A stretch of 64,000 nucleotides of DNA from Dyella sp. GSA-30 (GTDB lineage Bacteria > Pseudomonadota > Gammaproteobacteria > Xanthomonadales > Rhodanobacteraceae). The position numbers and the translations under genes are program-made. Below the pieces are notes generated by a model, which did not search any database, was not told the origin of the DNA, and saw nothing but the letters and a program-made list of their open reading frames with translations. Below, one piece after another: positions 1 to 64,000 of this stretch. Numbering within the stretch: the stretch's first letter is position 1; every line of letters begins with the position of its first letter. The stretch is from assembly GCF_027924605.1 (NCBI RefSeq), contig NZ_AP027042.1, positions 4,317,524 to 4,381,523 on the forward strand, read 5' to 3'.

Positions 1-1386
1 TATGGCGGCCTTGGCGCGCTGGCCGCATTGCCGCGACCACTTGCCGAGCTCGTGCCCAACCCGTTCGGCTTTCGCGTGGCCTCCGCGACGGCTTTCGGCG
101 GCATGGATGCGTTGGGCCAGTGGCTGCGGCCGGATGCGCCACTGCCTGCAAACGGCATCCCCAAGGACACCTTTGCCGTCCGCCTGGCCCATTCGCTGGG
201 CTCGCACGGGCCTGCCCTGGTGTCGACCATGCTGGCCCCGTCCTACAGCATCAGCCGCGTATTGAAGAACCCCGCATTGCGCGATTCGCTTCGCTCCGAC
301 GATGTGGGTTTCATGCGCGTGCCCCAGACCCCCATGACGGCCGTAGGCGCTTGCGCCTCCAGCCTCATCGCGCTGGCGGACGTCGCACCGCAGCTTCTAT
401 TCGACTACCCGGGTTTTCAGAAACCGCAGATGGTGCTGCTCACGGCCGCCGATGCCGCGCTACAACCCCGTTACGGCATCCTTGAAGCCTTCGGTGGCGG
501 TGCGCTCATGACCGGCGAAAAGCTCGCCGCGAAGAATGCCGCCCATGCCGACGGCTCGACGCGCAGCGTTCATGACTCACTCGCTCCTTTCGACATCGAC
601 GCGGATGGCACCGTCGTCGGCCATGGCGGCTCGGGGCTGCTAATCACCACGCTCGAGTTCGCCTTGCGCAACCAGCTGGATATCACATCCATCATCGTCG
701 GCTGGGGGCAAAGCGCCGAGGCCGGCGGCAAGGCCCACTTTGCGGGCGTGGGCTTTGGCGGCGAAAACGCGCTGGTCCAGGCGCTCGATATGGCGTATCA
801 GGCGCACGGCTACGGCGTCGAAGACTTTCACTATCTGGCAGCACACGCCACCGGTACGCGTACCAATTCCAAGACCGATCTCGGTACGGCGTGGGCGGGA
901 CTACAAGGAGCGGCGCAGCGACAGCAGTTCCATGGCACGTTGCCAAAACTCTTTGTCGGTACGCCCAAGGCCGTGGGTGATGGGCACACCATGGGCGAAA
1001 CAGGCCTGAAAGCCATGTCGCAAGCGCTGCAGTTCGTTTTGGGACGCACGGCGCCAGGCGTGCCCACCCTTCGTCGACTGGACCCCGAGCTGGCCGATAT
1101 GGCCGCCCATTTCCATCTGCAAGCCGCTCCCTCGCCCGGCAATAGCAGCGGCGGCGCACTGTGCGTCACTCAGGGCTTTGGCGGCTATAACGGCGCGGTC
1201 GCGCTGCGCGCCGCCACACCCGAGGCACTCGCCCGCTACGTGTGCGACGAGCGCGCCCTTGCCAGCTACCTCGAGGCGTGGCCGACCATCCGTACCGAGC
1301 GAGCCAAACGCGAACGTTTGGCGCGGCGAAGCCCCAAGTTGGCGCTGGCCATGACCGAGCGCCATCGTTGGTCCGGGCTCGACTAA
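1..1386 (+). CDS. beta-ketoacyl synthase family protein (5' end outside window)
   Basis: The reading frame is open from the first base, so the N terminus lies upstream. The thiolase-fold condensing enzyme signature is visible: a nucleophile Cys at 352-354 in the context VGACASS, a His in AHATGTRTNSKTD, and a second His in VGDGHTMGETG followed by a helix. This is the Cys-His-His triad of beta-ketoacyl-ACP synthases, which perform decarboxylative Claisen condensation in fatty acid or polyketide synthesis. The last 50 residues are Arg-rich and outside the usual KS fold. Without the upstream neighbours the pathway (fatty acid, PUFA-like or aryl polyene) cannot be assigned. The family call is firm; the substrate is unknown. 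Confidence 0.8.
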   Translation, partial: YGGLGALAALPRPLAELVPNPFGFRVASATAFGGMDALGQWLRPDAPLPANGIPKDTFAVRLAHSLGSHGPALVSTMLAPSYSISRVLKNPALRDSLRSDDVGFMRVPQTPMTAVGACASSLIALADVAPQLLFDYPGFQKPQMVLLTAADAALQPRYGILEAFGGGALMTGEKLAAKNAAHADGSTRSVHDSLAPFDIDADGTVVGHGGSGLLITTLEFALRNQLDITSIIVGWGQSAEAGGKAHFAGVGFGGENALVQALDMAYQAHGYGVEDFHYLAAHATGTRTNSKTDLGTAWAGLQGAAQRQQFHGTLPKLFVGTPKAVGDGHTMGETGLKAMSQALQFVLGRTAPGVPTLRRLDPELADMAAHFHLQAAPSPGNSSGGALCVTQGFGGYNGAVALRAATPEALARYVCDERALASYLEAWPTIRTERAKRERLARRSPKLALAMTERHRWSGLD

Positions 1387-1413
1387 GTCTGGCCTTCAGC
1401 TACGCCTCCTAAA

Positions 1414-1489
1414 TTTGTAGGAGCGACTTCAGTCGCGACCGGCACGCCTCATCGCAAGCTCTCGTCGCGACTGAAGTCGCTCCTACAAA
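1414..1489. repeat. GTAG-type palindromic (REP-like) repeat, possible terminator
   Basis: Two perfect 26-base arms (1414-1439 and 1464-1489) are exact reverse complements separated by 24 bases. Each arm carries the core GTAGGAGCGACTTCAGTCGC. GTAG-headed palindromes of this kind are abundant intergenic repeats in Xanthomonadales. It sits between two convergent genes, where it could also act as a bidirectional terminator. Confidence 0.85.
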
Positions 1490-1581
1490 ACAGCTGGCCT
1501 GGTTTCTTCATGATCAGGTCATCGGCTCCAACATCAGCCCTGCAGCTGAGCCTTGTAGAATCCAGATAGCCAGTCCAAACA

Positions 1582-2229
1582 CTAGCCTATTCTCGGCAAC
1601 TGCCAACCGAACCGAACGGCCGCTACTCGCAACGCGAAGCACACGACGAAGCCCAGCACCGCCGCCACGGCCGGCGGGCACCCAAGCCGACGACCGACGA
1701 CGACGACCAGCGCACCGAGTAAAGCCGCGCTCGCATAGATGTCCGCGACCAGCACGACAGGCACGCGTGCAAGCAGCATGTCGCGCATGACACCGCCACC
1801 GCAACCGGTTATCGCGCCCATCAGGATGGCGATAAACGGGTTGATCTTGAAGTCGAGTGCTTTCTCTGCACCGGCCACGGCAAACAATGCGAGGCCGGCC
1901 GCATCGAGCGTCGTCAAGAGCACTGCAGGCACGGTCTCGATCTGCGTATGAATCAGAAACGTAACCAACCCGGTGACAAACGCCAGCACCGGATAACGCC
2001 AGTCGCGGATCGCGCTCGGCGGCGTCGCGCCGATCAACAAATCACGGATCACGCCGCCGCCAAGCGCGACCATGAATGACAGTACCAATACGCCGAGCAG
2101 ATCCAGCCCGGCGCGAATAGCGGCGCTGGCACCTTCGATCGCGAACACCACCGTGCCCGCCAGATCGGCGGCGAGCACGACCCGCTTGCGGATCACCGCC
2201 GAATCCCATCCGAAAGCGTGATCACTCAC
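1582..2229 (-). CDS. trimeric intracellular cation channel (TRIC/UPF0126) family membrane protein
   Basis: 215 residues, the usual family length, beginning at GTG. The protein is almost entirely hydrophobic, with about seven predicted membrane helices arranged as two similar halves. Each half carries the family's Gly-rich signature: ALGGGVIRDLLIG near residue 58 and GCGGGVMRDMLLA near residue 143. The UPF0126/YicG-YadS family is structurally related to eukaryotic TRIC potassium channels, so an inner-membrane monovalent cation channel is the best role. It converges on the ketoacyl synthase gene. Confidence 0.85.
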   Translation of the reverse strand: MSDHAFGWDSAVIRKRVVLAADLAGTVVFAIEGASAAIRAGLDLLGVLVLSFMVALGGGVIRDLLIGATPPSAIRDWRYPVLAFVTGLVTFLIHTQIETVPAVLLTTLDAAGLALFAVAGAEKALDFKINPFIAILMGAITGCGGGVMRDMLLARVPVVLVADIYASAALLGALVVVVGRRLGCPPAVAAVLGFVVCFALRVAAVRFGWQLPRIG

Positions 2230-2318
2230 CGTCAGCGTCCCATCCTCGACATTTGAACACCGTCATAGAGCGCCCCCAAAATTCTCCGCCGATAAAAGCA
2301 CGGGGATAGTTAAATGGA

Positions 2319-4007
2319 CTAACCAGCATGGCTTGGCTTTGTCGCTAACAATGCACTTGCTGCGCGTTCCAAACCAGGATCGGTATTCCGCTGGATGCTC
2401 TTGATCGTGGGTGAAACAGCGATGGTGGGGAGCAAGCCCACGCCCTCGAAAACCGTTCCATCGGAGGCACGATCATTTCTCGTGCAGACTCGCGCGCGAC
2501 CGCCGCCGGGCAGCTGGAAAGGCATCGGCTGTCCGGTGCTTCCGGCTGTTGCCTCCCCTACCGTGACACCCCGGTGCATCGCATTGAATGCGGCAACGAA
2601 ATCTTCCGCCGCCGAAAAAGTGCGCGCACTGGTCAAGACCGCAACCGCCACATCGACGTGGTTGGTCGGATCGGCCGGGACTTCGAACGGAGCGATATCC
2701 TTCCAGCCCGGCAGCACGCCGCGCGCACGGTCTGCCGCAATATAGGTTCTTGTTCGCATCATCGGACCGCGAATCGGTTTCCGGGTCAGCATCTGCAGCA
2801 GATCCACGGGTGTGCTGCCGCCACCGTTGGCGCGAACGTCAATGACCAACCCCTTGGAGGAATTGATGAGCGGCAAGTTCGCGAGCAGTGCCTTTGCCCC
2901 CTGCGTGTCCTCGAACTCATCAATCGTAAGGACGGCGATCCCATCCGGTCTCATCTTGAAAGACGTCCCGGGTTTTTCAAACTTCGATTGTTCCTTCAGC
3001 GTCAGCCGCGTCAGCACACGTTCCTCTTCCTTGCCTTCGGCATTCCTCACCGTGACGTGGAACTGACTGCCGGCATGTCCGCTGAGCAACGCATAATCGA
3101 AGGTGCGTACCTGAAGATCCTGAGGTGTCGAAGAACTCTGGTAAGGCGCAACCTCGCGCTCTGCATAGCGCTGTATGTCTTCACCATCGATTTTCAAAAG
3201 CACATCGCCCACGCGCCAGTGCTGTGCGAGCAACGCAGGATCCGCGACCCTCGTCACTACAACGGCATTCTCCACAAGCTGCGTGCCCAGCCCAGGTGCA
3301 CCATAAAATGCGTCCTGGAGCGGCTCGGGGGGATACACGTTTGTATGGCCGTCCTTTAGCAGCGCCGCAAACCGCATCAACACGCGGTAATACGCTTCGG
3401 TGGATGTTGTTGCCCGCACTTTGGGCAAGAAGTCCACGTAGGTCTGATTCCAGTCCAAATCGGGCTGCCGGTCGAAGAATGCAAAGTTGAAGCGAGCCTC
3501 CGACCACACCGTAGACAATCCCGCGACCTTGGCGTCGTCACTGAGGTTCGGGGCGAGGGGCAAGCTCTGTCCGGGCTCCTGAGCCCACAAGCGTTCCCGA
3601 GCACGCGCGGCGGCTACAAGCTGGGTGAATCGGGGGTCACCATGAAGCGATTCGAGATCAGTGTCCGTTGCCAGGTGCTCCGCGGGAACGCTGCCTCCCT
3701 GGGCTTCCGAAGCCATGAGGGCATCCATCGCCTTTTCCTTCCGCCCTGCGAGCGCCTCAAAGCATGCGAGCTCGTACATGGCGGTATTCCAATGCCAATC
3801 CATGCCCTCCGGGCCAGCCGCATAGAACGGCTCAAGGAGTGCCGCCGCTTCGGCGTATTGCTTGGCCTCATATAATTTGAGTGATTCGGTGTAACGCTCG
3901 GGTAGGCTGGTAGCCGACGCAGGCGCTTGCTGGGCTGCTGCGGTGAGCATGGACCCGAAGGCCACGAGAAAGAAAATCACACGCCTTCGCGTCTGCGTCT
4001 TGATCAT
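2319..4007 (-). CDS. exported S41 family peptidase with N-terminal helical repeat region
   Basis: The start is placed at the ATG at 4007, preceded by AGGGGACA and giving a clean signal peptide (IKTQTRRRVIFFLVAFGSML...AAA); an in-frame codon 17 residues earlier would bury it. Residues ~40-130 look like a TPR-type solenoid. A PDZ-like segment follows (~200-290), then an S41 (C-terminal processing/tricorn) catalytic core with the nucleophile Ser in TSARTFSAAED and the typical GLVIDVRANGGG strand-turn. It is probably periplasmic, degrading or trimming exported proteins. The C-terminal GGGRARVCTRNDRASDG is the substrate-loop region seen in stand-alone S41 proteases. Confidence 0.85.
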   Translation of the reverse strand: MIKTQTRRRVIFFLVAFGSMLTAAAQQAPASATSLPERYTESLKLYEAKQYAEAAALLEPFYAAGPEGMDWHWNTAMYELACFEALAGRKEKAMDALMASEAQGGSVPAEHLATDTDLESLHGDPRFTQLVAAARARERLWAQEPGQSLPLAPNLSDDAKVAGLSTVWSEARFNFAFFDRQPDLDWNQTYVDFLPKVRATTSTEAYYRVLMRFAALLKDGHTNVYPPEPLQDAFYGAPGLGTQLVENAVVVTRVADPALLAQHWRVGDVLLKIDGEDIQRYAEREVAPYQSSSTPQDLQVRTFDYALLSGHAGSQFHVTVRNAEGKEEERVLTRLTLKEQSKFEKPGTSFKMRPDGIAVLTIDEFEDTQGAKALLANLPLINSSKGLVIDVRANGGGSTPVDLLQMLTRKPIRGPMMRTRTYIAADRARGVLPGWKDIAPFEVPADPTNHVDVAVAVLTSARTFSAAEDFVAAFNAMHRGVTVGEATAGSTGQPMPFQLPGGGRARVCTRNDRASDGTVFEGVGLLPTIAVSPTIKSIQRNTDPGLERAASALLATKPSHAG

Positions 4008-4472
4008 GTCGTCTGTGTCCCCTGTGGGTCGAACGCCCACCACCTTATTTAGGGTCAATGAGGCATACGGGTCAATACGCCATGTTCGAGGTTACTGATC
4101 AAGCTGGCCGGCTCGGTTTGTGGTTTCAACGCAACAGGTTGGGGCTGAGGACAGCCGGAGTTACACGACGACCGCGACCTGCACCTAATTAACTACCTTC
4201 TAACCTTTGCGCAAAACTTCCCCCATGCAGACACGGTTATGCACTTCGCATTCACGCGTTGAACGACTGAACCTGACTGCTTCCCCCTATGACATCGAAA
4301 GCCAGCTGACAATTTAATGGTTATTACGAATGTCGCGGTCGCTGCATGGGCATACTCCAGGCCGCCATCTACAAGAACGACCCGTGATTGCATTTGGACG
4401 AAGCAACGGCTCGCCCTGCGTGTCGATCACGGTGCTCTTCTTGCCACGCCATGACATAGGGAGTCATCCGCT
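4008..4472. other. intergenic region between divergent S41 peptidase and DUF3300 genes
   Basis: About 465 bases without a supported gene. It should hold the promoters of both flanking genes. A direct repeat GGGTCAAT occurs at about 4052 and 4070, but no promoter stands out clearly enough to be placed. Confidence 0.4.
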
Positions 4473-6233
4473 TTGAGCAATCAACGTATTTTGAGTATGG
4501 CCATCGGAGCAAGTTTTTGCGTGGGTACGCTGCTCCTTGGCGGTTGCAATCAGCAGCCCGAGCAGGCGCCCGCAGCGGCGCCTGCCGCCGCATCAACCGC
4601 ACCGTCAACGGCACCAGCGTCGTCGGCAGCGCCGGCCTCGGCATATACGCCCCCCACCGCCGACCAGTTGTACCAACTGGTCGCGCCAATCGCGCTCTTT
4701 CCCGACAAGCTGGTAGCACAGGTACTGGCCGGCTCGACGTATCCCGACCAGATAACGGCGGCTGACAATTTATTAGTGCAGAGCCCGAACTTGAAGGGTG
4801 CGTTATTGCAGGCGGCAGTCGATCCACAGCCGTGGGATCCAAGCGTGAAGGGACTGACGGCGTTTCCGTCGACGCTGGATCAGATGGCAAAGAACATCCA
4901 GTGGACCACTGCTCTTGGCGAGGCTTACGTCAACGACCCCACCGACGTCGTCAACGCGATCCAGGTCATGCGTCAACGCGCGTCTGCGCATGGCAACCTG
5001 CGCAGCACGCAACAACAGCGTGTGGAAACCAGGGTGGTCCAAGCGGCCGCGCCCGATAATCCCACGTACGTCGACGACAGTGAAAGCCAACCGGTCTATT
5101 CGGGCCCCTCCGTGGTCCCCGCACCTGAGCAGGTCATCGAGATCGAGCCGACTCAACCCGATACCGTGTATGTGCCCAGTTACGATCCGCAAGCGGTGTA
5201 CGGTGGCGATGTCGGTTATTACCCGAGCTACACCTATGAGCGCCCTTCGTATAGCGGGAGCGACCTGGTAGCTGTCGGTGCGGTGACGTTTGGCGTCGCC
5301 ATTCTTGTCGGTGCGATGCACGATCACCACCGCGATGGCGGCGACTGGCACTCATGGGGCATGAACTGGGGCGGCGGCCGCGGTGGCAATGAAGGCGGTG
5401 GCGGCTGGCATCGACCTGCTGTGGTCTATAACAACCAGACCTACGTCTCGCGCTCGACAACTGTAGTCAATCGCTACACGACGAATAACATCACCAACAT
5501 CAACAGTAACAACCGCACCGTTACCAACAACAACGGCAACATCGTCAACAATCGAAACACGACCAACAACATCAATAACAGCGTCAACAACAGCAACAAC
5601 AATAGCCACAATCAGATTGCGCAGAATCGCGAGGTGACGAACCATGTCGATAACCGACAGTTCGACCATCGCAATGGACCCAACGGCCCTGCCCCGGCGG
5701 CAGCGCCTGCACAGCCCAACCATATGACGATGCCTAACTTCTCGCAGGCTCGGCAACCGGCAGCGGCGAACAATGCGCACCCGATGGCCTCCCATGCGCC
5801 CGTTCCGCAACCGCATGAAGCGCAGCCGCGAGTCGATGAACGGCATGCTCCTGCACCGCGTCCGCAGGAAGCGTTCCATCAGCCCGTGAACGCGCCTCAC
5901 GCGCAGCCACCGCAGCCGACTCAAATCCCCCACGCGGCACCGGCTCCGCATCCGGCCATGCCGCAGCCGCGCCCCGCCGAGCACATGCAGGCACCGCATC
6001 AACAGCCCGAACAACACGCGCAGCCTGCGCCGCATCCCCAGCCACAACACCAGCAACCGGCGCCACGCCCTCAACCCGAGGCGCGTCCTCAACCAGAGCC
6101 GCGCCCTCAGCCGGAGGCACGTCCAGCGCCGCAACACGAGAACCCGCAACCTCATCCGGCGCCGCAGCAAAATCATCCGCAAAAGGCCCCGCCGCCGCAC
6201 CCGGAAAAGAAAGACGATAAAGATCACCACTGA
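4473..6233 (+). CDS. DUF3300 domain lipoprotein with long low-complexity tail
   Basis: A TTG start is chosen because AGGGAG (4458-4463) lies nine bases upstream; an ATG eight codons later has no ribosome site. The N terminus is a lipoprotein signal with lipobox LLGGC at about residue 25. After an Ala/Pro/Ser linker the DUF3300 domain runs from ~58 to ~270 (APIALFPDKLVAQVLAGSTYP is typical). It is followed by a Gly/Trp patch, an Asn/Thr-rich stretch (~330-390) and a Pro/Gln/His-rich tail to residue 586. DUF3300 proteins are envelope lipoproteins of unknown function. The tail is strongly biased and probably disordered. A terminator follows directly. Confidence 0.85.
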   Translation: MSNQRILSMAIGASFCVGTLLLGGCNQQPEQAPAAAPAAASTAPSTAPASSAAPASAYTPPTADQLYQLVAPIALFPDKLVAQVLAGSTYPDQITAADNLLVQSPNLKGALLQAAVDPQPWDPSVKGLTAFPSTLDQMAKNIQWTTALGEAYVNDPTDVVNAIQVMRQRASAHGNLRSTQQQRVETRVVQAAAPDNPTYVDDSESQPVYSGPSVVPAPEQVIEIEPTQPDTVYVPSYDPQAVYGGDVGYYPSYTYERPSYSGSDLVAVGAVTFGVAILVGAMHDHHRDGGDWHSWGMNWGGGRGGNEGGGGWHRPAVVYNNQTYVSRSTTVVNRYTTNNITNINSNNRTVTNNNGNIVNNRNTTNNINNSVNNSNNNSHNQIAQNREVTNHVDNRQFDHRNGPNGPAPAAAPAQPNHMTMPNFSQARQPAAANNAHPMASHAPVPQPHEAQPRVDERHAPAPRPQEAFHQPVNAPHAQPPQPTQIPHAAPAPHPAMPQPRPAEHMQAPHQQPEQHAQPAPHPQPQHQQPAPRPQPEARPQPEPRPQPEARPAPQHENPQPHPAPQQNHPQKAPPPHPEKKDDKDHH

Positions 6234-6260
6234 GCGGTACCGTAGATTTTGATCGCAATG

Positions 6261-6292
6261 AAAAGCCCCTGGCGTCGTCGCCAGGGGCTTTT
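6261..6292 (+). terminator. Rho-independent terminator after the DUF3300 gene
   Basis: A perfect 14-base stem (AAAAGCCCCTGGCG, 6261-6274, with its complement at 6279-6292) closes a 4-base loop and ends in TTTT. It lies 28 bases after the stop codon. The A-tract on the left side would let it work in both directions. Confidence 0.85.
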
Positions 6293-6413
6293 ACGGATCT
6301 CCGTAGCAACGTTGTGTCGCTTTACCGCATACGACAGCGAGCGCATGCTGTTGACCGGCTGTCGAGTCGCTCGATCCGTCTACTGTATCAACCCGCTTGG
6401 AGGGATGGCCCTC

Positions 6414-6698
6414 GTGAAAACCCGTCTATTCCTGTTTGCGACGCTGGCACTGGCGTTTGCCAGCCCCTTCGCTCACGCCGACCAATCCGATACGAAGCAG
6501 GGCATCAAGCAAGACACCAAAGACGCCGCCACGAAGACCGGACACGCCGCGCGTGACGTCGGCCATGCCACCGCCAATGGCGCAAGGAAAGTCGGTCATG
6601 CCACGGCCAACGGTGCACGCGCGGTCGGCCACGGCTTCCGCGATGCGGCGCACGCGACCAAGTGCGGGGTCAAGCATGTTTTCAACAAGGCCTGCTAA
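6414..6698 (+). CDS. small exported His/Ala-rich repeat protein
   Basis: A GTG start at 6414 is preferred because GGAGGG (6399-6404) is nine bases upstream and the product then opens with a textbook signal peptide (KTRLFLFATLALAFASPFAHA). The mature part of about 72 residues contains degenerate 11-residue repeats of the form ATANGARKVGHA, GHAARDVGHA and GHGFRDAAHA, likely one amphipathic helix. It ends with two Cys (KCGVKHVFNKAC). Periplasmic; function unknown. The upstream ATG at 6405 is also possible. Confidence 0.7.
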   Translation: MKTRLFLFATLALAFASPFAHADQSDTKQGIKQDTKDAATKTGHAARDVGHATANGARKVGHATANGARAVGHGFRDAAHATKCGVKHVFNKAC

Positions 6699-6755
6699 CG
6701 CGGCGAGAACAAGTAAAACGCGAGGCTGCGGTGTGATAAGGAAACCACGACATTT

Positions 6756-7199
6756 ATGACTACCATTTACCACTTTGACAAAGAACAACGACTTAGGCCA
6801 GGGCAAGTCATCCAGATCCGAGCCCACCACTTTTCACCGCTAGGGAGAAAGGTTGCGAACTATTTTCAGCACTATCGTTTACCCAAACCAAGCTCAACTA
6901 GTCCGGTCGTTCCTGATGAGCGCCTTACCCAATTACATCCGTTAGTCCTACGCGAATACCTGCTCGAAAGTGCGAGGGTCAAACTCGGAGCATCGGTTTG
7001 CCGATTAAATTGCATGTTTGCCAGTGAAGACTTGGAATCGGCGCAACGAACGGCGCGGAGGTTACAACTGAAAGAGGGCTTGCCGATCTATCGAGCAGAG
7101 GTAAACGGCACAACTAACCGCCATGACATGACTTGGCTTGACCATGATTTTGGAGGTCCTCCTTATAGCCAACGCTCCGCGCACTATTTGCATTATTGA
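6756..7199 (+). CDS. DUF2441-like protein, possible ADP-ribosyltransferase-fold relative
   Basis: 147 residues. The N terminus (TTIYHFDKEQRLRPGQVIQI) matches the DUF2441 style, in which a YYH motif is followed by LxxGQ. The middle has an LREYLLESARVKL helix and the C terminus an AEV..H.D.TWLDHDF pattern. The family's biochemical role is not established; its short strand-rich N terminus is reminiscent of small ADP-ribosyltransferase-like folds, which is inference. Base composition is lower in GC than the neighbours, suggesting acquisition. A 34-codon ORF follows 12 bases downstream. Confidence 0.55.
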   Translation: MTTIYHFDKEQRLRPGQVIQIRAHHFSPLGRKVANYFQHYRLPKPSSTSPVVPDERLTQLHPLVLREYLLESARVKLGASVCRLNCMFASEDLESAQRTARRLQLKEGLPIYRAEVNGTTNRHDMTWLDHDFGGPPYSQRSAHYLHY

Positions 7200-7211
7200 A
7201 AAGGTTCGCTC

Positions 7212-7316
7212 ATGGATAACGACCCAATGTTCGCGCGCCCCTCCAACCCGTCCATTGCCGAGCTGCTCGTTCAAGGCCAAGTGACCATCATTGAACGTGC
7301 GGGCAGCACAATATGA
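7212..7316 (+). CDS. possible 34-residue protein downstream of the DUF2441-like gene
   Basis: An ATG at 7212 opens a 34-codon frame ending at TGA 7314-7316, 12 bases after the preceding stop. The product contains NPSIAELLVQGQVTIIERAG, which reads like a protein segment rather than random sequence. AAGGTTCG (7201-7208) is a weak ribosome site. It could be a micro-gene co-transcribed with the DUF2441-like gene or the eroded end of a longer gene. Not recognised. Confidence 0.3.
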   Translation: MDNDPMFARPSNPSIAELLVQGQVTIIERAGSTI

Positions 7317-7404
7317 CCAACTTTTTTTCCATCGCGGGGCCGTCGCCACACCGCCAAATCACGTGAGCACGTGTGATCACGGATGCCGCCAGCCGCAGCT
7401 TTAG

Positions 7405-8988
7405 CTAATCCCCGCGCTGCAGAATGATACGCAGCTCCTCGACATCCAGATCGCGCTCCAGCTCATGAAGCACTTCGTCTTCAATGAGTCCTGCACGATG
7501 AATACGAATCAGCTCGGTGCGCCCAGCGGCAAGTGCGATCAGGACGACGTCGAAATGCGTCCGAACCCCTTCCATAAACGTGTCCGCGTCTTCGGCATAA
7601 CGCGTCGTGATTTCCGAGCGCTTCCGATACTCCTCTAACAGGCGCGGATGGATCAACGTTCCGTCTTCCGCGTAGGCATGCCGTTCGACAGCCGCAGCCA
7701 TGGCGCGGGCAATGGCCGCTTCCGATGCGGGCAAATGCATTTTTGCCGGAGGATCCTGATCGACCGGCCGAACCCGCCTGATGAGCCATCCCAGGCTTGT
7801 CCCTTGCATGACAACGGTGGCGAAAATCACGGCAAACGCGGTGACGAGCATCAGGTCTCGGCCTGGCATGGATATCGGCAACGTGAGAGCCACTGCCAGC
7901 GTAACGACGCCTCGCATGCCGGCCCAGCTCAGTACCGTCGCTTGCCGCACTCCCAGCGGCCGGGCGCGTTTCAACCCCATTCCGTGGAGTGCTGAGAGCA
8001 AGCCGTCGACGCCAAAGATCCAGATGAAACGCGTCACCGTGACGGTCAGCACGACAGCAAGCACGGGAATGGCCATCGTCGTGGTAACAGCCTCGATCCC
8101 GCCGACTCGATCCAGCACGCCACGCAACGAGAAGCCGATAAGGATGAAGACAAGAGCATCCAGCACAAACACCACGGTCTCCCAGAACGCGCTGCCGCGA
8201 AGTCGAACCCGCGCGGGCAAGATGACATGCTGATACCAGCCGAGCACGAGCCCCGCTGTGACCGTGGCTATCACGCCAGAGACGTGGACGGCCTCACCGA
8301 CGATATAAGCGACCCAGCACATGAGTGTGCTGACCATGACGATCAGCGTCTGATCGTCCAGGCGACGAACGATGAAGATCCAGGTTGCCGAAACGGCGAG
8401 GCCGGCAACGATCCCACCCAGGGCGAGGAAGACAAAGCTGGAGACAGCCCCACCGGCATTGAACGCGCCGCTTAGCGTTGCAACGACGGCGAAGCGAAAA
8501 AGCACCAGACCCGTTGCATCGTTGAGCAGGCTCTCCCCTTCCAACAGCGCGGATAGCCGCCGGGGAAGTTTCACCCGCTGAAGCACAGCACGCGCCGCCA
8601 CGGCATCCGGTGGCGAAACAATCGCCCCGAGCGCAAAACAGGCAGCCCAAGGGAGGCTGGGGACAAGCCAGTGGGTCACGAGGCCAACCCCGAGCGTCGT
8701 AAACACCACCGCGCCAACGGCAAGCGAAAGTATCCCCGGCAGATGCCGCCGGAAACGGCCCAGCGCGGTGAAATATGCCCCATCCATCAGCAGCGGCGGG
8801 AGGAAGAGCACCAAGATCAACGCGGGATCGAGCTCGAACGGCGGGAGCTTGGGCACGAATGCGAGAGCGCCGCCACCGACGAGCAACGCTGTGGCCGGGG
8901 GCAGGCCTACACGTCGTGCCGCCCAATGCAGGGCGACAACGACGGTGAGCAGAACCAGTACGAGTTCAAATATCTCGACAGAATGCAT
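7405..8988 (-). CDS. CPA1-type Na+/H+ antiporter
   Basis: 527 residues with about twelve membrane helices over the first 400, then a hydrophilic cytosolic tail of ~120 residues. CPA1/NhaP hallmarks are present: the exchanger core ALGAIVSPPDAVAA (the Asp of helix 6 is the transport acid) and EGESLLNDATGLVLF, plus WAGMRGVVTLA near residue 345. It exchanges cytoplasmic Na+ or K+ for periplasmic H+ at the inner membrane, for pH and salt homeostasis. The tail (HPRLLEEYRKRSEITTRYAE) is helical, as in NhaP-type exchangers with regulatory C termini. Monocistronic. Confidence 0.9.
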   Translation of the reverse strand: MHSVEIFELVLVLLTVVVALHWAARRVGLPPATALLVGGGALAFVPKLPPFELDPALILVLFLPPLLMDGAYFTALGRFRRHLPGILSLAVGAVVFTTLGVGLVTHWLVPSLPWAACFALGAIVSPPDAVAARAVLQRVKLPRRLSALLEGESLLNDATGLVLFRFAVVATLSGAFNAGGAVSSFVFLALGGIVAGLAVSATWIFIVRRLDDQTLIVMVSTLMCWVAYIVGEAVHVSGVIATVTAGLVLGWYQHVILPARVRLRGSAFWETVVFVLDALVFILIGFSLRGVLDRVGGIEAVTTTMAIPVLAVVLTVTVTRFIWIFGVDGLLSALHGMGLKRARPLGVRQATVLSWAGMRGVVTLAVALTLPISMPGRDLMLVTAFAVIFATVVMQGTSLGWLIRRVRPVDQDPPAKMHLPASEAAIARAMAAAVERHAYAEDGTLIHPRLLEEYRKRSEITTRYAEDADTFMEGVRTHFDVVLIALAAGRTELIRIHRAGLIEDEVLHELERDLDVEELRIILQRGD

Positions 8989-9107
8989 TGAGACGCCCCC
9001 AAGATCACTGGATCGATACTATATGCGTATCACTTGATCTGATGTCCGTCTTTATGGGTAGTCGCCGAGCAGCGCCATCCCGTTAGCAATGAAGGCGCAG
9101 ATGGAAC

Positions 9108-9156
9108 GGGACATCCATCATTCAGTGGTTATGTATCGATCATTTCTTGGGCGCCC
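9108..9156. repeat. palindromic repeat family B, copy 1
   Basis: The copy starts GGGACATCCATCATT and ends TTTCTTGGGCGCCCC. The ends are imperfect inverted repeats of each other around a variable middle. Related copies lie at 10116, 21067, 21630, 22644, 25872 and 41634. Confidence 0.6.
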
Positions 9157-9172
9157 CTATCTCCCTCGCATA

Positions 9173-9409
9173 CTATCCGCGCTTCCTGACGCGGAGGATA
9201 AGGCCACGCGCGTTATCGATGCTGAGCTGGATATCTTCCTTGGTAAACCTTCCCGGAATGAGGATGTCTAGCGATGTCAGGTCGGAACCCGAGATAACCA
9301 GACGCCCTTGCTCATCGATACGAAAATCGAAATCTCTCAACCGAACCTGCCCAGCGCTTCCAGCGAATGCCGCAGATTCCACGGCATCGGCTTTCTGTTC
9401 GTCACTCAT
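9173..9409 (-). CDS. small MSDEQ-family protein, unknown function
   Basis: 78 residues, soluble, with no signal peptide. It starts MSDEQKADAVESAAF and carries an apparent beta-rich middle (VRLRDFDFRIDEQGRLVISG). The start and the leader GGGGCAGAATC before it are shared with a truncated relative at 12701-12790, which has the same start and a nearly identical upstream leader. The two therefore form a small paralogous set. It follows an exported protein gene (9524-9787) by about 115 bases in the same direction. No family recognised. Confidence 0.55.
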   Translation of the reverse strand: MSDEQKADAVESAAFAGSAGQVRLRDFDFRIDEQGRLVISGSDLTSLDILIPGRFTKEDIQLSIDNARGLILRVRKRG

Positions 9410-9523
9410 GATTCTGCCCCTTGATTACCGGATCAGCTTTTGTAGTTCATTGAGCCCATGCCCCGCCCCCCGTCGATCTTTAGGCGCTCCTCACCGATCC
9501 GGTAAAGAGCGCCCTTCACCCGA

Positions 9524-9787
9524 TCAGTGACACGTGTCCGGATAGCACGCGCAGAAGTTCTCGTGGGTAACGTGCTCGCAACCATCCACCACCTTGGTAA
9601 ACGCCATGCGCGGCGTGAGCTGCGCAAAGTTTACCCCCATGGCGGGCGATGCCGTCAGGTAGGCGTTTTGAGTGGAGGTGCCAGGGGTCTGAGGCTTGGG
9701 CGCCGAACTGCCCGCAGCGGCCGCGCTGCCAGCCATGATCATGCCCAAAAACAGAACAACGCCTGCATTAAGTTTGCGATGAATCAT
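9524..9787 (-). CDS. small exported Cys-containing protein
   Basis: 87 residues. A signal peptide is clear (IHRKLNAGVVLFLGMIMAGS followed by AAAA), and AAGGAGCG lies just upstream of the ATG. The mature part is ~60 residues and ends with a Cys-rich tip (CEHVTHENFCACYPDTCH), giving four Cys and three His that could form disulfides or bind metal. A short in-frame peptide may follow (9433-9528). Function unknown. The arrangement (exported protein, then an MSDEQ gene) recurs at 12.7-13.2 kb. Confidence 0.6.
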   Translation of the reverse strand: MIHRKLNAGVVLFLGMIMAGSAAAAGSSAPKPQTPGTSTQNAYLTASPAMGVNFAQLTPRMAFTKVVDGCEHVTHENFCACYPDTCH

Positions 9788-10278
9788 GTAAACGCTCCTT
9801 GTGTAGAAGTGAGTGCCGGAATGGCGCTCAAATGCTGACTGGCATCGACTCAGCCGTCAACGGATGCAAACCTATGGATCAGAGACGCAGCAAATTGCAG
9901 TACACGCCCTGAGCTAAGCGACTGCATTGAGTGTGCCCCGATATTCCGCCTGCCTTGTGAATACTTCACAGGCATACCCTCATCGCGCAATACCCCCATC
10001 ACACCTAAATCCTTCGTGCGCGATTTAGCGCATAAGCAGGCTGCCGAACGTTGATTGCCGCAAGGCCTGCGTAGCTCGCGACATTTCCTTTGCTCGTGCA
10101 TGGAGGACATCGAGGGGGACATCCATCATTTCTATTTAAAGAAGCAATGATCATTTCTTGGGTGCCCATATCTCGCCCCAGATCTTGGTTGGAAAATTCG
10201 TGCGTTTACGCGACGCATGGCCAATTAGCCGTCTGGTAGCCCTTATCCACCCTCGCTCCATAATTTACCCGGATGATA
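9788..10278. other. intergenic region before the DUF1330/hydrolase operon
   Basis: About 490 bases. It holds family-B repeat copy 2 (10116-10167). A 90-codon frame on the minus strand (9850-10122) has no coding character and starts in the repeat, so it is not called. The rest shows nothing recognisable. Confidence 0.4.
10116..10167. repeat. palindromic repeat family B, copy 2
   Basis: Begins GGGACATCCATCATTTCT and ends ATCATTTCTTGGGTGCCC. This is the cleanest copy in the window; its two ends pair as an imperfect inverted repeat. Confidence 0.65.
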
Positions 10279-10307
10279 TTGACAGGTCAATTTTACCAGG
10301 GTAAAAA
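10279..10307 (+). promoter_or_regulatory. sigma70-like promoter overlapped by two palindromic operator-like sites
   Basis: TTGACA at 10279-10284 and TAAAAA at 10302-10307 are spaced 17 bases apart, 34 bases before the DUF1330 start codon. Two adjoining palindromes cover them: TTGACAGGTCAA (10279-10290) over the -35 and TTTTACCAGGGTAAAA (10291-10306) from spacer into the -10. Such placement fits a TetR- or MarR-type repressor operator. No regulator gene is adjacent. Confidence 0.55.
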
Positions 10308-10340
10308 TGCCGCCTCGCCCATGCCGACGAAAAGCCGCCC

Positions 10341-10781
10341 GTGAATCACCCAGCCGCCGCCCGCTATCTCGAACCAACCCAAAGCGCCGGGAAGCGCTTC
10401 ATTGAACGCGCCATCGAAGGCCACGTGTTCATGCTGAACTTGCTGCGCTTTCGCGACATCGCCGACTATTCGGCGCACCCCGAACTCGCGCCCCCTGCCC
10501 CCATCAGTGGTGCCGCCGCATTCGATCGCTACATCCAGCACACGCTGCCGTTACTGCGCGCCAGCGGCGGCGAGCTGACGTTCGTTGGCGACGGTGGCGC
10601 GTTCCTTATCGGCCCCGAGCACGAGCGGTGGGACCTGGCGATGCTAGTCAGGCAGCACAGCACGCCATCGTTTCTCGCGTTCGCCAACCATGGCGATTAC
10701 CTCGCGGGTATAGGACATCGCGTGGCAGCCATCGAAGACTCGCGGTTGCTGCCACTGACCGCACGATCGCTGCCCGCCTGA
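10341..10781 (+). CDS. DUF1330 family protein
   Basis: 146 residues, soluble. The core (HVFMLNLLRFRDIADY, then AFDRYIQHTLPLLRASGGEL and FVGDGGAFLIG) matches the ferredoxin-like alpha/beta barrel of DUF1330 proteins, whose dimers resemble small monooxygenase/EthD-like folds. The C-terminal half keeps the conserved WDLAMLVRQHSTPSFLAFAN strand-helix. It is the first gene of a two-gene operon with an alpha/beta hydrolase 20 bases downstream, behind a promoter that looks repressor-controlled. A catabolic or detoxifying role is likely; the substrate is unknown. Confidence 0.75.
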   Translation: MNHPAAARYLEPTQSAGKRFIERAIEGHVFMLNLLRFRDIADYSAHPELAPPAPISGAAAFDRYIQHTLPLLRASGGELTFVGDGGAFLIGPEHERWDLAMLVRQHSTPSFLAFANHGDYLAGIGHRVAAIEDSRLLPLTARSLPA

Positions 10782-10801
10782 GCCCATAAGGAAACGCAAC
10801 C

Positions 10802-11704
10802 ATGCATGTACTCACGGCCGACGGCATCCGCCTGGCCTACGACAGTTACGGCCAGGAAACCGATGAAACGATGCTGCTTATCGCCGGGCTCGGCACGCAG
10901 CGGATTCGATGGACACCTGCGTTCTGTGAAGCGTTGGCGGCGCAGGGTTTTCGTGTCATCTGCTTTGACAACCGCGACACAGGCGGCTCGACGCATTTTA
11001 CCCAGCTCCCTGCACCGCAATTTGGCGCATTGGCTGCTGCGCTCATGGCGGGACAGCGGCCGCAGGTGCCCTATACCTTGCACGACATGGCAGCGGATGC
11101 CGTGGGGTTGCTCGATGCATTGGGTATCGAACGCGTGCACGTCGTCGGACGCTCCATGGGCGGAATGATTGCGCAGATACTGGCGAGCGAGCATGCCGAG
11201 CGCGTGCTGTCGCTTACCTCCATCATGTCCAGCACAGGCAATCCCGCACTTCCTGCCGCATCGCCGGAAGTCATGGCACTGATGATGCGCCCTGCACCGG
11301 ACCCGACGAATGACGAAGCCGGGTTTGTTGCGCATAGTCTCGCCTTTGCGCGATGCATCGCCGGCACCGGTTTTTCTTTTGACGAGCAAGCGCATCGCAC
11401 GATCGTGCGGGAGGAAATTCGCCGCGGCTATGCGCCGGGGGGATTCGCAAGGCACGTAGCCGCCATGGCGGTCGCCGGTGACCGGCGCGCACGATTGGCG
11501 ACGATCAAGGCACCCACACTGGTGATCCATGGCGCCGAGGATCCGCTGATACTTCCGGCGTGCGGCGAGGATACGGCCAGATCGATTCCAGGCGCGGAGT
11601 TCATGCCGATCGATGGGATGGGTCATGAACTACCCAAGGAAACGTATGCAATAGTGATCGATTCGATCGCACGAACCGCGCGGCGAGCTACCCGCGCAGC
11701 ATGA
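10802..11704 (+). CDS. alpha/beta hydrolase
   Basis: 300 residues, starting at ATG behind AAGGAAAC. The alpha/beta-hydrolase triad is readable: nucleophile Ser118 in the elbow GRSMGG, an acid in HGAEDPLILP (~residue 245) and the His in GMGHELP (~residue 279). An oxyanion-hole segment LIAGLGTQRIRW is near residue 26. The cap region contains the pattern found in short esterases/lactonases such as those of the 3-oxoadipate enol-lactonase type, but the substrate cannot be read from sequence. It shares a promoter with the DUF1330 gene. Confidence 0.85.
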   Translation: MHVLTADGIRLAYDSYGQETDETMLLIAGLGTQRIRWTPAFCEALAAQGFRVICFDNRDTGGSTHFTQLPAPQFGALAAALMAGQRPQVPYTLHDMAADAVGLLDALGIERVHVVGRSMGGMIAQILASEHAERVLSLTSIMSSTGNPALPAASPEVMALMMRPAPDPTNDEAGFVAHSLAFARCIAGTGFSFDEQAHRTIVREEIRRGYAPGGFARHVAAMAVAGDRRARLATIKAPTLVIHGAEDPLILPACGEDTARSIPGAEFMPIDGMGHELPKETYAIVIDSIARTARRATRAA

Positions 11705-11949
11705 TCGTGAAGGACGCATCTCCCGCATCGCCTTGGACCGAACAGATCGCAACGGAACCCCGATCACGGTGTCCGTCTGTCCGCCCGGAGCGTCCGCGGA
11801 CACTGGCTCCTGCGAAGATATGCCGCCTAAGCCTTTGAAACAACAATCAGGCTACATGGCATATGAATTGCTGGATCGCATCGTCAATCCGACGCGATCA
11901 CTGCCCTCCCAAAGTGCAGTCAGCCTTCAAATACCTCAAAGGAGTACCG

Positions 11950-12246
11950 ATGAAAGTGTCCTTGTTATTGCTGTCAGCGGCGGCATGCCTGTTGTGTTCC
12001 GGCGTTTCAAGCGCATCAAATATGGATACCGGGCGCTTCATTCGAGGATCCGCGGACCCGGGAGCTCAGATCGTAGTCGTCAACGAAGCAACTGGCGCGG
12101 TGGCAGGGTACGTTGCGGACAAGGATGGCGCCTACGCCGCAGGCCCACTCGCACCGGGGCGCTACACGATTTACGAAGATCGTCCACATCATGCCAAGCG
12201 CCACCTCGGGATCGATGGCAAACACGATGGCGCTGTCGACCTTTAG
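11950..12246 (+). CDS. small exported protein with carboxypeptidase-regulatory-like fold
   Basis: The start at 11950 follows AAAGGAGTACCG and gives a signal peptide (KVSLLLLSAAACLLCSGVSS). The ~75-residue mature part has a beta-sandwich pattern (GAQIVVVNEATGAVAGYVAD, then GAYAAGPLAPGRYTIYED), which is typical of CarboxypepD_reg-like/transthyretin-type domains that mark surface or periplasmic adhesion and transport proteins. An upstream extension of the frame lacks a ribosome site. The domain call is inference from pattern. Confidence 0.65.
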   Translation: MKVSLLLLSAAACLLCSGVSSASNMDTGRFIRGSADPGAQIVVVNEATGAVAGYVADKDGAYAAGPLAPGRYTIYEDRPHHAKRHLGIDGKHDGAVDL

Positions 12247-12371
12247 TCCTGGCTTATTGCGCGCCAGCCTCGGCTCGCAACTACCCTGTGCACTGACGAC
12301 AACGGACAGCTAAACGATTGGGGGATTTTTGCTCGATGATCTGGAGAGATCCGTGCATGCATCGGGTCTCC

Positions 12372-12614
12372 TCAGCTCTGAGAAGCTCCATCGTCAACGA
12401 CAACTCCATGATTCGCCATCTGCTTGAGCAACACGGCTTGAGCAGCCAGGGCAGCCTTGGTATCGCCATTGAAGTACCGTGTGGCCGACTCGGCCACGAG
12501 GCTAGCCATGCGTTCAGTCATGTCCTGAACCGCATGGGCCGACACATCACCGATAAGTTTCACACTGGCCTGGATTGCCGCGTCGGCAGCCTGATCATGG
12601 GTGGAGTCCACCAT
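12372..12614 (-). CDS. RebB-like (killing trait) small protein, tentative
   Basis: 80 residues after AGGGGAAA. The pattern ADAAIQASVKLIGDVSAHAV, then a helix of alternating Ala/Met and ending AALAAQAVLLKQMA, resembles the RebB/killing-trait family (R-body-associated proteins, whose signature is TDAV.Q.N.K.LGD.PA.A...AQAA). No R-body structural gene cluster is visible here, and isolated RebB-like genes are common in xanthomonads. Upstream on the same strand is a 29-codon MSDEQ frame. Family assignment is by eye and uncertain. Confidence 0.45.
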   Translation of the reverse strand: MVDSTHDQAADAAIQASVKLIGDVSAHAVQDMTERMASLVAESATRYFNGDTKAALAAQAVLLKQMANHGVVVDDGASQS

Positions 12615-12700
12615 GAGTTTCCCCTGTTGAGCATGATGGTAAAGGCGATGGCCACTGCGACAGCGCGGTGGCCGGGATCGATACGAGAGCCTTGCGGTTG

Positions 12701-12790
12701 CTACCAGCTATACGGCCGGTTTGGATCGAACTTGAGGGCATGGCGAATCGCCGCTGTCTCCATCGCATTGGCAGGTTGTTCGTCGCTCAT
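12701..12790 (-). CDS. 29-residue MSDEQ-family mini-ORF
   Basis: ATG at 12790 lies eight bases after GGGGCAGA and opens MSDEQPANAMETAAIRHALK, ending PNRPYSW and stop TAG at 12701. The leader and first five residues repeat those of the 78-residue gene at 9173-9409. It is either a genuine micro-gene or a truncated copy that kept its translation signals. It lies between an exported protein gene and the RebB-like gene, all on the minus strand. Confidence 0.4.
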   Translation of the reverse strand: MSDEQPANAMETAAIRHALKFDPNRPYSW

Positions 12791-12835
12791 GTTCTGCCCC
12801 TGATTGACAGCCGTCCCGCTTTTGAATCCAAACGA

Positions 12836-13204
12836 TCAACCTGCGCTACGAGGCGCGTGCGATTCCTGATGCTGGAAGACACCATGAACCCAACCGAGCG
12901 GCGCCTCCCACGTGTAGGTCGAGCACCCCGATGCATTGCACAGGGTGACTCGGTCTCCGCTTTGTATCGGCTGAAAGCCTTTGTCATTCACAGGACCAAC
13001 AAACGGCGGCAGCACCGACTTCCAGGCGTTTAACGCGCGCGTCGAAGCTGCATCAGGGAACGGCGTTTTGAGGCCACACTCATTGCATAAATACGGCTGA
13101 CCGGTAGTCACCAGGGATACCGTCCATAGGTGCGACGCATCCGCCATTGCCATGTTCGACCACAGCAGCGAAAGTGCAACAACAAAGCCAGTCCTCATCC
13201 TCAT
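12836..13204 (-). CDS. exported small protein, unknown
   Basis: 122 residues. Signal peptide RTGFVVALSLLWSNMAMA ends near residue 22. The mature domain is strand-rich, with four Cys (CNECG, and CNASGC near residue 90) suggesting two disulfides, and reads GDRVTLCNASGCSTYTWEAP. Nothing in it identifies a family. It heads a minus-strand group with the MSDEQ mini-ORF and the RebB-like gene; the 46-base spacing suggests co-transcription. Confidence 0.6.
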   Translation of the reverse strand: MRMRTGFVVALSLLWSNMAMADASHLWTVSLVTTGQPYLCNECGLKTPFPDAASTRALNAWKSVLPPFVGPVNDKGFQPIQSGDRVTLCNASGCSTYTWEAPLGWVHGVFQHQESHAPRSAG

Positions 13205-13313
13205 CGGCTATCCCCTGTCTGTAGGCTCAAGGCGGAGCTTCGATCTGACAGCTCTCGCACCCGGTGCGCTCCAAAGCTGATCGCGCTTTGATTCAATCAT
13301 CCCGCCAGATGCT

Positions 13314-14891
13314 TTACCTGCCGCCCATCGCAGCCGCCTGCGCCTGCTTCTGAGGCTCTTGAGCTTGAGCTTGTGTCTGATTTTGCGCCTGAGCTTGCGT
13401 GGCGGTTTCCGCTGCCGCATTGCTCTGCTTCATCGGCGTATTCAACGCCTGCAGCGTAGGCACGTCGGCGACTTTCTGGATGGCCGAAGAATTGTCAGCG
13501 GCAAACGTCCGGGTGCCATCCGAACTCATCGCCACCGCGTCGATGCGGGTAAGGCCTTTGCTGATGGCTTCAGCGGTGACAGCGGCTGCGAGTTGATTGC
13601 TGTGCTGATCGGGGGTGCGGCCAATGGCGGCATCGAGCTTGTGCACACCGGCGAGCGCCTGCTCGTACATCGCATGATTCGGGTTCTTCGGATCATCCAG
13701 ACCGGGCGATTTGGCGGCGGGTGCGTTCTGGGTCTGCGCCTTGAGCGCGGTATCCATCGCCTTCTGGGTCTCGGCGTTGATCTTGCCGTCCGCGGTCAGG
13801 CCGTGATCGGCCTGAAATTTCTGCAAGGCATGTTGGGTGTTGGCACCCATGGCACCATCGACCTTCAGCTCGTGGCCGTTGCCGTCTTTGTAACCGAGCT
13901 TAGCCAACCCGCCTTGCAGCTCGCTCACCTGGGTATGCACCGCTGCTTGCAGAGCCTTCTCAGTCTGCGGGCCGACCTTTCCGTCCACGCTCAAGCCGTG
14001 ATCGGCCTGGAACTTCTCCAAGGCACCGCGCGTGTTGGCGCCAAGCTTGCCATCGGCCTCCAACGGATAGCCCTTGGCATCCTTGTAGCCAAGTTGGGCC
14101 AGTTCGCCTTGTACCTTGCCGACCGCGCTGTTTGGGCCGCTTTGCTCAGGGGCCGGGTGAGCCTTGCTCGGCGCATGGCTCGGCGCATGGCTCGGCGCAT
14201 GGCTCGGCGCATGACTTGGCGTCGGAGCCGCCGGGCCCAGATTGAGCTTGCCCATCGCTGCGTCGAACCGCTCATTGCGGCTTTCGACCGCCCTGGCATT
14301 GGCCGGATCCTGGCCGTACTTCGTGTTGTGAACAAATTTCAGCACATCGTCTCGGGTCGGCGGATTGCCCGCTTGTATGGTGCCGCCCTGAAGCTTTTCT
14401 TCTTTACCCGCGAGAAAACCCACCAGTTGAGGGCCCACCGAGCCGAACTGGTTTTCGTAGTCGGCGATGGACAATTGCAGCTTGGGATCCTTGCTGATCG
14501 CATCGGCAGCGGCCGGATTGATCTCGCGCACCTTATCGATCGCCTTGTCCACATCCCCGATCAGGCGATCCATGTGCTGCTTGGTAAGATCATCGATCTT
14601 TGCCTGTGGGATCGCCTGTAACTTGGCGTCCAGCGCATTCAATTCCGTACGCGACAGGCCACCGTGCTTCGACAGATTCTTGATATCGTCGCTGGTAAAC
14701 CCGTTGTCCTTCAAAAATTTCTGCGACGCGTCATCGTTGCCGACATCGAACTGGGGCACGCCGAACGAATACGTGCTTTGGCCCTTCTGGGCATAGGAAA
14801 AGTGGTTTGCAACATTGGCGTTGCCACCCAGTTCCGCACCGAAGAAAAGCGTACTCAGCTGATCAGGAGTGATGCTGGTATTGTTCGACAT
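13314..14891 (-). CDS. T4SS effector: peptidoglycan-binding protein with XVIPCD secretion tail
   Basis: 525 residues, no signal peptide. Residues 1-215 form a helical domain (YSFGVPQFDVGNDDASQKFL near 41) that resembles lysozyme-like muramidase domains. A linker of tandem SHAP repeats (226-243) follows. Two PG_binding_1 domains lie at ~256-316 and ~320-384 (LGYKDAKGYPLEADGKLGAN and its second copy). The C terminus (398-525) carries MYEQALAGVHKLDAAIGRTP, GLTRIDAV and a Gln/Ala-rich end, the hallmarks of the XVIPCD recruiting signal of Xanthomonadales type IV secretion effectors. The best role is antibacterial cell-wall attack in target periplasm. An LprI-like gene directly upstream in the same operon is the likely immunity. 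The catalytic residues are not identified. Confidence 0.8.
   Translation of the reverse strand: MSNNTSITPDQLSTLFFGAELGGNANVANHFSYAQKGQSTYSFGVPQFDVGNDDASQKFLKDNGFTSDDIKNLSKHGGLSRTELNALDAKLQAIPQAKIDDLTKQHMDRLIGDVDKAIDKVREINPAAADAISKDPKLQLSIADYENQFGSVGPQLVGFLAGKEEKLQGGTIQAGNPPTRDDVLKFVHNTKYGQDPANARAVESRNERFDAAMGKLNLGPAAPTPSHAPSHAPSHAPSHAPSKAHPAPEQSGPNSAVGKVQGELAQLGYKDAKGYPLEADGKLGANTRGALEKFQADHGLSVDGKVGPQTEKALQAAVHTQVSELQGGLAKLGYKDGNGHELKVDGAMGANTQHALQKFQADHGLTADGKINAETQKAMDTALKAQTQNAPAAKSPGLDDPKNPNHAMYEQALAGVHKLDAAIGRTPDQHSNQLAAAVTAEAISKGLTRIDAVAMSSDGTRTFAADNSSAIQKVADVPTLQALNTPMKQSNAAAETATQAQAQNQTQAQAQEPQKQAQAAAMGGR
14167..14214. repeat. 12-base tandem repeat encoding SHAP units in the effector linker
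   Basis: Four direct units of CTCGGCGCATGG lie in frame, adding Ser-His-Ala-Pro steps between the catalytic and wall-binding parts. Unit number is likely to vary between strains by slippage. Confidence 0.8.
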
Positions 14892-14921
14892 GAAAAGGTC
14901 CCTCTAGGCCATTGAAATCGA

Positions 14922-15605
14922 TCAACCGCCGAAGCAGTGCTCGTGGGTAAAGTCGATAAGATTCTTGTCCGAGACGTCTTGCGGATCGACGGGTTTCATT
15001 TCGAAATGCCCGAACATGTCGTCGTCACAAATCTCCACGACTTTGCGCTGAGCGGCATTCTGCAAGGTGCAGATACCGCCAAAACTGTTGTTGCTGCCGG
15101 CAGTGCCGACTGGCAGATTGATCAACGCGCTACAGCCGATGATCTTTCCAGCCTGCTTCGCCTGCGTAATGGATTGGTTGAACGAATGCATCCGAATGCT
15201 GGTGTCGCGGTACGCCACCACGTTCACGCACTCACCGCCGCCACCCGGCACCTCGCAAGAAGTCTTATTGACGATGTACTTTTCATTACGAGCCAGCACC
15301 GCGATGCGCGCCGTATACGCCTGTTGCAGGCAGCTTTCATCCGCGCACAGGTCTCGGGTATACGCAATCCAGTGGCGCTGCTCGTCCATCAATGTTTTCT
15401 TGCCGGCAGCATCGGTGGCTGCCTGAGCCGTCTTATAGGCCTGCTGGAGTTTATCGTCCAGCGCTGACGTTTCCGTATCTTTACAGACCAGCTTCTCGAT
15501 ATCGCTCTTGGCTTTATTGCAATCGAAGCTGGCAGCACAAGCGCCAGACGCCAATCCCATGAGGCCTAGCGCAAAGAGAACTTTTGCACCCGATGTGTAG
15601 CCCAT
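14922..15605 (-). CDS. LprI-like (DUF1311) periplasmic protein, likely immunity to the effector
   Basis: 227 residues after a strong GGAGGAAGG site. A signal peptide (…VLFALGLMGLASGACA) is followed by the LprI/DUF1311 pattern SFDCNKAKSDIEKLVCKD, LDDKLQQAYK, QRHWIAYTRDLCADESCLQ with its paired Cys. LprI proteins inhibit lysozyme. The C-terminal ~110 residues are an extra Cys-containing domain. It lies 30 bases upstream of the peptidoglycan-targeting effector in one transcription unit. The arrangement and periplasmic address match an immunity protein protecting the cell wall from the effector. The pairing is inference from context and family. Confidence 0.75.
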   Translation of the reverse strand: MGYTSGAKVLFALGLMGLASGACAASFDCNKAKSDIEKLVCKDTETSALDDKLQQAYKTAQAATDAAGKKTLMDEQRHWIAYTRDLCADESCLQQAYTARIAVLARNEKYIVNKTSCEVPGGGGECVNVVAYRDTSIRMHSFNQSITQAKQAGKIIGCSALINLPVGTAGSNNSFGGICTLQNAAQRKVVEICDDDMFGHFEMKPVDPQDVSDKNLIDFTHEHCFGG

Positions 15606-15897
15606 TTCCTTCCTCCATGCTTACGCTGTAAAGATGTCGCAGAATATCCCATAGGGCAATAGGCATGCTTTCCGCATTACCGGTCTTGTACCCGGATAAT
15701 GTGACCGCAAAAGAACGAGAGCCATCAATGCTCTATGGCGGCATGTGGCCCAAGGCAAGCAGGCCGGTAGCGCCATCGATTTCGCAAATAATTGCGGCAC
15801 AGCAGGTGACGTCTATCGCCCCGCTAAAGCACGACGTCGACAAAGACGCGTCCGCCTTTTCAACCCCTACCCAGTCAAGCCGCCCCTGTCTTCAAGT
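15606..15897. other. intergenic region upstream of the immunity/effector operon
   Basis: Nearly 300 bases holding the operon's promoter region. A plus-strand frame (15665-15973) has no protein-like character and overlaps the next gene's 3' end, so it is not called. Confidence 0.35.
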
Positions 15898-16311
15898 TTA
15901 CGGCTTGCGTACTCTGATTGCTGATAAATGCGCCACCAATTCGGACCATAGGTCAGAAAGGCTACCCCGGTAGAGCCAAATGACACCGCAGATGCCATAG
16001 AGCGCAAGCGAGGCCGGAAAGTTGGCAGCCCGCATTTGTTCAAGCGCTACTGGATTCTTGAAATGCCAGTAGATCGCATAGCATCCATCTACCGTAAACC
16101 AGGTTGCGAAAAGCGCCGCTGGCCAACGCCTCCATTGGCGTTCAAGCAAGGCGCGCAGGCTCCATGGCGCGGTGAAGTAGGCAAGGAGCGCCATGATCAA
16201 ACTGATGGGAATGTCCCAATCTGGCGCTTGATAGAAGTACGAACCGGCGATGAGCAAAGCGATCCCGATGCCCAGTGTGCTGATTTTCCACGGCCGGCCA
16301 TACTCTTTCAT
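15898..16311 (-). CDS. small integral membrane protein, unknown
   Basis: The start is set at the ATG at 16311 (KEYGRPWKISTLGIGIAL); the upstream extension is not protein-like. 137 residues with four predicted membrane helices: STLGIGIALLIAGSYFY, IPISLIMALLAYFTAP, WPAALFATWFTVDGCYAIYW and ASLALYGICGVIWLYRG. A short basic tail ends the protein. No family recognised. It lies alone between the effector operon and the AhpD-like gene. Confidence 0.6.
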   Translation of the reverse strand: MKEYGRPWKISTLGIGIALLIAGSYFYQAPDWDIPISLIMALLAYFTAPWSLRALLERQWRRWPAALFATWFTVDGCYAIYWHFKNPVALEQMRAANFPASLALYGICGVIWLYRGSLSDLWSELVAHLSAIRVRKP

Positions 16312-16555
16312 AAGTACTTGATTCTCCGTTGTGCACCATAGTGGGACTGAAGCGATGCTATCAGGCAGCCGAAAAGTCCTGCGAGAAAAGGGCAGCATCC
16401 CCCTTATGCGCCCGATACCAACACCGATGGGCAGACGCCCCTCTACAAAAGCGCCCCCAGAACACTTCTGAAAAAGCGGCCTGCCCCCTTTGATCTTTCT
16501 ATTCGCGCCGCACGGACTCTTCCACCCTATGGCTGAAGAGTCCGTTTGGCCAAGC

Positions 16556-17092
16556 TCAGTCGATCCGCGGGAAATCCAGCTCGGTATTGTTGATCCGGTT
16601 AAACGTATTGGTGAACGTGATCAACGCTATGGCCAAGCTGATCTCTGCCAATTGGATATCCGTGTAGCCCGCCGCGCGGACCGCGGCAATGGATGCCTCG
16701 CTCACCGTACCCCGGATGTTCAGGAGGATGCGTACGAAGATAAGCAGGGCATCGTGGCGAGCATGCCCGATAAGCCCGCCATGACGGATCTGCCACAATG
16801 CCTCACGGGTCAGGCCAGCGCGCTTGCCCAGATGGACATGCGCGCTTTCGCAGTAATCGCAACCCGATGCATGACTCACGACAATATTGATGATTTCCTG
16901 CTCTTGGAGACTCAGACTGCCAGCCGTGAGCGCACGCTCAACGTCCATCATCGCCTTGAGCCCGACAGGCTGGAGTGCACCGATGGCGGCGAACGTATTG
17001 GGCACATTGCCCAAGCCCGCTTTGATCTGCGCGTAGACTTCGGCGGTCGCGCCAGTAGCCGCCTCGAGTGCGGGAATTGCGATCCGTGACAT
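16556..17092 (-). CDS. AhpD-like carboxymuconolactone decarboxylase family protein
   Basis: 178 residues. The redox motif CDYCESAHVH near residue 78 matches the alkylhydroperoxidase AhpD core (ExxxxC..C...H). The surrounding helices (LQEQEIINIVVSHASGCDYC, then LLIFVRILLNIRGTVSEASI) are those of CMD-fold proteins. It probably reduces peroxides through the Cys pair. It is divergent from the YciI-like gene (17291-17662) with ~200 bases between them. A start just after TCCAAGGAG (17102-17094) is well supported. Confidence 0.85.
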   Translation of the reverse strand: MSRIAIPALEAATGATAEVYAQIKAGLGNVPNTFAAIGALQPVGLKAMMDVERALTAGSLSLQEQEIINIVVSHASGCDYCESAHVHLGKRAGLTREALWQIRHGGLIGHARHDALLIFVRILLNIRGTVSEASIAAVRAAGYTDIQLAEISLAIALITFTNTFNRINNTELDFPRID

Positions 17093-17290
17093 GATAAAAC
17101 TCCTTGGAAGTGGACAACGAGGTCTACTTTAGTTCGATGGATCGAACGCGTAGATGCCCAAAAACGTTGTTTTTGTGCTTATTCGTCTTGTTCGACAGAA
17201 GCCCACGCGATATGCGATCTCTCCCAGCCCGATTGTCGATTTCCTGACGCCTGCTTCGTCGATAGTGCATCCACCCCAAAAGGAGTTCCC

Positions 17291-17662
17291 ATGAAATACC
17301 TCGGCCTGGCCTACTTCACCCCAGAAAAATTCGCTGCCATGGCGCCAGACGACATCAAGGCACTGGTAAGCCAATGCCCGGCACTGGACGAAAAGATGCG
17401 TGCTACCGGCAAGGTTCTGGTTTCCGCGTCGCTTGGCGATCTGGAAAACTGGAGGACGCTTCGCACACGGAGCGGCAAAAGGCAGATCAGCGACGGGCCC
17501 TACACCGAGTCTAAAGAGGTGGTCGGCGGCCTGTTCATCATCGAGGCGGATAGCCATGAAGAGGCGCTGAGCATCGCATCCATGCACCCGGCCGCCACGT
17601 TGGGTGAAGAAGGCGAATGGGCTGTCGAGCTTATCCCTATGGATTTCTATCTAGCCCAATGA
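17291..17662 (+). CDS. YciI/DGPF-domain protein
   Basis: 123 residues after AAAGGAGTTCCC. It has the DGPF signature DGPYTESKEVVGGLFIIEA around residue 65 and the strand pattern of YCII-related ferredoxin-like dimers (KYLGLAYFTPEKFA at the start, GEWAVELIPMDFY at the end). These proteins are often found beside ECF sigma factors or with AhpD-like genes as here. The function is unresolved, with dehydrochlorinase-like chemistry in some relatives. Confidence 0.85.
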   Translation: MKYLGLAYFTPEKFAAMAPDDIKALVSQCPALDEKMRATGKVLVSASLGDLENWRTLRTRSGKRQISDGPYTESKEVVGGLFIIEADSHEEALSIASMHPAATLGEEGEWAVELIPMDFYLAQ

Positions 17663-17700
17663 GGGTCTGGACGTCGCCGTAGGAGTGCTTACCTTCTTCG

Positions 17701-18381
17701 CTAATCTGCGAAATTTCTAGCCGATAGAACATTGCACTCGCTACATGCGAGATAGACGACCTGGACAAAATCATTCCCGAAAAAGCCCTGCTCGAAACCG
17801 TCGATCTGATTCGCAATGGTTGCGAGCACAAACATAGGCCTCGAACATTGCGGACAGTTCTTCTCGGACCCATCTGGGTCCAGGAGGAACGGCACACCCA
17901 AAAACTGGTGCCTCGGGAAGGTAAGCGCCCAGAGCGGGCCATCCGTGTCAATCGGGATGTCTCGCTCTGTCATCTCATTCACCCGAGTCATCTGGTCACG
18001 TTCATCCAGTGTAAGTGACCTGGCCTGGTAGCTCTTGGCCGGAAAAACAACAGGAAAATCAGGATAGGGAAAGTCTTCGACATTCGGATTTCCTGACGCG
18101 TGCTCGAGAATATCCACTGCCCCATCGATGATGCGATAAGAAAAGTCCCCCTCAAATATCCCGCACTTCCAAGAGTAGAGGAACGAAATATTCGCCACCC
18201 GCCACCCCGATGAGTCGAGGCCTATTGCACCGAACGCTACCAACGCAAGCTGCGTCAATGGCAACCCATTGTTTGGTGACACTGCGCCCGCAAAGGGGCA
18301 AATTCCTCCCAGTGAAATGCCACCGTCCGGGCTGGCATCAGCGAGAACTACGCCATTCTGATGCGGATAGAGAATTGACAT
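17701..18381 (-). CDS. hypothetical protein with C-terminal zinc ribbon
   Basis: 226 residues from the ATG at 18381 (MSILYPHQ); a further 16 codons upstream are possible. The C-terminal third carries a Cys4 zinc-ribbon pattern, CPQCSRPMFVLATIAN ... ACSECNVLSA, with about 34 residues between the pairs. The N terminus has GGISLGGICPF and GLPLTQLALVAFG, reminiscent of small immunity proteins of the DUF1963/YwqG style, but this is not certain. No toxin gene is adjacent, so it may be an orphan immunity gene. Confidence 0.55.
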   Translation of the reverse strand: MSILYPHQNGVVLADASPDGGISLGGICPFAGAVSPNNGLPLTQLALVAFGAIGLDSSGWRVANISFLYSWKCGIFEGDFSYRIIDGAVDILEHASGNPNVEDFPYPDFPVVFPAKSYQARSLTLDERDQMTRVNEMTERDIPIDTDGPLWALTFPRHQFLGVPFLLDPDGSEKNCPQCSRPMFVLATIANQIDGFEQGFFGNDFVQVVYLACSECNVLSARNFAD

Positions 18382-18609
18382 CGTTAAAGAGCTTCTGGTT
18401 CGGGTATCCAAAGGAAACTTAGATGGCACTGACTATCATCGTCCCCGGCACACTAAAGCATTCTCTTCTTCGAAGACATCCCCAACTCCTGAATCGAAGC
18501 CTTGCCACTTATCACTGATGCCAGCGCCCCTTCTCGGCTTTGAGGGGCACAGTACGTCCTGTTAGGACGTGTGGAAGCCCTCCTGCATCTGCGATTAAGC
18601 TCAATCGCC

Positions 18610-19083
18610 TCAAAGTCCCGTATAGGAGTAGTCAGGCTCTATATACGTCACCATGCCGTTGCCATCAGCGTAGGCAAAATATCTAATCTGAGTGGCACCC
18701 GAGTGCAGCATTCCCTCATCAACAAGCATGTATACCTTTCTGATCGTTTCATCATTGATCGGCTGACCTCGTGGCGGATGTATGCAGAGCGCATCCGTGC
18801 CATCGCCGTCAAGATAGATCTTGAGATGCTGGGCTTTAGCAATTTTGAACACCTGATCTTCCGAAACCGGTAGCGTCAATGAAGGAGCGTAACGTTTTGC
18901 AAATGAGGGCTCCGTACGTCGCGCGGAAAACCCTGACAGCCTCCCCTTGGCCAGTTGATCGCGGGCGTTGCAAGGCGGCTTTGCTGGCCAAGGGATGACG
19001 ATGACGTCCTGGCTATTTTTGGCAAACGCTAAAACCGGAGCCAGAACCAAGGCTAGCAACACCAGATACTGAAAGTTACGCAT
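18610..19083 (-). CDS. exported protein, unknown
   Basis: 157 residues from ATG 19083 with a clear signal peptide (RNFQYLVLLALVLAPVLAFA). The mature domain has a strand-helix core (VFKIAKAQHLKIYLDGDGTD and KVYMLVDEGMLHSGATQIRY), resembling the small alpha/beta domain of exported biopolymer-transport ExbD/TolR-like periplasmic parts but without the transmembrane role. The product ends EPDYSYTGL. Lower GC than the backbone. Family not recognised. Confidence 0.55.
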   Translation of the reverse strand: MRNFQYLVLLALVLAPVLAFAKNSQDVIVIPWPAKPPCNARDQLAKGRLSGFSARRTEPSFAKRYAPSLTLPVSEDQVFKIAKAQHLKIYLDGDGTDALCIHPPRGQPINDETIRKVYMLVDEGMLHSGATQIRYFAYADGNGMVTYIEPDYSYTGL

Positions 19084-19410
19084 GTGCGCTCCGAAAACCA
19101 TTTAGGGCACTGACTGAGATTGATATCAGGACAAAAATACAAGGCACGCTCACGTAACGTTGCCCATCACAATCCACATGCTGCGACAACAAGTAGAAGC
19201 GAAATGCCTCCTAGCCTAGCAAAGGCTCACCACCCCAAATTTCTCCCTAGCCTGTGCAAGCTAGCGGGGTGACAAAGGGGGCAGCAGCATCTCTTCAGGC
19301 TAAAAAAATGAACTTGAACCCTTTGATTCTACGAGTGATCATGTCCATCGCAGACGCTTTACTCCAATCGAATTCACGCTCCGACGTCTTCATCTCCGGA
19401 ATGAACTGAT
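19084..19410. other. intergenic, nothing recognised
   Basis: 327 bases between divergent small genes. No repeat, hairpin or promoter is clear enough to be placed. Confidence 0.3.
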
Positions 19411-19674
19411 ATGAACAGTCCAGACGACGATCCGTTGTGCCTTGTCTTTATTCCTGCGCTAGTCACCTTGCTTTATCACGCTGAGTCCACGCTTGGCGCC
19501 TCGTTGACAGAGGCTCAGGTCCTGGCAATCCGAGACAATGCCAACTGCGTCGTGTTGCCATCCAGCGCGGTAGCGAAACTCGAGCAGGAACGGGGGTATC
19601 CGGATATCGTCGCAGAACAGTGCTGGCCAGAATGGCAAACCGCCAGAGAGGTGTTGTTTCAAAAGGCGCCTTGA
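19411..19674 (+). CDS. hypothetical small acidic protein
   Basis: 87 residues, one domain: LVFIPALVTLLYHAESTLGA, SLTEAQVLAIRDNANCVVLP, ending in an EQCWPEW...REVLF helix. It has a consistent coding pattern. It resembles the small helical partners found with immunity-type genes, but no family is recognised. The downstream gene (to 20405) begins within about 70 bases and is on the same strand, so the two are probably co-transcribed. Confidence 0.5.
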   Translation: MNSPDDDPLCLVFIPALVTLLYHAESTLGASLTEAQVLAIRDNANCVVLPSSAVAKLEQERGYPDIVAEQCWPEWQTAREVLFQKAP

Positions 19675-19742
19675 CGATAGCGTTCGAAGCGCCCTGTGAG
19701 TCTAGTGTAGGCATGGCAACAGATCACATTGGAGAAAAGCCA

Positions 19743-20405
19743 GTGGCAGAACGCTATCTAGGATGGGCCACCATCGTCGCTGATCGGCCCTTAGACGAAG
19801 TGGCAGATGAGCTGAATGCAATGCTTGCACCACTGGTGCTGATGGAGACCGATCAATTTGATGAAGTACCAGGCTATGAGGCGGGCACAGAAGATCTCGA
19901 ATTTACTTTGCAAGGACTGCCCGATGACGCCGAAGATCGGCGCTATTACTACTTTGACATTTTATGTGAGGTTGAAGGCATCGAGGATCTTCCAGATACG
20001 TTGCGCAACCTTGTCAGCGAATCCGCACCCGAAGGAACTTCACAACGGATTGGGGCGGCCTCGGCGTTTCTGTGTGATCGGATCCGCACCTATACGACGC
20101 TCCAATGCCAACCGGCATATAGCTCCCACGTGGAAAACACAGTAGCCGACATCGTCGGCAGAAATTTGACGCGCCGTGTCTCTACAGCTGCTTTTCAGTG
20201 GAACGCCCGCGACGGACACTTTCAGTTGATTTACCTCACAACAGAATTGCCGTGCATCGAGGATATCGACGCAATCGAACTAGCGGCGACGGAGATTGTT
20301 GCGGAATTTCCGTCGATTCGAACCACAGCGACCGATGTCGTGCTGATCAACGAAGACACCAGTGCCGTGATGGCAGATCCATGCATCGTCTATCAACGCA
20401 CCTAA
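19743..20405 (+). CDS. hypothetical cytosolic protein, possible immunity protein
   Basis: GTG at 19743 has GGAG eight bases upstream; ATG at 19713 lacks one. About 220 residues, acidic, no signal. The N-terminal part (ERYLGWATIVADRPLDEVAD) and a central RYYYFDILCEVEGIEDLPDT stretch form an alpha/beta protein. The C terminus ends TATDVVLINEDTSAVMADPC. The acidity, low GC and location near a barstar-like gene fit an orphan immunity protein, but no family is recognised. Confidence 0.5.
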   Translation: MAERYLGWATIVADRPLDEVADELNAMLAPLVLMETDQFDEVPGYEAGTEDLEFTLQGLPDDAEDRRYYYFDILCEVEGIEDLPDTLRNLVSESAPEGTSQRIGAASAFLCDRIRTYTTLQCQPAYSSHVENTVADIVGRNLTRRVSTAAFQWNARDGHFQLIYLTTELPCIEDIDAIELAATEIVAEFPSIRTTATDVVLINEDTSAVMADPCIVYQRT

Positions 20406-20596
20406 AACGAACACCACTAGGCTTCTGCGCTCCCTTTCCGGAACTGCGAGGGCATCACGGCGGCCGGTCGGTCGCCGTCACAGAACATCATGACCTCGCT
20501 CATCGATATCTCTGCGCCTATCATGAGAATGGAGGGCGATGCCAATGGCACCCCCATCAGCCGCACAGCGCCTAGCGGACATTGGACAACCAAGTC

Positions 20597-20995
20597 ATGA
20601 CTATACCCGTCGGTTTTAGATTTCAGAGCACGATCGAAATTGCCTCTTTCGATGACCCGCTCGTTGGCGTCGTGCCCAAGGGGCTATCCAGCGCAGATAG
20701 CCTTCTACGAGCGGTGGCAAAGGCGCTCCTATTCCCAGCCTATTTTGGTCACAACTGGAACGCGCTTTACGATTGCCTTCGTGATTTCCATTGGACCAGC
20801 CGGAAGGATGTAGTGCTGATTCACAACGACATGCCCGCTCTGGATGACGACGAGCTCAAGATCTATCTAGAGACCCTTCAGGAGGCTTCCGCGAGTTGGA
20901 AGCCGGATGAGTCCCACACTTTCGTCGCAATATTTGATCCCTCTCTGAAACACGCCATCCTGAGCGTGCTTAAGGCGAAGCCTGACGAACATTGA
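20597..20995 (+). CDS. barstar-family protein (orphan RNase inhibitor/immunity)
   Basis: 132 residues. The barstar core is clear: FPAYFGHNWNALYDCLRDFH near residue 52, preceded by a Leu-rich helix (DSLLRAVAKALL) and followed by KDVVLIHNDMPALDDDELKI. Barstar binds and blocks barnase-type RNases, and barstar-fold genes serve as immunity to polymorphic toxins. No barnase-like toxin is visible nearby, so this looks like an orphan immunity gene. Starts at ATG 20597; a TTG five codons upstream is also possible. Confidence 0.8.
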   Translation: MTIPVGFRFQSTIEIASFDDPLVGVVPKGLSSADSLLRAVAKALLFPAYFGHNWNALYDCLRDFHWTSRKDVVLIHNDMPALDDDELKIYLETLQEASASWKPDESHTFVAIFDPSLKHAILSVLKAKPDEH

Positions 20996-21066
20996 TACGC
21001 CGCCAGCGATCCAAGTAGTTCGCAATCGCAGGCTTTGAAATGACTGGCCTTGCCCCTAAAAGGAAT

Positions 21067-21106
21067 GGGACACCCATCAGATCTCGCCCACCCATCTTTG
21101 GGTGCC
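21067..21106. repeat. palindromic repeat family B, copy 3 (short)
   Basis: Short copy: GGGACACCCATCAGATCTCG at the left and CCATCTTTGGGTGCC at the right. It sits just downstream of the barstar gene. Confidence 0.5.
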
Positions 21107-21136
21107 ACAAACCGCGCATCCAAATCCCGCTATCGG

Positions 21137-21592
21137 TCAGTCTTCGTCCATGACCCACGCACAAGCAATGCGATGCGGCGTGATGACCAAGACGCCAACC
21201 TCAAACGTCGCCTCCGTCGCTTGCATCGCGGTCGACGCTAAAATCATTCCTTCTGGTAAATTCGCCGCTCCCCACCTTCCAAAGTCGCCATTGCTGAAAT
21301 AGGTCGCGCCCTCGCCAGCGAAGGCATCCACAAAGGCAGATGCGAGCGTTTTGGCCCTTTCAGGCGGCATCATCTCCAAGTGATGAGGCATGTCGTAGGC
21401 GAACACTTCTTTCAGAACTGACCTGGCCATTTCTGCATCAATCTCTACATAGATGTCTTCTGACGGGAACAGCCCGAAGCGCTCAGCGGCTTGTCCAACA
21501 GAATCCACTCGCTCATTTCGAATACCCAAGATGAAATTACCAGCGTCTCTCATACTGGCAGAGATCAATTCGGAAAAGATTTCTGACGTCAC
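21137..21592 (-). CDS. hypothetical protein, possible immunity or small enzyme
   Basis: 151 residues from a GTG at 21592, preceded ten bases upstream by GAGG. A longer frame reaches into the family-B repeat and is not credible. The sequence (TSEIFSELISASMRDAGNFI, DIYVEIDAEMARSVLKEVFA, ATYFSNGDFGRWGAANLPEG) reads as a compact alpha/beta protein. The C-terminal strand (VLVITPHRIACAWVMDED) is well formed. Family not recognised. Confidence 0.5.
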   Translation of the reverse strand: MTSEIFSELISASMRDAGNFILGIRNERVDSVGQAAERFGLFPSEDIYVEIDAEMARSVLKEVFAYDMPHHLEMMPPERAKTLASAFVDAFAGEGATYFSNGDFGRWGAANLPEGMILASTAMQATEATFEVGVLVITPHRIACAWVMDED

Positions 21593-21629
21593 GGGCAAGA
21601 ATCCTCGAAAAATGGAGGGAGGTAAAACC

Positions 21630-21704
21630 GGGCACCCATTGTTTGATCGCCGTGAAGCGAGGCAGCCATCACCCATTGAACCATGATAATTTCCCAAGTG
21701 TCCC
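21630..21704. repeat. palindromic repeat family B, copy 4
   Basis: Left end GGGCACCCATTG, right end TTTCCCAAGTGTCCC, with ~48 bases between. It separates the hypothetical gene at 21137-21592 from the exported methyltransferase. Confidence 0.55.
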
Positions 21705-21797
21705 AGATCTCGTTCCAAATCTCGTTTGCTTGCTAGAAGACCGACACAAACCTCGCCTTTTGCTTATGCCAGCCAAATCAACCGGAGAGCAGATCCC

Positions 21798-22565
21798 ATG
21801 AAATCCGCACTATTCGCTGTGGCAGCCGCTGCCACACTACTTTCTGCGATAGCGATGGCGCAGCCGCCGTCATCTGCCATCACCACCGCCGTCGCCGATA
21901 AGACCCGGCCGGAAAAAGACACTGAGCAGGATGCCGCACGCCACCCCACGGAGCTGATCGCGTTCGCCAAAGTGAAACCAGGCGACAAGGTCGTGGATGC
22001 GGTGCCGGGTGGCGGTTACTGGACGCGGATTTTTTCGACAGTCGTAGGGCCGAAGGGCAAGGTGTACGCCTATGTTCCGGCGGAGGTTGTCGGCTTCAAA
22101 AGCCATCCGCTCGATATCGCCAAGGCCATCACGAACGAGCCGGGTCACAGCAATGTGGAGGCGACTTCCCGCCCCCTGACCGAGCAACCGCCTGCGTCGA
22201 CCGACAATACGATCGATATCTTCTGGACCTTCGAGAACTACCATGACCTCCACGATAGCTTTATGAACGGCGCAGACGTGGGTGCTTTCAACGCGATAGT
22301 CTTCAAGCTTGTGAAGCCCGGCGGCTACTATCTGGTCTCCGACCACGCCGCTACCGCGGGATCGGGTCTGAAGAATACCGAGGATCTGCACCGCATCGAC
22401 CCCGCGGCTGTAAAGGCCGAGGTCGAGAAAGCCGGTTTCGTATTCGATGGGGAGATCAAGATTCTCGCCAATCCGAACGACGATCACACCTTGAAGGTGT
22501 TCGATCCCACTATCCGCGGCAAGACCGATCGCTTCGTATTTCGCTTCAAGAAGCCTTTGCACTAA
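21798..22565 (+). CDS. exported class I SAM-methyltransferase-like protein
   Basis: 255 residues from ATG 21798 (GGAGAG upstream). Signal peptide KSALFAVAAAATLLSAIAMA. The mature part has a Rossmann methyltransferase core with motif I VVDAVPGGGYWTRIFSTVVG and later strand LVKPGGYYLVSDHAATAG, matching the family of exported methyltransferases found across proteobacteria. Periplasmic location with SAM use is unexplained in this family. A 3' partial copy lies at 27477-27768, with the downstream sequence also copied. Confidence 0.75.
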   Translation: MKSALFAVAAAATLLSAIAMAQPPSSAITTAVADKTRPEKDTEQDAARHPTELIAFAKVKPGDKVVDAVPGGGYWTRIFSTVVGPKGKVYAYVPAEVVGFKSHPLDIAKAITNEPGHSNVEATSRPLTEQPPASTDNTIDIFWTFENYHDLHDSFMNGADVGAFNAIVFKLVKPGGYYLVSDHAATAGSGLKNTEDLHRIDPAAVKAEVEKAGFVFDGEIKILANPNDDHTLKVFDPTIRGKTDRFVFRFKKPLH

Positions 22566-22578
22566 TGCTGTTGAGCTT

Positions 22579-22607
22579 CCGGGTGCGATGTCGTGCATCG
22601 CGCCCGG
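22579..22607 (+). terminator. hairpin after the methyltransferase gene
   Basis: Stem of 11 pairs (one G-T) formed by CCGGGTGCGAT (22579-22589) and ATCGCGCCCGG (22597-22607), 14 bases after the stop. No U-run follows, so it may be a weak or Rho-assisted stop. The same hairpin is copied at about 27781-27810. Confidence 0.5.
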
Positions 22608-22643
22608 GAGTTCGTCCGCAAAACCGCGGTGCGTGCAAATGAA

Positions 22644-22734
22644 GGGACGCCATTGCTTGATGGCGATGGCATCCCCGATGCATGGCAGAGCGGGGTATCC
22701 TTCATTTAATAGAGCGATCGTCTCTTGAGTGCCC
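22644..22734. repeat. palindromic repeat family B, copy 5
   Basis: Left end GGGACGCCATTG, right end TCTCTTGAGTGCCC. The right end touches the stop codon of the multi-HTH gene. Its left half is part of the block copied to about 27850-27895. Confidence 0.5.
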
Positions 22735-23750
22735 TAGATCTCTCTGACCAACCATCGGTAGATCGCGGGGTCGATCCTCGTCATGTTCAATCGTTCGAAG
22801 GCACCTTGTCGAAAAAAGCGTGCGAGAGCCCGATCGCTGACCGTTGGATCCGCCAGCTTGAATACGCCTTGTGCGATACCTTGACGCACGGCATCGATGC
22901 GGCAACCCAATATCCTGGCGGCATCTTTCCAGCGGTAGTGTTGATCAGGTGCGATGACCATCGGCACCACACCGCCAGGGATAGCGCATTCGCGAATAAA
23001 TGAGCCACGTGCAAGACAGGCACGCAATGAGTCGCCTGTGACATGTGCATCGCGCACCCGCAAAGTACGTTCGGCACTCCAACGTCGTAATGTCGTTGTG
23101 CCCACTCGAAGCGTGCCAGCTAATTGACGTAAGGACCATATCGTGTCGGTTTTTGCACTCAGACTCCGTGCCCCCAGACGCCAACGAATGGCTTTCGTCG
23201 ACCGCTCCAAGGCCAGCGCCATCTGCGCGACGGTGCGACACTCCGCCATGGCCGCAAAGCGTGCTTGTTCGGTCGCTGTCCAGCGTCGCCGCGGTGACAT
23301 GGTTGTCGAGGAACCAACGAGCCATCCCTGCCGCCGGGCCACACGGACGATAACGTGACCCGGTAAACCGGGATAGCGCGTGCGAATTGCACGAAAAGCC
23401 GCGCGCTTGTGCATGCCGCCTTTGGCATAGCCTTCGCGCAACTGCTTCAGCAGGTCCGCAGGCCACGCATTCGGTAAAGGGCGTTCGCCGCAGGCATGTT
23501 CCCGCAGCCAACGCAAACGCTGCCAGCACTCCGCCCGTGTCAGCACAGGGCATAGCGCCATCACCCGTTCGGTAGCTTGGCGTACGCCACGGCGGCCATG
23601 TTCCATGCCTGCGCGCAGGCATTGATCGAGTACTGGTGACCAGTGGCACGTCGCCCTTGGCAATGCCAGGCGTGCGACGCGCACTCGCTGTCGGTCCGGC
23701 ACGGGGTACTTCACTGTCGACGTCGTCGGTTGAGCAAACGATTTAGCCAT
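22734..23750 (-). CDS. protein made of serial helix-turn-helix segments
   Basis: 338 residues from the ATG at 23750 (AAAGGA upstream). At least five HTH-like segments follow one another: RRGVRQATERVMALCPVLTR, GGMHKRAAFRAIRTRYPGLP, RRRWTATEQARFAAMAECRT with a Myb/SANT-like pattern, SLRQLAGTLRVGTTTLRRWS and WKDAARILGCRIDAVRQGIA. No nuclease, integrase or transposase catalytic motif is visible. The protein is Arg-rich and basic. It could be a nucleoid-type DNA organiser, a transposon- or repeat-targeting protein, or a regulator. No family recognised. Confidence 0.6.
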   Translation of the reverse strand: MAKSFAQPTTSTVKYPVPDRQRVRVARLALPRATCHWSPVLDQCLRAGMEHGRRGVRQATERVMALCPVLTRAECWQRLRWLREHACGERPLPNAWPADLLKQLREGYAKGGMHKRAAFRAIRTRYPGLPGHVIVRVARRQGWLVGSSTTMSPRRRWTATEQARFAAMAECRTVAQMALALERSTKAIRWRLGARSLSAKTDTIWSLRQLAGTLRVGTTTLRRWSAERTLRVRDAHVTGDSLRACLARGSFIRECAIPGGVVPMVIAPDQHYRWKDAARILGCRIDAVRQGIAQGVFKLADPTVSDRALARFFRQGAFERLNMTRIDPAIYRWLVREI

Positions 23751-24232
23751 TGGCATCCTTTCCCAGGCCGCAACCGACCCGCGCCGAGGATCGGCGCTAC
23801 GTTATTTAGATAGCTTCCTTTGCCATCCTTGGCGTATTTCTCTGCCGCATTACCGTTGCGCGATCGATTACGAAGCTAACGACCTTATAAGCGCCACGAC
23901 TTCAAGCGGCGTATCGTCCATAGCTAATTCTTACACCGCTTTTTTTGGCGAAAGCGTGACCAATACAACAGGTCCCGTCGGATACCCGCGTTATTGCGAT
24001 ACAAATGTAAAGAAAGGGTTGCGCAACGAGTACCACTACGCCGTGGCGTTGGAAGTACCACGCCGCGACGCTTGGGCAACTGATCAATATAGTGATGCCA
24101 TGAGGCCCACCGCGCGCCAAAGGGATGGAGGTCATCAATGACGTATCGATGCCCCCATCCCCAGTGACCGCGCCATCAAGCTGAAATCAATGCACAGAAA
24201 GCCGGCGCGGTGACAAGCGTGCCGAACGCCGC
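23751..24232. other. intergenic, no supported gene
   Basis: About 480 bases. A 78-codon minus-strand frame at 23902-24138 is Ile/Val-rich but lacks a ribosome site and codon pattern. No repeat is recognised. Confidence 0.35.
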
Positions 24233-24637
24233 TTACCGCCCAGCGGCAAGATTAATGGCCTGTTCCAGGCTCAGTGAAAGCTGCGTCTCAAACAGCTCCG
24301 CCTGAGCGGTTTGATTGAGCTCGTTTGCGACGGTCGCCTGGTCGGCAAATTGGTTTGCTAGCGACATTATTTGTTGGAACAAGGCCAGATCTTGGCCGGC
24401 CATCGCGCCGTTGCAGATGGGTGTCGCATTCAGGATGCCGATTTTTGCCTGTTCGTTCGAGGCAAGCGCGGCGGGGGCGTTGCCGACGGCGTCCTGGGCG
24501 CGAGCCACGGTGCTCGCAGACAACGGCAGCTCAAGTACTTGCGTGCACGTCAGGCCTTGGGCGTTGGAAATTGCCGGAAAGAGCGCGATGGCGGCGATCA
24601 ATAGTGTGGTGGGAGCAAATATCGAATGGCGTGACAT
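24233..24637 (-). CDS. small exported helical protein
   Basis: 134 residues from ATG 24637, seven bases after AAGGAGA. Signal peptide (SRHSIFAPTTLLIAAIALFP...SNA) precedes an all-helical mature part with a long, Gln/Asn/Ala-rich C-terminal helix (NQFADQATVANELNQTAQAE). Two Cys are at CTQVLE and TPICNG. Coding quality is good, but no family is recognised. Monocistronic. Confidence 0.6.
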   Translation of the reverse strand: MSRHSIFAPTTLLIAAIALFPAISNAQGLTCTQVLELPLSASTVARAQDAVGNAPAALASNEQAKIGILNATPICNGAMAGQDLALFQQIMSLANQFADQATVANELNQTAQAELFETQLSLSLEQAINLAAGR

Positions 24638-25072
24638 GTCATCTCCTTGGACTGTGTGGCGCCGCATTGCGCGGCAGCATCATGGTGGCGCGCCGAGGCC
24701 CCCTTCCCCTCGGCGGGGCTGGGGAAATGTCATGCATCGCATTGAATCAACGGATGAAAAAGAATGTTTTCCAGCAGCGTTCTAACTGGTGACTCTCAAG
24801 CCCTGGGGCTGCGATTCGTCGATGACGGGAAGAAGTAACGGAATCGCAATCAGATAAGCCGAGTGTGAAAAACGGTTCAGAGCAATTTTTCCAGGGTTAA
24901 AAGGGCGCTACGGGCTGCCCCGTTCCCTCTTGCGCGCGCAGAAGCAGAGGCAACGCCAGCTCTTTGCTTCCGATCCTTTATTGGCCAATCCGACTTCGCT
25001 AGTCGGATAAAATGCTCGCGATGAACTTCCTTGCCTTCAAGCGCAACACTACTCCACCGAAAAGAGCTCGCC
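24638..25072. other. intergenic, no supported gene
   Basis: 435 bases between divergent genes, including a GC-rich hairpin-prone segment near 24700-24725. Nothing else can be supported. Confidence 0.3.
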
Positions 25073-25588
25073 ATGTCGACGTCAAATGAAAAGCCGAAAC
25101 TTCATGTTGCCTCGTCTCTGCGTGCCAAGTTTCCTGCCTACTTCTGCATCGGCCTTTTGCTTGGCATCGCACATAGGCTCTTGTGGACCAAGGACCACCC
25201 CGTGACACTCGCGCAAAGCGTGTGGAGCGACCAGGTCGCCATGACGACGATGTTTTGCCTCGCCATCCCTTTGATGGCCTTGGGCATGGCCCTTTTCCCC
25301 TTTCGGGGACGGCCTTTTCACCACAAGATCGCTTCGAAGATTCAACCAGAGCTCGCTGCGCTAACGACGTTCGCTTCGATCGCGTTTTCCATCACTGCCG
25401 GCTTTGGTTTAGTGGCCATGTTCACCTGCGCGGCAAGCCATGCACCGTTGATAATTTTGTTTCTCCTCTACCTTGTCGCCATGATGGAGATCACAATGGG
25501 CCTTTGGCACGAACAGGGCTTATCCAAAGCGTCCCCTTATCTGCTGTCGCTGCTGGTCGTTGCGCCGTTGATCGCTCGGATATCGTAA
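25073..25588 (+). CDS. integral membrane protein, unknown
   Basis: 171 residues from ATG 25073. Four membrane helices are evident: AKFPAYFCIGLLLGIAHRLL, MTTMFCLAIPLMALGMALFP, ALTTFASIAFSITAGFGLVA and LIILFLLYLVAMMEITMGLW, then LLSLLVVAPLIA. A basic loop lies after helix 2. No family recognised. The upstream 14-codon extension lacks a ribosome site. Confidence 0.55.
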   Translation: MSTSNEKPKLHVASSLRAKFPAYFCIGLLLGIAHRLLWTKDHPVTLAQSVWSDQVAMTTMFCLAIPLMALGMALFPFRGRPFHHKIASKIQPELAALTTFASIAFSITAGFGLVAMFTCAASHAPLIILFLLYLVAMMEITMGLWHEQGLSKASPYLLSLLVVAPLIARIS

Positions 25589-25934
25589 TCGGCAGTCCGC
25601 CGTGCCAAGGAGAGCGTCGCGGATTGCTGCGACGTCGCCTGGGACAGGATAGGTTTCAGCCGACGAAAACAATGCGCACGGCCACTAGATCGATGGCCAA
25701 CAGAAACGGGGAAAGATCATGGATTTCTGCCGGCTGGACTTGCCCCCGTCAGTGCGATCACTTTGACACGCGCTTAAGACTTGTTCGCCCGGATCCGTTC
25801 ATCCAAACAAGAAAGCCTGCCGCTGGAAGAGATCGTATTTTTAGCTGCGTTGACCGATGCAGGCATGAATGTGGACATCCATACTTCCTACTAATGAGGC
25901 ATTGACCATTTCGTGAGTGCCCAAGGCCTCTCCT
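25589..25934. other. intergenic with family-B repeat
   Basis: 346 bases, ending with repeat copy 6 (25872-25922). The rest shows no recognisable feature. Confidence 0.3.
25872..25922. repeat. palindromic repeat family B, copy 6
   Basis: Left end TGGACATCCATACTTCCT, right end ACCATTTCGTGAGTGCCC; 51 bases, matching copies 1 and 2 in spacing. Confidence 0.55.
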
Positions 25935-26426
25935 TCAAATAGAAGGATCCGATGCCTTGTTCCAAACCGCAGCGCCCTGCTGGTGCGCGTCGACTCCCCG
26001 GAAAAAGGCGTCGCTCCATCGGGCATAGTCCGAACTGCCACCGCCCTGATACTGGAGAAACTTGGGACGGTGAACAGCGAACCCTTGTGGCGACTGCTGG
26101 TTGCGGTAAGGCAGCGCCATCGTCAGCGTTTCCACGGGATCGCGATATGCCCGGATGTCCAAGAGCAGCGCATCGGTCTTGCCAGATGGGAGGGTGATGT
26201 AGCCGTCATACACCAACACGGCATACACGCTGCCATCAGAGTTGGTAGCAAGCCTCTGTTTCCCATCCTCGACGCTATCTTCCAAACGATCCGCGACCAG
26301 GCGGGACATCGACCGTGCTCCGCCCTGGTCCACCTGCGCCAACATAGGCACAAGGACCTCACCCTCCGATACGGACCACACCGCATGTGCGGCGAAGAAG
26401 CCTGCGAGTTCTACTGCCAGTTCCAT
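25935..26426 (-). CDS. hypothetical protein, N-terminal part duplicated at 28.5 kb
   Basis: 163 residues. GGGAGG sits five bases before the ATG at 26426. Acidic, no signal, with a mid-protein strand pattern VYAVLVYDGYITLPSGKTDA and a helix at the start (LAVELAGFFAAHAVW). It is the first gene of a pair with the glyoxalase gene to its right, which is upstream in transcription. A broken copy of its 5' end at 28513-28609 shows the block was duplicated. Function unknown. Confidence 0.5.
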   Translation of the reverse strand: MELAVELAGFFAAHAVWSVSEGEVLVPMLAQVDQGGARSMSRLVADRLEDSVEDGKQRLATNSDGSVYAVLVYDGYITLPSGKTDALLLDIRAYRDPVETLTMALPYRNQQSPQGFAVHRPKFLQYQGGGSSDYARWSDAFFRGVDAHQQGAAVWNKASDPSI

Positions 26427-26498
26427 CAACACCTCCCACTATCCGTCAATCACCAAGCCACTTGGGGCACTTTCCCATACCCACCGGCAGTCGCACCA

Positions 26499-26861
26499 TC
26501 AATCCATTTCCATGAGTTGAAACACGTTACCTTCAGGGTCTTCCCCATCGCACATAAGGTAGGGAAAGCCTTCGTAGCGTTTGACGTCGCGCATCGGAAC
26601 GCCCTCGGCCAATAGCTTGTTGCGCAGTTCCAGGAGACCCGAGCGAATCGAGAGCACTATTTTGCTATTGGAGTGAGATTGTTGGGCAGGTTCACGGTCC
26701 CGATATTGAACACCGACCCGATGGAACGCGAGCTCGACAGCACCGGCATCCAGCACGACCCATTCACCCTCGATCTCCTCGCGGACCTTGAACGAAAAGC
26801 TCGCCTGGTAAAACGTCTTCAATCGGGAGACATCGTGGACGTAAAGGATCAATCGTGACAT
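26499..26861 (-). CDS. glyoxalase/bleomycin-resistance (VOC) family protein, copy A
   Basis: 120 residues. VOC pattern: SRLILYVHDVSRLKTFY at the start, GEWVVLDAGAVELAFHRVG, and at the C terminus YLMCDGEDPEGNVFQLME with the Glu metal ligand of the fold. The usual first His ligand is the YVHD His. Nearly identical to copy B at 28677-29039 (nine differences in 120 residues). VOC proteins act as glyoxalases, dioxygenases or antibiotic-binding proteins; the substrate is unknown. A hairpin repeat of family A lies about 100 bases upstream. Confidence 0.8.
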   Translation of the reverse strand: MSRLILYVHDVSRLKTFYQASFSFKVREEIEGEWVVLDAGAVELAFHRVGVQYRDREPAQQSHSNSKIVLSIRSGLLELRNKLLAEGVPMRDVKRYEGFPYLMCDGEDPEGNVFQLMEMD

Positions 26862-26963
26862 GGAAACATGCATAGTTTTCCGATTCCCCTCCTTCGAGAC
26901 CGGCCATCATCGTAACGGCGATCACTTGCCTGTGAAACTGCGTTTTGTCTTCAATCGAAGCGC

Positions 26964-27022
26964 AAACAAAAGGGCCATAGTCCTTTCTTTTGAACTTAGA
27001 GAGGATTCTGACCCCTTTATTT
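26964..27022. repeat. palindromic repeat family A, copy 1
   Basis: Arms AACAAAAGGGCCATAGTCCT and GAGGATTCTGACCCCTTTAT around TTTCTTTTGAACTTAG. It belongs to a set whose consensus is AAAGGGGTCAGAATCCTTTC with its complement downstream. Confidence 0.65.
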
Positions 27023-27026
27023 CATC

Positions 27027-27464
27027 TTACGCATCTTCAAAGCGGTCCTTGAAGACCATCAGCACAACACGTACTCCCAAAAACGCACCGATACCTATCG
27101 ACAACGGTAGCTCCAAGGCCCAATTTCTTGGTTCGCGCGAAAGCCCAATGGCAAGACAACCCAAGCCAAGAACCAAGAAGTAGTAAGCGGCCAAGTCGAA
27201 AATGGGCAACGCTTGCCGCAACCGAAATGGGTTGGCAAACCATGATGGCTTTGCCCACCTCACATCAGATGCCTGCTTTGGAAGTTGGAAGAACGTCACG
27301 CCAAATACCGATACCGCGACGATTCCAATCATCTCAAAGAAGAACGGCCAGAATGGCCTGGAGAAATCCCCTGGAAGCGTTTTAACAAAGTAAACGCTGT
27401 GAATCAGCGCCACAACGAGAAGTACGATTCGCAGAAAAAGCCAAATTTTTTCATTGCCTTTCAC
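27027..27464 (-). CDS. integral membrane protein, unknown
   Basis: 145 residues, four membrane helices: IWLFLRIVLLVVALIHSVYF, FFFEMIGIVAVSVFGVTFFQ, FDLAAYYFLVLGLGCLAIGL and LPLSIGIGAFLGVRVVLMVF. The start ATG is preceded by AAGGCAATG. Its 3' end runs up to the family-A repeat. The copied methyltransferase fragment abuts the 5' side, so the gene is framed by rearrangement junctions. No family recognised. Confidence 0.55.
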   Translation of the reverse strand: MKGNEKIWLFLRIVLLVVALIHSVYFVKTLPGDFSRPFWPFFFEMIGIVAVSVFGVTFFQLPKQASDVRWAKPSWFANPFRLRQALPIFDLAAYYFLVLGLGCLAIGLSREPRNWALELPLSIGIGAFLGVRVVLMVFKDRFEDA

Positions 27465-27476
27465 AAATCACCTTCC

Positions 27477-27768
27477 AGACGTGGGTGCTTTCAACGCGAT
27501 AGTCTTCAAGCTTGTGAAGCCCGGCGGCTACTATCTGGTCTCCGACCACGCCGCTACCGCAGGATCGGGCCTGAAGAACACCGAGGATCTGCACCGCATC
27601 GACCCTGCGGCTGTAAAGGCCGAGGTCGAGAAAGCCGGTTTCGTATTCGATGGGGAGATCAAGATTCTCGCCAATCCGAACGACGATCACACCCTGAAGG
27701 TGTTCGATCCTACTATCCGCGGCAAGACCGATCGCTTCATATTTCGCTTCAAGAAGCCCTTGCACTAA
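27477..27768 (+). pseudogene. 3' fragment of the exported methyltransferase, duplicated
   Basis: From AGACGTGGGTGC at 27477 the sequence follows 22275 onward almost base for base, through the stop and the downstream hairpin to about 27895. Only the last ~97 residues of the protein are present, without motif I or signal peptide, so it cannot be an active methyltransferase. An in-frame ATG at 27454 is accidental. Confidence 0.85.
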
Positions 27769-27954
27769 TGCTGCGTAGCTTCCGGGTGCGATGTCGTGCA
27801 TCGCGCCCGGGAGTTCCTCCATAGATCTGTGATGCGTGTACATAAACGGAGGCTATCGCTTGATGGCCACGGCATTCCCGATGCATGTCAGACAGCCTGC
27901 TTTCGGCGACGCATTAGATGAACTGCGTCCAAGTACAGTTGCAAGCAGCACAAA

Positions 27955-28440
27955 TCAATGTGTCGTAGAAACGGGAATCCACTGGAACTCTACACGCCTA
28001 TTTAGCTGCCTACCGTCTGAAGTGGCATTGTCGCCCACGGGATCATTAGCACCCCGCCCTTCAGGGGGAAGAAGCTGGCGCGCAGAAACTCCATGCGCAA
28101 GCATCCACTTGTAAACCAACTGGGCACGCTTGAGCGACAGATGGTCACATTCGGCAACAACACATTCATGGTTATCGGTGTAGCCCACTATTTTCACAAG
28201 GAAGTGATCTTTTAACTTCGGAATGGCCATCGCGCCGTTCTTTAGGACCTCAGAGGGGTTGTCATAGCCAGACAACGCGGTCTCAATACCGTCGTTGGCG
28301 AACGGCCTCCTTTCTCCAAAAAGTACACTTGGTATGTCAAACGTCGAGGCAACGGCTTCATTGACAAACGCTGCGCAAGACAGAGTTAGTAGCGACGAGC
28401 ACACGAGCGATCTTATGACGTCGATCTGACGCGAATTCAC
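27955..28440 (-). CDS. exported OmpA-like (peptidoglycan-associating) domain protein
   Basis: 161 residues with a signal peptide (VCSSLLTLSCAAFVNEAVAS). The OmpA-C fold is evident from ~60: VKIVGYTDNHECVVAECDHL, LSLKRAQLVYKWMLAHGVSA, LPPEGRGANDPVGDN and the terminal NRRVEFQWIPVS. The Asp and Arg that bind diaminopimelate in OmpA domains (TD..; NRR) are present. The CVVAEC pair is unusual. Likely periplasmic peptidoglycan anchor; its partner is not visible. Confidence 0.8.
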   Translation of the reverse strand: MNSRQIDVIRSLVCSSLLTLSCAAFVNEAVASTFDIPSVLFGERRPFANDGIETALSGYDNPSEVLKNGAMAIPKLKDHFLVKIVGYTDNHECVVAECDHLSLKRAQLVYKWMLAHGVSARQLLPPEGRGANDPVGDNATSDGRQLNRRVEFQWIPVSTTH

Positions 28441-28512
28441 TTGTCCGTTCCCTCTCGTCTTACCTTGAAGTAGCGTCAGCCTGGGCCAACCAGGCTCCTC
28501 TCTAGTCCATCA

Positions 28513-28609
28513 GTGCCAACATCGGCAGGAGGATCTCCCCTGACGATACGGACTACACCGCATGTGTGGCGAAGAAGCCTGCCAGTTCTACTGCCTGTTC
28601 CATCAACAT
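28513..28609 (-). pseudogene. truncated copy of the 25.9-kb hypothetical gene
   Basis: The segment repeats the 5' part of the gene at 25935-26426 (start, then LAGFFATHAV). A TGG-to-TAG change gives an in-frame stop after 18 codons, and similarity ends at about 28513. It is the outer edge of the duplicated block that carries glyoxalase copy B. Confidence 0.8.
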
Positions 28610-28676
28610 CTCCCCCTGTCCGCCAATCACCAGGCCACTTGGGATACCTTCCCATTCCCACCGACAATCGCGTCCG

Positions 28677-29039
28677 TCAATCCATTTCCATGAGTTGAAA
28701 CACGTTACCTTCAGGGTCTTCCCCATCGCACATAAGGTAGGGAAAGCCTTCGTAGCGTTTGACGTTGCGCATCGGGGCGCCCTCGGCCAGTAGCTTGTTG
28801 CGCAGTTCCAGGAGACCTGAGCGAATCGAGAGCACTATTTTGCTATTGGAGTGAGAATGCTCGGAAGGCTGGCGCTCCCGATATTGAACACCGACCCGAT
28901 GGAACGCCAACTCGACAGCACCGGCATCCAGCACGACCCATTCGCCCTCGATCTCCTCGCGGACCTTGAACGAAAAGCTCGTCAGGTAAAACGTCTTCAA
29001 TCGGGAGACATCGTGGACGTAAAGGATCAATCGTGACAT
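28677..29039 (-). CDS. glyoxalase/bleomycin-resistance (VOC) family protein, copy B
   Basis: 120 residues, same as copy A except at nine positions, most of them clustered at residues 55-61 and 19-20. The metal-binding strands and the GNVFQLMEMD end are intact, so it may be functional. A family-A hairpin begins two bases before the start codon, displacing whatever ribosome site copy A uses, so expression of copy B is doubtful. Confidence 0.75.
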   Translation of the reverse strand: MSRLILYVHDVSRLKTFYLTSFSFKVREEIEGEWVVLDAGAVELAFHRVGVQYRERQPSEHSHSNSKIVLSIRSGLLELRNKLLAEGAPMRNVKRYEGFPYLMCDGEDPEGNVFQLMEMD

Positions 29040-29040
29040 C

Positions 29041-29098
29041 AAAAAAAGGGGTCAGAATCTTTTCATTTGACCTTAGAAAGGATTCTGACCTCTTTGTT
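29041..29098. repeat. palindromic repeat family A, copy 2
   Basis: AAAAAAAGGGGTCAGAATCT and GATTCTGACCTCTTTGTTT form the arms around TTTCATTTGACCTTAG. It touches the start of glyoxalase copy B. Confidence 0.75.
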
Positions 29099-29144
29099 TT
29101 CAGCTATTACGACTAGAGCCACCCGGCCGTGATAGCTCAATACC

Positions 29145-29888
29145 TCAAGAAAGCGTTACTGGAAAATCTATATCGTATCTGTAAGGAATTTCGATCAAGT
29201 CAGCTTGCCGGCTCAGCTCATCCGCTCGTTTTTTATTCTGTACATATCCACCGCCTCCACTGGCATACAACTGAGCCAGCTTTCGCATAGCAGATGGATT
29301 GTTCAAAGCAGCGGCCCGTTCCAGCAAATCATTGCTACGACGCTTGTCAGAATCAATGTCGCTTGTGTCAAGGAGAAGCGAAAGTTGAAAAACGCTTTCC
29401 ACGTCTCCCAGTTCCACCCCCTTCTCTAGATAAAAACGTCCTTGCTCCGCATCAAAAGGAACGAATTTCCCCGCCAGATAGTCAAGAGCCAATGATCTGG
29501 CCGCAGGACCATAGCCAAGCTCAACCGCCTCTCGTCGTAACCGAATAGACTCAGATTGATTGGTTGCTTTGTCATTTGACCCAGCCTCCTCGAAGGAGGA
29601 AAGCAGATGAACAGCGGGGCCAAACCTCGATTCGGCCGACTGGCGGCAAAACTTGTAAGCCAATTCTTTGCTTTTGTAGCCAAAAATCCCCATAAAATAA
29701 AAGGTGGCCAGGGCGTGCTGAGCTTCCCGGTTGTTCGCATCTGCTTCCCGTAGGAGCCACTCTTTAATCGATTCAAGCTCCGAGGTGAACGAGAAGCCGG
29801 AGGACTCCACGAAGCGACGTGCCACTGCCACGTTGTCTAGTCCGTTTAGCTCAAGAAACTCAATGTATTGGAGCGTTTTTTCAGTCAT
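29145..29888 (-). CDS. Sel1-repeat protein, candidate immunity to the Rhs toxin
   Basis: 247 residues from ATG 29888 (GTG at 29894 possible), starting 15 bases after the Rhs stop. Alpha-solenoid of Sel1-like repeats: REAQHALATFYFMGIFGYKS, FGPAVHLLSSFEEAGSNDKA, GPAARSLALDYLAGKFVPFD, DVESVFQLSLLLDTSDIDSD, NPSAMRKLAQLYASGGGGYV. No signal peptide, so cytosolic. A gene directly behind a polymorphic toxin gene is the usual position of immunity, and Sel1/TPR-type solenoids are known immunity folds. Role inferred from position. Confidence 0.65.
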   Translation of the reverse strand: MTEKTLQYIEFLELNGLDNVAVARRFVESSGFSFTSELESIKEWLLREADANNREAQHALATFYFMGIFGYKSKELAYKFCRQSAESRFGPAVHLLSSFEEAGSNDKATNQSESIRLRREAVELGYGPAARSLALDYLAGKFVPFDAEQGRFYLEKGVELGDVESVFQLSLLLDTSDIDSDKRRSNDLLERAAALNNPSAMRKLAQLYASGGGGYVQNKKRADELSRQADLIEIPYRYDIDFPVTLS

Positions 29889-29903
29889 TTTCACGCCAAG
29901 AGA

Positions 29904-32900
29904 TTATGGCTTTACATGAGGAGGAGGAACCTCCCAATCAATAAGAGGAACTTGGAAGCTTGGACAGCGCTGATTGTGATCTTTAGCAAGTTTGTTGTAA
30001 GAAGCCGTGATACCGCGCTGAACCTGTGCCTCAACATCTTTACCAAAGAACACCAGCAAAGCCAGCTTTTTCGCATAGAGAAGCATGAGCGCCTGTCGCT
30101 CCTGCTCGCAACCGTTGTCGCCGGGGCAAGTTTGCGGGGGCGGCTTTCTGCGGTTTACCGGAAACGGAATGACGTTCGACCTACCGGGTGGCGCTTCATC
30201 ATTCGGGCCACCAGCAGTACTCGGCCATACAGACAAACCTATACCGCAAAGAACCGGATTGGCAGCACAGGCCTCGATAACTACCCCGAACCCTAACTCC
30301 GGATCTTCGGGATCTACTACTGGGTCATTCGCAGGGTCACCAAAACTAGGAACTCGACCCGTGGGGGGCCTCTGCGTTGTCGTCGACGGCTCTTTGACTG
30401 GAGCCGTCCTAGCTTCAAGTCCTTGTGGATCAGTGAGACCAAGCGGCGCACCGTTTACATAAGCATAGGAGCTCATTCCACCAGCCAGACCAACCGGGTC
30501 ACTTTGCAAATATCGGCCCGTGGCTGCGTCGTAGTCTCGGTTCACATTGTAAGCCACACCGCGCTCTTGGTCGAAATATTGGCCCGGGTAACGCAAATTA
30601 AGGGCATACCCATTTGCGCTAACGGGCTGCTTTTCGCCAAACGGATTACTTTGATATGGCCACTGCCAAATTAGAGTTCCCGATGCATCGCTGATGGATC
30701 TAGGCGTCCCCGCGCCATCTGCAACCACGAAGTTCACGGACGCCGTTGAACCTAAGCCGTCCACTGCCGCAATAGGAAGATCATCCATCCAAACGTAGTC
30801 GCGATTTGAACTCCCGTATTCACCGATAAGTCGACTGGTCTCATCGTAAGCGAACCGCTCGTTGAAGGCTTGGGGTGTCGTTGCCATTTTGGCGATACGC
30901 TCACCCGACGCATTATAAGTATAGGTACCTACTGTTACATTGTTTGCTTGAGCCACCGTCAAACGATTACGACCATCGTATCCAAACCCAAACGTCTGCC
31001 CGCCAGTTGCATTCCCTGTTGTGTTGCCATTCAAGTCATACGACCTGGCTGAACTACCAATGCTAGTCAACCAATGCGTACCTGACTGGTAACTATACGT
31101 TCCAGCCGCCAATCCACCTGTGCTGGTTTTGCTTAAACGGTCACCCGTTTTGTTGTACGTATAAGACTCAACTGCATTGCCCTGGCTATCCAATACACCC
31201 GTCAACCGATAGAACGGGTCGTAGGTGTACGTCTCAGTCGGGGTAGGAGCGCCTGGCGTATTTCCAAGGCTCGCAATGCTTCCCATTACGTCGCGCGTAA
31301 AATGGAGACTGAAGCTTGGGCTTGCGAGATCCAGCAATCGATAGTTTTCGTCGTAGTTACGCGTTACCGCCTGGCCATTACCCAGTGTGTATCCCACTAC
31401 GGGACCAAACGGCAGATAAGTCACATTGCTCACAACGGCCTGCCCGGCCCCACCGCTGGGCGTGACAGTTACCGATGCAATTTGCCCAAGAATATTCCGA
31501 CCATACTTGGCTACTGAGCCACTTGGATAGGTAACTTGGTTTAAGCGATTGGCCAACGTGTAGCCATAGCTCGTAGTATCAGTGCTAGAACCCTGCGCTT
31601 GGAATTTCTGCACCACATTGCCACGATCATCGTAGCAATAGGTTGTGGTAACAGCATTCTCCACCACCCGGGTCAACCGACCAACCGGGCCAGCCCCCGA
31701 ACACCCCGTAACAGAGTTCAGCTCGTCATAGTGATATGTCACATTGAGCGTCGTATCGGCAAAGCTCACCGTTAGCAGACGATTGAGCGCATCGTAGGTG
31801 CTCGTACTAACTACCCCTTTCGCGTCGGTATGCGTCAAGCGGTTACCGGCTGCGTCGAACGTATCCGTGCTGCTTCCGGTATCAGGGCTTTGCAAACCAG
31901 TCCGGTTATCCAAACCATCGTAGGAGTAATGAGTGGCTAAGTTCGACGGATCGATGACCTGGGTAATGCGGTCCAACGCATCGTATGAGATGGCGGTCGT
32001 GGTGTTCTGAGTCGACACATCCGAACCATTGTAATTTTCAATGGTACTCGCCAAACGATCGAGGGCATCCAGCGTGCTCTTTTTCTGGATTCCAAAGCCA
32101 TCGCTGGACAGCACTAAGTTGCCATTTGCATCATAACTCCCGCCCGCACTGGCATCGAAAACGGTGTGACTCAGACCATCTTTCGCCTTGACCAACTGAC
32201 CCAACGTATTGAACTGGCGCGACAAACTATGAACAGGGGTCGCGCCACTAGAGCTGTAGATGTTTTCAGCCGTGCGATTGCCGGAAGCATCCAGGGTGTA
32301 TTGAATGTAGTTGCCCTGCCCGTCGGTTACTTTTGTAAGACGGTGTGCATTGTTGTAGCTGTAGGTGGTAACGATGCCGTCGGGATCAGTCATCGTCTCT
32401 ACAGCGCCATAAGGCGTGTATGTGTAGTTCGTCGTAGCGAAATCAAATCCTGTGGACCATGATGCGAGCCAGCCACGAGGTGTATAGGACATCGTCGATA
32501 TGATGCCGTTCTGGTCCGCCATGGTCGTGAGGCGGCCCGCACCATCGTAGCCAATGTAGGTCGTATGATGCCCCAGTGCATCCGTTACCGAGGAAAGGTC
32601 ACCATGGCGATGCAGGACGTTGTCGTCCATGAAATAGGCGTACGTTGTCGTGTCATTGACATCCGTGCGCGGCCCTGTCGCGGTCAGCAACAAGCCGACT
32701 AGCGGACATTGCACGGCATCGACACTCGCGCAATAGGTATACGTCCATCGCCGCACGCCAGCCGGAACGTTACCGGTATTGCTGCACTGATAACCCGTCG
32801 CCGCAGCATTCGTCGGATCGGCCTCACAATGCGCCAGCGTCTGGCCGATGGCGTTGTAGACCCATGCACTTGAAGCGACTGTGTTGCCAGCGTTATCCCG

Positions 32901-34583
32901 CACCACACGAGTCAACGGCAGTCGCAGCGATGTGTTCCAGGTGGTAGTGATCGTGCGCTGATTTGGCGTGTTGTAGGCATCCACTTCCTGATCGAGCAGA
33001 CCTGTGCTGTCGTAGGTTGTGTTGGTGATATTCCCATTGAAGTCCGTCCTGGACGATGTGTAGCCGTGGCTGTCGTAGCTAAGTGATTTCCATGGCTGAT
33101 TGCACTGGGTGCCGCATGGGACGGAACTTGCGGCGCTGCGGAAGCTACCGGAGGCGTCGGTCTGGGCCTGGAGATGAACCGATAGCCCAAGCGGCGTGGT
33201 GAGTGTGGCGGGGCCTGGATTGACGCTATACGTCACAGCCATCGCATCGGCGCCGCCAGCGAACGTGGACGATATGGCTTGGCCCTGACTGTTATAGCCA
33301 GTGCTAGCAAACCGGACACCGGCCTCATCGATAACCCCGGTAAGCGCTGTCGGCTGGCTTGTCCCCGAGTTCAGCGAAGCTTCGTTGTAGACATACTGAA
33401 GTACTTTCCCATCCGGATATTGCACCGACGTGAGATTTCCCGTGGTGGCGTCATAGCCATAAAGCAGCGTGCCGCCATCGGGCAACGCCACTTGCGACAA
33501 GCTGCCATTGCTGTTGTAGCTGAAATTCAACTGGCGACCACTCGGATCCGAGACGGTAAGCAGCAAGTTCGGAACGGGTGCGACGGAAGTTGGCGTGCTC
33601 GCCGTGCTATAGGCAAGCAGCGCCGTCTGACCGGTTTGATCCGTGATGGATTGAAGCAAGCCAGCCGCAGAGTACTGCTCGTACTCGCGGACCGATGCCA
33701 TGAACACGGTGTAGCTGACGGGGTTACCGCTGGCGTCGTCCTGCTCCGTCAAGGTATCGGCAATATCCGCGTCTGCGTGCCAGACGCCACCGCTCTTGAG
33801 AAACTGTTCGCTGCTCCCGTCTGGCCGATAGAGGACGATAAGGGAATCGTCCGACGCACCAGGGTTGGACAAAAAGATTGCCAGCGAGCGATCGAACGAG
33901 TGGCGCCACTGCGGCCCGAGGTTTGTCTGGGCGATGGCACCGGCCACACCTGCACCGCTGTTATAGAAGCGCCGGAAGGTCAGCCAGGACGACCCACGGA
34001 AGTCGGTGTCTTGCTCGTATTTGTTGCCCGTCGCGGTATTGATCGGGTCGCCAGCCATAGGCGTGCCAGAGGCGCCGCCCGTGCTGTCTATCGCGCTATC
34101 GCCACTGCTCTTCTTAGGACTGGATGCCGCCCCTTTGCCACCGTCGCCACTATTGCAATTGCAGCCACCGGCATTCTTGCCTACGTCGTAGGCCTGCGGC
34201 GTACCCACAATCAGTATCTCGTCGTGATCGAAGAAGCAGCTGCCACTGCCGCCGCCGTCGTTACCGCCATACGCCTGGCGGGCAACATACGGGCTCGGCG
34301 GATGGGCCCCGAAGTAAACCGGATCGATAAAACACGATCCCGTGCCGGTCCCGTACTCGGCATTGAGTACATTCGCCGCCGCCTGCATGGCGGCCTGCAA
34401 CGTAAAGTAAGGGCCTGGGCTTTGGCTGCCCGTTCCATTTCCATCGAGTTCGTTCAAGGTGAACGGCGGACCGTAGGTCTGTGCCTGAGCTGCTCCAGGG
34501 AAAGCGCAAACGGCCAACTGCAGCATCACCAGCACAAGCCATAGCGACCAACGCGGCCAACGACTCTTCATCATCCCAGACAT
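29904..34583 (-). CDS. exported RHS-repeat protein with unrecognised C-terminal domain
   Basis: 1559 residues behind AGGGGAATGT. N terminus: signal peptide (LWLVLVMLQLAVCAFPGA), a Cys/Gly-rich segment, then a DUF6531-like entry (GDPINTATGNKYEQDTDFRG). About 40 RHS/YD strands follow (YDANGNLV, YDALNRL, YDGLDNRTG). The conserved core ends with YDAATGRYLQSDPVGLAGGM and DPQGL near residue 1388. The remaining ~170 residues are a Pro-rich linker and a Cys-containing helical domain (CPGDNGCEQERQALMLLYAK) ending VPPPHVKP. The shell encloses a C-terminal toxin in this family. The toxin fold was not recognised and no nuclease motif is seen. A Sel1 gene follows. Confidence 0.85.
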   Translation of the reverse strand: MSGMMKSRWPRWSLWLVLVMLQLAVCAFPGAAQAQTYGPPFTLNELDGNGTGSQSPGPYFTLQAAMQAAANVLNAEYGTGTGSCFIDPVYFGAHPPSPYVARQAYGGNDGGGSGSCFFDHDEILIVGTPQAYDVGKNAGGCNCNSGDGGKGAASSPKKSSGDSAIDSTGGASGTPMAGDPINTATGNKYEQDTDFRGSSWLTFRRFYNSGAGVAGAIAQTNLGPQWRHSFDRSLAIFLSNPGASDDSLIVLYRPDGSSEQFLKSGGVWHADADIADTLTEQDDASGNPVSYTVFMASVREYEQYSAAGLLQSITDQTGQTALLAYSTASTPTSVAPVPNLLLTVSDPSGRQLNFSYNSNGSLSQVALPDGGTLLYGYDATTGNLTSVQYPDGKVLQYVYNEASLNSGTSQPTALTGVIDEAGVRFASTGYNSQGQAISSTFAGGADAMAVTYSVNPGPATLTTPLGLSVHLQAQTDASGSFRSAASSVPCGTQCNQPWKSLSYDSHGYTSSRTDFNGNITNTTYDSTGLLDQEVDAYNTPNQRTITTTWNTSLRLPLTRVVRDNAGNTVASSAWVYNAIGQTLAHCEADPTNAAATGYQCSNTGNVPAGVRRWTYTYCASVDAVQCPLVGLLLTATGPRTDVNDTTTYAYFMDDNVLHRHGDLSSVTDALGHHTTYIGYDGAGRLTTMADQNGIISTMSYTPRGWLASWSTGFDFATTNYTYTPYGAVETMTDPDGIVTTYSYNNAHRLTKVTDGQGNYIQYTLDASGNRTAENIYSSSGATPVHSLSRQFNTLGQLVKAKDGLSHTVFDASAGGSYDANGNLVLSSDGFGIQKKSTLDALDRLASTIENYNGSDVSTQNTTTAISYDALDRITQVIDPSNLATHYSYDGLDNRTGLQSPDTGSSTDTFDAAGNRLTHTDAKGVVSTSTYDALNRLLTVSFADTTLNVTYHYDELNSVTGCSGAGPVGRLTRVVENAVTTTYCYDDRGNVVQKFQAQGSSTDTTSYGYTLANRLNQVTYPSGSVAKYGRNILGQIASVTVTPSGGAGQAVVSNVTYLPFGPVVGYTLGNGQAVTRNYDENYRLLDLASPSFSLHFTRDVMGSIASLGNTPGAPTPTETYTYDPFYRLTGVLDSQGNAVESYTYNKTGDRLSKTSTGGLAAGTYSYQSGTHWLTSIGSSARSYDLNGNTTGNATGGQTFGFGYDGRNRLTVAQANNVTVGTYTYNASGERIAKMATTPQAFNERFAYDETSRLIGEYGSSNRDYVWMDDLPIAAVDGLGSTASVNFVVADGAGTPRSISDASGTLIWQWPYQSNPFGEKQPVSANGYALNLRYPGQYFDQERGVAYNVNRDYDAATGRYLQSDPVGLAGGMSSYAYVNGAPLGLTDPQGLEARTAPVKEPSTTTQRPPTGRVPSFGDPANDPVVDPEDPELGFGVVIEACAANPVLCGIGLSVWPSTAGGPNDEAPPGRSNVIPFPVNRRKPPPQTCPGDNGCEQERQALMLLYAKKLALLVFFGKDVEAQVQRGITASYNKLAKDHNQRCPSFQVPLIDWEVPPPHVKP

Positions 34584-35268
34584 ACATTCCCCTGTTCGCC
34601 ATTACGGCGCAAACCTTGCAATCGGCAACTCATCGAAGGCAAACACCGCAATCATGAGTGCCATGACAATCCAATGGACACGGCGCTTTATAGGCAACCC
34701 AACCCAGCGGACCTTCGTTTGAACTACGTTATTGACGGGGTATAGCCCAGTCTTCCCTAACACACATGGCAATGCCGACCGGCGACGCTTAGGTCGCCCA
34801 TCGACAGAGAAAGAAATCGAACTTGTTTCAGATAGAAAGCGAAGTAAAGCATCCTGCCATCCCCTAGTTCTTCCCTAATAATCAATACTGAACTGCAAAG
34901 TTCACCCGGAGTCAACTGGCAAATTCTTGCGACTCGATGTGACATCCGTTGTTTCAAATTGGCATGCCGATCCCTCTCGAACACCGAAATTTGCCAATCT
35001 CCAGAACTGCCTGGTAGATGATGCCAACGACCTGTTGCAGAACGTGAGACGCCAAGCTTTGTCGCTTTCTGGAGATATTCGGGGAACCCATGAAATGCTC
35101 CGCCGACAACAAACAAAGGGCTCAGAATCCTATCTAATGTCAAAAGAAAGGATTCTGGCCCCTTTATTTCCACGTGCAGTCGCCGGGCAAAACGACAACG
35201 ACACGTGAGAAGTCGGCATTGACGTTCATGGGCATTCTTCTGGCCCGGATGATCAGAATCCCGGCAGC
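34584..35268. other. intergenic upstream of the rhs gene
   Basis: 685 bases, holding one family-A hairpin (35111-35169). A 138-codon minus-strand frame (34757-35173) begins inside that hairpin; its last half (from RQRMSHRVARICQ) could be a decayed gene but nothing in it is recognised. The Rhs promoter must lie here. Confidence 0.35.
35111..35169. repeat. palindromic repeat family A, copy 3
   Basis: AAACAAAGGGCTCAGAATCC at the left, GGATTCTGGCCCCTTTATT at the right. Confidence 0.7.
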
Positions 35269-35610
35269 TTATGTAGCAAGTTGCGCGTGGGCCTCAAGCA
35301 CGCGCGCCGAATAAGTCAGAGCTGCCCCGGCGTTCAGAGCAATGGCGACGCCAAGCGCCTCGGAGATCTCTACTAACGTGGCACCGTGCTCGACCGCCTT
35401 TTTGGTATGCACCGAGATGCAGCCATCGCAGCGCGTGGTAACAGCGACGGCCAGCGCGATCAGTTCATGTATCTTCGGCTCGAGATGACCGGTGGTTGCG
35501 GCAGCGTTGTCGATAGTGCTCAAGCCGCGCACCACGTCAGGGCTTTGTTTGGCATAGTCGCCAACGTGCGCCAGGAGCGCGGCGCGGTAGGCATTCCAGT
35601 CGTTCATCAT
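35269..35610 (-). CDS. AhpD-like carboxymuconolactone decarboxylase family protein
   Basis: 113 residues from ATG 35610; the longer frame upstream is not protein-like. The redox pair CDGCISVH with the preceding Glu (KIHELIALAVAVTTRCDGC) is the AhpD signature. It is downstream of an SDR gene on the same strand (about 205 bases apart) and opposite a LysR gene, so the pair is probably LysR-controlled. It probably handles peroxide or a small organic substrate. Confidence 0.85.
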   Translation of the reverse strand: MMNDWNAYRAALLAHVGDYAKQSPDVVRGLSTIDNAAATTGHLEPKIHELIALAVAVTTRCDGCISVHTKKAVEHGATLVEISEALGVAIALNAGAALTYSARVLEAHAQLAT

Positions 35611-35815
35611 GGTGTGTATCTCGTCTTGGTTGAGGCCGACGGGAGGCAGTCGGCGAATGATTCGGGTTGCTTGCTGGATGCGCGCTTTGGCGCCGAGGCC
35701 GGCAGCGACTGGAAACCGCCAACAACATCCGTCGTGAGCAGCTCGCCATCGGCTCGTGGCATGCATTCACTTAAAGAAGGGAGAGGCCGGGCACCGTCAG
35801 CGCTCCCTCTGCATA

Positions 35816-36589
35816 TCAGTTGCGACCAGCCATCACGCCACCGTCTACGTCCCAGATCGCGCCCGTGACCCAGCCCGCTCTGTCCGACAGCAAGAAAGCA
35901 ATGACTTCGGCGACATCCTGCGGCATGCCGACACGGCCGATCGGATGGAAGTTGTTGAAGCCCTGCAACGCGTCATGCACTTCAGCCTTGGGTATGAAGC
36001 CTTCGTAGATTGGCGTCTGTACTACCGCTGGCGATACCGCATTGACGCGGATGTGCCTGGGCGCCAACTCCATCGCCAAATGTTGAGTCAGCGCATGCAG
36101 ACCGGCCTTGGCCATCGAGTAGGCCGATGACGGGGTGGCCGCAATGGCCTGCTTCCCCCACATGGAGCCGATGTTGACGACGGCACCAGGGCGGTTGTTG
36201 GCGATCAGGTTGGCGGCGACCTTCTGTGTGATAAAGAAGAACGCCTTGTTGATCTTCATGTACTGCTCGTAGTCGGACGCTTGATGTTCCAGAAATGGCT
36301 TCGGGAAGAACACACCCGCCGCGTTGACCAGCAGGTCAATGTCCGCGTGGTTTGCATCGATGACCTGAAGCAGCGAGGCCAGACCTTCTTCGCTGGAGAT
36401 ATCTGCGGTCAGTACCGCAACCTGCCCCGATACAGCCAGCGCCTTGCGCGCCTCTTCGGCCTTATCGGCGCGATGGCCGACAATAACCGCGCTTCCGCCT
36501 TCGGCCAGAATCATTCGGGCTGTCTCCAGCCCCATGCCACTGGTGCCGCCGACGACCAGCAGCTTCTTACCTTGGAATGCATTGCTCAT
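35816..36589 (-). CDS. SDR family oxidoreductase
   Basis: 257 residues from ATG 36589. Nucleotide motif [17 protein letters not shown] at about 87, catalytic Ser in GSM and the Tyr-Lys pair in AYSMAKAG; the C-terminal [10 protein letters not shown] is typical. All classical SDR residues are present. NAD(P)-dependent reduction or oxidation of a small alcohol/ketone; substrate unknown. Divergent from a LysR gene, which normally would control it. Confidence 0.9.
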
Positions 36590-36884
36590 GGCGAAACCTC
36601 TCGACCCGCCCATGGGCGGGGTTCTATGGATGACAAAATGGTTAGAGCCTTAAAACCGGTGCCTCGGCGCCAAAACACCCGGTCACAACCGCCCTCTTCC
36701 ACCAGGACCGGCCGGCTAAGCACGAAGGAAAACTATCCAGCTGCCAAGATCGTAAGGGCGACCCAGCCAGCCTGCAGGTCAATGTGGAAGGGAGTAATCT
36801 CTGGCTTATTGGGATTCTTCGCCAATGCCATGCTGCCGACAAACGAGATTTACTGTCTGCCATTAAAAGAAAATCTATCTCGTC

Positions 36885-37802
36885 ATGAATTCACCCATTC
36901 ATCTCAACGCGTTACGGGCCTTTGAGGCCAGCGCCCGCCATCAGAGCTTTTCCGCCGCTGCCGCCGAGCTGCATGTCACACCTGCAGCCATTGGCCAACT
37001 GGTACGCGCGCTGGAGGACTACCTAGGCATCCGCCTGTTTCATCGTAGTTCGAGCGGGAAGGTCCGTTTGATTCCCACGGAGACAGCTGAGCGTGCGCTG
37101 CCGGACATACGCGCAGGCTTTGATCGACTCGTTTTGGGCATGGAGCGACTCAAGGAAGGCACGACCACCGGTGTGCTTACCGTCGCCGTTAGCCCGGCAT
37201 TCGCCGCTAAATGGCTGCTTCCACGCATCGAGCGTTTTCAGGCCGCATGGCCGGACACTGATGTGCGGCTGGATACAAACCTCAAGCCGGTAGATTTTGT
37301 TGCCCAGGGAATCGACATCGGCGTGCGATTTGGTACGGGAAACTGGCCGGGGTTGGTGGCGGACAAACTGATGGATGAAGAGGTCTATCCGGTGTGCTCG
37401 CCCGCATGGTTAAACAAGCACCCCCAGCTGAAGAAACCCAGAGATCTGGCGGGAGAAGCGCTGATCCACGACTTGTCGATGGATAGCCATACGGACTTCC
37501 CGACCTAGGCAACCTGGCTGGAGAAGAACGGAGCGAACAAGGTAGTCGCTACGCGTGGCATGAAGATCAACAACTCCGCGGCAGTCCTGCAGGCCGCCAT
37601 CGAAGGGCACGGCGTTGCGCTCGCCCGCAGTGTCATGGCGAGTGACGATCTGGTCGCGGGCCGATTGATCCGATTGTTTCCCAAAGTCGCGTTCGCATCG
37701 CCGCTGGCCTACTACGTCATCTATCGCGCCGAGCGCGCTGCCCTGCCCAGACTCGTTGCTTTCCGCGACTGGCTTCTCGGTGAAGCGGTGTTGTTGCGTT
37801 AG
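36885..37802 (+). pseudogene. LysR-family regulator broken by an amber codon
   Basis: Residues 1-60 are a LysR winged HTH (LRAFEASARHQSFSAAAAEL, VTPAAIGQLVRALEDYLGIR). The effector domain follows without frameshift to TAG at 37506-37508 and then continues in the same frame (TWLEKNGANKV...LIRLFPKVAFASPLAYYVI) to the natural stop at 37802. The pattern of LysR/GcvA proteins there (T-W-A-T-W) suggests TGG became TAG. The HTH and first part are intact, so a truncated product may still bind DNA. It faces the SDR gene across 295 bases. Apparent fresh inactivation. Confidence 0.8.
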
Positions 37803-38486
37803 AAGACCGGCTCCTCGATATGGTGCGCCAGCTCGTGCTTCAACGAGGCAAAAAAGCTCTCCATGACTGTGTTGTCGTGGGATATGCCATTTCGGCTAAT
37901 ACTGGGCGTTAGACCGGCATCTTGCAGTTGCTGCTGATAGAGCTTGCTGGTGTATTGAGAACCCTGGTCGCTGTGGCGTGTTGCTTCCTTCGCGGGGCAA
38001 CGACGTCCTAACGCCACGGCTAGCGCATCGCTGGCGAGCACCTGATCGGTTCGTCATTGCCAAGCCCATGATACGGTAGCTGCAGAAGTCCAACACGACA
38101 GCCAGATAGACCCCGCCCTGGCGCGTGGGTGTGAAAGTGATATCAGCGACCCAGACATGATCGGGGCCCGGACTTGTGAATGGACAGCTGAGACGGTTGG
38201 ATGCCGCCGGCACACGCTAGCAGGGACTTTTGGTGCGTAAGTAGCGCAGACGACGATGGCTGCGAATGCCTTGTCCGCAACGCAGGCGACGAACCCGGTT
38301 CCGGCTGCAGCACTCGCCTTTCTGTTTGAGCGCACGCCACAGACGTTCCGAACCGCGGGCTTCGTGATTCTCGCGACGGAGGACTTCCATGCGAGCGATC
38401 AGTTGATCGTTGGCAAGTCGGAACAGGCCCCGCTTCCGGTTTTCCAGGTGTAATAGCCGCTGGGCGATGCACGCAACATTCGACAC
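37799..38486 (-). pseudogene. IS3-family transposase (orfB) remnant
   Basis: Three frames together make an IS3 orfB: an HTH_21-like segment (ENHEARGSERLWRALKQKGE), the DDE start VWVADITFTPTRQGGVYLAV, and SDQGSQYTSKLYQQQLQDAG with the second catalytic Asp. Frameshifts separate them, and the C terminus is cut at 37799, four bases into the LysR 3' end. No intact terminal inverted repeats found. Dead insertion sequence. Confidence 0.85.
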
Positions 38487-38600
38487 ATCATTCGCACGTT
38501 ATCGCCCGGCTCGCCTTCCATCCAGGCGCACTTCACGGGAACACGCGCGCATCGAATACCTTCATGCGAGGATTGCTCTTCCGTTTAGGTGCCCGAGAAA

Positions 38601-38661
38601 TCAGGGGGTGGTCCAAATATCTTTTCTTTGGACCTAAGAAAGCACTCTGGATCCTTTGTTT
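38601..38661. repeat. palindromic repeat family A, diverged copy 4
   Basis: Left TCAGGGGGTGGTCCAAATAT, right CACTCTGGATCCTTTGTTTA. Central TTTCTTTGGACCTAAGAAAG is shared with the copy at 43221. Confidence 0.5.
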
Positions 38662-38744
38662 ACGTTCCGGTCAAAACCGAAATAAGCGCTCATCGGAGCC
38701 GGGCCAACTGATGCGTACTTCAGCAATGGCCGCTCCGCGTTGCT

Positions 38745-39194
38745 TTATTTCAGCTTCACGTAGGGCTTTAAGCTCGACGTGATGCTCTTCGTGTCGAACG
38801 GCGCCATGATCAAAAATGGGCCTGCTTTCGCCTTAATCAGAACCCCGGAAAGCTTTAGCGGCCCTTTCTTGACGGTCTCCACTTCCTCTACTTCTCCATA
38901 AGGGAAAGAGATCGATTCGATACCCTGATAGATCGGTATCTTGACCAAAAACGACGGTTTGAACTCGACCCTATCATCGAAGACAGTCACTGTTCCAGGA
39001 AAGGTAAAGCCGCCCCAAAGCTTCTTCCCCAGATGAAGGTGAGCGTCCAGAACATAATTCAGCACGCCCTGTCCCATCGCGGAGTTGGCGGCCTTTACTG
39101 CATAGCCGGCAAGCGCACCAAATCCTCCTTCCGGAAAAACCCCTACGACGGTTTGCGTGACGCTATTCCCATAACTTGCCACCACTTTGCCCAT
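38745..39194 (-). CDS. hypothetical protein with PH/GRAM-like domain
   Basis: 149 residues from ATG 39194, directly after GGAGGGGAG. The N-terminal part is small and Gly-rich (GVFPEGGFGALAGYAVKAAN). The C-terminal half is a strand-rich beta pattern (GTVTVFDDRVEFKPSF, IESISFPYGEVEEVETVKKG, FLIMAPFDTKSITSSLKPYV), as in PH/GRAM domains that bind membranes or partners. Residues to the start of the frame at 39365 are not credible. Function unknown. Confidence 0.55.
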   Translation of the reverse strand: MGKVVASYGNSVTQTVVGVFPEGGFGALAGYAVKAANSAMGQGVLNYVLDAHLHLGKKLWGGFTFPGTVTVFDDRVEFKPSFLVKIPIYQGIESISFPYGEVEEVETVKKGPLKLSGVLIKAKAGPFLIMAPFDTKSITSSLKPYVKLK

Positions 39195-39416
39195 CTCCCC
39201 TCCTTCGCACCACGGGTAAGCCGATTTGCTCGGCTTGATTGGTAGCGGCCGACCACCGATTTTTTTGTCGGCCTCAATATATAGACGTCGGATTGGACCG
39301 GGGACTGAACCTTTACGGGGCAGACAGGCCTGCCATTGCCGCGGTATAACGACAAGGATCAACACCTAACCGCTGAAAAAGGGTTCTGATCTCTCTATTT
39401 CGCTGCCCTCTGTTTG

Positions 39417-39782
39417 GTTACCGGGACATCGATAACGCCACCATCAAGCACATACATCTTCTTCGTGAGCAGCCAGTTGGATTTCGGCAACAATTAGCCC
39501 GTCCTAAGAGCGAGACGACCCAGGTCGCCTCGCTCAGGTCACTGTTTCGTCGCGCCGTCCTAAGCGCCACTACCCTCCCTGCAACTACGGCGCAGCGCCT
39601 CGTCCCGCTCCTTCAACACTTTCAATGCGGCGGACAGGCCCTGGACGGTGCTCTGCGGGAGAGGCCAGGCATTGAGCCTGGCAGGCTCGCCACGTTTGGT
39701 AGCACCGAGGGCAGCTACGCGCTGCGCGAGCACATGCACGATGGCCAGCGTAGCCCGATTCACGTCGCTCAACGTGCTGGCA
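39417..39782. repeat. duplicated block, left copy (with 40395-40763)
   Basis: About 366 bases repeat the block at 40395-40763 with few differences, including the hairpin GAGCGAGACGACCCAGG...CTCGCTC and most of the small minus-strand gene. The left copy ends where a family-A hairpin begins (39783), so the hairpin marks a rearrangement point. Confidence 0.8.
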
Positions 39783-39799
39783 AACAAAGGGGTCGGCAA
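39560..39799 (-). pseudogene. 5'-truncated copy of the 40.5-kb small gene
   Basis: The downstream 70 residues (STLSDVNRATLAIVHVLAQR to the end) match the gene at 40541-40852. The 5' end is replaced by hairpin sequence, so the first ~32 residues and the ribosome site are lost. The ATG at 39799 is an accident of the join. Confidence 0.75.
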
Positions 39800-39854
39800 A
39801 CAAAGGGGTCAGAATCCTTTCTTTTGACCTTAGAAAGGATTCTGACCTCTTTAT
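39783..39854. repeat. palindromic repeat family A, copy 5 (partly duplicated left arm)
   Basis: The unit AACAAAGGGGTC is repeated (39784 and 39800), then AGAATCCTTTCTTTTGACC and the matching right arm GGATTCTGACCTCTTTATT. This copy is the closest to the consensus. Confidence 0.8.
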
Positions 39855-39933
39855 TCGGCCGCTCCGCGATGTTCCCGAATTGTCAGTGAATCGACTTCGT
39901 TGCTAGCATCCACTGGAAACAAGGGGAAGAACC

Positions 39934-40314
39934 ATGAAGATATACGTGACGCTTGCGGCATCGCTGCTTGCCGTGGGCTCAGGTGCGTTAGCCGACGACG
40001 CGAAACCCGCTCAATCACTCATGAAATCGTCGCCGAAGCTCCCTCATAGCCGGGAGGAACGATGCATGCTCACAGCCGGCATTGCGCGACGCGCGCGAAT
40101 TGCCCACGACGCAGGGATTCCCGAAGCGGTCTTCATGAAAGGCATTACCGACGGCAAGTACACCACCGAAATACCCGACGCTGAGGTGGTCGACAACGTG
40201 GCCAAGATCACCCATTTCGCCTATGGCGCGCCGGCTGGCGGTAGCCCGGATCAGTTGCGCGATTTTGTGGAGAAGTGGTGTCTGGACGACCTGTCGGCTC
40301 ATCCCGACAAGTAA
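39934..40314 (+). CDS. exported small protein, unknown
   Basis: 126 residues, ATG after AAGGGGAAGA. Signal peptide (KIYVTLAASLLAVGSGALA). Mature part ~105 residues with an all-helical pattern (REERCMLTAGIARRARIAHD, LRDFVEKWCLDDLSAHPDK) and two Cys. It lies between the two copies of a duplicated block, so it may be the passenger of that event. No family recognised. Confidence 0.6.
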   Translation: MKIYVTLAASLLAVGSGALADDAKPAQSLMKSSPKLPHSREERCMLTAGIARRARIAHDAGIPEAVFMKGITDGKYTTEIPDAEVVDNVAKITHFAYGAPAGGSPDQLRDFVEKWCLDDLSAHPDK

Positions 40315-40343
40315 CGGATCGGACGCTGCGAACTCGTCAGGGC

Positions 40344-40374
40344 AACAAACAAAGGGCTCAGAATCCCTTCTTTT
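40344..40374. repeat. palindromic repeat family A, half copy 6
   Basis: AACAAACAAAGGGCTCAGAATC... without a right arm; the break falls just before the right copy of the duplicated block (40395). Confidence 0.5.
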
Positions 40375-40394
40375 CCATGGTGATCAAGTTCGCC

Positions 40395-40763
40395 AACCTC
40401 ATCGGGTCATCGATTACATTGCCGTCAGGCACACACACTTTCTTCGTGAGCAGCCGATTGGACTTCGGCAACAATTAGCCTCTGCTAAGAGCGAGACGAC
40501 CCAGGTCGCCTCGCTCAGGTCACTGTTTCGTCGCGCCGTCCTAAGCGCCACCGCCCTCCCTGCAACTACGGCGCAGCGCCTCGTCCCGCTCCTTCAACAC
40601 TTTCAATGCGGCGGACAGGCCCTGGACGGTGCTCTGCGGGAGCGGCCAAGCATTCAGCCTGGCCGGCTCGCCACGTTTGGTAGCACCGAGGGCAGCTACG
40701 CACTGCGCAAGCACATGCACGATGGCCAGCGTAGCCCGATTCACGTCGCTCAACGTGCTGGCG
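40395..40763. repeat. duplicated block, right copy (with 39417-39782)
   Basis: Intact copy. It includes the hairpin GAGCGAGACGACCCAGGT with CGCCTCGCTC just past the small gene's 3' end (near 40490-40520), which could act as a terminator for it. Confidence 0.75.
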
Positions 40764-40852
40764 GCGGGCTCTGGGCGGTAGAAAAGAGTGGGCGATGTTG
40801 CCCTGCGATTAACCTGCGGGCGAACGCGTGCCGTATGATCGGCGTCAGCCAT
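40541..40852 (-). CDS. small protein, unknown, intact parent of the 39.6-kb copy
   Basis: 103 residues from ATG 40852, six bases after AGGAG. N terminus ADADHTARVRPQVNRRATSP, then a Ser/Pro linker and a helix-rich C terminus (TLAIVHVLAQCVAALGATKR, STVQGLSAALKVLKERDEAL). No signal peptide. No family recognised; a DUF-type small cytosolic protein. Confidence 0.55.
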   Translation of the reverse strand: MADADHTARVRPQVNRRATSPTLFYRPEPAASTLSDVNRATLAIVHVLAQCVAALGATKRGEPARLNAWPLPQSTVQGLSAALKVLKERDEALRRSCREGGGA

Positions 40853-41041
40853 GATCAACTCCTATCAAGTTGGTTGTGGTTAGCGGACCGCGTGGGCTGC
40901 AACCCATGCGGTCCGCGCCTACTGCACTCAGGTGCAGCAGCGTCGTCCGAATCTCCGTTGACAAAGCCGCGGACGACTGCCCGAACATCGCACATTACGG
41001 AGCGAAAGTCTGTAGGAGTGGATTGAAATCAGGAGGAGCAC

Positions 41042-41569
41042 GTGCAGCTGTCAGAACTAGGCACACGCATCTGCATCCTGGGGCCATCGAATAGCGGTAA
41101 ATCGACACTTGCCGCTGCCATCGCACAAAAGCGTGGCATGAACCTGGTTCACCTCGACCAACTTCACCATCTTCCCAACACGGATTGGCAACCGCGTCCT
41201 GCGGATGAGTTCAAGGCCCTGCACGATGCGGCTATCGCCGGCGAGCAGTGGGTTATGGAGGGGAACTACTCCAGCTGCATGCAGCAACGATTCTTGCGCG
41301 CAACCGGGCTGATCTTGCTGGACGTTTCCGTGCTGCTGAGCCTATTCCGATACACGCGACGCACCCTGTTCGAGCCGGTCAGGATCGGCGCCCTGGAAGG
41401 CTGCAACGATCGCTTCAAATGGGAAATGGTTGATTACATCGCCGTAGTCACGCCGATGAATCGTCGGCGCTATGCTGATATCTATCGTCACAGCGACTTG
41501 CCGAAGGTGTGTCTTCTGTCCAGGCGTGCGATTTGTGGTTGTTATGAGGATTGGGGACTGGAGCGATGA
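41042..41569 (+). CDS. P-loop adenylate-kinase-like ATPase (FlaR/topology modulation type)
   Basis: 175 residues from a GTG at 41042, four bases after AGGAG. Walker A ILGPSNSGKST near residue 12. The characteristic block of this family follows: HLDQLHHLPNTDWQPRPADE, EQWVMEGNYS and an Arg/Phe-rich lid (LSLFRYTRRTLFEPVR). Nucleoside/adenylate kinase-like proteins of this family act on unknown small substrates. The final residues (AICGCYEDWGLER) differ from the usual 3' end, suggesting slight truncation. Monocistronic. Confidence 0.75.
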   Translation: MQLSELGTRICILGPSNSGKSTLAAAIAQKRGMNLVHLDQLHHLPNTDWQPRPADEFKALHDAAIAGEQWVMEGNYSSCMQQRFLRATGLILLDVSVLLSLFRYTRRTLFEPVRIGALEGCNDRFKWEMVDYIAVVTPMNRRRYADIYRHSDLPKVCLLSRRAICGCYEDWGLER

Positions 41570-41633
41570 TGTCAGGATATACGGGATGGGATACTCGTGG
41601 ATGTTCGGGAAAGAGATGTTCGAAAGGATGTTC

Positions 41634-41696
41634 GCGACACCCATGAAATACGCGCCGAAGAGACATTTCCCTTCGCCAGATTTCTTGGGTGTCCTA
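41634..41696. repeat. palindromic repeat family B, copy 7
   Basis: Left CGACACCCATGAAATACG, right AGATTTCTTGGGTGTCCTAG. A tandem array of about 11-base units (CTAGATTCCC and variants) continues to about 41735. Confidence 0.55.
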
Positions 41697-41806
41697 GATT
41701 CCCCTAGATTCCCACTAGATTTCCAATCCAGATTTCCCGATTCTCTCCGGGCCACAAGCCACGCGGGTCGCATCGGAGCCTTCAGACTCTCTCGCCAATA
41801 CCTCAG

Positions 41807-43096
41807 ATGACTGACATGAAAACGTATCCCCATCGACATCTACCCGGCGTGGCCACGCCCGAGGCGGTGGATGAAGCATTCGCCGCCGTCGAAGCAACGT
41901 TCAATGCCATCTGGCTCAATCAACCGGGAGCGCGCTCGCGCCTTCAACGCGTATGGGGGCGCGAAGACCATTTAGCGAACCTCGAGCTGTACACGCTCGG
42001 ACAAGGCATCCTGTCGTTGCGGGCACACAGCCATGACGACTGGCTCAAAAAGACCGCCCAGACCATCCGCAAGTCGCCCCAAAGCCACGGCTTGATCACA
42101 GAAATTATCACCCACGCCACGCTACGACTCGGCGATCAACCGTTCGCACCTGCTCCGCAAAAGCAACCTGGGTATGACTTTAGCCTTACGTCATCCGGAG
42201 GCGATGAATACCTGGTTTCCATCAAGAATCATGACGTCACCGACGATGCTAAAGCTTTCAGCCGACAGGCAAGCCAGCTGCGTAAGGCCTGGCGCAGTCG
42301 CCTGACTCACGCTAAACGTAGTCTGGGTCTGACGGTGGCGGCCGAGGAACCCATGACGGAAGCGGACTTTGAGCAGGTTCGTCAGCACATCAGAGGACCC
42401 AACGCCTTCTGTCAAGAGAAAACCATGGTATCTCGGCATGTGCGCGTGAGGACCGCCCCCCTGCCCTATGCATCGGGGGAATTGGCACACCATCCGGTAT
42501 CGGATTTGGTGCTGGTCTTGGCCCCGGCCTCTACCAAGGAGCAAACACGCTTTGCGGCGAACCTCCGCAGCGCCGCCCAGCGGTTCAAAAACGTCCCACG
42601 CCATCCCCAACAGTGGCGGATTGTGCACATGCGCGTGCACGCAATGGCAGACATAGCCTATTTGGAACAACTGGCCAATGCCCTACTGCAAGAACCCGAC
42701 GCTGGCATCGATGCGATCCACATCCATCAGCCAACCTACGCGCGCGACGCTGAGGGCCGATCCCTTATCCATCACGCGTTCAAAGTCGCGGCAACGCCAC
42801 ACTTCGCCATCGGGCGGGTCAATCCTTTGCCTCTAACCATGGCCCTCCCGGTCGGATCCGTCGGAGTCGAGCCGACTCGGTTGGTGCTCACGCAAGATGG
42901 CGAGCAGCTGGGCAACGTGCCGCCGAACAACTACGTCTTCCAACGCGGCGACATCTACCGATCCTTTCGCATCGAAGAGGGAGCATCTTTCACCCTTGGC
43001 TCGCCGGCCGCAGGCGTTCGCGAACATCTGTCGGGGCTCGACGTGATCCTAAGCCCAAAGGGGCCACCCGAGAGCGATGATCTCCTGCTGGTCTGA
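41807..43096 (+). CDS. hypothetical protein with a degenerate PD-(D/E)XK-like region
   Basis: 429 residues, no signal. An N-terminal segment (residues 95-140) has GLITEIITHATLRLGD, then PGYDF and YLVSIKN: E99, D124 and the Lys of a strand SIK, a PD-(D/E)XK arrangement with Ser in place of the usual Glu. The middle and C terminus (residues 300-429) are strand-rich (VLTQDGEQLGNVPPNNYVFQ, SFRIEEGASFTLGS). The gene stands alone. A nuclease-like defence role is possible, but the altered motif may mean it is inactive. No family recognised. Confidence 0.55.
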   Translation: MTDMKTYPHRHLPGVATPEAVDEAFAAVEATFNAIWLNQPGARSRLQRVWGREDHLANLELYTLGQGILSLRAHSHDDWLKKTAQTIRKSPQSHGLITEIITHATLRLGDQPFAPAPQKQPGYDFSLTSSGGDEYLVSIKNHDVTDDAKAFSRQASQLRKAWRSRLTHAKRSLGLTVAAEEPMTEADFEQVRQHIRGPNAFCQEKTMVSRHVRVRTAPLPYASGELAHHPVSDLVLVLAPASTKEQTRFAANLRSAAQRFKNVPRHPQQWRIVHMRVHAMADIAYLEQLANALLQEPDAGIDAIHIHQPTYARDAEGRSLIHHAFKVAATPHFAIGRVNPLPLTMALPVGSVGVEPTRLVLTQDGEQLGNVPPNNYVFQRGDIYRSFRIEEGASFTLGSPAAGVREHLSGLDVILSPKGPPESDDLLLV

Positions 43097-43220
43097 TGAG
43101 CGCCGACGCTGCAGCCCCTCAAGCGGCAAAGGCCGCTCTAGCTGCGGCGACAACGCGGCTAGATCACATCCATCGCGCTGCCGAGTGCACGCAAAGCTTT
43201 ACTTCTCTGCGAATTGCGCA

Positions 43221-43280
43221 GACAAAGGGATCAGAATTATTTCTTTGGACCTAAAAAAATGATTCTGACCCCTTTTATTG
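43221..43280. repeat. palindromic repeat family A, copy 7
   Basis: ACAAAGGGATCAGAATTATT and AATGATTCTGACCCCTTTTA around TTTCTTTGGACCTAAAA. It overlaps the end of the orphan Rhs tip. Confidence 0.7.
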
Positions 43281-43745
43281 TTCCGCCAGCAACCCAGGTG
43301 GCCGCATCAATGGCAAGGCCAGTCCAACAGACCGGCTGAAGCGGCTCTACGCATGTTAATTCTAAGGGGTTCGGTTCAAGGCCAAAATTATCGCTATAAG
43401 AAAGAGGTTTCGAACCTACGTATCCGTAGGTGCTTTCCCCGCCTGCCACCCCAATGAGGTCGCTCTGCAAATAGCGACCCATTTGCGCATCGTAATCACG
43501 ATTAATATTGTAAGTAACACCCCTTTCAACATCAAAGTATTGACCCGAATAACGCAAGTTAAATGTGTATCCGCTGGAAGCCGTTGGCGGCTTTTCGCCA
43601 AAGGGATTGCCCTGATACGGCCATTGCCAAATCTGGGTGCCGGACATGTTGTCAATGGACCTTGGCGTTCCCAAACCATCGGCGGTTACGAAATTGACAG
43701 ACGCAGTTATGCCCGAACCATCCACCGCCGCAACAGGTAGGCCAA
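43237..43745 (-). pseudogene. orphan Rhs tip fragment
   Basis: About 165 residues of the Rhs core C terminus: AAVDGSGITASVNFVTADGL, QIWQWPYQGNPFGEK, YDAQMGRYLQSDLIGVAGG, then FGLEPNPLEL and a short Cys-containing tail that would begin a toxin domain. The 5' end is cut (in the full protein at 29.9 kb the same stretch follows the rest of the shell), and the tail is replaced at its end by family-A hairpin 7. It is a displaced toxin tip without a shell, start or ribosome site. Confidence 0.8.
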
Positions 43746-43956
43746 AACAAGATCTGCGAGACCTGTCAAGGTTCAACACGCAAAAAAGTCGCCCGATGAA
43801 AGGCGGTTTTTTCAGGGAAACACCTTAGTGTTTCCGATGTTGAACTTGGCTTTGAGCGTTGCAAGCAAAGCGCGCACTGGCGTTTACGCAATCGTGTTGG
43901 AACAACACTAAGACGCGCTCTTGCTTTGGATCTCGTTCAACCGAGCCGCCACTTTT

Positions 43957-45105
43957 TCAGGTAACCAGCGTCAACTTCCCAGTCTTTCTCAGATTGCTTG
44001 CGCCACTGCCGGGAACGAGATTCAAAATGAGACCGAAGGTAATTGTACTAAGCTCTTCAGCGGTAAGATGGAGCTGCTTTGCGACATCACGACGGGACAC
44101 ACCTTCATTTTTTAGAGCGCTAAAGACTTTTTCTAAAAGCAAAGAACGCTCGTGAGGCACACCTTCTGGCTCATTGGTCCGGTAGCCCTCTTCTGCCAAC
44201 TGAATACACATCGTGCGATATATCCAGTCAGAGCTCAAACCCAGCGCATGCAAGCGGTAGTTCAGTGCCGCCACTGACACCGCCCAATATTTTTTTAGCT
44301 TGACGAGTGCCGGCAAAGTGACATGACGAGGAGCCATGGCAAGCACACTGGCTTTCGGCATCAGAAAAGCCGAGGCGAATGCATTGGCCTCTCGCTCGAT
44401 TTCCGGGCCCTGAGGGGTCCCCTGTGCATGCAAGACAAGATGACCAAGCTCATGTGCCGCGTCAAACCGACAGTGTTCCGCAGACTTGAACGTGTTGAGA
44501 AACATAAACGGCCTACCGGCATGCCACATTGAAAATGCATCGACTTCCTTGGCATCAATGGCAAGGGAGTACACCCGAACCCCCTTCGATTCGAGTAGCC
44601 GAATCATGTTTTTGATGGGCAATTCCCCAAGCCCCCAATGCGACCGCAATGTTGCTGCGGCGGCCTCGGGAGAACCTGCGCCTACGTTCTCAGGGTAAAC
44701 CACATCTTCATCGGATGCCCCTTCTTTGGCTTGCCCTAGCCGCTCTGATCCAAGGTCAAGGAGGTCCACCTTCGGCAAGTTGAACCGATGCTCAATCCAA
44801 TCATTGAGCATCAGTGCAATTGAACCCGAGCCGAGTGCCGTGTCACGTTGCCTGGCGCTCATCTTCGACAGCGACCGAAAGCTAGCCACCTCAGCCCGAA
44901 CCACCTCCGGTTCATCGCCAAAGAAGAAGGCCTCAGGGAACCCCAAAGCCTCACTAATACGCTGAAGGGTAACCCGCTCTGGGTCTTGGTCTCCCGCTTC
45001 ATACGCAGAGATAGACCGTTCACTGACCCCGATCGCGATGGCCAAAGCCTTCTTGGTCATTCCCCGACGGCGACGCGCCAGGGAAAAACGTCCCGCGTTA
45101 AACAT
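43957..45105 (-). CDS. XRE-family HTH/ImmA-IrrE metallopeptidase
   Basis: 382 residues. HTH at ~15-60 (GMTKKALAIAIGVSERSISA). Metallopeptidase core with HExxH in FDAAHELGHLVLH (~residue 224) and the EREANAFASAFLMP helix that supplies the third ligand. Such fusions cleave regulators or act as antitoxin-type regulators. The neighbouring gene is six bases upstream on the same strand, making a two-gene operon. This resembles the RosmerTA-type pair, in which an XRE-ImmA protein is the antitoxin; that is inference. The C terminus (ELSTITFGLILN) is helical. Confidence 0.8.
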   Translation of the reverse strand: MFNAGRFSLARRRRGMTKKALAIAIGVSERSISAYEAGDQDPERVTLQRISEALGFPEAFFFGDEPEVVRAEVASFRSLSKMSARQRDTALGSGSIALMLNDWIEHRFNLPKVDLLDLGSERLGQAKEGASDEDVVYPENVGAGSPEAAAATLRSHWGLGELPIKNMIRLLESKGVRVYSLAIDAKEVDAFSMWHAGRPFMFLNTFKSAEHCRFDAAHELGHLVLHAQGTPQGPEIEREANAFASAFLMPKASVLAMAPRHVTLPALVKLKKYWAVSVAALNYRLHALGLSSDWIYRTMCIQLAEEGYRTNEPEGVPHERSLLLEKVFSALKNEGVSRRDVAKQLHLTAEELSTITFGLILNLVPGSGASNLRKTGKLTLVT

Positions 45106-45111
45106 GGCACA

Positions 45112-45756
45112 TCACAGATTTTTTCTCTCAACGTCAAAATCAACATCAGGCAAATCGGGCGACGCAGTTTCATCAAAGTCGCCATCAAACTTCAACGAAG
45201 ACAAGATGATGCGTTCGAACCAATCGTTGATGCGCCCATCCTTTTCAATATGCCGAGGTCGAGACAGCTCAACGCGACGCTCACCGCTCTTGGCGTCAAA
45301 GTAATGAAGCAGAACCCAGGTTTCTGAGTCAGGCTTCTCATGATTGTGCTCGACAGCTGGGAGATCAGGGAACAAGTCCAGCGTGCAATTTATTTGAACA
45401 GCCTTAAAGGTATTCCGGCCCTTGGGTGACCTGTTCGACGGCGTCAGGAAGGCAACGCCAACCCCTTCGGTACCAGAAGCCACCGCGATACCGATAGTCC
45501 CGGCTTCATTGAGGACCCGTTCGTAGGTGCCCACGTCTTGCCGGTGCCATGCCAGCGGTCGGAGGGCATCGCGAAGCGCCTTGAGCGTTTCAGCCCACAT
45601 CACCAGCCCAGGATAAATACGCGGGTGGTTTTCGGTGCAACGGGCGGCATAGCCGTGGGCAATGCTAATGGCCTCCAGGAGAGTCTTCTCCGTGAGTCCT
45701 AGGTCCGCAAGACGGTCCGGGACCGAGTCATGCTGGAAAACGATGCATTCGTTCAC
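45112..45756 (-). CDS. partner of the XRE-ImmA/IrrE gene, unknown fold
   Basis: 214 residues, no signal. Contains KTLLEAISIAHGYAARCTEN, GYERVLNEAGTIGIAVASG and a strand-rich C-terminal half (VQINCTLDLFPDLPAVEH, ETWVLLHYFDAKSGERRVEL). Six bases separate it from the XRE-ImmA gene, and it is first in the operon. By position it would be the toxin-like or effector partner of the module. No family recognised from sequence alone. Confidence 0.55.
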   Translation of the reverse strand: MNECIVFQHDSVPDRLADLGLTEKTLLEAISIAHGYAARCTENHPRIYPGLVMWAETLKALRDALRPLAWHRQDVGTYERVLNEAGTIGIAVASGTEGVGVAFLTPSNRSPKGRNTFKAVQINCTLDLFPDLPAVEHNHEKPDSETWVLLHYFDAKSGERRVELSRPRHIEKDGRINDWFERIILSSLKFDGDFDETASPDLPDVDFDVERKNL

Positions 45757-46014
45757 TCAATGATCTCCTGGAAGAAAAGACGCCCCCTTCCGGAAATCAT
45801 CCCTCAAATGAGGTTGAAAAACAAGAAGCGCACTCAAGCTGACTCTGAAACCATGGTCTTCCAACCCTACTCTCGAGCTTCGATAGGTTCCGGCCCCTGG
45901 CATCCTTCTGTTTTTCGGAGGCTTCAAACCTCGTTCTGTAGTTCGGCAAGATCAGTTGCCCGACTGGGGGAACTGGGTGGCGCCACAGTCAGGGCTCGGA
46001 CAATTTCGTTGCCG

Positions 46015-46324
46015 AGTTTTCGGCGGCGAAAGTCACACCACACCTTGGCCCGCTCATCATAAAACCGAACTTCCCCTTCTCAGGCTTGCCCACCAAGGCT
46101 TCCACATGCCGGCTAAATGCCTTCGATAGCCAGTTCCCAGGCCCATTGACCCCACCGAGCTTCACCTTCGGAAACAAGCGGGTCTCCCCCGCCATCCGAA
46201 GCGCTTCAACCCGGTGCAGAAGGCCCAGCTCAAGCAAGGCCGGATGAACCGGAATGGTCCGAATGCTGGCCTCAGACTTCACCGACTGGCCTTTCCGCCG
46301 GTCTTGATGTGGCTGATCGAAGCC
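46015..46324 (-). pseudogene. tyrosine-integrase remnant
   Basis: A fragment reads SVKSEASIRTIPVHPALLEL, LRMAGETRLFPKVKLG and WLSKAFSRHVEALVGKPEKG, matching the catalytic domain of phage-type integrases (the R..H.R.Y core is not reached). After this the sequence shifts frame and becomes unrelated. Broken integrase, marking an older island edge. Confidence 0.7.
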
Positions 46325-46571
46325 TTCTCGCACAGGAGCGCCACCCTCGATCCTTTGCTGATGGGAGGTCGGGGAAGCACGCAGAAGGCACCGAAGCCAC
46401 TTCAAAAGTTGATGCGGCGCGGTTCTCAAAGCTCCATGAGACATGTAACCTCTCTCATCGCATGAAGGACAGGAATTCCTGGGGCGCGACTAACTTTTCC
46501 GGAAAGTATTGACCTTGCAATAAATCCGTGTAGCCTCCAAATTGGGATAGTGCAACTTGGAGATGCGTGCG

Positions 46572-46925
46572 ATGAGTGAAACCAAACTCAAAACTGTCTT
46601 ACTGAAGAGAGAATTGAGCCCTGCTGAGCGCGCGCTGTTTAAGCAGATCTTTGACCATCGCGCGATACGGCGATCCGAACTAGCTCAAGTTGTTAACGAA
46701 CGAGATATTATCGACCAACTAAATCAGGGCTTAAAGTCATTACCCGGGTTTGGCGCAGATGAGATCAACCGCTCAGCCGAGACATACAAGGAATCGCTTG
46801 AGCAGGCATTAAAAGTTCTCATTGATAAGGATGTCGTTAAGGTGCAAAAATCTGTAATTCCTGAGCTAGACACCATATTTGTCACGCCAAAAGGATTTGC
46901 ACTTGCCGACCTTGTCCACTCGTGA
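46572..46925 (+). CDS. small protein, possible winged-helix partner of the next membrane protein
   Basis: 117 residues from ATG 46572, nine bases after GGAG. Helical N terminus (LSPAERALFKQIFDHRAIRR) and a winged-helix-like C terminus (ESLEQALKVLIDKDVVKVQK, ELDTIFVTPKGFALADL). It overlaps the start of the following membrane-protein gene by 23 bases, so the two are translationally coupled. Low GC. Family not recognised. Confidence 0.5.
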   Translation: MSETKLKTVLLKRELSPAERALFKQIFDHRAIRRSELAQVVNERDIIDQLNQGLKSLPGFGADEINRSAETYKESLEQALKVLIDKDVVKVQKSVIPELDTIFVTPKGFALADLVHS

Positions 46926-47475
46926 ATGGGCGCTGCTCTCGTCAACCGGATTAAGCCTTCTTATATTTGCGGTTGAACTGTTTCGCTCATCGAAAGTGAA
47001 ATTTCGGTTCTACTTTGGCACCGCCGGACTCGCCTACCTCGCCCTACTTTGCTTCGGAAATGGCGTGGCCACGTTGCTCGTCACAAAGGCTGCCAGCGAA
47101 CTAGACCCGCCCTGGCTCTTCCAAGCTTTTTTTGGCGTATTTGGATTTGAAGGCATCATTAAAAATCTGAATATCTCGTTTCTTGATAAGGGCGTTCTTA
47201 CTTTTAGCGACTGGCTGGACAAAGCAAAAAATAATGCATCCGCACAGGCTCTAGAACAGAGCATCAACCACAACATTAAGCTTGAAATGCGCTTGGCTGA
47301 GCGACTGCGAAATTTGCCGCTAGCCACACTCAATGCCTATCTACTAACCCTCATTGGCAACGATGCGCCACAAGCTCTCGCAGCGCAGGCTACCGCCAGC
47401 CAGGCCCATGAGGCGCTCGTCAAAGGACTCGCCCTTGCTCAAGCCGACTACACCAAGGCATCGGCAATCCGCTGA
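46903..47475 (+). CDS. membrane protein coupled to the preceding gene
   Basis: A TTG at 46903, seven bases after AAGGA, is preferred; other TTG codons are possible. ~190 residues. Two or three N-terminal membrane helices (WALLSSTGLSLLIFAVELF, FYFGTAGLAYLALLCFGNGV, WLFQAFFGVFGFEGIIKNLN) are followed by a cytosolic helical region (NHNIKLEMRLAERLRNLPLA) and an Ala-rich C terminus. With the soluble winged-helix-like partner it could be a small abortive-infection type pair, which is inference. No family recognised. Confidence 0.5.
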   Translation: MPTLSTREWALLSSTGLSLLIFAVELFRSSKVKFRFYFGTAGLAYLALLCFGNGVATLLVTKAASELDPPWLFQAFFGVFGFEGIIKNLNISFLDKGVLTFSDWLDKAKNNASAQALEQSINHNIKLEMRLAERLRNLPLATLNAYLLTLIGNDAPQALAAQATASQAHEALVKGLALAQADYTKASAIR

Positions 47476-47510
47476 GTTTGCGCCTCCACCCTTGAGGCGC
47501 TATAAAGCAT

Positions 47511-47540
47511 GCGGCTGCCACGGTTCCCCGTGACAGCCGC
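47511..47540. repeat. GC-rich stem-loop after the membrane protein
   Basis: GCGGCTG...CAGCCGC arms with a second internal pair CGG/CCG. It could terminate the preceding genes, but no U-run follows. Confidence 0.5.
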
Positions 47541-47592
47541 AGCCCTCTAAGGCCTGCCATGGCTCCCTGTCAGTGATTACCCTCAGAAAGTC

Positions 47593-47670
47593 TTACTGAC
47601 GGGGGGCCTTCTCCGCGGCGTCCGGCGGGCAAGCGGCACCGGACGCCGTAACTAATAAGATCAACTTCAT
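47593..47670 (-). CDS. possible 25-residue lipoprotein-like peptide
   Basis: ATG 47670 lies five bases after GGAGGCG and gives MKLILLVTASGAAC followed by a Pro-rich tail. A short hydrophobic segment then Cys resembles small lysis- or VirB7-type lipoproteins. It directly follows the HTH gene at 47684 on the same strand, 13 bases away. Tentative. Confidence 0.35.
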   Translation of the reverse strand: MKLILLVTASGAACPPDAAEKAPRQ

Positions 47671-47683
47671 GATCGCCTCCTTA

Positions 47684-48493
47684 TCACGTGGTGGATTCTC
47701 TGGCCTTCCCCGATCCATCGGCGGGCTCAGAAGTTAGATTTCGCTCATCGGTCGATTCCGGCGGTGGCGGTGGCACTCCGTCACCAGCCTGAGCCTGTGG
47801 GTCAGCTGACACTTGCTGTTGGGCCGCTTGTTGCGCGGCTACCGCGTCCCTCTCGGCCCAGTAGGCCTCCATCAGCGCAAGCTCCGTCATGCCACCTACC
47901 TCGATCAGCCGATCACGGAAGCGGCCGTAGAGTTCGTCTTGGACCAGGCCCTGTCGGCGCATCCAATGAACGGCCGCATTGGGGTTCATCAGAAGGACGT
48001 AATGAAAATCACCAGACGGCCCCTTTTTTGCCTGGATGAACCACTGGTCACGCAGCATCTTCATGCGACGGCGCCATGTATCCACCGCCCTCCCCCCAGT
48101 AAACCCCGCCTCGGCAGCAAAGGTCGCGGGGTTCTCAATGACGACAAGGGGGCTGTCGGGCGCGCGCGCCCAGAGACAAAACAGCGTGTGCCCACAGGGC
48201 TGGCCCTTGGACCTGTGATCGATGGCCTCCATCACAATCGGAAGCGTGCGCGGCACGGTTGTGAAGCCCGAATTGGCTTTGCGCTGCCAGACCCATACGC
48301 CGTAATCACCGGGGAAATGAATCTCTTTGAGGGCAGCCGCCCGTTCGGCCATACCCGCCCGCTTGGCTTGAACCTGTTTTACATTGGGCGGAAGAGAAAC
48401 CATGTCGGAGTAGTCTGACGGGGGGGCGATGCAGATCATTACACCATCGCCTGGGCTGCACCAGGATTCTATTCGCGCACGAAACAACTGCAC
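47684..48493 (-). CDS. plasmid/ICE-type HTH protein
   Basis: 269 residues, GTG start. Winged-helix character (NPATFAAEAGFTGGRAVDTW, RRRMKMLRDQWFIQAKKGPS), then a Gln/Ala-rich tail with PPPPPES. Its layout fits replication- or transfer-regulating proteins on integrative elements and plasmids. Starts at M31 (48403) or M19 (48439) are possible. No partition or replication genes flank it. Confidence 0.5.
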   Translation of the reverse strand: MQLFRARIESWCSPGDGVMICIAPPSDYSDMVSLPPNVKQVQAKRAGMAERAAALKEIHFPGDYGVWVWQRKANSGFTTVPRTLPIVMEAIDHRSKGQPCGHTLFCLWARAPDSPLVVIENPATFAAEAGFTGGRAVDTWRRRMKMLRDQWFIQAKKGPSGDFHYVLLMNPNAAVHWMRRQGLVQDELYGRFRDRLIEVGGMTELALMEAYWAERDAVAAQQAAQQQVSADPQAQAGDGVPPPPPESTDERNLTSEPADGSGKARESTT

Positions 48494-48735
48494 ATCGGAT
48501 ACCCAAAACTACATTTCTAACCATCCTTTTTGACTGCAAATCCGCATGAACCATGCTGGAAAAATGCATTATTCCGCACATTTTTCAATAAAATTTCCTT
48601 TTTTCTCAGTAATTTACCACATTTATGCGGTACTCCAGTGCTCTGCGTCCTCGTCGTTATCCCGGTTCTCCGGTAATCCGGGAGGGTATGCAAAGGGAGG
48701 GATGTACGTCCGGTCCCCACCCATCCAGACACTGA

Positions 48736-49091
48736 ATGGATAATAAATCCAACGGTGCGAAGGGGCGGTTTATATCTCGCAATCAGGCGCTTGACGAACC
48801 CGAGCCTTCCGCCAGGTTGCCGGCAAACCTGGAGGTGCCCATGCAAGCCTACCCTTATGCCATCACGCCCCACGAGCCGACCCAAAAGCAGCTCTGGTTG
48901 GCCTCTTTCACCTCATTGTTGGCCCGACTCTCGCCCGAGGAAGCCATCAGGAAGCCGATCGCGCCCTCGATCTGTGTGACGAACGCTGGCGTGATCCGGA
49001 ATACGTAAACACGTGGGAATATGCGCACAATCATGCGGTGGGCCACCACTTCGACCCGGCCGCTTCAGCGGACGGCGAAGTTGTCCCTTGA
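48736..49091 (+). pseudogene. frameshifted conserved small protein gene
   Basis: Frame 1 encodes LWLASFTSLLARLSPEEAIR up to 48951. The continuation ADRALDLCDERWRDPEYVNT, WEYAHNHAVGHHFDPAA is in another frame to TGA at 49089-49091. Restoring one G in the run at about 48949-48951 joins both. This is a single-base deletion or a sequencing slip. Confidence 0.75.
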
Positions 49092-49143
49092 TGACACCAA
49101 GGGACTCGCTCATCACCGTTGCCGATGCACTTTAAAGCTCTGC

Positions 49144-49485
49144 TTATTTGCTGCGCCCAGGCTCAGGCGGCTTGATGCCGGCATTTTTGACCAGCGTTGC
49201 CTTTGCTCGACGAGCTTCCTCCTCCTTCTTTAGTTGGCTCTTGAGAAGCTGCAATCGGGAGATTGCTGCTGCGATCACTTGTTCCGCAGCGGGCCAGCAG
49301 TCGACGGTGGTGAGAATGCTAGAAAGCCCCTCCAAAGCAGAAATGCACATCTCGGTGCTCGAACTATTTGTGAACGTCGGAGCGGGAAGCGCCGCCTGGA
49401 GGGCCGACATCGGCGGCGGTTCTGCTCCAGCAAAGTGCGCCACAATCGCTTCTCCGATTAACGCCCCAACCCTCTCTAACGACAT
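49144..49485 (-). CDS. small protein, coiled-coil C terminus, unknown
   Basis: 113 residues, no signal. N-terminal EAIVAHFAGAEPPPMSALQA, central VDCWPAAEQVIAAAISRLQL, then a charged helix LLKSQLKKEEEARRAKATLV. It lies between the frameshifted gene and the mini-Rhs operon. No family recognised; it could be a chaperone or adaptor. Confidence 0.45.
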   Translation of the reverse strand: MSLERVGALIGEAIVAHFAGAEPPPMSALQAALPAPTFTNSSSTEMCISALEGLSSILTTVDCWPAAEQVIAAAISRLQLLKSQLKKEEEARRAKATLVKNAGIKPPEPGRSK

Positions 49486-49603
49486 CGCAACTCTCCTGTG
49501 GTGGATAATTTACTTCTGTCCCAGCACTACTTCAGTTCTGCCATTTCGGTGATTACCACCTTCGTTGACATCGCCAGGCGCGACTAGACGAGATGTCGGT
49601 GTC

Positions 49604-50050
49604 TTACTTCCCGCACGCAGCCGGGCATGGCTTCCCCTTCGGCGGTGGCATCGGCTCCTTTACTTGAGTCAGGGCGTTCGCGAAGGCCGTTTTGTCCACC
49701 GCAAACTTTTCGTTCCCATGCCGAACGATGCCGCTGTTGTCGACAAAGTAGACATCACCGGGGGCCAGGATGACCTTCGCCCGCACGTAACCCGGCATGT
49801 AGCCCTCCGAGGCGGAGCGAGACGAAAGTAGTGCAAGAAAGGCTTGCCGATTGACGGAGTAACGGCAGAAGCGTGCGCTGTCCAAGTCCGCCTCCTTCTT
49901 GCCCACCGGCGCCTCGCTGCGAAAATCCCAGAAGCACACTTCCACGTCCGATGCTCCCAGTTGCAGCGGCGGATGATCGGCCCACGCCAGGCCCGCCATC
50001 AGGACCAATGCTCCACTGACAAATCGCACCATGAAGAGGTTCATGATCAT
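49604..50050 (-). CDS. exported small Cys protein, possible immunity to the mini-Rhs peptidase
   Basis: 148 residues from ATG 50050 (GTG 50053 and ATG 50044 are alternatives; GGGAAG precedes). Signal peptide (VRFVSGALVLMAGLAWA). The mature part has a strand pattern (ASDVEVCFWDFRSEAPVG, RAKVILAPGDVYFVDNSGIV), several Cys and a Pro/Lys tail (PPPKGKPCPAACGK). Its start overlaps the stop of the mini-Rhs peptidase by one base, the strongest sign of coupling. Because both products are exported, it could be the periplasmic inhibitor of the peptidase. No family recognised. Confidence 0.6.
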   Translation of the reverse strand: MIMNLFMVRFVSGALVLMAGLAWADHPPLQLGASDVEVCFWDFRSEAPVGKKEADLDSARFCRYSVNRQAFLALLSSRSASEGYMPGYVRAKVILAPGDVYFVDNSGIVRHGNEKFAVDKTAFANALTQVKEPMPPPKGKPCPAACGK

Positions 50051-50652
50051 CACTTCCCGGGCTCGTAGTAGCCAGTCCGTGCGGGATACCCCATCTCCGC
50101 ACGCTCTGGGTTTTCAATCATGCGCACGTTGTCGCCCAATAGGTCCGTGGCCGTCGCGTTGTCGAAGTAAAAGATATGCCCCAACTCGTGACCGATCACG
50201 ATCGGAAGTGTGGCGCGCTGAAGTCCCGCCGTCGTCGGGATCATGGGCAGGTGGCACGGATCCACAAAAACTGTGGTGTCGTGGCCATTGCAGTCCGGCT
50301 GACTGCCATATTGGCAATATTGATCAAAGTTCGGGTCATGGGTGACCTGGATCTTGTAGACCATAGCCGAGGCTTCCAGCATGGCGTTGTAGGAGCGTGC
50401 TGTCGCGGAACGGGCATTCAACTGCGCGTAGGCGTTCATCAGTTGCTGCGCCACCGCCGGATTGCCCTCAACCACGCGCACAACCAACCCGGTGGGATCG
50501 ACGAACCTGAGCGGGTTGTTGCCCACATAAGCATACGTGTTCGGCCCACCCTTCAACCCGATCGGGTCGGATTGAAGGTAACGGGCCTGCGCGGAGGTCC
50601 CGAACACCAGGGCACCCATTGCCACGACGATCGCCAAGAGTTGCTTGATCAT
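50050..50652 (-). CDS. exported mini-Rhs zinc metallopeptidase
   Basis: 200 residues from ATG 50652, six bases after AGGGAG. A signal peptide ([20 protein letters not shown]) is joined directly to the last ~33 residues of an Rhs core ([30 protein letters not shown]), with no repeats before it. Then a ~140-residue domain: HELGH at residues 155-159 and downstream [18 protein letters not shown], matching the EN-R-E-G-P-R-Y motif after the HExxH in M91/Tox-HExxH toxins. So an Rhs toxin tip has become a stand-alone exported peptidase. Operon: transglutaminase-like gene upstream, exported partner downstream. Confidence 0.8.
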
Positions 50653-50654
50653 GC

Positions 50655-51413
50655 TCATCTCCCTGTTTGAGCCTGTTGGGCTTTGACCTGTTGGATGGAC
50701 CGCAGATAGTCCGCCTTGTGCTTGGGTGTTTCCTCGACCCAGCCCAAGGCTTCCGCACTATGGAACATATCGATGTTGTTGGCATGGAGCACCGCATACT
50801 GGTCGCGCAACTCCGGCGGAATAGCGTCGACGCTCCCATATTTGCGAAGAAACTTGTCGTCAATGAGCGCGGCATACGCTTCTCCGCGCCACAGCCACCC
50901 GCTCACATTGGTCATGTCGGTGGTCAGCACGCGTAGGGTCAACCCGAGCAAGTCGTCGGGAGCGCGGTGATGCCGGTAATACTGTTCGAGCGTGTCGACC
51001 ATCACCAAGATCTCTTGCTGCTTGGTGAGGGATCGCAGGTAAGCCCCGGATTGGATGGCGCGCGAGGTGATAGCCAAGTCTTCCTGGTAATGCGCATCGG
51101 ACACCGTGCCGAAGGATGTCGCTTCGATGTTCAACCACGAGCCATCGCCCCGGCGCACCCGTGCAAACACATGGGCGGGCGCGCTGACCAATGTGGCCTC
51201 GATGCCCAATTTCTGACTGAGCACGACCAGCAGCACCGGCATCGACACACAGTTGCCTTTGCGCGTGGCGAGATATGTGGACAGCATCTTGTCCTTCGGG
51301 TCCTCGCCCAACGGGTTGTCCAAGTCGTAGCGAAATGGCCGATTACCATTCCACGGCCCAGCGGTCTGCAATGAGTTCAACAGCAACCCGATCTTGACCT
51401 CGTTGTCCGTCAC
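50655..51413 (-). CDS. transglutaminase-like (SirB1-type) protein
   Basis: 252 residues, GTG start coupled to the preceding stop. Transglutaminase/SirB1-like core: [20 protein letters not shown] (Cys of the triad, C74), [20 protein letters not shown] (His) and a following acidic strand. TPR-like C terminus ([38 protein letters not shown]). Its stop overlaps the mini-Rhs start region by three bases. It may modify, cross-link or process partners, or be an inactive scaffold. No signal peptide. Confidence 0.7.
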
Positions 51414-51419
51414 GTCCCC

Positions 51420-51755
51420 TTATGGAAACCGTGCCCGGATCGCCTGAGCCAAGTTATTTAAGGCACGCAGCGTAGCGGATTGGTTGACCTTGGGGTCGAT
51501 CATCGCCTCGATGGTGACCTCGGCGCGAGCGAGATCGATGACAGTCTCCGGCTGCGCGAGCAACCGGTTCAATGTCGCCAAGTTCGGATCGCGCTTCGCA
51601 CGCGAAGCAAGATCGGCCTGGACCTGGGCACGAAGCGCTGCCCGCTCGTTCGCATCCGCGGGCGGCCCTGATTGCGCATTCGCCGCGCCACATGCGGCCA
51701 ACAAGACGACGATCGTCCATCCCCTGACTGTGCTCCATGGTTTTTCCACATCCAT
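51420..51755 (-). CDS. small exported protein heading the mini-Rhs operon
   Basis: 111 residues from ATG 51755 (frame upstream not credible). Signal peptide (STVRGWTIVVLLAACGAANA). Mature part: NERAALRAQVQADLASRAKR, then a helix (LARAEVTIEAMIDPKVNQSA). Only six bases from the transglutaminase-like gene, so it is the first of four tightly coupled genes (51755 to 49604). No family recognised. Confidence 0.6.
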   Translation of the reverse strand: MDVEKPWSTVRGWTIVVLLAACGAANAQSGPPADANERAALRAQVQADLASRAKRDPNLATLNRLLAQPETVIDLARAEVTIEAMIDPKVNQSATLRALNNLAQAIRARFP

Positions 51756-52066
51756 TCCCCTGAACTCAAGCGCCCTACTGGCGCATCTCCACCGGCCGGT
51801 ATTGCTTCTTGTCCCCGACGCGAGGTGCCTTGTCGTCCATGCGACACGACGTTGGCCGTGCAGCGCTTGGTCAGCCCTTTCCCAGATGAACACGCACGTG
51901 GTCGATATACGTGCACGCAGTGTTGTATCGGACGGCCGAAATGCCGTAGTCCGCCCATTTGGTCATATCGCCCCTTGCCTTGGTTTGAACAAACCGCTCA
52001 GAACAATCTCTCTAGATGAGGAAGGATGCCGCCTCTTTGATTTGGGCTCGCTCAACCCAGCACTGA

Positions 52067-52249
52067 CTAGTGATGCCGCGTGTAGTGATTACCCGTACGA
52101 TGGTTCACGTAGTGACCACCTTTATGAGAGCTGCCGTGTCCACCGGAGTAGTGGCCTCCCTGATAACCGTAATGGTGTCCGCCACGAGCGGAAGCGGAGA
52201 AGGAGACGGCAAGCAGCATTGCCGCAGCTAAGACGGTAAAAGCACGCAT
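52067..52249 (-). CDS. tiny exported Gly/His-rich protein
   Basis: 60 residues from ATG 52249, seven bases after GAGGGGAA. Signal peptide (RAFTVLAAAMLLAVSFSASA). Mature part is repeats of the form GGHYSGGHGSSHKGGHYVN and ends HYTRHH; likely metal- or surface-interacting, otherwise unknown. Monocistronic. Confidence 0.65.
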   Translation of the reverse strand: MRAFTVLAAAMLLAVSFSASARGGHHYGYQGGHYSGGHGSSHKGGHYVNHRTGNHYTRHH

Positions 52250-52489
52250 ATCGATTTCCCCTCGTAGGTTGCTATGTCGGTCAGCCGGCATGGCTGCTCG
52301 AGCAACGCATCGATACTATTACCGGGATGAACCGAATTAAAGATGTCGATTTGGGTATAGCATTTTTACATTAGATACTTCGACCATAAAATGATGACAA
52401 GCATAGTATTTTCATTAACTTGTAAATTAACCAGCCAAGAAGTCATAACCCTAAAAGCTACCAGACGGTCTCGGCCCGAATCGCTCGCA

Positions 52490-52918
52490 TTACCCTTTAG
52501 CACTGTATTCATCATGCCAAATGCCATCCATAGCCGTGACACGTACTGCTCTAAAATGCGAGCTCAGGCACCATTGAACAAGCCTGGAGGCATCCAAACC
52601 CACATTTCCCTCAGACACTCGTGCAACTCTTGGGCGCACTCGTATCATGGTAGCTGGGCGCACTGGAGTATCAGTGGCGAGGAGTCCGCCGTCCAAAATT
52701 AGAATCGGACCGAGCGAATGTGTTGTAAGGCCACCTGCATATCGGTGAGCATTCAGGCGTACAGCAATGTCGAAACTCATGCTGTCTGCCTCGCTCGTAA
52801 TACGAAGCACATCGATGGTTTTGGAGCCCCCTAGAACAACTAGAGGTTCAAATTCGGCTGTGTTCGGAATTATGGACCAACGAAATATGCATCTCTCCAC
52901 CTTGAACAAACCGTGCAT
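52490..52918 (-). CDS. hypothetical protein
   Basis: 142 residues from ATG 52918, six bases after GGAAGG. All-beta pattern (RCIFRWSIIPNTAEFEPLVV, SMSFDIAVRLNAHRYAGGLT, SLGPILILDGGLLATDTPVR). The upstream 35-codon extension overlaps the DUF6881 gene and lacks a ribosome site. It follows the DUF6881 gene on the same strand by ~75 bases, so they may be co-transcribed. No family recognised. Confidence 0.5.
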   Translation of the reverse strand: MHGLFKVERCIFRWSIIPNTAEFEPLVVLGGSKTIDVLRITSEADSMSFDIAVRLNAHRYAGGLTTHSLGPILILDGGLLATDTPVRPATMIRVRPRVARVSEGNVGLDASRLVQWCLSSHFRAVRVTAMDGIWHDEYSAKG

Positions 52919-52992
52919 TTTCAACCTTCCATACAGTATCCGCCCTAGCGCCCACCGCGAGCTGAAAGCGAACAAGCACGCATTACATGATC

Positions 52993-53277
52993 CTAAGTCA
53001 GGTTGTGTACTTGCTCCAACCACAGAGATTCAAAGGCCTCCGGCTCCATGAGCTTCGCGGTGAACTCCCCATCACTATTTATCTCGTCGATGGGTGGAAC
53101 CGGTTCGATGCCCAAGTCAGTGCCACGCGAGGCCCACTCTTTGCAGGCCAGCCCAACACGGCCATCACTATAAAACTCCATCTTCCGAAGCTCCCAGCGG
53201 CTTTCGTCGAGCTCGGATACAAGACGCACTGGATAAGCCGGGTCAGTGTGGTGCCAAATCACATCGATATAGAACAC
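52993..53277 (-). CDS. DUF6881-like protein, possible immunity
   Basis: 94 residues, GTG start. The pattern (FYIDVIWHHTDPAYPVRLVS, ELDESRWELRKMEFYSDGRV, GTDLGIEPVPPIDEINSDGE, FESLWLEQ) is that of DUF6881, a short alpha/beta domain with an acidic C-terminal half, frequent near polymorphic toxins. Role in immunity is inferred from this context. A terminator lies 26 bases upstream. Confidence 0.65.
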   Translation of the reverse strand: MFYIDVIWHHTDPAYPVRLVSELDESRWELRKMEFYSDGRVGLACKEWASRGTDLGIEPVPPIDEINSDGEFTAKLMEPEAFESLWLEQVHNLT

Positions 53278-53302
53278 ACATCCCCCTGTTTTCTTCAGCC
53301 AA

Positions 53303-53330
53303 CAAAAAGCCCCGAAAAATCAGGGCTTTT
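53303..53330. terminator. bidirectional terminator
   Basis: AAAAGCCCCGAAAAATCAGGGCTTTT: stem of eight pairs with A-tract on the left and T-run on the right. In xanthomonads such a hairpin commonly precedes a tRNA-Ser end, consistent with the next feature. Confidence 0.7.
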
Positions 53331-53339
53331 AAGTTACTA

Positions 53340-53351
53340 GCGGAGAGAGTG
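53340..53351. other. candidate attachment repeat, left copy
   Basis: GCGGAGAGAGTG, followed by GGATACCG. It reads as the 3' end of a tRNA-Ser gene on the minus strand (complement CACTCTCTCCGC). Only this edge remains, and no complete tRNA is present. The same 12 bases recur at 55131. Confidence 0.45.
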
Positions 53352-53609
53352 GGATACCGTACGGTTCTCTCCCCTACCCCGTAAATCAAAGCCCTCCAGG
53401 TGGCGACCGCCCGCGGTTGAGTGTCCAGGGGAAGTGTTTATGCGAACGTAGCAAAGCTGGGTCTCAGAAAACAATATAGTCAGTCTTCTATAAAGTTAAA
53501 TGTCCATTGCGCGCCCCATTATGAGCGCCTAAAAAAGGAGTTGCAGCAAGATATGGCGTTCCGCTCCAATCGTGAGTTAACTTAGGCCATCCAACATGGG
53601 GATGGCAGG
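53352..53609. other. leader of the nuclease gene
   Basis: About 258 bases with a second hairpin arm TTCTCTCCCC (near 53366-53374) facing the att repeat and an AT-rich region near 53480-53550 suited to a promoter. No small gene supported. Confidence 0.3.
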
Positions 53610-55058
53610 ATGCTCGTTTCAAAATTCTTCAAGCTTGGCCGCCATCAGGCGACTCTCGACTTCCTTGATGTGCACATCGACAAGGACCTACCTGTCTTTG
53701 TCGACCCTTCCGCCCTTCGCACATTACGCTCCGAATGGGGCCACCACTGTGTTTCGCTGCTCCAGACTTACTTCGAGACCGTGCTTGCCGCCATGAGACG
53801 CGGAGACCATGTAACAGCTAAAGCCTTACTGGCGTGCCTTAGTGAACGAAACGAATTCCATCTGGGATTTTCCAAGCGAAAGTCACGAGGCCATGCATTG
53901 GGCCCTATCTCCGCCGAGCGTATTTGGAAGTCGCTGATTTCGAGCAAAGCCGCGTCTTCCGGCCTCCTAGAAGACCTCGAAGATACCGTGCTATTCGTAG
54001 AAGGTGTTGGCCCAGATATGCTGTCCGATGCCGTATGCAATATCATCCGCGGCCCGCTTATCAAATACACCCAGCAAGCGTGCAACTATTATGGCATCCC
54101 GCTCACTCCGGGCTTAGATTCTGGCCCAGTATGGAACCCCCAAGCTGAAAAGTGGGAAACCAGCCTCATCGAATTACCTCTCACCAAAACCGGGCCCATC
54201 ATCTTGGTCCCAAAGGTGATTGTTCGCGTATCCCAAACGTATGGTGCTGATGAGTATTACCGACATTTTCTAATGCCAGTGCTTCAGCAGCATCATAAGG
54301 ACATAAATTCGCAATTTGTCCATGTACTCCGATCAAAGAAAAACAAGGGAAAGAAAAAGGTCTATAAAAAAGACCTATATGAGGCTTACGGTGCAGACAA
54401 ATTAGCCGCAGCCAAGCTAACAGCGGAACATCCTGGCGCTCTCGCCAATTACCGCGAGACCAAAAAACTCAGCACTACGCAGCCACTTGACCATGTTGCG
54501 CTGTCAAAGCTAGAGAACACCGCGCCACCAGATTTGGGGGCGCTCATTGACGGCGTGAAAGCCGTGAAACCGGGCAAAGAGATGGCTCATGACTATGAGG
54601 TAGCCATCGAAAAATTGCTATCGGCTGTGCTGTATCCATCCCTGGCTTCGCCAGTCAAGCAGGATAAAATTCATGACGGCCGAAAAAGAATAGACATTAC
54701 ATATATTAATGAAGCAAAGCACGGCTTTTTCGACTGGCTCGCTCGGAATTACCCTGCGTCACACGTCTTCTTTGAGTGTAAAAACTACGGAAAGGAAGTT
54801 GGCAATCCGGAGTTGGACCAATTGTCAGGAAGGTTCTCCCCATCCCGAGGACAAGTAGGCATCCTTGTCGTCCGCTCGCTCGAAAACCGGACGTTGTTCT
54901 TGAAACGCTGCAAGGACACAGCGAACGACCACCGCGGTTTTATCTTAGTGCTCGAAGACTCGGACCTGCCGCGCCTTGTAGCAGACCGAGGGAACATACT
55001 GGCTGATGGAATGGGGGACAATCTGCTCTATCAACAGTTCAAGCAACTGATCTACTAG
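53610..55058 (+). CDS. PD-(D/E)XK nuclease, candidate single-gene defence system
   Basis: 482 residues. C-terminal nuclease core: E334 in YEVAIEKLL, D362 in RKRIDITY, and E389-x-K391 in HVFFECKNYG, then LDQLSGRFSPSRGQVGILVV. All catalytic positions are kept (compare restriction endonuclease and archaeal Holliday resolvase folds). Residues 1-330 are helical with no recognised family; a Lys-rich loop (RSKKNKGKKKVYKKD) near 242-255 may contact DNA. The gene stands alone between two tRNA-end-like repeats, as a cargo would. Confidence 0.7.
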   Translation: MLVSKFFKLGRHQATLDFLDVHIDKDLPVFVDPSALRTLRSEWGHHCVSLLQTYFETVLAAMRRGDHVTAKALLACLSERNEFHLGFSKRKSRGHALGPISAERIWKSLISSKAASSGLLEDLEDTVLFVEGVGPDMLSDAVCNIIRGPLIKYTQQACNYYGIPLTPGLDSGPVWNPQAEKWETSLIELPLTKTGPIILVPKVIVRVSQTYGADEYYRHFLMPVLQQHHKDINSQFVHVLRSKKNKGKKKVYKKDLYEAYGADKLAAAKLTAEHPGALANYRETKKLSTTQPLDHVALSKLENTAPPDLGALIDGVKAVKPGKEMAHDYEVAIEKLLSAVLYPSLASPVKQDKIHDGRKRIDITYINEAKHGFFDWLARNYPASHVFFECKNYGKEVGNPELDQLSGRFSPSRGQVGILVVRSLENRTLFLKRCKDTANDHRGFILVLEDSDLPRLVADRGNILADGMGDNLLYQQFKQLIY

Positions 55059-55130
55059 AGAGATTACGGTGCAAAAAAGCAAAAAAGGGTCAGAGACATT
55101 TACAGCCTCGACCCCGTTCCTTCCTTAATG

Positions 55131-55142
55131 GCGGAGAGAGTG
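55131..55142. other. candidate attachment repeat, right copy
   Basis: TGGCGGAGAGAGTG with the CCA-derived TGG retained (tRNA-Ser 3' end, minus strand), 1791 bases right of the left copy. It lies between the nuclease and the integrase gene, so it can also be the attachment site of the integrase at 55319. Confidence 0.5.
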
Positions 55143-55318
55143 ACCGCCTACAAAATCCACAACAAGTATCAAGGTGATCCAGAGAATGTTGCGTGTAACC
55201 CATTAATCTAGCCATTTTTTGGATATTTAGCTCAACGATCCTCAACAACCACTAACCGCATCCAAGCCCTAATGGCATACTGGTTGGTATACCATCATCC
55301 CATCCGGAGCCCATAATC

Positions 55319-56536
55319 ATGGCCCTGCTTACCGACACCAAGGCGCGCAGTGTCAAACCGGGAGGCGCACCGCTTGCACATGGCGGCGTTACCGGGTTGG
55401 CACTCCACCCCTCCCCCAGCACCAAAGGGCAAGGCAAGTGGGTTCTCCGCTATGTCAGCCCCGTCACCAAGAAGCGTCGCAATGCCGGGCTAGGCAGCTA
55501 CCCCGACGTCAGCCTTGCTGAAGTGGCACGTCAAGCCCGCTTCATGCGCGAACAGATCGCTCACGGGAAAGACCCTTTGGAGATCAAAGCCAACGAGAGC
55601 GCCAAACCCCGTATCCCTTCGCTGGACGAGGCAGCCAAGACCCTGCACAAGGAACTGGCGCCTGGCTGGAAGAACTCCAAGCATGCCAAGCAGTGGATCA
55701 ATACCCTCACGGAGTACGCCTTCCCGTTGATCGGCTCGATCCCCCTCGATCAGATCCAGCCCCGCCATATCGCTGACGTACTTCGACCCATCTGGCTGGA
55801 AAAGGCCGAGACGGCGGGACGAGTCAAGCAGCGGCTGCATGCCGTCATGGCTTGGGGTTGGGCACACGGTTTCTGCCTCTCCAATCCGGTTGATGTAGTG
55901 GGCCATCTCTTGCCAATCCAGCCAGGAAAGACGGCCCGCACTCAGCATCAACCAGCAATGCCCTGGGTGCTGATCCCAACCTTCATGGCCGAGCACTTGT
56001 CGCCGAGCTTCGATGTGTCTCGACAGGTGCTGGCCTTCCTTATACTGACTGCAGCTCGGTCGGGTGAGGTGCGGCACATGACCTGGAGCGAGGTGGACTT
56101 TAAAACCAAGCTCTGGACGGTCCCGGCTGAGCGAATGAAAGCCAGGCAAATCCATCGTGTGCCGCTATCCAAGCAAGCCGTGGCGCTTCTCAGGCATCAG
56201 GAAGGTCAACACAAAACACTGGTGTTCCCCTCGGTGCGGGATCGCACTCCGCTATCGGACATGACTTTGACTGCCTTGTTGCGGCGCGAGGAGGCGGTCA
56301 GTGATGTCCCCGGGCGGAAGGCGACAGCACATGGCTTTCGATCCAGCTTCCGCGACTGGTGCAGCGAGAAGGGCTACGCGCGGGATCTGGCCGAAAGGTC
56401 ACTGGCGCACGCGGTGCAGAACAAAGTGGAGGCGGCCTACCATCGCACTGACCTGCTTGAGCAAAGGCGCCCCATGATGCAGGCATGGGCTGACTTCATT
56501 GCCCCCTCTACAGCTGCCCCGATTAACTTGAAATAG
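55319..56536 (+). CDS. P4-type tyrosine integrase
   Basis: 405 residues. An N-terminal DUF4102-type arm-binding domain (LTDTKARSVKPGG, GKWVLRYVSPVTKKRRNAGL), central SAM-like domain and the catalytic domain with R in AARSGEVRHM, HGFRSSFRDW, H in SLAHAV and Y in AAYHRTDLLE. Its upstream neighbour is a tRNA-end-like repeat, as usual for integration at tRNA genes. The downstream genes (56709-60373) are its probable cargo. The last ~67 codons recur as a separate remnant at 60422. Confidence 0.9.
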   Translation: MALLTDTKARSVKPGGAPLAHGGVTGLALHPSPSTKGQGKWVLRYVSPVTKKRRNAGLGSYPDVSLAEVARQARFMREQIAHGKDPLEIKANESAKPRIPSLDEAAKTLHKELAPGWKNSKHAKQWINTLTEYAFPLIGSIPLDQIQPRHIADVLRPIWLEKAETAGRVKQRLHAVMAWGWAHGFCLSNPVDVVGHLLPIQPGKTARTQHQPAMPWVLIPTFMAEHLSPSFDVSRQVLAFLILTAARSGEVRHMTWSEVDFKTKLWTVPAERMKARQIHRVPLSKQAVALLRHQEGQHKTLVFPSVRDRTPLSDMTLTALLRREEAVSDVPGRKATAHGFRSSFRDWCSEKGYARDLAERSLAHAVQNKVEAAYHRTDLLEQRRPMMQAWADFIAPSTAAPINLK

Positions 56537-56708
56537 CTCAATTGCGGGTTTACGCCATCCGCTAGCTGCTTAGCCCCTCCTTGGCCCGCTCGACCCCTCT
56601 CTAAAGTTTTATCTCGTGCTACCGTAAATACTTAAGGAAATATTTAGTACGCCCCGCCATTACGTGATCATTAGCCAGCGGGGCAAGGAAGGGCATGGAG
56701 GTAGACTG

Positions 56709-57872
56709 TTGAACGCAACAATGGTCCAGGTAACCAGAAGGACGAAACACGCCGCGCCCGGCCCCTATCTTGGGTTCGGCCTGCAAACAGTTCGCCTCTG
56801 CTATCACCTCATCACCGCACCTGGCGATGCCTCCGTTTCGGTTGAGTACGAAGACGATGTCTCCGTCCATTACGCCGACGGCTCAGTCCTACTGGAGCAG
56901 ACCAAGAGCGCACTGAATAGCGAGCCCCTTGCCAATCAGGCTGTTGACCTATGGAAAACGCTTGCCAATTGGACCACCTGGGATCCACATCCGCCCACCA
57001 GGGCAACCGCCATCGACTACCACCTATACGTTACCCCGGTGAAGTCGGGAGAGCTTGTGGTGCGCATGTCGAAAGCGGCAACCACCGACACAGCGAAAGA
57101 GATACTTAAAGAGATCGCTGGGCTACGTACATCCAGTACAAAGCCTCCGGTCTGGCAACAGCATCTTCGCCTCTTCCTTTCAGCCCCACCCAAGACGCAA
57201 GAATACCTGGTGTCACACTTCTCCGTGACCAGCGCGGATGCCGACCCTCTAACCCCCATCCGGGAACGCCTTGCACCGTTTGTCGGAAGTGACCTACTCG
57301 AAGAAGTGTGCAGACAGATCATCGGCTACGCCAAAACCGAATCCGACACCCTGCTCCGCCGAGGATTGCCAGGGACCGTTAAGGTAGAATCCTTCCGCCA
57401 CTATTTGCAGGGATTTTTACGCAAACTCCAATCCCCGGCGCTGTTTTCCATTGCTCCGAAACCAACACCTCTCGCAATCCAACACGAACTGCAAGAGGCG
57501 CCCGTCTTCGTTCGCCAACTGGGCCTGATACAAGCCTCGGATCAGCAACTACTGGCATCAGTATCCGACTACCTTCAGACCATCGCTGACAAAGTACTTT
57601 GGGCCGCAGACGGAAAGATATTTCCTGAAACTCTGGAGCGCTGGGAACAGGATCTTCTTGGGTTACATCAAAGCGTACAAACTGACGTAACGCTCTCCCA
57701 TCCACAACTAGAAGCACAAGATGCAGGCAAGCTTGTCTACGTCAGGTGCCGCCAACTGCAGGCAAGCATCGATACGCACGTGGCGACGCCTTGGTTTATC
57801 CACGGAAGCCTACACGAGCTGGCAAATGACCGACGCCTCGGCTGGCACCCCGACTATATCGAGCTTCTTTAA
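56709..57872 (+). CDS. ABC-three-component system nuclease (Cap4/DUF4297-like)
   Basis: A TTG start at 56709 lies six bases after GGAGGT; ATG 56721 is the next option. About 387 residues. N-terminal PD-(D/E)XK of the DUF4297/Cap4 type: a helix with GLQTVRLCYHLI, then VEYEDDVSVHYADGSVLLEQTKS, giving the D and QxK strand. The C-terminal ~250 residues are helical. It is the first gene of an operon with a middle-component protein and a DUF3732 ATPase, which together form an ABC-3C conflict system. DNA cleavage on activation is inferred from family. Confidence 0.75.
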   Translation: MNATMVQVTRRTKHAAPGPYLGFGLQTVRLCYHLITAPGDASVSVEYEDDVSVHYADGSVLLEQTKSALNSEPLANQAVDLWKTLANWTTWDPHPPTRATAIDYHLYVTPVKSGELVVRMSKAATTDTAKEILKEIAGLRTSSTKPPVWQQHLRLFLSAPPKTQEYLVSHFSVTSADADPLTPIRERLAPFVGSDLLEEVCRQIIGYAKTESDTLLRRGLPGTVKVESFRHYLQGFLRKLQSPALFSIAPKPTPLAIQHELQEAPVFVRQLGLIQASDQQLLASVSDYLQTIADKVLWAADGKIFPETLERWEQDLLGLHQSVQTDVTLSHPQLEAQDAGKLVYVRCRQLQASIDTHVATPWFIHGSLHELANDRRLGWHPDYIELL

Positions 57873-57886
57873 TTCGGGCCACGGAC

Positions 57887-58405
57887 ATGGATCAGACCGA
57901 ACACACGCACGTAACCCCACCCCCCTATTCGCTGTCTATTGTGGAGGTTGTGCAAAATCCTGGACTCGGCGCGACCCTTATTTGGTCAGCGACCAGCGGA
58001 CACTACACAGAGGTCGCTGCCGCGTTTCCATTGCATTTGGCGTTTCTCGTCCTTCCGATGGTGCTGCACTTCAAAACGCGGAGCATCATTTCAGATACAT
58101 ATAAGAGCTCGGGGCTCGCCAAATTTGCCTTCAAGTTCAAGGGACATGAAGACGATCTTCTCGCAATTCACACGAGAGCCCTTCTGCTTCGCACGCTGAC
58201 GCTTGACTCACTTTCAGCGGCATTCGCATCTAACCTGCTTTCGCTGGATTACACCAACGCCTCCGTCCTACCGACGAGGGTACGCGGGCGTCCGCCCCAG
58301 ACGCAGAATATCGAAAGCATGCTCGATGCGGCAACGAAACTTGGACACTGGTTCGCACGCCTTCCCCTACGACAAATTACCAGCATGCTTCGCGTGGAGC
58401 TTTGA
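57887..58405 (+). CDS. ABC-three-component system middle component
   Basis: 172 residues: EVVQNPGLGATLIWSATSGH, YSLSIVEVV, then LHLAFLVLPMVLHFKTRSII and a helical C terminus (TLDSLSAAFASNLLSLDYTN). These are features of the middle component that bridges effector and ATPase in ABC-3C operons. It lies 14 bases after the nuclease and abuts the ATPase gene (stop and start share a base). Function beyond bridging unknown. Confidence 0.75.
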   Translation: MDQTEHTHVTPPPYSLSIVEVVQNPGLGATLIWSATSGHYTEVAAAFPLHLAFLVLPMVLHFKTRSIISDTYKSSGLAKFAFKFKGHEDDLLAIHTRALLLRTLTLDSLSAAFASNLLSLDYTNASVLPTRVRGRPPQTQNIESMLDAATKLGHWFARLPLRQITSMLRVEL

Positions 58406-60373
58406 ATGTACTTCCAGATCTTGAAGCTTGTTCTTTGGCCTCGTAAAGGTGGCGAACCAAGGGTAGTTCCATTTGAACGCAACGTTGTCAACGTTATTAG
58501 TGGCGGGTCGAAGACCGGTAAATCCGCGGTCATTCCCATCATTGATTATTGCCTTGGATCTGAGCATTGTGCGATACCGGTAGGCAAGATTCGACAAGCC
58601 TGCAATTGGTTCGGGGTCGTTGTCGATACATCAGATGGCGAGATCCTGTTCGCTCGGCGCGAGCCAGGAGACGTTCGCCGCCAAGGCGATTTCTTCGTTC
58701 TGCAGGACACAACGATATCGGTCCCCCACACCATCGCAGACAAGAGCCACTCTCGCGAAGAAGTCAAAGAGCTTCTAAACCGCCTGTCCGGACTCTCGAA
58801 CCTGAGGTTCGAAGCCGACCCGGACGTGGGGTACAAGGCCAGAGTTGGCTTCCGCGACCTAATGGCCTTTGTCTTCCAGCCCCAGAACATTGTCGCAAAT
58901 CCGGACGTACTGTTCTTCAAGGCGGACACGACGGAGCATCGCGAGCGACTCAAAACGATCCTCCCTTATGTGCTCGGAGCCGTCACGCCAAGAACCTTGG
59001 CTGCCCGCCAAGAACTTGTTCAGGTCCAACGACAACTCAAGCGATTATCCGCAGACCTCAGGAGCATCGAATCGACTGCAGACCGGTGGGCCGCAGATGG
59101 CCGAAGCTGGCTGCAGCAAGCAATCGAACTCGGTCTCGCGCGCGAGTCTAGAATTCCGGATTCTTGGCCAGAGATCCTCCATCAACTGAGAGCGATTGCA
59201 AACGTCACGCACCCATCTGTTGCGCCCACCGTCCGAGGCGCGGAATCCACGATTCGACGCATCGCAAGCCTGCGCGAGGAAGTTAGGCGTCTTTCTTCAG
59301 AAGCAACCGACCATCGACAGCGCCTCGCAGAAATTCATCAACTTACTGAAAGCTCCAACCAGTTCGGCGGTGCGCTTGAACTTCAACGTGAACGTCTCGC
59401 ACTATCCACCTGGCTCCGAGACCGGTTTGAGGAACAAGACACTCCGTTTGAACGTCGAGCAGCGGATTCCGCCTTGATTGAGCGACTCTGTAGCGCACTG
59501 GGCTCAATCGAGCTACAAGTCCGCACGCAGCCCATGGTGAGAAACACCCTCGACAAGGAAGAGATTGAACGCAAGGCCGCGCTTGGAGCTGCCCTCGAAC
59601 GATTGGCAGGAGCGAAGAAAGAGCTTGCGGTCTATGAGCGATCCACTGCCGAAGCAAAGGCCGCTGGGGACAGGCTTGCCTTTGCCGAGCGCTTCCTCGG
59701 GAAACTGGAGCAGGCCATCAGCCAATATGACGATGCCGACCATACCCAGCCATTGCGAAATGAGATCGCCGCACTGTCCGCCCGGGAAGTCGCGCTGCGA
59801 TATGAAATCGATGATCAGTCCATCAGACGTAAACTGGATCAAGCCTTAGATGAAATCGAAAGGCTAACAGGGCGGTTGGTTCCGGACCTCGATGGCGAAT
59901 GGAAGACCTCGCCAGTTCGCCTGAACATTCAAGAACTTTCGGTAGAAGTCGATCGCGAAGGTCGTAAGCACTTCCTCTGGGAAATCGGATCTGGCGCGAA
60001 CTGGCTTGCGTACCACATCGCCATTACCGTAGCACTCCAGCAGTTCTTCGCCCGCAAGCCTCATCACGAAGTACCCGGCCTTCTAGTCTATGACCAGCCG
60101 AGCCAGGTTTACTTTCCGAAGCGCGCAAGCGAGACCGATGACGACAATAGCGATGACGGCGGTGTCGACTGGCGGGATGAGGATATTGAGGCCGTTAGGG
60201 CAGTTTTCGCCCTTCTAGGCCGAGTAGTCACCGACGCTAAAGCCCCATTGCAGGTCATCGTCCTCGACCACGCAGATGGCGAAGTATGGGGTGACTTGCC
60301 GGGCGTACAGTTGTGCGATCGCTGGCGTGATGGCGAGAAGCTTGTACCCGTCGCATGGCTGGAAGAGGACTGA
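58406..60373 (+). CDS. DUF3732 ABC/SMC-like ATPase of the three-component system
   Basis: 655 residues. Walker A GGSKTGKSAV near residue 34; coiled coil over ~190-460 (LVQVQRQLKRLSADLRSIES, AKKELAVYERSTAEAKAAGD); distal ATPase half with SGANWLAYHIAITVALQQFF and the DUF3732 hallmark VYDQPSQVYFP. The C terminus reads VIVLDHADGEVWGDLPG. This is an SMC/RecN-like sensor ATPase. It probably detects foreign DNA or stalled replication and releases the nuclease. The last gene of the operon. Confidence 0.85.
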   Translation: MYFQILKLVLWPRKGGEPRVVPFERNVVNVISGGSKTGKSAVIPIIDYCLGSEHCAIPVGKIRQACNWFGVVVDTSDGEILFARREPGDVRRQGDFFVLQDTTISVPHTIADKSHSREEVKELLNRLSGLSNLRFEADPDVGYKARVGFRDLMAFVFQPQNIVANPDVLFFKADTTEHRERLKTILPYVLGAVTPRTLAARQELVQVQRQLKRLSADLRSIESTADRWAADGRSWLQQAIELGLARESRIPDSWPEILHQLRAIANVTHPSVAPTVRGAESTIRRIASLREEVRRLSSEATDHRQRLAEIHQLTESSNQFGGALELQRERLALSTWLRDRFEEQDTPFERRAADSALIERLCSALGSIELQVRTQPMVRNTLDKEEIERKAALGAALERLAGAKKELAVYERSTAEAKAAGDRLAFAERFLGKLEQAISQYDDADHTQPLRNEIAALSAREVALRYEIDDQSIRRKLDQALDEIERLTGRLVPDLDGEWKTSPVRLNIQELSVEVDREGRKHFLWEIGSGANWLAYHIAITVALQQFFARKPHHEVPGLLVYDQPSQVYFPKRASETDDDNSDDGGVDWRDEDIEAVRAVFALLGRVVTDAKAPLQVIVLDHADGEVWGDLPGVQLCDRWRDGEKLVPVAWLEED

Positions 60374-60421
60374 GGGACTACAAGACACCGAGAGTAAATA
60401 ATCGTCGCGATACCGGGACGT

Positions 60422-60622
60422 ACGGCCACTGCACATGGTTTTCGGTCCAGCTTTCGCGACTGGTGCAGCGAAAAAGGCCATCCGCGCGACTCGGCGGAAC
60501 GGTCCTTGGCCCATGCCATACAAAATAAGGTGGAGGCTGCCTACCATCGTACGGATCTGCTTGAGCAGCGACGCCCACTTATGCAGTCGTGGGCGGACTT
60601 TGTAACTTCAAACTCCGGATAG
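60422..60622 (+). pseudogene. C-terminal remnant of a second P4-type integrase
   Basis: ATAHGFRSSFRDWCSEKGHP, RSLAHAIQNKVEAAYHRTDL and LEQRRPLMQSWADFVTS parallel the integrase end at 56330-56536 but with many silent changes, so it is a different integrase, not a recent copy. H, R and Y of the active site are present but the rest is missing. It starts right after the ATPase gene, so the ABC-3C cargo is framed by two integrase 3' ends. Confidence 0.85.
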
Positions 60623-60663
60623 CTCCTGCAAGTCATGAAACTCCGAGGCTAAGAGGGACAAGC

Positions 60664-60698
60664 CCCAGTCGTGCCAGCCACCGGCTGGCACGACTGGG
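60664..60698. terminator. strong stem-loop after the integrase remnant
   Basis: Perfect 16-base arms CCCAGTCGTGCCAGCC and GGCTGGCACGACTGGG with loop ACC; T-rich sequence TTGTATTCTTC follows. It separates the ABC-3C island from the next genes. Confidence 0.75.
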
Positions 60699-60852
60699 CT
60701 TGTATTCTTCTTTATATCAGCTTCATACCTAATGACATCGCGCGATTTAATGGGCACAAACTCAAGACGCACCCGATATCGAGTAACTCCACAGTACCCG
60801 CTGATTTCAACAGGCACCGACTTAGCAACTACAGGCAGGGAGAACATTTCGT

Positions 60853-61191
60853 ATGGCGCTGAAGTCCTTTCCCACCTATGAGCAGTTCAAAGCTGTTCTG
60901 AGCCAGGGCGGTAAGGTAACGTTCGAAATTGAAGCAACAGATATCGCAGACGATAGGGGCTTCGAGACGGCGGCTAGTATCAAGCCGCATTTGGATTCAG
61001 GGTTTTCGCTTCGTCCCAACACCCTGATCCTGGCCGAGCCACGTGCCGCCGCAGAGATGTACCTCTATGGTGGCGAGTGGCTTCCCGTCGCTACAAGTGT
61101 CTATCTGAAAGATGGCTCGATTACCTATCGACGCTTATCACCAGACGTCTATGAGGCCGTGTGCGTAGTACCTCCGCCGCCTACTGAATGA
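60853..61191 (+). CDS. hypothetical small protein
   Basis: 112 residues. A beta-strand pattern (GGKVTFEIEATDIADDRGFE, PNTLILAEPRAAAEMYLYGG, WLPVATSVYLKDGSITYRRL) suggests a compact beta domain. Ribosome site GCAGGGAGA (60836-60844). No family recognised. It leads the next group, ahead of the coiled-coil/TM protein. Confidence 0.5.
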   Translation: MALKSFPTYEQFKAVLSQGGKVTFEIEATDIADDRGFETAASIKPHLDSGFSLRPNTLILAEPRAAAEMYLYGGEWLPVATSVYLKDGSITYRRLSPDVYEAVCVVPPPPTE

Positions 61192-61331
61192 CGACCCCGC
61201 TTGGCGTGATTGACCAGCCCGAGGGACATCCTTTCGCGGTGGGATGTAGGTGATGTGTGGTGACGATCGAGCGAGATGAGATCGCCAGACTCATTACTTG
61301 CTCACCCAACAGATTCATTAGAGGGAAAAGA

Positions 61332-62120
61332 ATGAGCGCCTTAGACGTAGCACGCCGAAATATAGAGGAGTTCGGAAACGAGTTGTGGGAAAAAGCTAAA
61401 CAAGCAGCATTAGCTCGTCGCAATAAAATACCGCCGCCTGCTGACGTATTGCAAAATTTCGCACAGGAGTGCGTAGGTTTCCTGCGTGAATTTGCAGACA
61501 GGTGCAGCAATCAATTTTCTTGGGCTGATGCGCGCGAACTCCCGTCTGAAGAATGGAAAAACGGCGAGGGATGGGCGGTGCACTGCGAGACGCAGATGGG
61601 TTTTCTTCATAACCGACTTGGAGATTTTATCGAGCCGTTATCCAGGGAAGTCGGTGTGTCTGTGAATAGAGAAATGCACGTTGATCAGGCTACAAAACTG
61701 CTCTCTGCTGGACACACCGAAGTTCTTCGAAAATTCAAGCTCGAACTTGCCCACAAAGTTGAAGAAAGTAAGAGTCGCTCCGAGGCTCAAGAGGCTGAGC
61801 GAAAGAAGCAAGAGACCGAACGACAGCAAAAGGCAACGGAAAGAACACAAGATCGAGCAGATAGGTGGCAAGTACCACTACTGTGTGCGGTCATCGCTGC
61901 AATGCTTACGCAAGCAGGCAACTACGCCTATTCACGCCTGACGGGTGGACGGCATCCTCAGGCTAATAATTGCCAAAGTAGTTCGCCCACGGCGTCGAGT
62001 AAACCAAGCCCCGCTCCGCAAACTTTCGGCACTCCTGTTCCCTCAATTCCTCCAAGCGCCGATCCTCCTCACGTGACACAACCCGCCCCAGCCACTCCGT
62101 CTAGTGCGCCACGGCCGTAG
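61332..62120 (+). CDS. coiled-coil protein with one membrane helix
   Basis: 262 residues from ATG 61332, with GAGGGAAAAG upstream. N-terminal helical region (VARRNIEEFGNELWEKAKQA, QNFAQECVGFLREFADRCSN), a charged coiled coil (HKVEESKSRSEAQEAERKKQ), a membrane segment (PLLCAVIAAMLTQAGNYAYS) and a Pro/Ser-rich tail. Its stop is ~90 bases before the FRG-domain gene start. It could be a membrane-anchored effector or sensor. No family recognised. Confidence 0.55.
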   Translation: MSALDVARRNIEEFGNELWEKAKQAALARRNKIPPPADVLQNFAQECVGFLREFADRCSNQFSWADARELPSEEWKNGEGWAVHCETQMGFLHNRLGDFIEPLSREVGVSVNREMHVDQATKLLSAGHTEVLRKFKLELAHKVEESKSRSEAQEAERKKQETERQQKATERTQDRADRWQVPLLCAVIAAMLTQAGNYAYSRLTGGRHPQANNCQSSSPTASSKPSPAPQTFGTPVPSIPPSADPPHVTQPAPATPSSAPRP

Positions 62121-62208
62121 CAAGAGCATCAATATTGTCGCCGCATGGGACACCCTCTTTGACCCGCCACTCCACCTTCAGCATCTTCGAAACCACGGAA
62201 CCGCAGTC

Positions 62209-63573
62209 ATGCAAAAGCTGCATTGCGAAACGTTAGACGCGTTGGATGCAGCCATTGTAGCTGCGGGTCCTGACGCCCTTTTTCGAGGGCAAGTGGAGCA
62301 CTTCCTCCGAGACGATGGCTCGCCTTCGCTCACCACCTCGTTTGCGCGACGTGGTTGCATCCCCGACTTGATGGTTAAGTGGTATCACTATGCCCGACGG
62401 GTACTGAAGCGGCACGTGCACGGGTGGGACGGTGCCGCGGACATGGCTACGGATCAAGCAATCCTCCAACACTACGGGTGGATTTCCTTCTACTTGGATG
62501 CGACAGGCGACGCACGAGTGGGCGCCTGGTTCGCCAGCCATGAATTCACCGAAAGCAAGAGGTGTGAACTAGTGGAGGACTGTTTCGAGGATCCTGTGTT
62601 CCTCGTGTCAAAGGCGGCCACATTCGAACCTGCGACGAGCGTCGGAAACCTGTATGTCCTTAGCCGGAAGAAGCTTCGCTCCGCAGGACTGAGCGCTGTG
62701 CATCTGTCGGAGATTGCCACAGCCCAAGGGACTCCTCGATACGTGCGGCAGGATGCATACATGGTTGGTCCTGTGCCGCAGGCTGGCCTTTCGATGGATT
62801 TTCTCACCCACCACATCACGGCACCTGCCCATATCTTCGACGCGTATGCGACGGGTCTTTCTACAGCGTTCTTGTTCCCAGAGCCCGGAGAAGACCCCAT
62901 CTTTGGCGAGTTGCTCGCCATGCCTTGGGAGAAGATTGGGCGCTCAGATGGACCTATCGACTTTTTCCAACGCGCTCTTGACCTTCCAGAATACACGCCG
63001 CACATCGTCAAGCACATGCCGCCAGCCACGGCCATGTATCGCCCGTTCTGGCTAGCGGATGCACCGCAAGATCCCGCCGACCCGGCCGTGGTCGTGCATG
63101 TGCTGTGTGGCAGCGCTCTCTTTCATGGCAGCAGCGAACTGTGCTTCTCGCTCCCCAATGTGTCGAAGCTGTTGGCAACTCACGACGGCCTCATGGTGGA
63201 ACCGGATGGGCTGGTGTATCACGGCATGGGGGAGCTCTATGGAAAGGGCGTAATCGTGATGAAGAAAGAGAGCGGATTGATTGAAGTCTGCGAGTTTGGG
63301 GTCGAACACCCAGGCCTGCAAATTCATGGACTCGGCAAGTTCCCGGGTATGCACTATCGAATCGACGAGCAAGGGCTGTGGCATCGAGCAACGCAGGCGG
63401 ACGACTGCGATTGCGGGTCTGATGCGCACGACGACCATATTCGTCTCTTGGGCCGGGTTGATACCGGCTTAAAGGAAGGCTTCATTGCCCTGGATTCGCC
63501 GAGGATATATTTGCAGCAGGGGCTGGCACGGGCGACCGATCCTGCTGTACTACGCGTATTTTTGGAGTCATAG
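62209..63573 (+). CDS. FRG-domain protein, possible defence gene
   Basis: 454 residues from ATG 62209; a GTG at 62104 would overlap the preceding gene. FRG signature: ALFRGQVEHF, SFARRGC, then QHYGWISFYLDATGDARVGA followed by WFASH. FRG domains occur in phage-defence and toxin contexts and are of unclear chemistry. The remaining ~300 residues are strand-rich, with FPEPGEDPIFGELLAMPWEK, DGLVYHGMGELYGKGVIVMK and a Cys/Asp-rich CDCGSDAHDD segment. No second domain is recognised. Confidence 0.75.
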   Translation: MQKLHCETLDALDAAIVAAGPDALFRGQVEHFLRDDGSPSLTTSFARRGCIPDLMVKWYHYARRVLKRHVHGWDGAADMATDQAILQHYGWISFYLDATGDARVGAWFASHEFTESKRCELVEDCFEDPVFLVSKAATFEPATSVGNLYVLSRKKLRSAGLSAVHLSEIATAQGTPRYVRQDAYMVGPVPQAGLSMDFLTHHITAPAHIFDAYATGLSTAFLFPEPGEDPIFGELLAMPWEKIGRSDGPIDFFQRALDLPEYTPHIVKHMPPATAMYRPFWLADAPQDPADPAVVVHVLCGSALFHGSSELCFSLPNVSKLLATHDGLMVEPDGLVYHGMGELYGKGVIVMKKESGLIEVCEFGVEHPGLQIHGLGKFPGMHYRIDEQGLWHRATQADDCDCGSDAHDDHIRLLGRVDTGLKEGFIALDSPRIYLQQGLARATDPAVLRVFLES

Positions 63574-63793
63574 ACAAGCGTGGACGGGAAAGTGCTCCTT
63601 ACCTAAGGAGCGCGAATATCGCCATGCTTTCAAACATCTGCATAGAAATCCTTGTGGGCATCATGGTGCCCTACAAGCCGCAGCAGGAAAATGTTGACCA
63701 ATAATGGTCGGTGGGCCACGAGTTGCCTCCGACCCGAGCCGCCAAAAGCATTTGCCCCATCGCCTAGAATGCATCGCTGAGTGATAAATATCA
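63574..63793. other. intergenic, nothing recognised
   Basis: 220 bases between two convergent genes; no hairpin or terminator found. Confidence 0.25.
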
Positions 63794-64000
63794 TCAGCCT
63801 CTGCGTCTACGGATTTCCTGGAACAGCGCGTTTACCGCTTCAATGTCCTGCAGAAGCTCGGCTGGCTGCGTCACCGCACGTTGCTGGCCAGCAGCGTGTG
63901 AATGGGCCCGGACGTTTCGGCAGCATTTATCGTGCAGGCGTTGGACCTCGCGGTATTCCCCTTCCTGCACGATCATCACGCCGTTGAGTCGGCCAACCGA
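63794..64000 (-). CDS. 3' end of a gene continuing past the window
   Basis: The minus-strand frame is open to the last base of the window and ends at TGA 63794-63796. The last ~68 residues are helical and charged (VMMIVQEGEYREVQRLHDKC, LQDIEAVNALFQEIRRRRG). Too little to name. Confidence 0.45.
   Translation of the reverse strand, partial: SVGRLNGVMIVQEGEYREVQRLHDKCCRNVRAHSHAAGQQRAVTQPAELLQDIEAVNALFQEIRRRRG

Follow-up and report, generated by a model that had tools for sequence, protein, structure and literature searches.

The nuclease gene framed by two tRNA-Ser end repeats at 53340-55131 most likely lies on a CIME-like remnant in a CIME-IME tandem, with a probability that we put at about 0.7 for the explanation as a whole, and would be the cargo of that remnant: a predicted Mrr-type nuclease of the candidate family PDC-M36A. 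The assignment to a CIME-like remnant is made because the left end of the nuclease unit is that of an element with a DUF6538-type integrase, and because the nuclease lies outside the element of the neighboring integrase. Positions refer to the window, which is the whole 64,000-nucleotide stretch of DNA that was analyzed, and the features are collected in Table 1.

In the proposed sequence of events, a first element with a DUF6538-type integrase would have inserted at the tRNA-Ser gene and decayed to a CIME, losing its integrase and leaving the nuclease from its tRNA-distal end. A second element with a P4-type integrase would then have inserted at the same tRNA-Ser core, the tRNA-side att site, to give the tandem (core-nuclease)-(core-integrase-Lamassu...)-tRNA-Ser. 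The tandem and the identity of each of its ends can be read directly from sequence comparison, while we infer the order of events and the loss of the integrase. A three-step route of integration, decay to a CIME, and entry of a second element into the tRNA-side att site has been described for CIME-IME tandems (PMC5704250). Accretion in tandem is already known, and the nuclease unit would be a further example of it.

Table 1. Features at the nuclease unit and in its surroundings (positions in the window).
Feature	Position	Strand	Basis
DUF6538-type integrase, C-terminal remnant	45989..46444	-	54% identical to the G114 integrase over its residues 342-420
Left tRNA-Ser 3'-end core, GCGGAGAGAGTG	53340..53351	+	exact, one of 3 genome copies
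Left end of DUF6538-integrase-type element, core and ~100-bp arm	53340..~53453	+	73-88% identical ends in 4 genomes
Stand-alone nuclease, 482 aa	53610..55058	+	N-terminal domain and predicted Mrr-type PD-(D/E)XK domain (D362, E389, K391, Q404)
Second core, left end of the neighboring integrase's element	55131..55142	+	same layout in relatives
P4-type tyrosine integrase (Arm-DNA-bind_3, Phage_int_M, Phage_integrase)	55319..56536	+	domains and relatives
ABC-three-component / Lamassu-family operon (CTD7, MC3, DUF3732)	56664..60373	+	directly after the integrase

Both repeats are copies of a tRNA-Ser end

The sequence-only reading of this DNA had placed two flanking 12-base repeats, matching the complement of a tRNA-Ser 3' end, on either side of the nuclease gene, and its coordinates proved right: GCGGAGAGAGTG is exact and in the same orientation at 53340-53351 and 55131-55142. 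The whole genome (5,501,810 bp) contains three exact copies, all on the + strand, and no copy of the reversed control. The third copy lies beyond the window, 26.6 kb to the right of 55131, where a tRNA-Ser(TGA) gene encoded on the - strand, with serS upstream of it, has its 3' end. Because this third copy ends a tRNA-Ser gene, both repeats in the window are true copies of the tRNA-Ser end and constitute attachment cores. No tRNA gene was found within the 64-kb window itself. Rightward of 53340 the match to tRNA-Ser extends over 16 bases (GCGGAGAGAGTGGGAT, continuing to GGGAT), and at 55131 it is TGGCGGAGAGAGTG; all three cores share the same 12 bp and point in one direction.

The neighboring integrase belongs to a separate element

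Seven relatives of the P4-type integrase, at 76-87% identity, have the core (exact or with one mismatch) ~190 bp upstream of the integrase start, followed by a related arm that starts with GACCGCCT or close to it. The next core is found on the integrase side, at 14.9 kb in G148, 18.9 kb in G063, 19.0 kb in G206, 41.6 kb in G193, 50.6 kb in G192, and 26.6 kb in the genome under study (G000), so that this layout, with its spacing of 15-51 kb, covers G000 plus at least five of the seven relatives. A core ~190 bp upstream of the integrase together with a next core on the integrase side identifies 55131 as the left end of this integrase's element, which is predicted to span 55131 to tRNA-Ser (26.6 kb) with the nuclease outside it. 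The nuclease had earlier been taken for a one-gene cargo mobilized by the neighboring integrase. Its character as a patchy, mobile cargo holds, but a position between the two att sites of the P4-type integrase is ruled out by the extent of that element.

The Lamassu-family operon that follows the integrase, to which PADLOC gives the labels LmuA, LmuC, and LmuB, belongs to the second element as its cargo, separate from the nuclease unit, and represents a second candidate defense system in the same tRNA-Ser array. Toward the right of the 26.6-kb stretch, by the tRNA-Ser gene, we noted genes that by eye resemble those for mercury-resistance regulation or transport and for chromate transport.

The left end derives from a DUF6538-integrase element

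The ~100 bp after the core at 53340 recur, beginning exactly at the core, in G108 (88% identity), G172 (79%), G114 (78%), and G115 (73%). In G108 and G114, such an end marks the start of an element that finishes at tRNA-Ser beside a DUF6538-type tyrosine integrase, the two integrases being 72% identical, and that contains a MobA-like relaxase, named by sequence resemblance. The element is whole in both of these relatives: in G108 it lacks the nuclease and measures 13.5 kb, and in G114 it includes the nuclease and measures 18.2 kb. G172 and G115 have three-core arrays at the same tRNA-Ser, and no integrase was found in the segments of the G172 array. Stacking at tRNA-Ser therefore recurs, as these arrays in G172 (L142) and G115 (L143, L144) demonstrate. 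In the window, the DUF6538-type integrase remnant at 45989-46444 sits to the left of the nuclease unit, in a flank that is itself island-like and also includes Rhs genes. A large Rhs protein (RHS repeats, DUF6531) is encoded at 29904-34583 and a separate Rhs-core-like C-terminal fragment at 50050-50658, with small unknown genes between the Rhs pieces.

The unit resembles the segments in published CIME-IME and CIME-ICE tandems (PMC5704250), which are bounded by att sites, lack integration genes, and adjoin a second element at the same tRNA end. Both of its ends carry att-type repeats that match the tRNA 3' end, the nuclease is the sole substantial open reading frame within 53340-55130, and integration and transfer genes are absent there. 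It differs from those tandems in that a single gene is left and in that the 72 bp separating the nuclease from the core at 55131 do not match the right end of the parent, the DUF6538 element, and resemble it no better than shuffles do. Because these 72 bp are unlike that end, a simple internal deletion that kept both ends of the DUF6538 element is unsupported.

The nuclease has an Mrr-type catalytic domain and an N-terminal domain of no solved fold

Several lines of comparison place the C-terminal part of the protein among PD-(D/E)XK nucleases. Pfam Mrr_cat matches it below threshold (E 0.015) and is matched by 18 of 24 homologues, and the D, ExK, and Q motif (D362, E389, K391, and Q404) is invariant in all 24. 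E334, which had been listed with D362, E389, and K391 as catalytic, fared less well than these three: it is kept in only 16 of the 24 homologues and E330 in 15, and therefore the helix-1 acid is not family-wide at any single position. The AlphaFold2 model of the nuclease is confident (mean pLDDT 86, pTM 0.86), and a fold search with it returned a viral 'Restriction endonuclease' (E 8.5e-4, probability 1.0). AspBHI is the best fold match in the PDB, a weak one with E 0.004 and a low TM-score. PHROG 27295, of unknown function, matches the nuclease over nearly its full length.

The N-terminal part, which had been described as unrecognized, indeed has no match in Pfam or NCBIfam, but is covered from residue 4 to 241 by a PADLOC model for PDC-M36A (PDLC04597, E 1.6e-43). 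A second model for the same family also matches the nuclease (PDLC04598, E 2.3e-15), and all 24 homologues match both models, which represent the N- and C-terminal parts. The fold search that the sequence-only reading had proposed for the N-terminal part still gave no solved fold: residues 1-238 modeled alone (pLDDT 83) had no match among solved structures (best E 0.72). E79, E82, D125, D136, S139, D140, and N144 in this part are invariant across homologues, which suggests that the N-terminal domain is functional and not just structural. Small plasmids of Bacillus and Acinetobacter (L086 4001-4948, L088 3980-4894) encode proteins of ~305-315 residues that match mainly the N-terminal part, and these suggest that it can act apart from the nuclease domain as well.

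Taken by its motifs and family models, the protein is probably an Mrr-type nuclease of the candidate family PDC-M36A and an anti-phage or anti-plasmid enzyme, with a defense role suggested indirectly by family membership, fold, patchiness, and island context. In such an enzyme, the N-terminal domain would recognize a target or gate activity and the C-terminal PD-(D/E)XK domain would cut DNA. We lean slightly toward this description of a stand-alone, two-domain Mrr-type defense nuclease with the N-terminal domain as recognizer or gate. PMC11811056 presents PDC families as unpublished candidates, and a literature search found no paper on PDC-M36 and no functional evidence for the family.

With Mrr-type and type IV restriction endonucleases the protein shares a C-terminal PD-(D/E)XK domain with D...ExK and a conserved Q, the Mrr_cat matches of its homologues, and AspBHI as nearest PDB fold; unlike them, it has 238 N-terminal residues without a solved counterpart. 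Shedu (DUF4263) is a single-gene PD-(D/E)XK defense nuclease with an extra N-terminal part, an architecture that the protein shares. Identity with Shedu is ruled out, as none of the 24 homologues matches DUF4263. The nuclease stands alone here; the 'M' in PDC-M36A presumably means multi-gene, and no conserved partner gene was seen around its homologues in the loci read. Distant homologues on Leptolyngbya and Methylobacterium plasmids (L084 6410-7170, L085 5338-6083) are followed by two small, mutually similar genes, which are absent around the stand-alone version. A gene that by eye is DUF2971-like lies downstream of the nuclease at several unrelated loci (L149 12916-13773, L094 11545-12222) and also after a distant homologue in L022, and is a possible partner.

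The nuclease is patchily distributed and recurs on tRNA-borne islands

Close copies of the nuclease are present in 5 of 233 genomes of the family, this genome included (71-93% identity among the others), with 4 further distant matches in the same set. In a sample of 398 genomes of the order, the nuclease occurs in eight, each of a different genus. An alignment query located 27 homologue loci, and single-sequence pattern searches in genome and viral contigs gave no match. Carriers include Stenotrophomonas, Dyella, Acidovorax, Pseudomonas, Halomonas, Streptomyces, Brevibacillus, and Flavobacterium, and the protein family ranges from Gammaproteobacteria to Streptomyces, Firmicutes, and Bacteroidota. 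The amino acid identity of the nuclease to its G114 counterpart (92%) exceeds that of serS (79%), which argues for horizontal transfer. The dN/dS between these two copies is 0.026, with dS near saturation at 1.58, and the nuclease has therefore been kept functional by purifying selection. These comparisons support the earlier proposal of a mobile cargo: the gene is patchy, has moved horizontally, and is not a housekeeping gene. No close copies of the segment were found on plasmids and no close copies of the protein in phage records; plasmids carry only distant relatives of the protein. In Curvibacter the nuclease copy (L104 9980-11431) is in two frames, from a frameshift or a sequencing error.

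At four other loci the nuclease lies between a tRNA gene and a copy of part of it. In G154, the island is bounded by tRNA-Val and, ~3.0 kb away, a 35/39 copy of the 3' half of that gene, and has no integrase. The bounds are tRNA-Lys with a 46/48 copy in G019 (5.7 kb apart, with an integrase fragment), tRNA-Thr with a partial copy in Halomonas getboli (~3.4 kb apart, no integrase found), and tRNA-Ala with a 31/33 copy in Brevibacillus formosus (6.2 kb apart). The Halomonas island has 49% GC, vs ~68% in its flanks, and contains one DUF2726 gene besides the nuclease. A tRNA gene is within 2 kb of the nuclease at 5 of 22 loci (P 0.003-0.016 in a rough Poisson estimate that assumes 40-60 tRNA clusters per 4.5 Mb), and most homologues are not near one. 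Together, the loci support repeated carriage of the nuclease on tRNA-borne islands, at tRNA-Ser, -Val, -Lys, -Thr, and -Ala. No sequence beyond the nuclease gene was seen to be shared among the minimal islands, and the small islands could equally well have arisen by decay of larger ones or by independent movement.

Other routes to the same arrangement

The neighboring integrase might still move the nuclease if it recombined the core at 53340 with the tRNA-Ser core and carried a 28.4-kb composite, because in one reported tandem, whose integrases and att sites differ greatly, excision yields the single element as well as the entire composite (PMC5704250). The identity and shared orientation of the three cores would allow this, but the arm beyond the core at 53340 is that of the other element family and unlike the neighbor's own arm, and no relative with the same composite was found, so that we consider it unlikely. 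Somewhat more doubtful again is an integrase-less minimal island of one or two genes, moved in trans by resident integrases, of which 53340-55131 would be an intact example. The tRNA-Val unit of G154 and the tRNA-Thr unit of Halomonas getboli have the appearance of such islands, but the left end in this genome is the end of a larger, integrase-bearing element, nothing conserved besides the nuclease gene links the small islands, and independent decay yields the same picture.

The nuclease could also be the engine of tiny integrase-less islands, cutting or marking an unoccupied tRNA site at which the island is copied or captured, and if so it would be a mobility enzyme and not only defense cargo. 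Its frequency near tRNA genes and the existence of islands without a recognizable integrase fit this proposal. However, most homologues lie away from tRNA genes, the target tRNA varies by island, the G108 element is complete without the nuclease, and the fold is Mrr-type, with homing-type families unmatched; we regard such a role as very improbable. Least credible, and in our view ruled out, are chance repeats around an ordinary chromosomal gene. Nothing was found in their favor, although a 12-bp repeat would by itself be weak evidence. In dinucleotide shuffles of the window, matches to the core with at most one mismatch averaged 0.38, and two were reached in 3 of 100. Only three copies exist in 5.5 Mb, one of them at tRNA-Ser, the arms at both cores in the window are conserved in relatives, and the nuclease gene is patchy. 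Chance repeats with no variation at the site, or a housekeeping gene in place, were the findings that the sequence-only reading had named as fatal to it, and our comparisons turned up neither. We retain the CIME-like remnant beside a second, P4-type element as the preferred explanation.

Under this explanation, a single candidate defense gene persists under selection after the element that carried it has decayed, and a second defense-bearing element can stack beside the nuclease remnant at one tRNA gene. The nuclease also offers a clear test family, in which a predicted Mrr-type nuclease with an N-terminal domain of no known fold recurs in small islands bounded by tRNA sequences.
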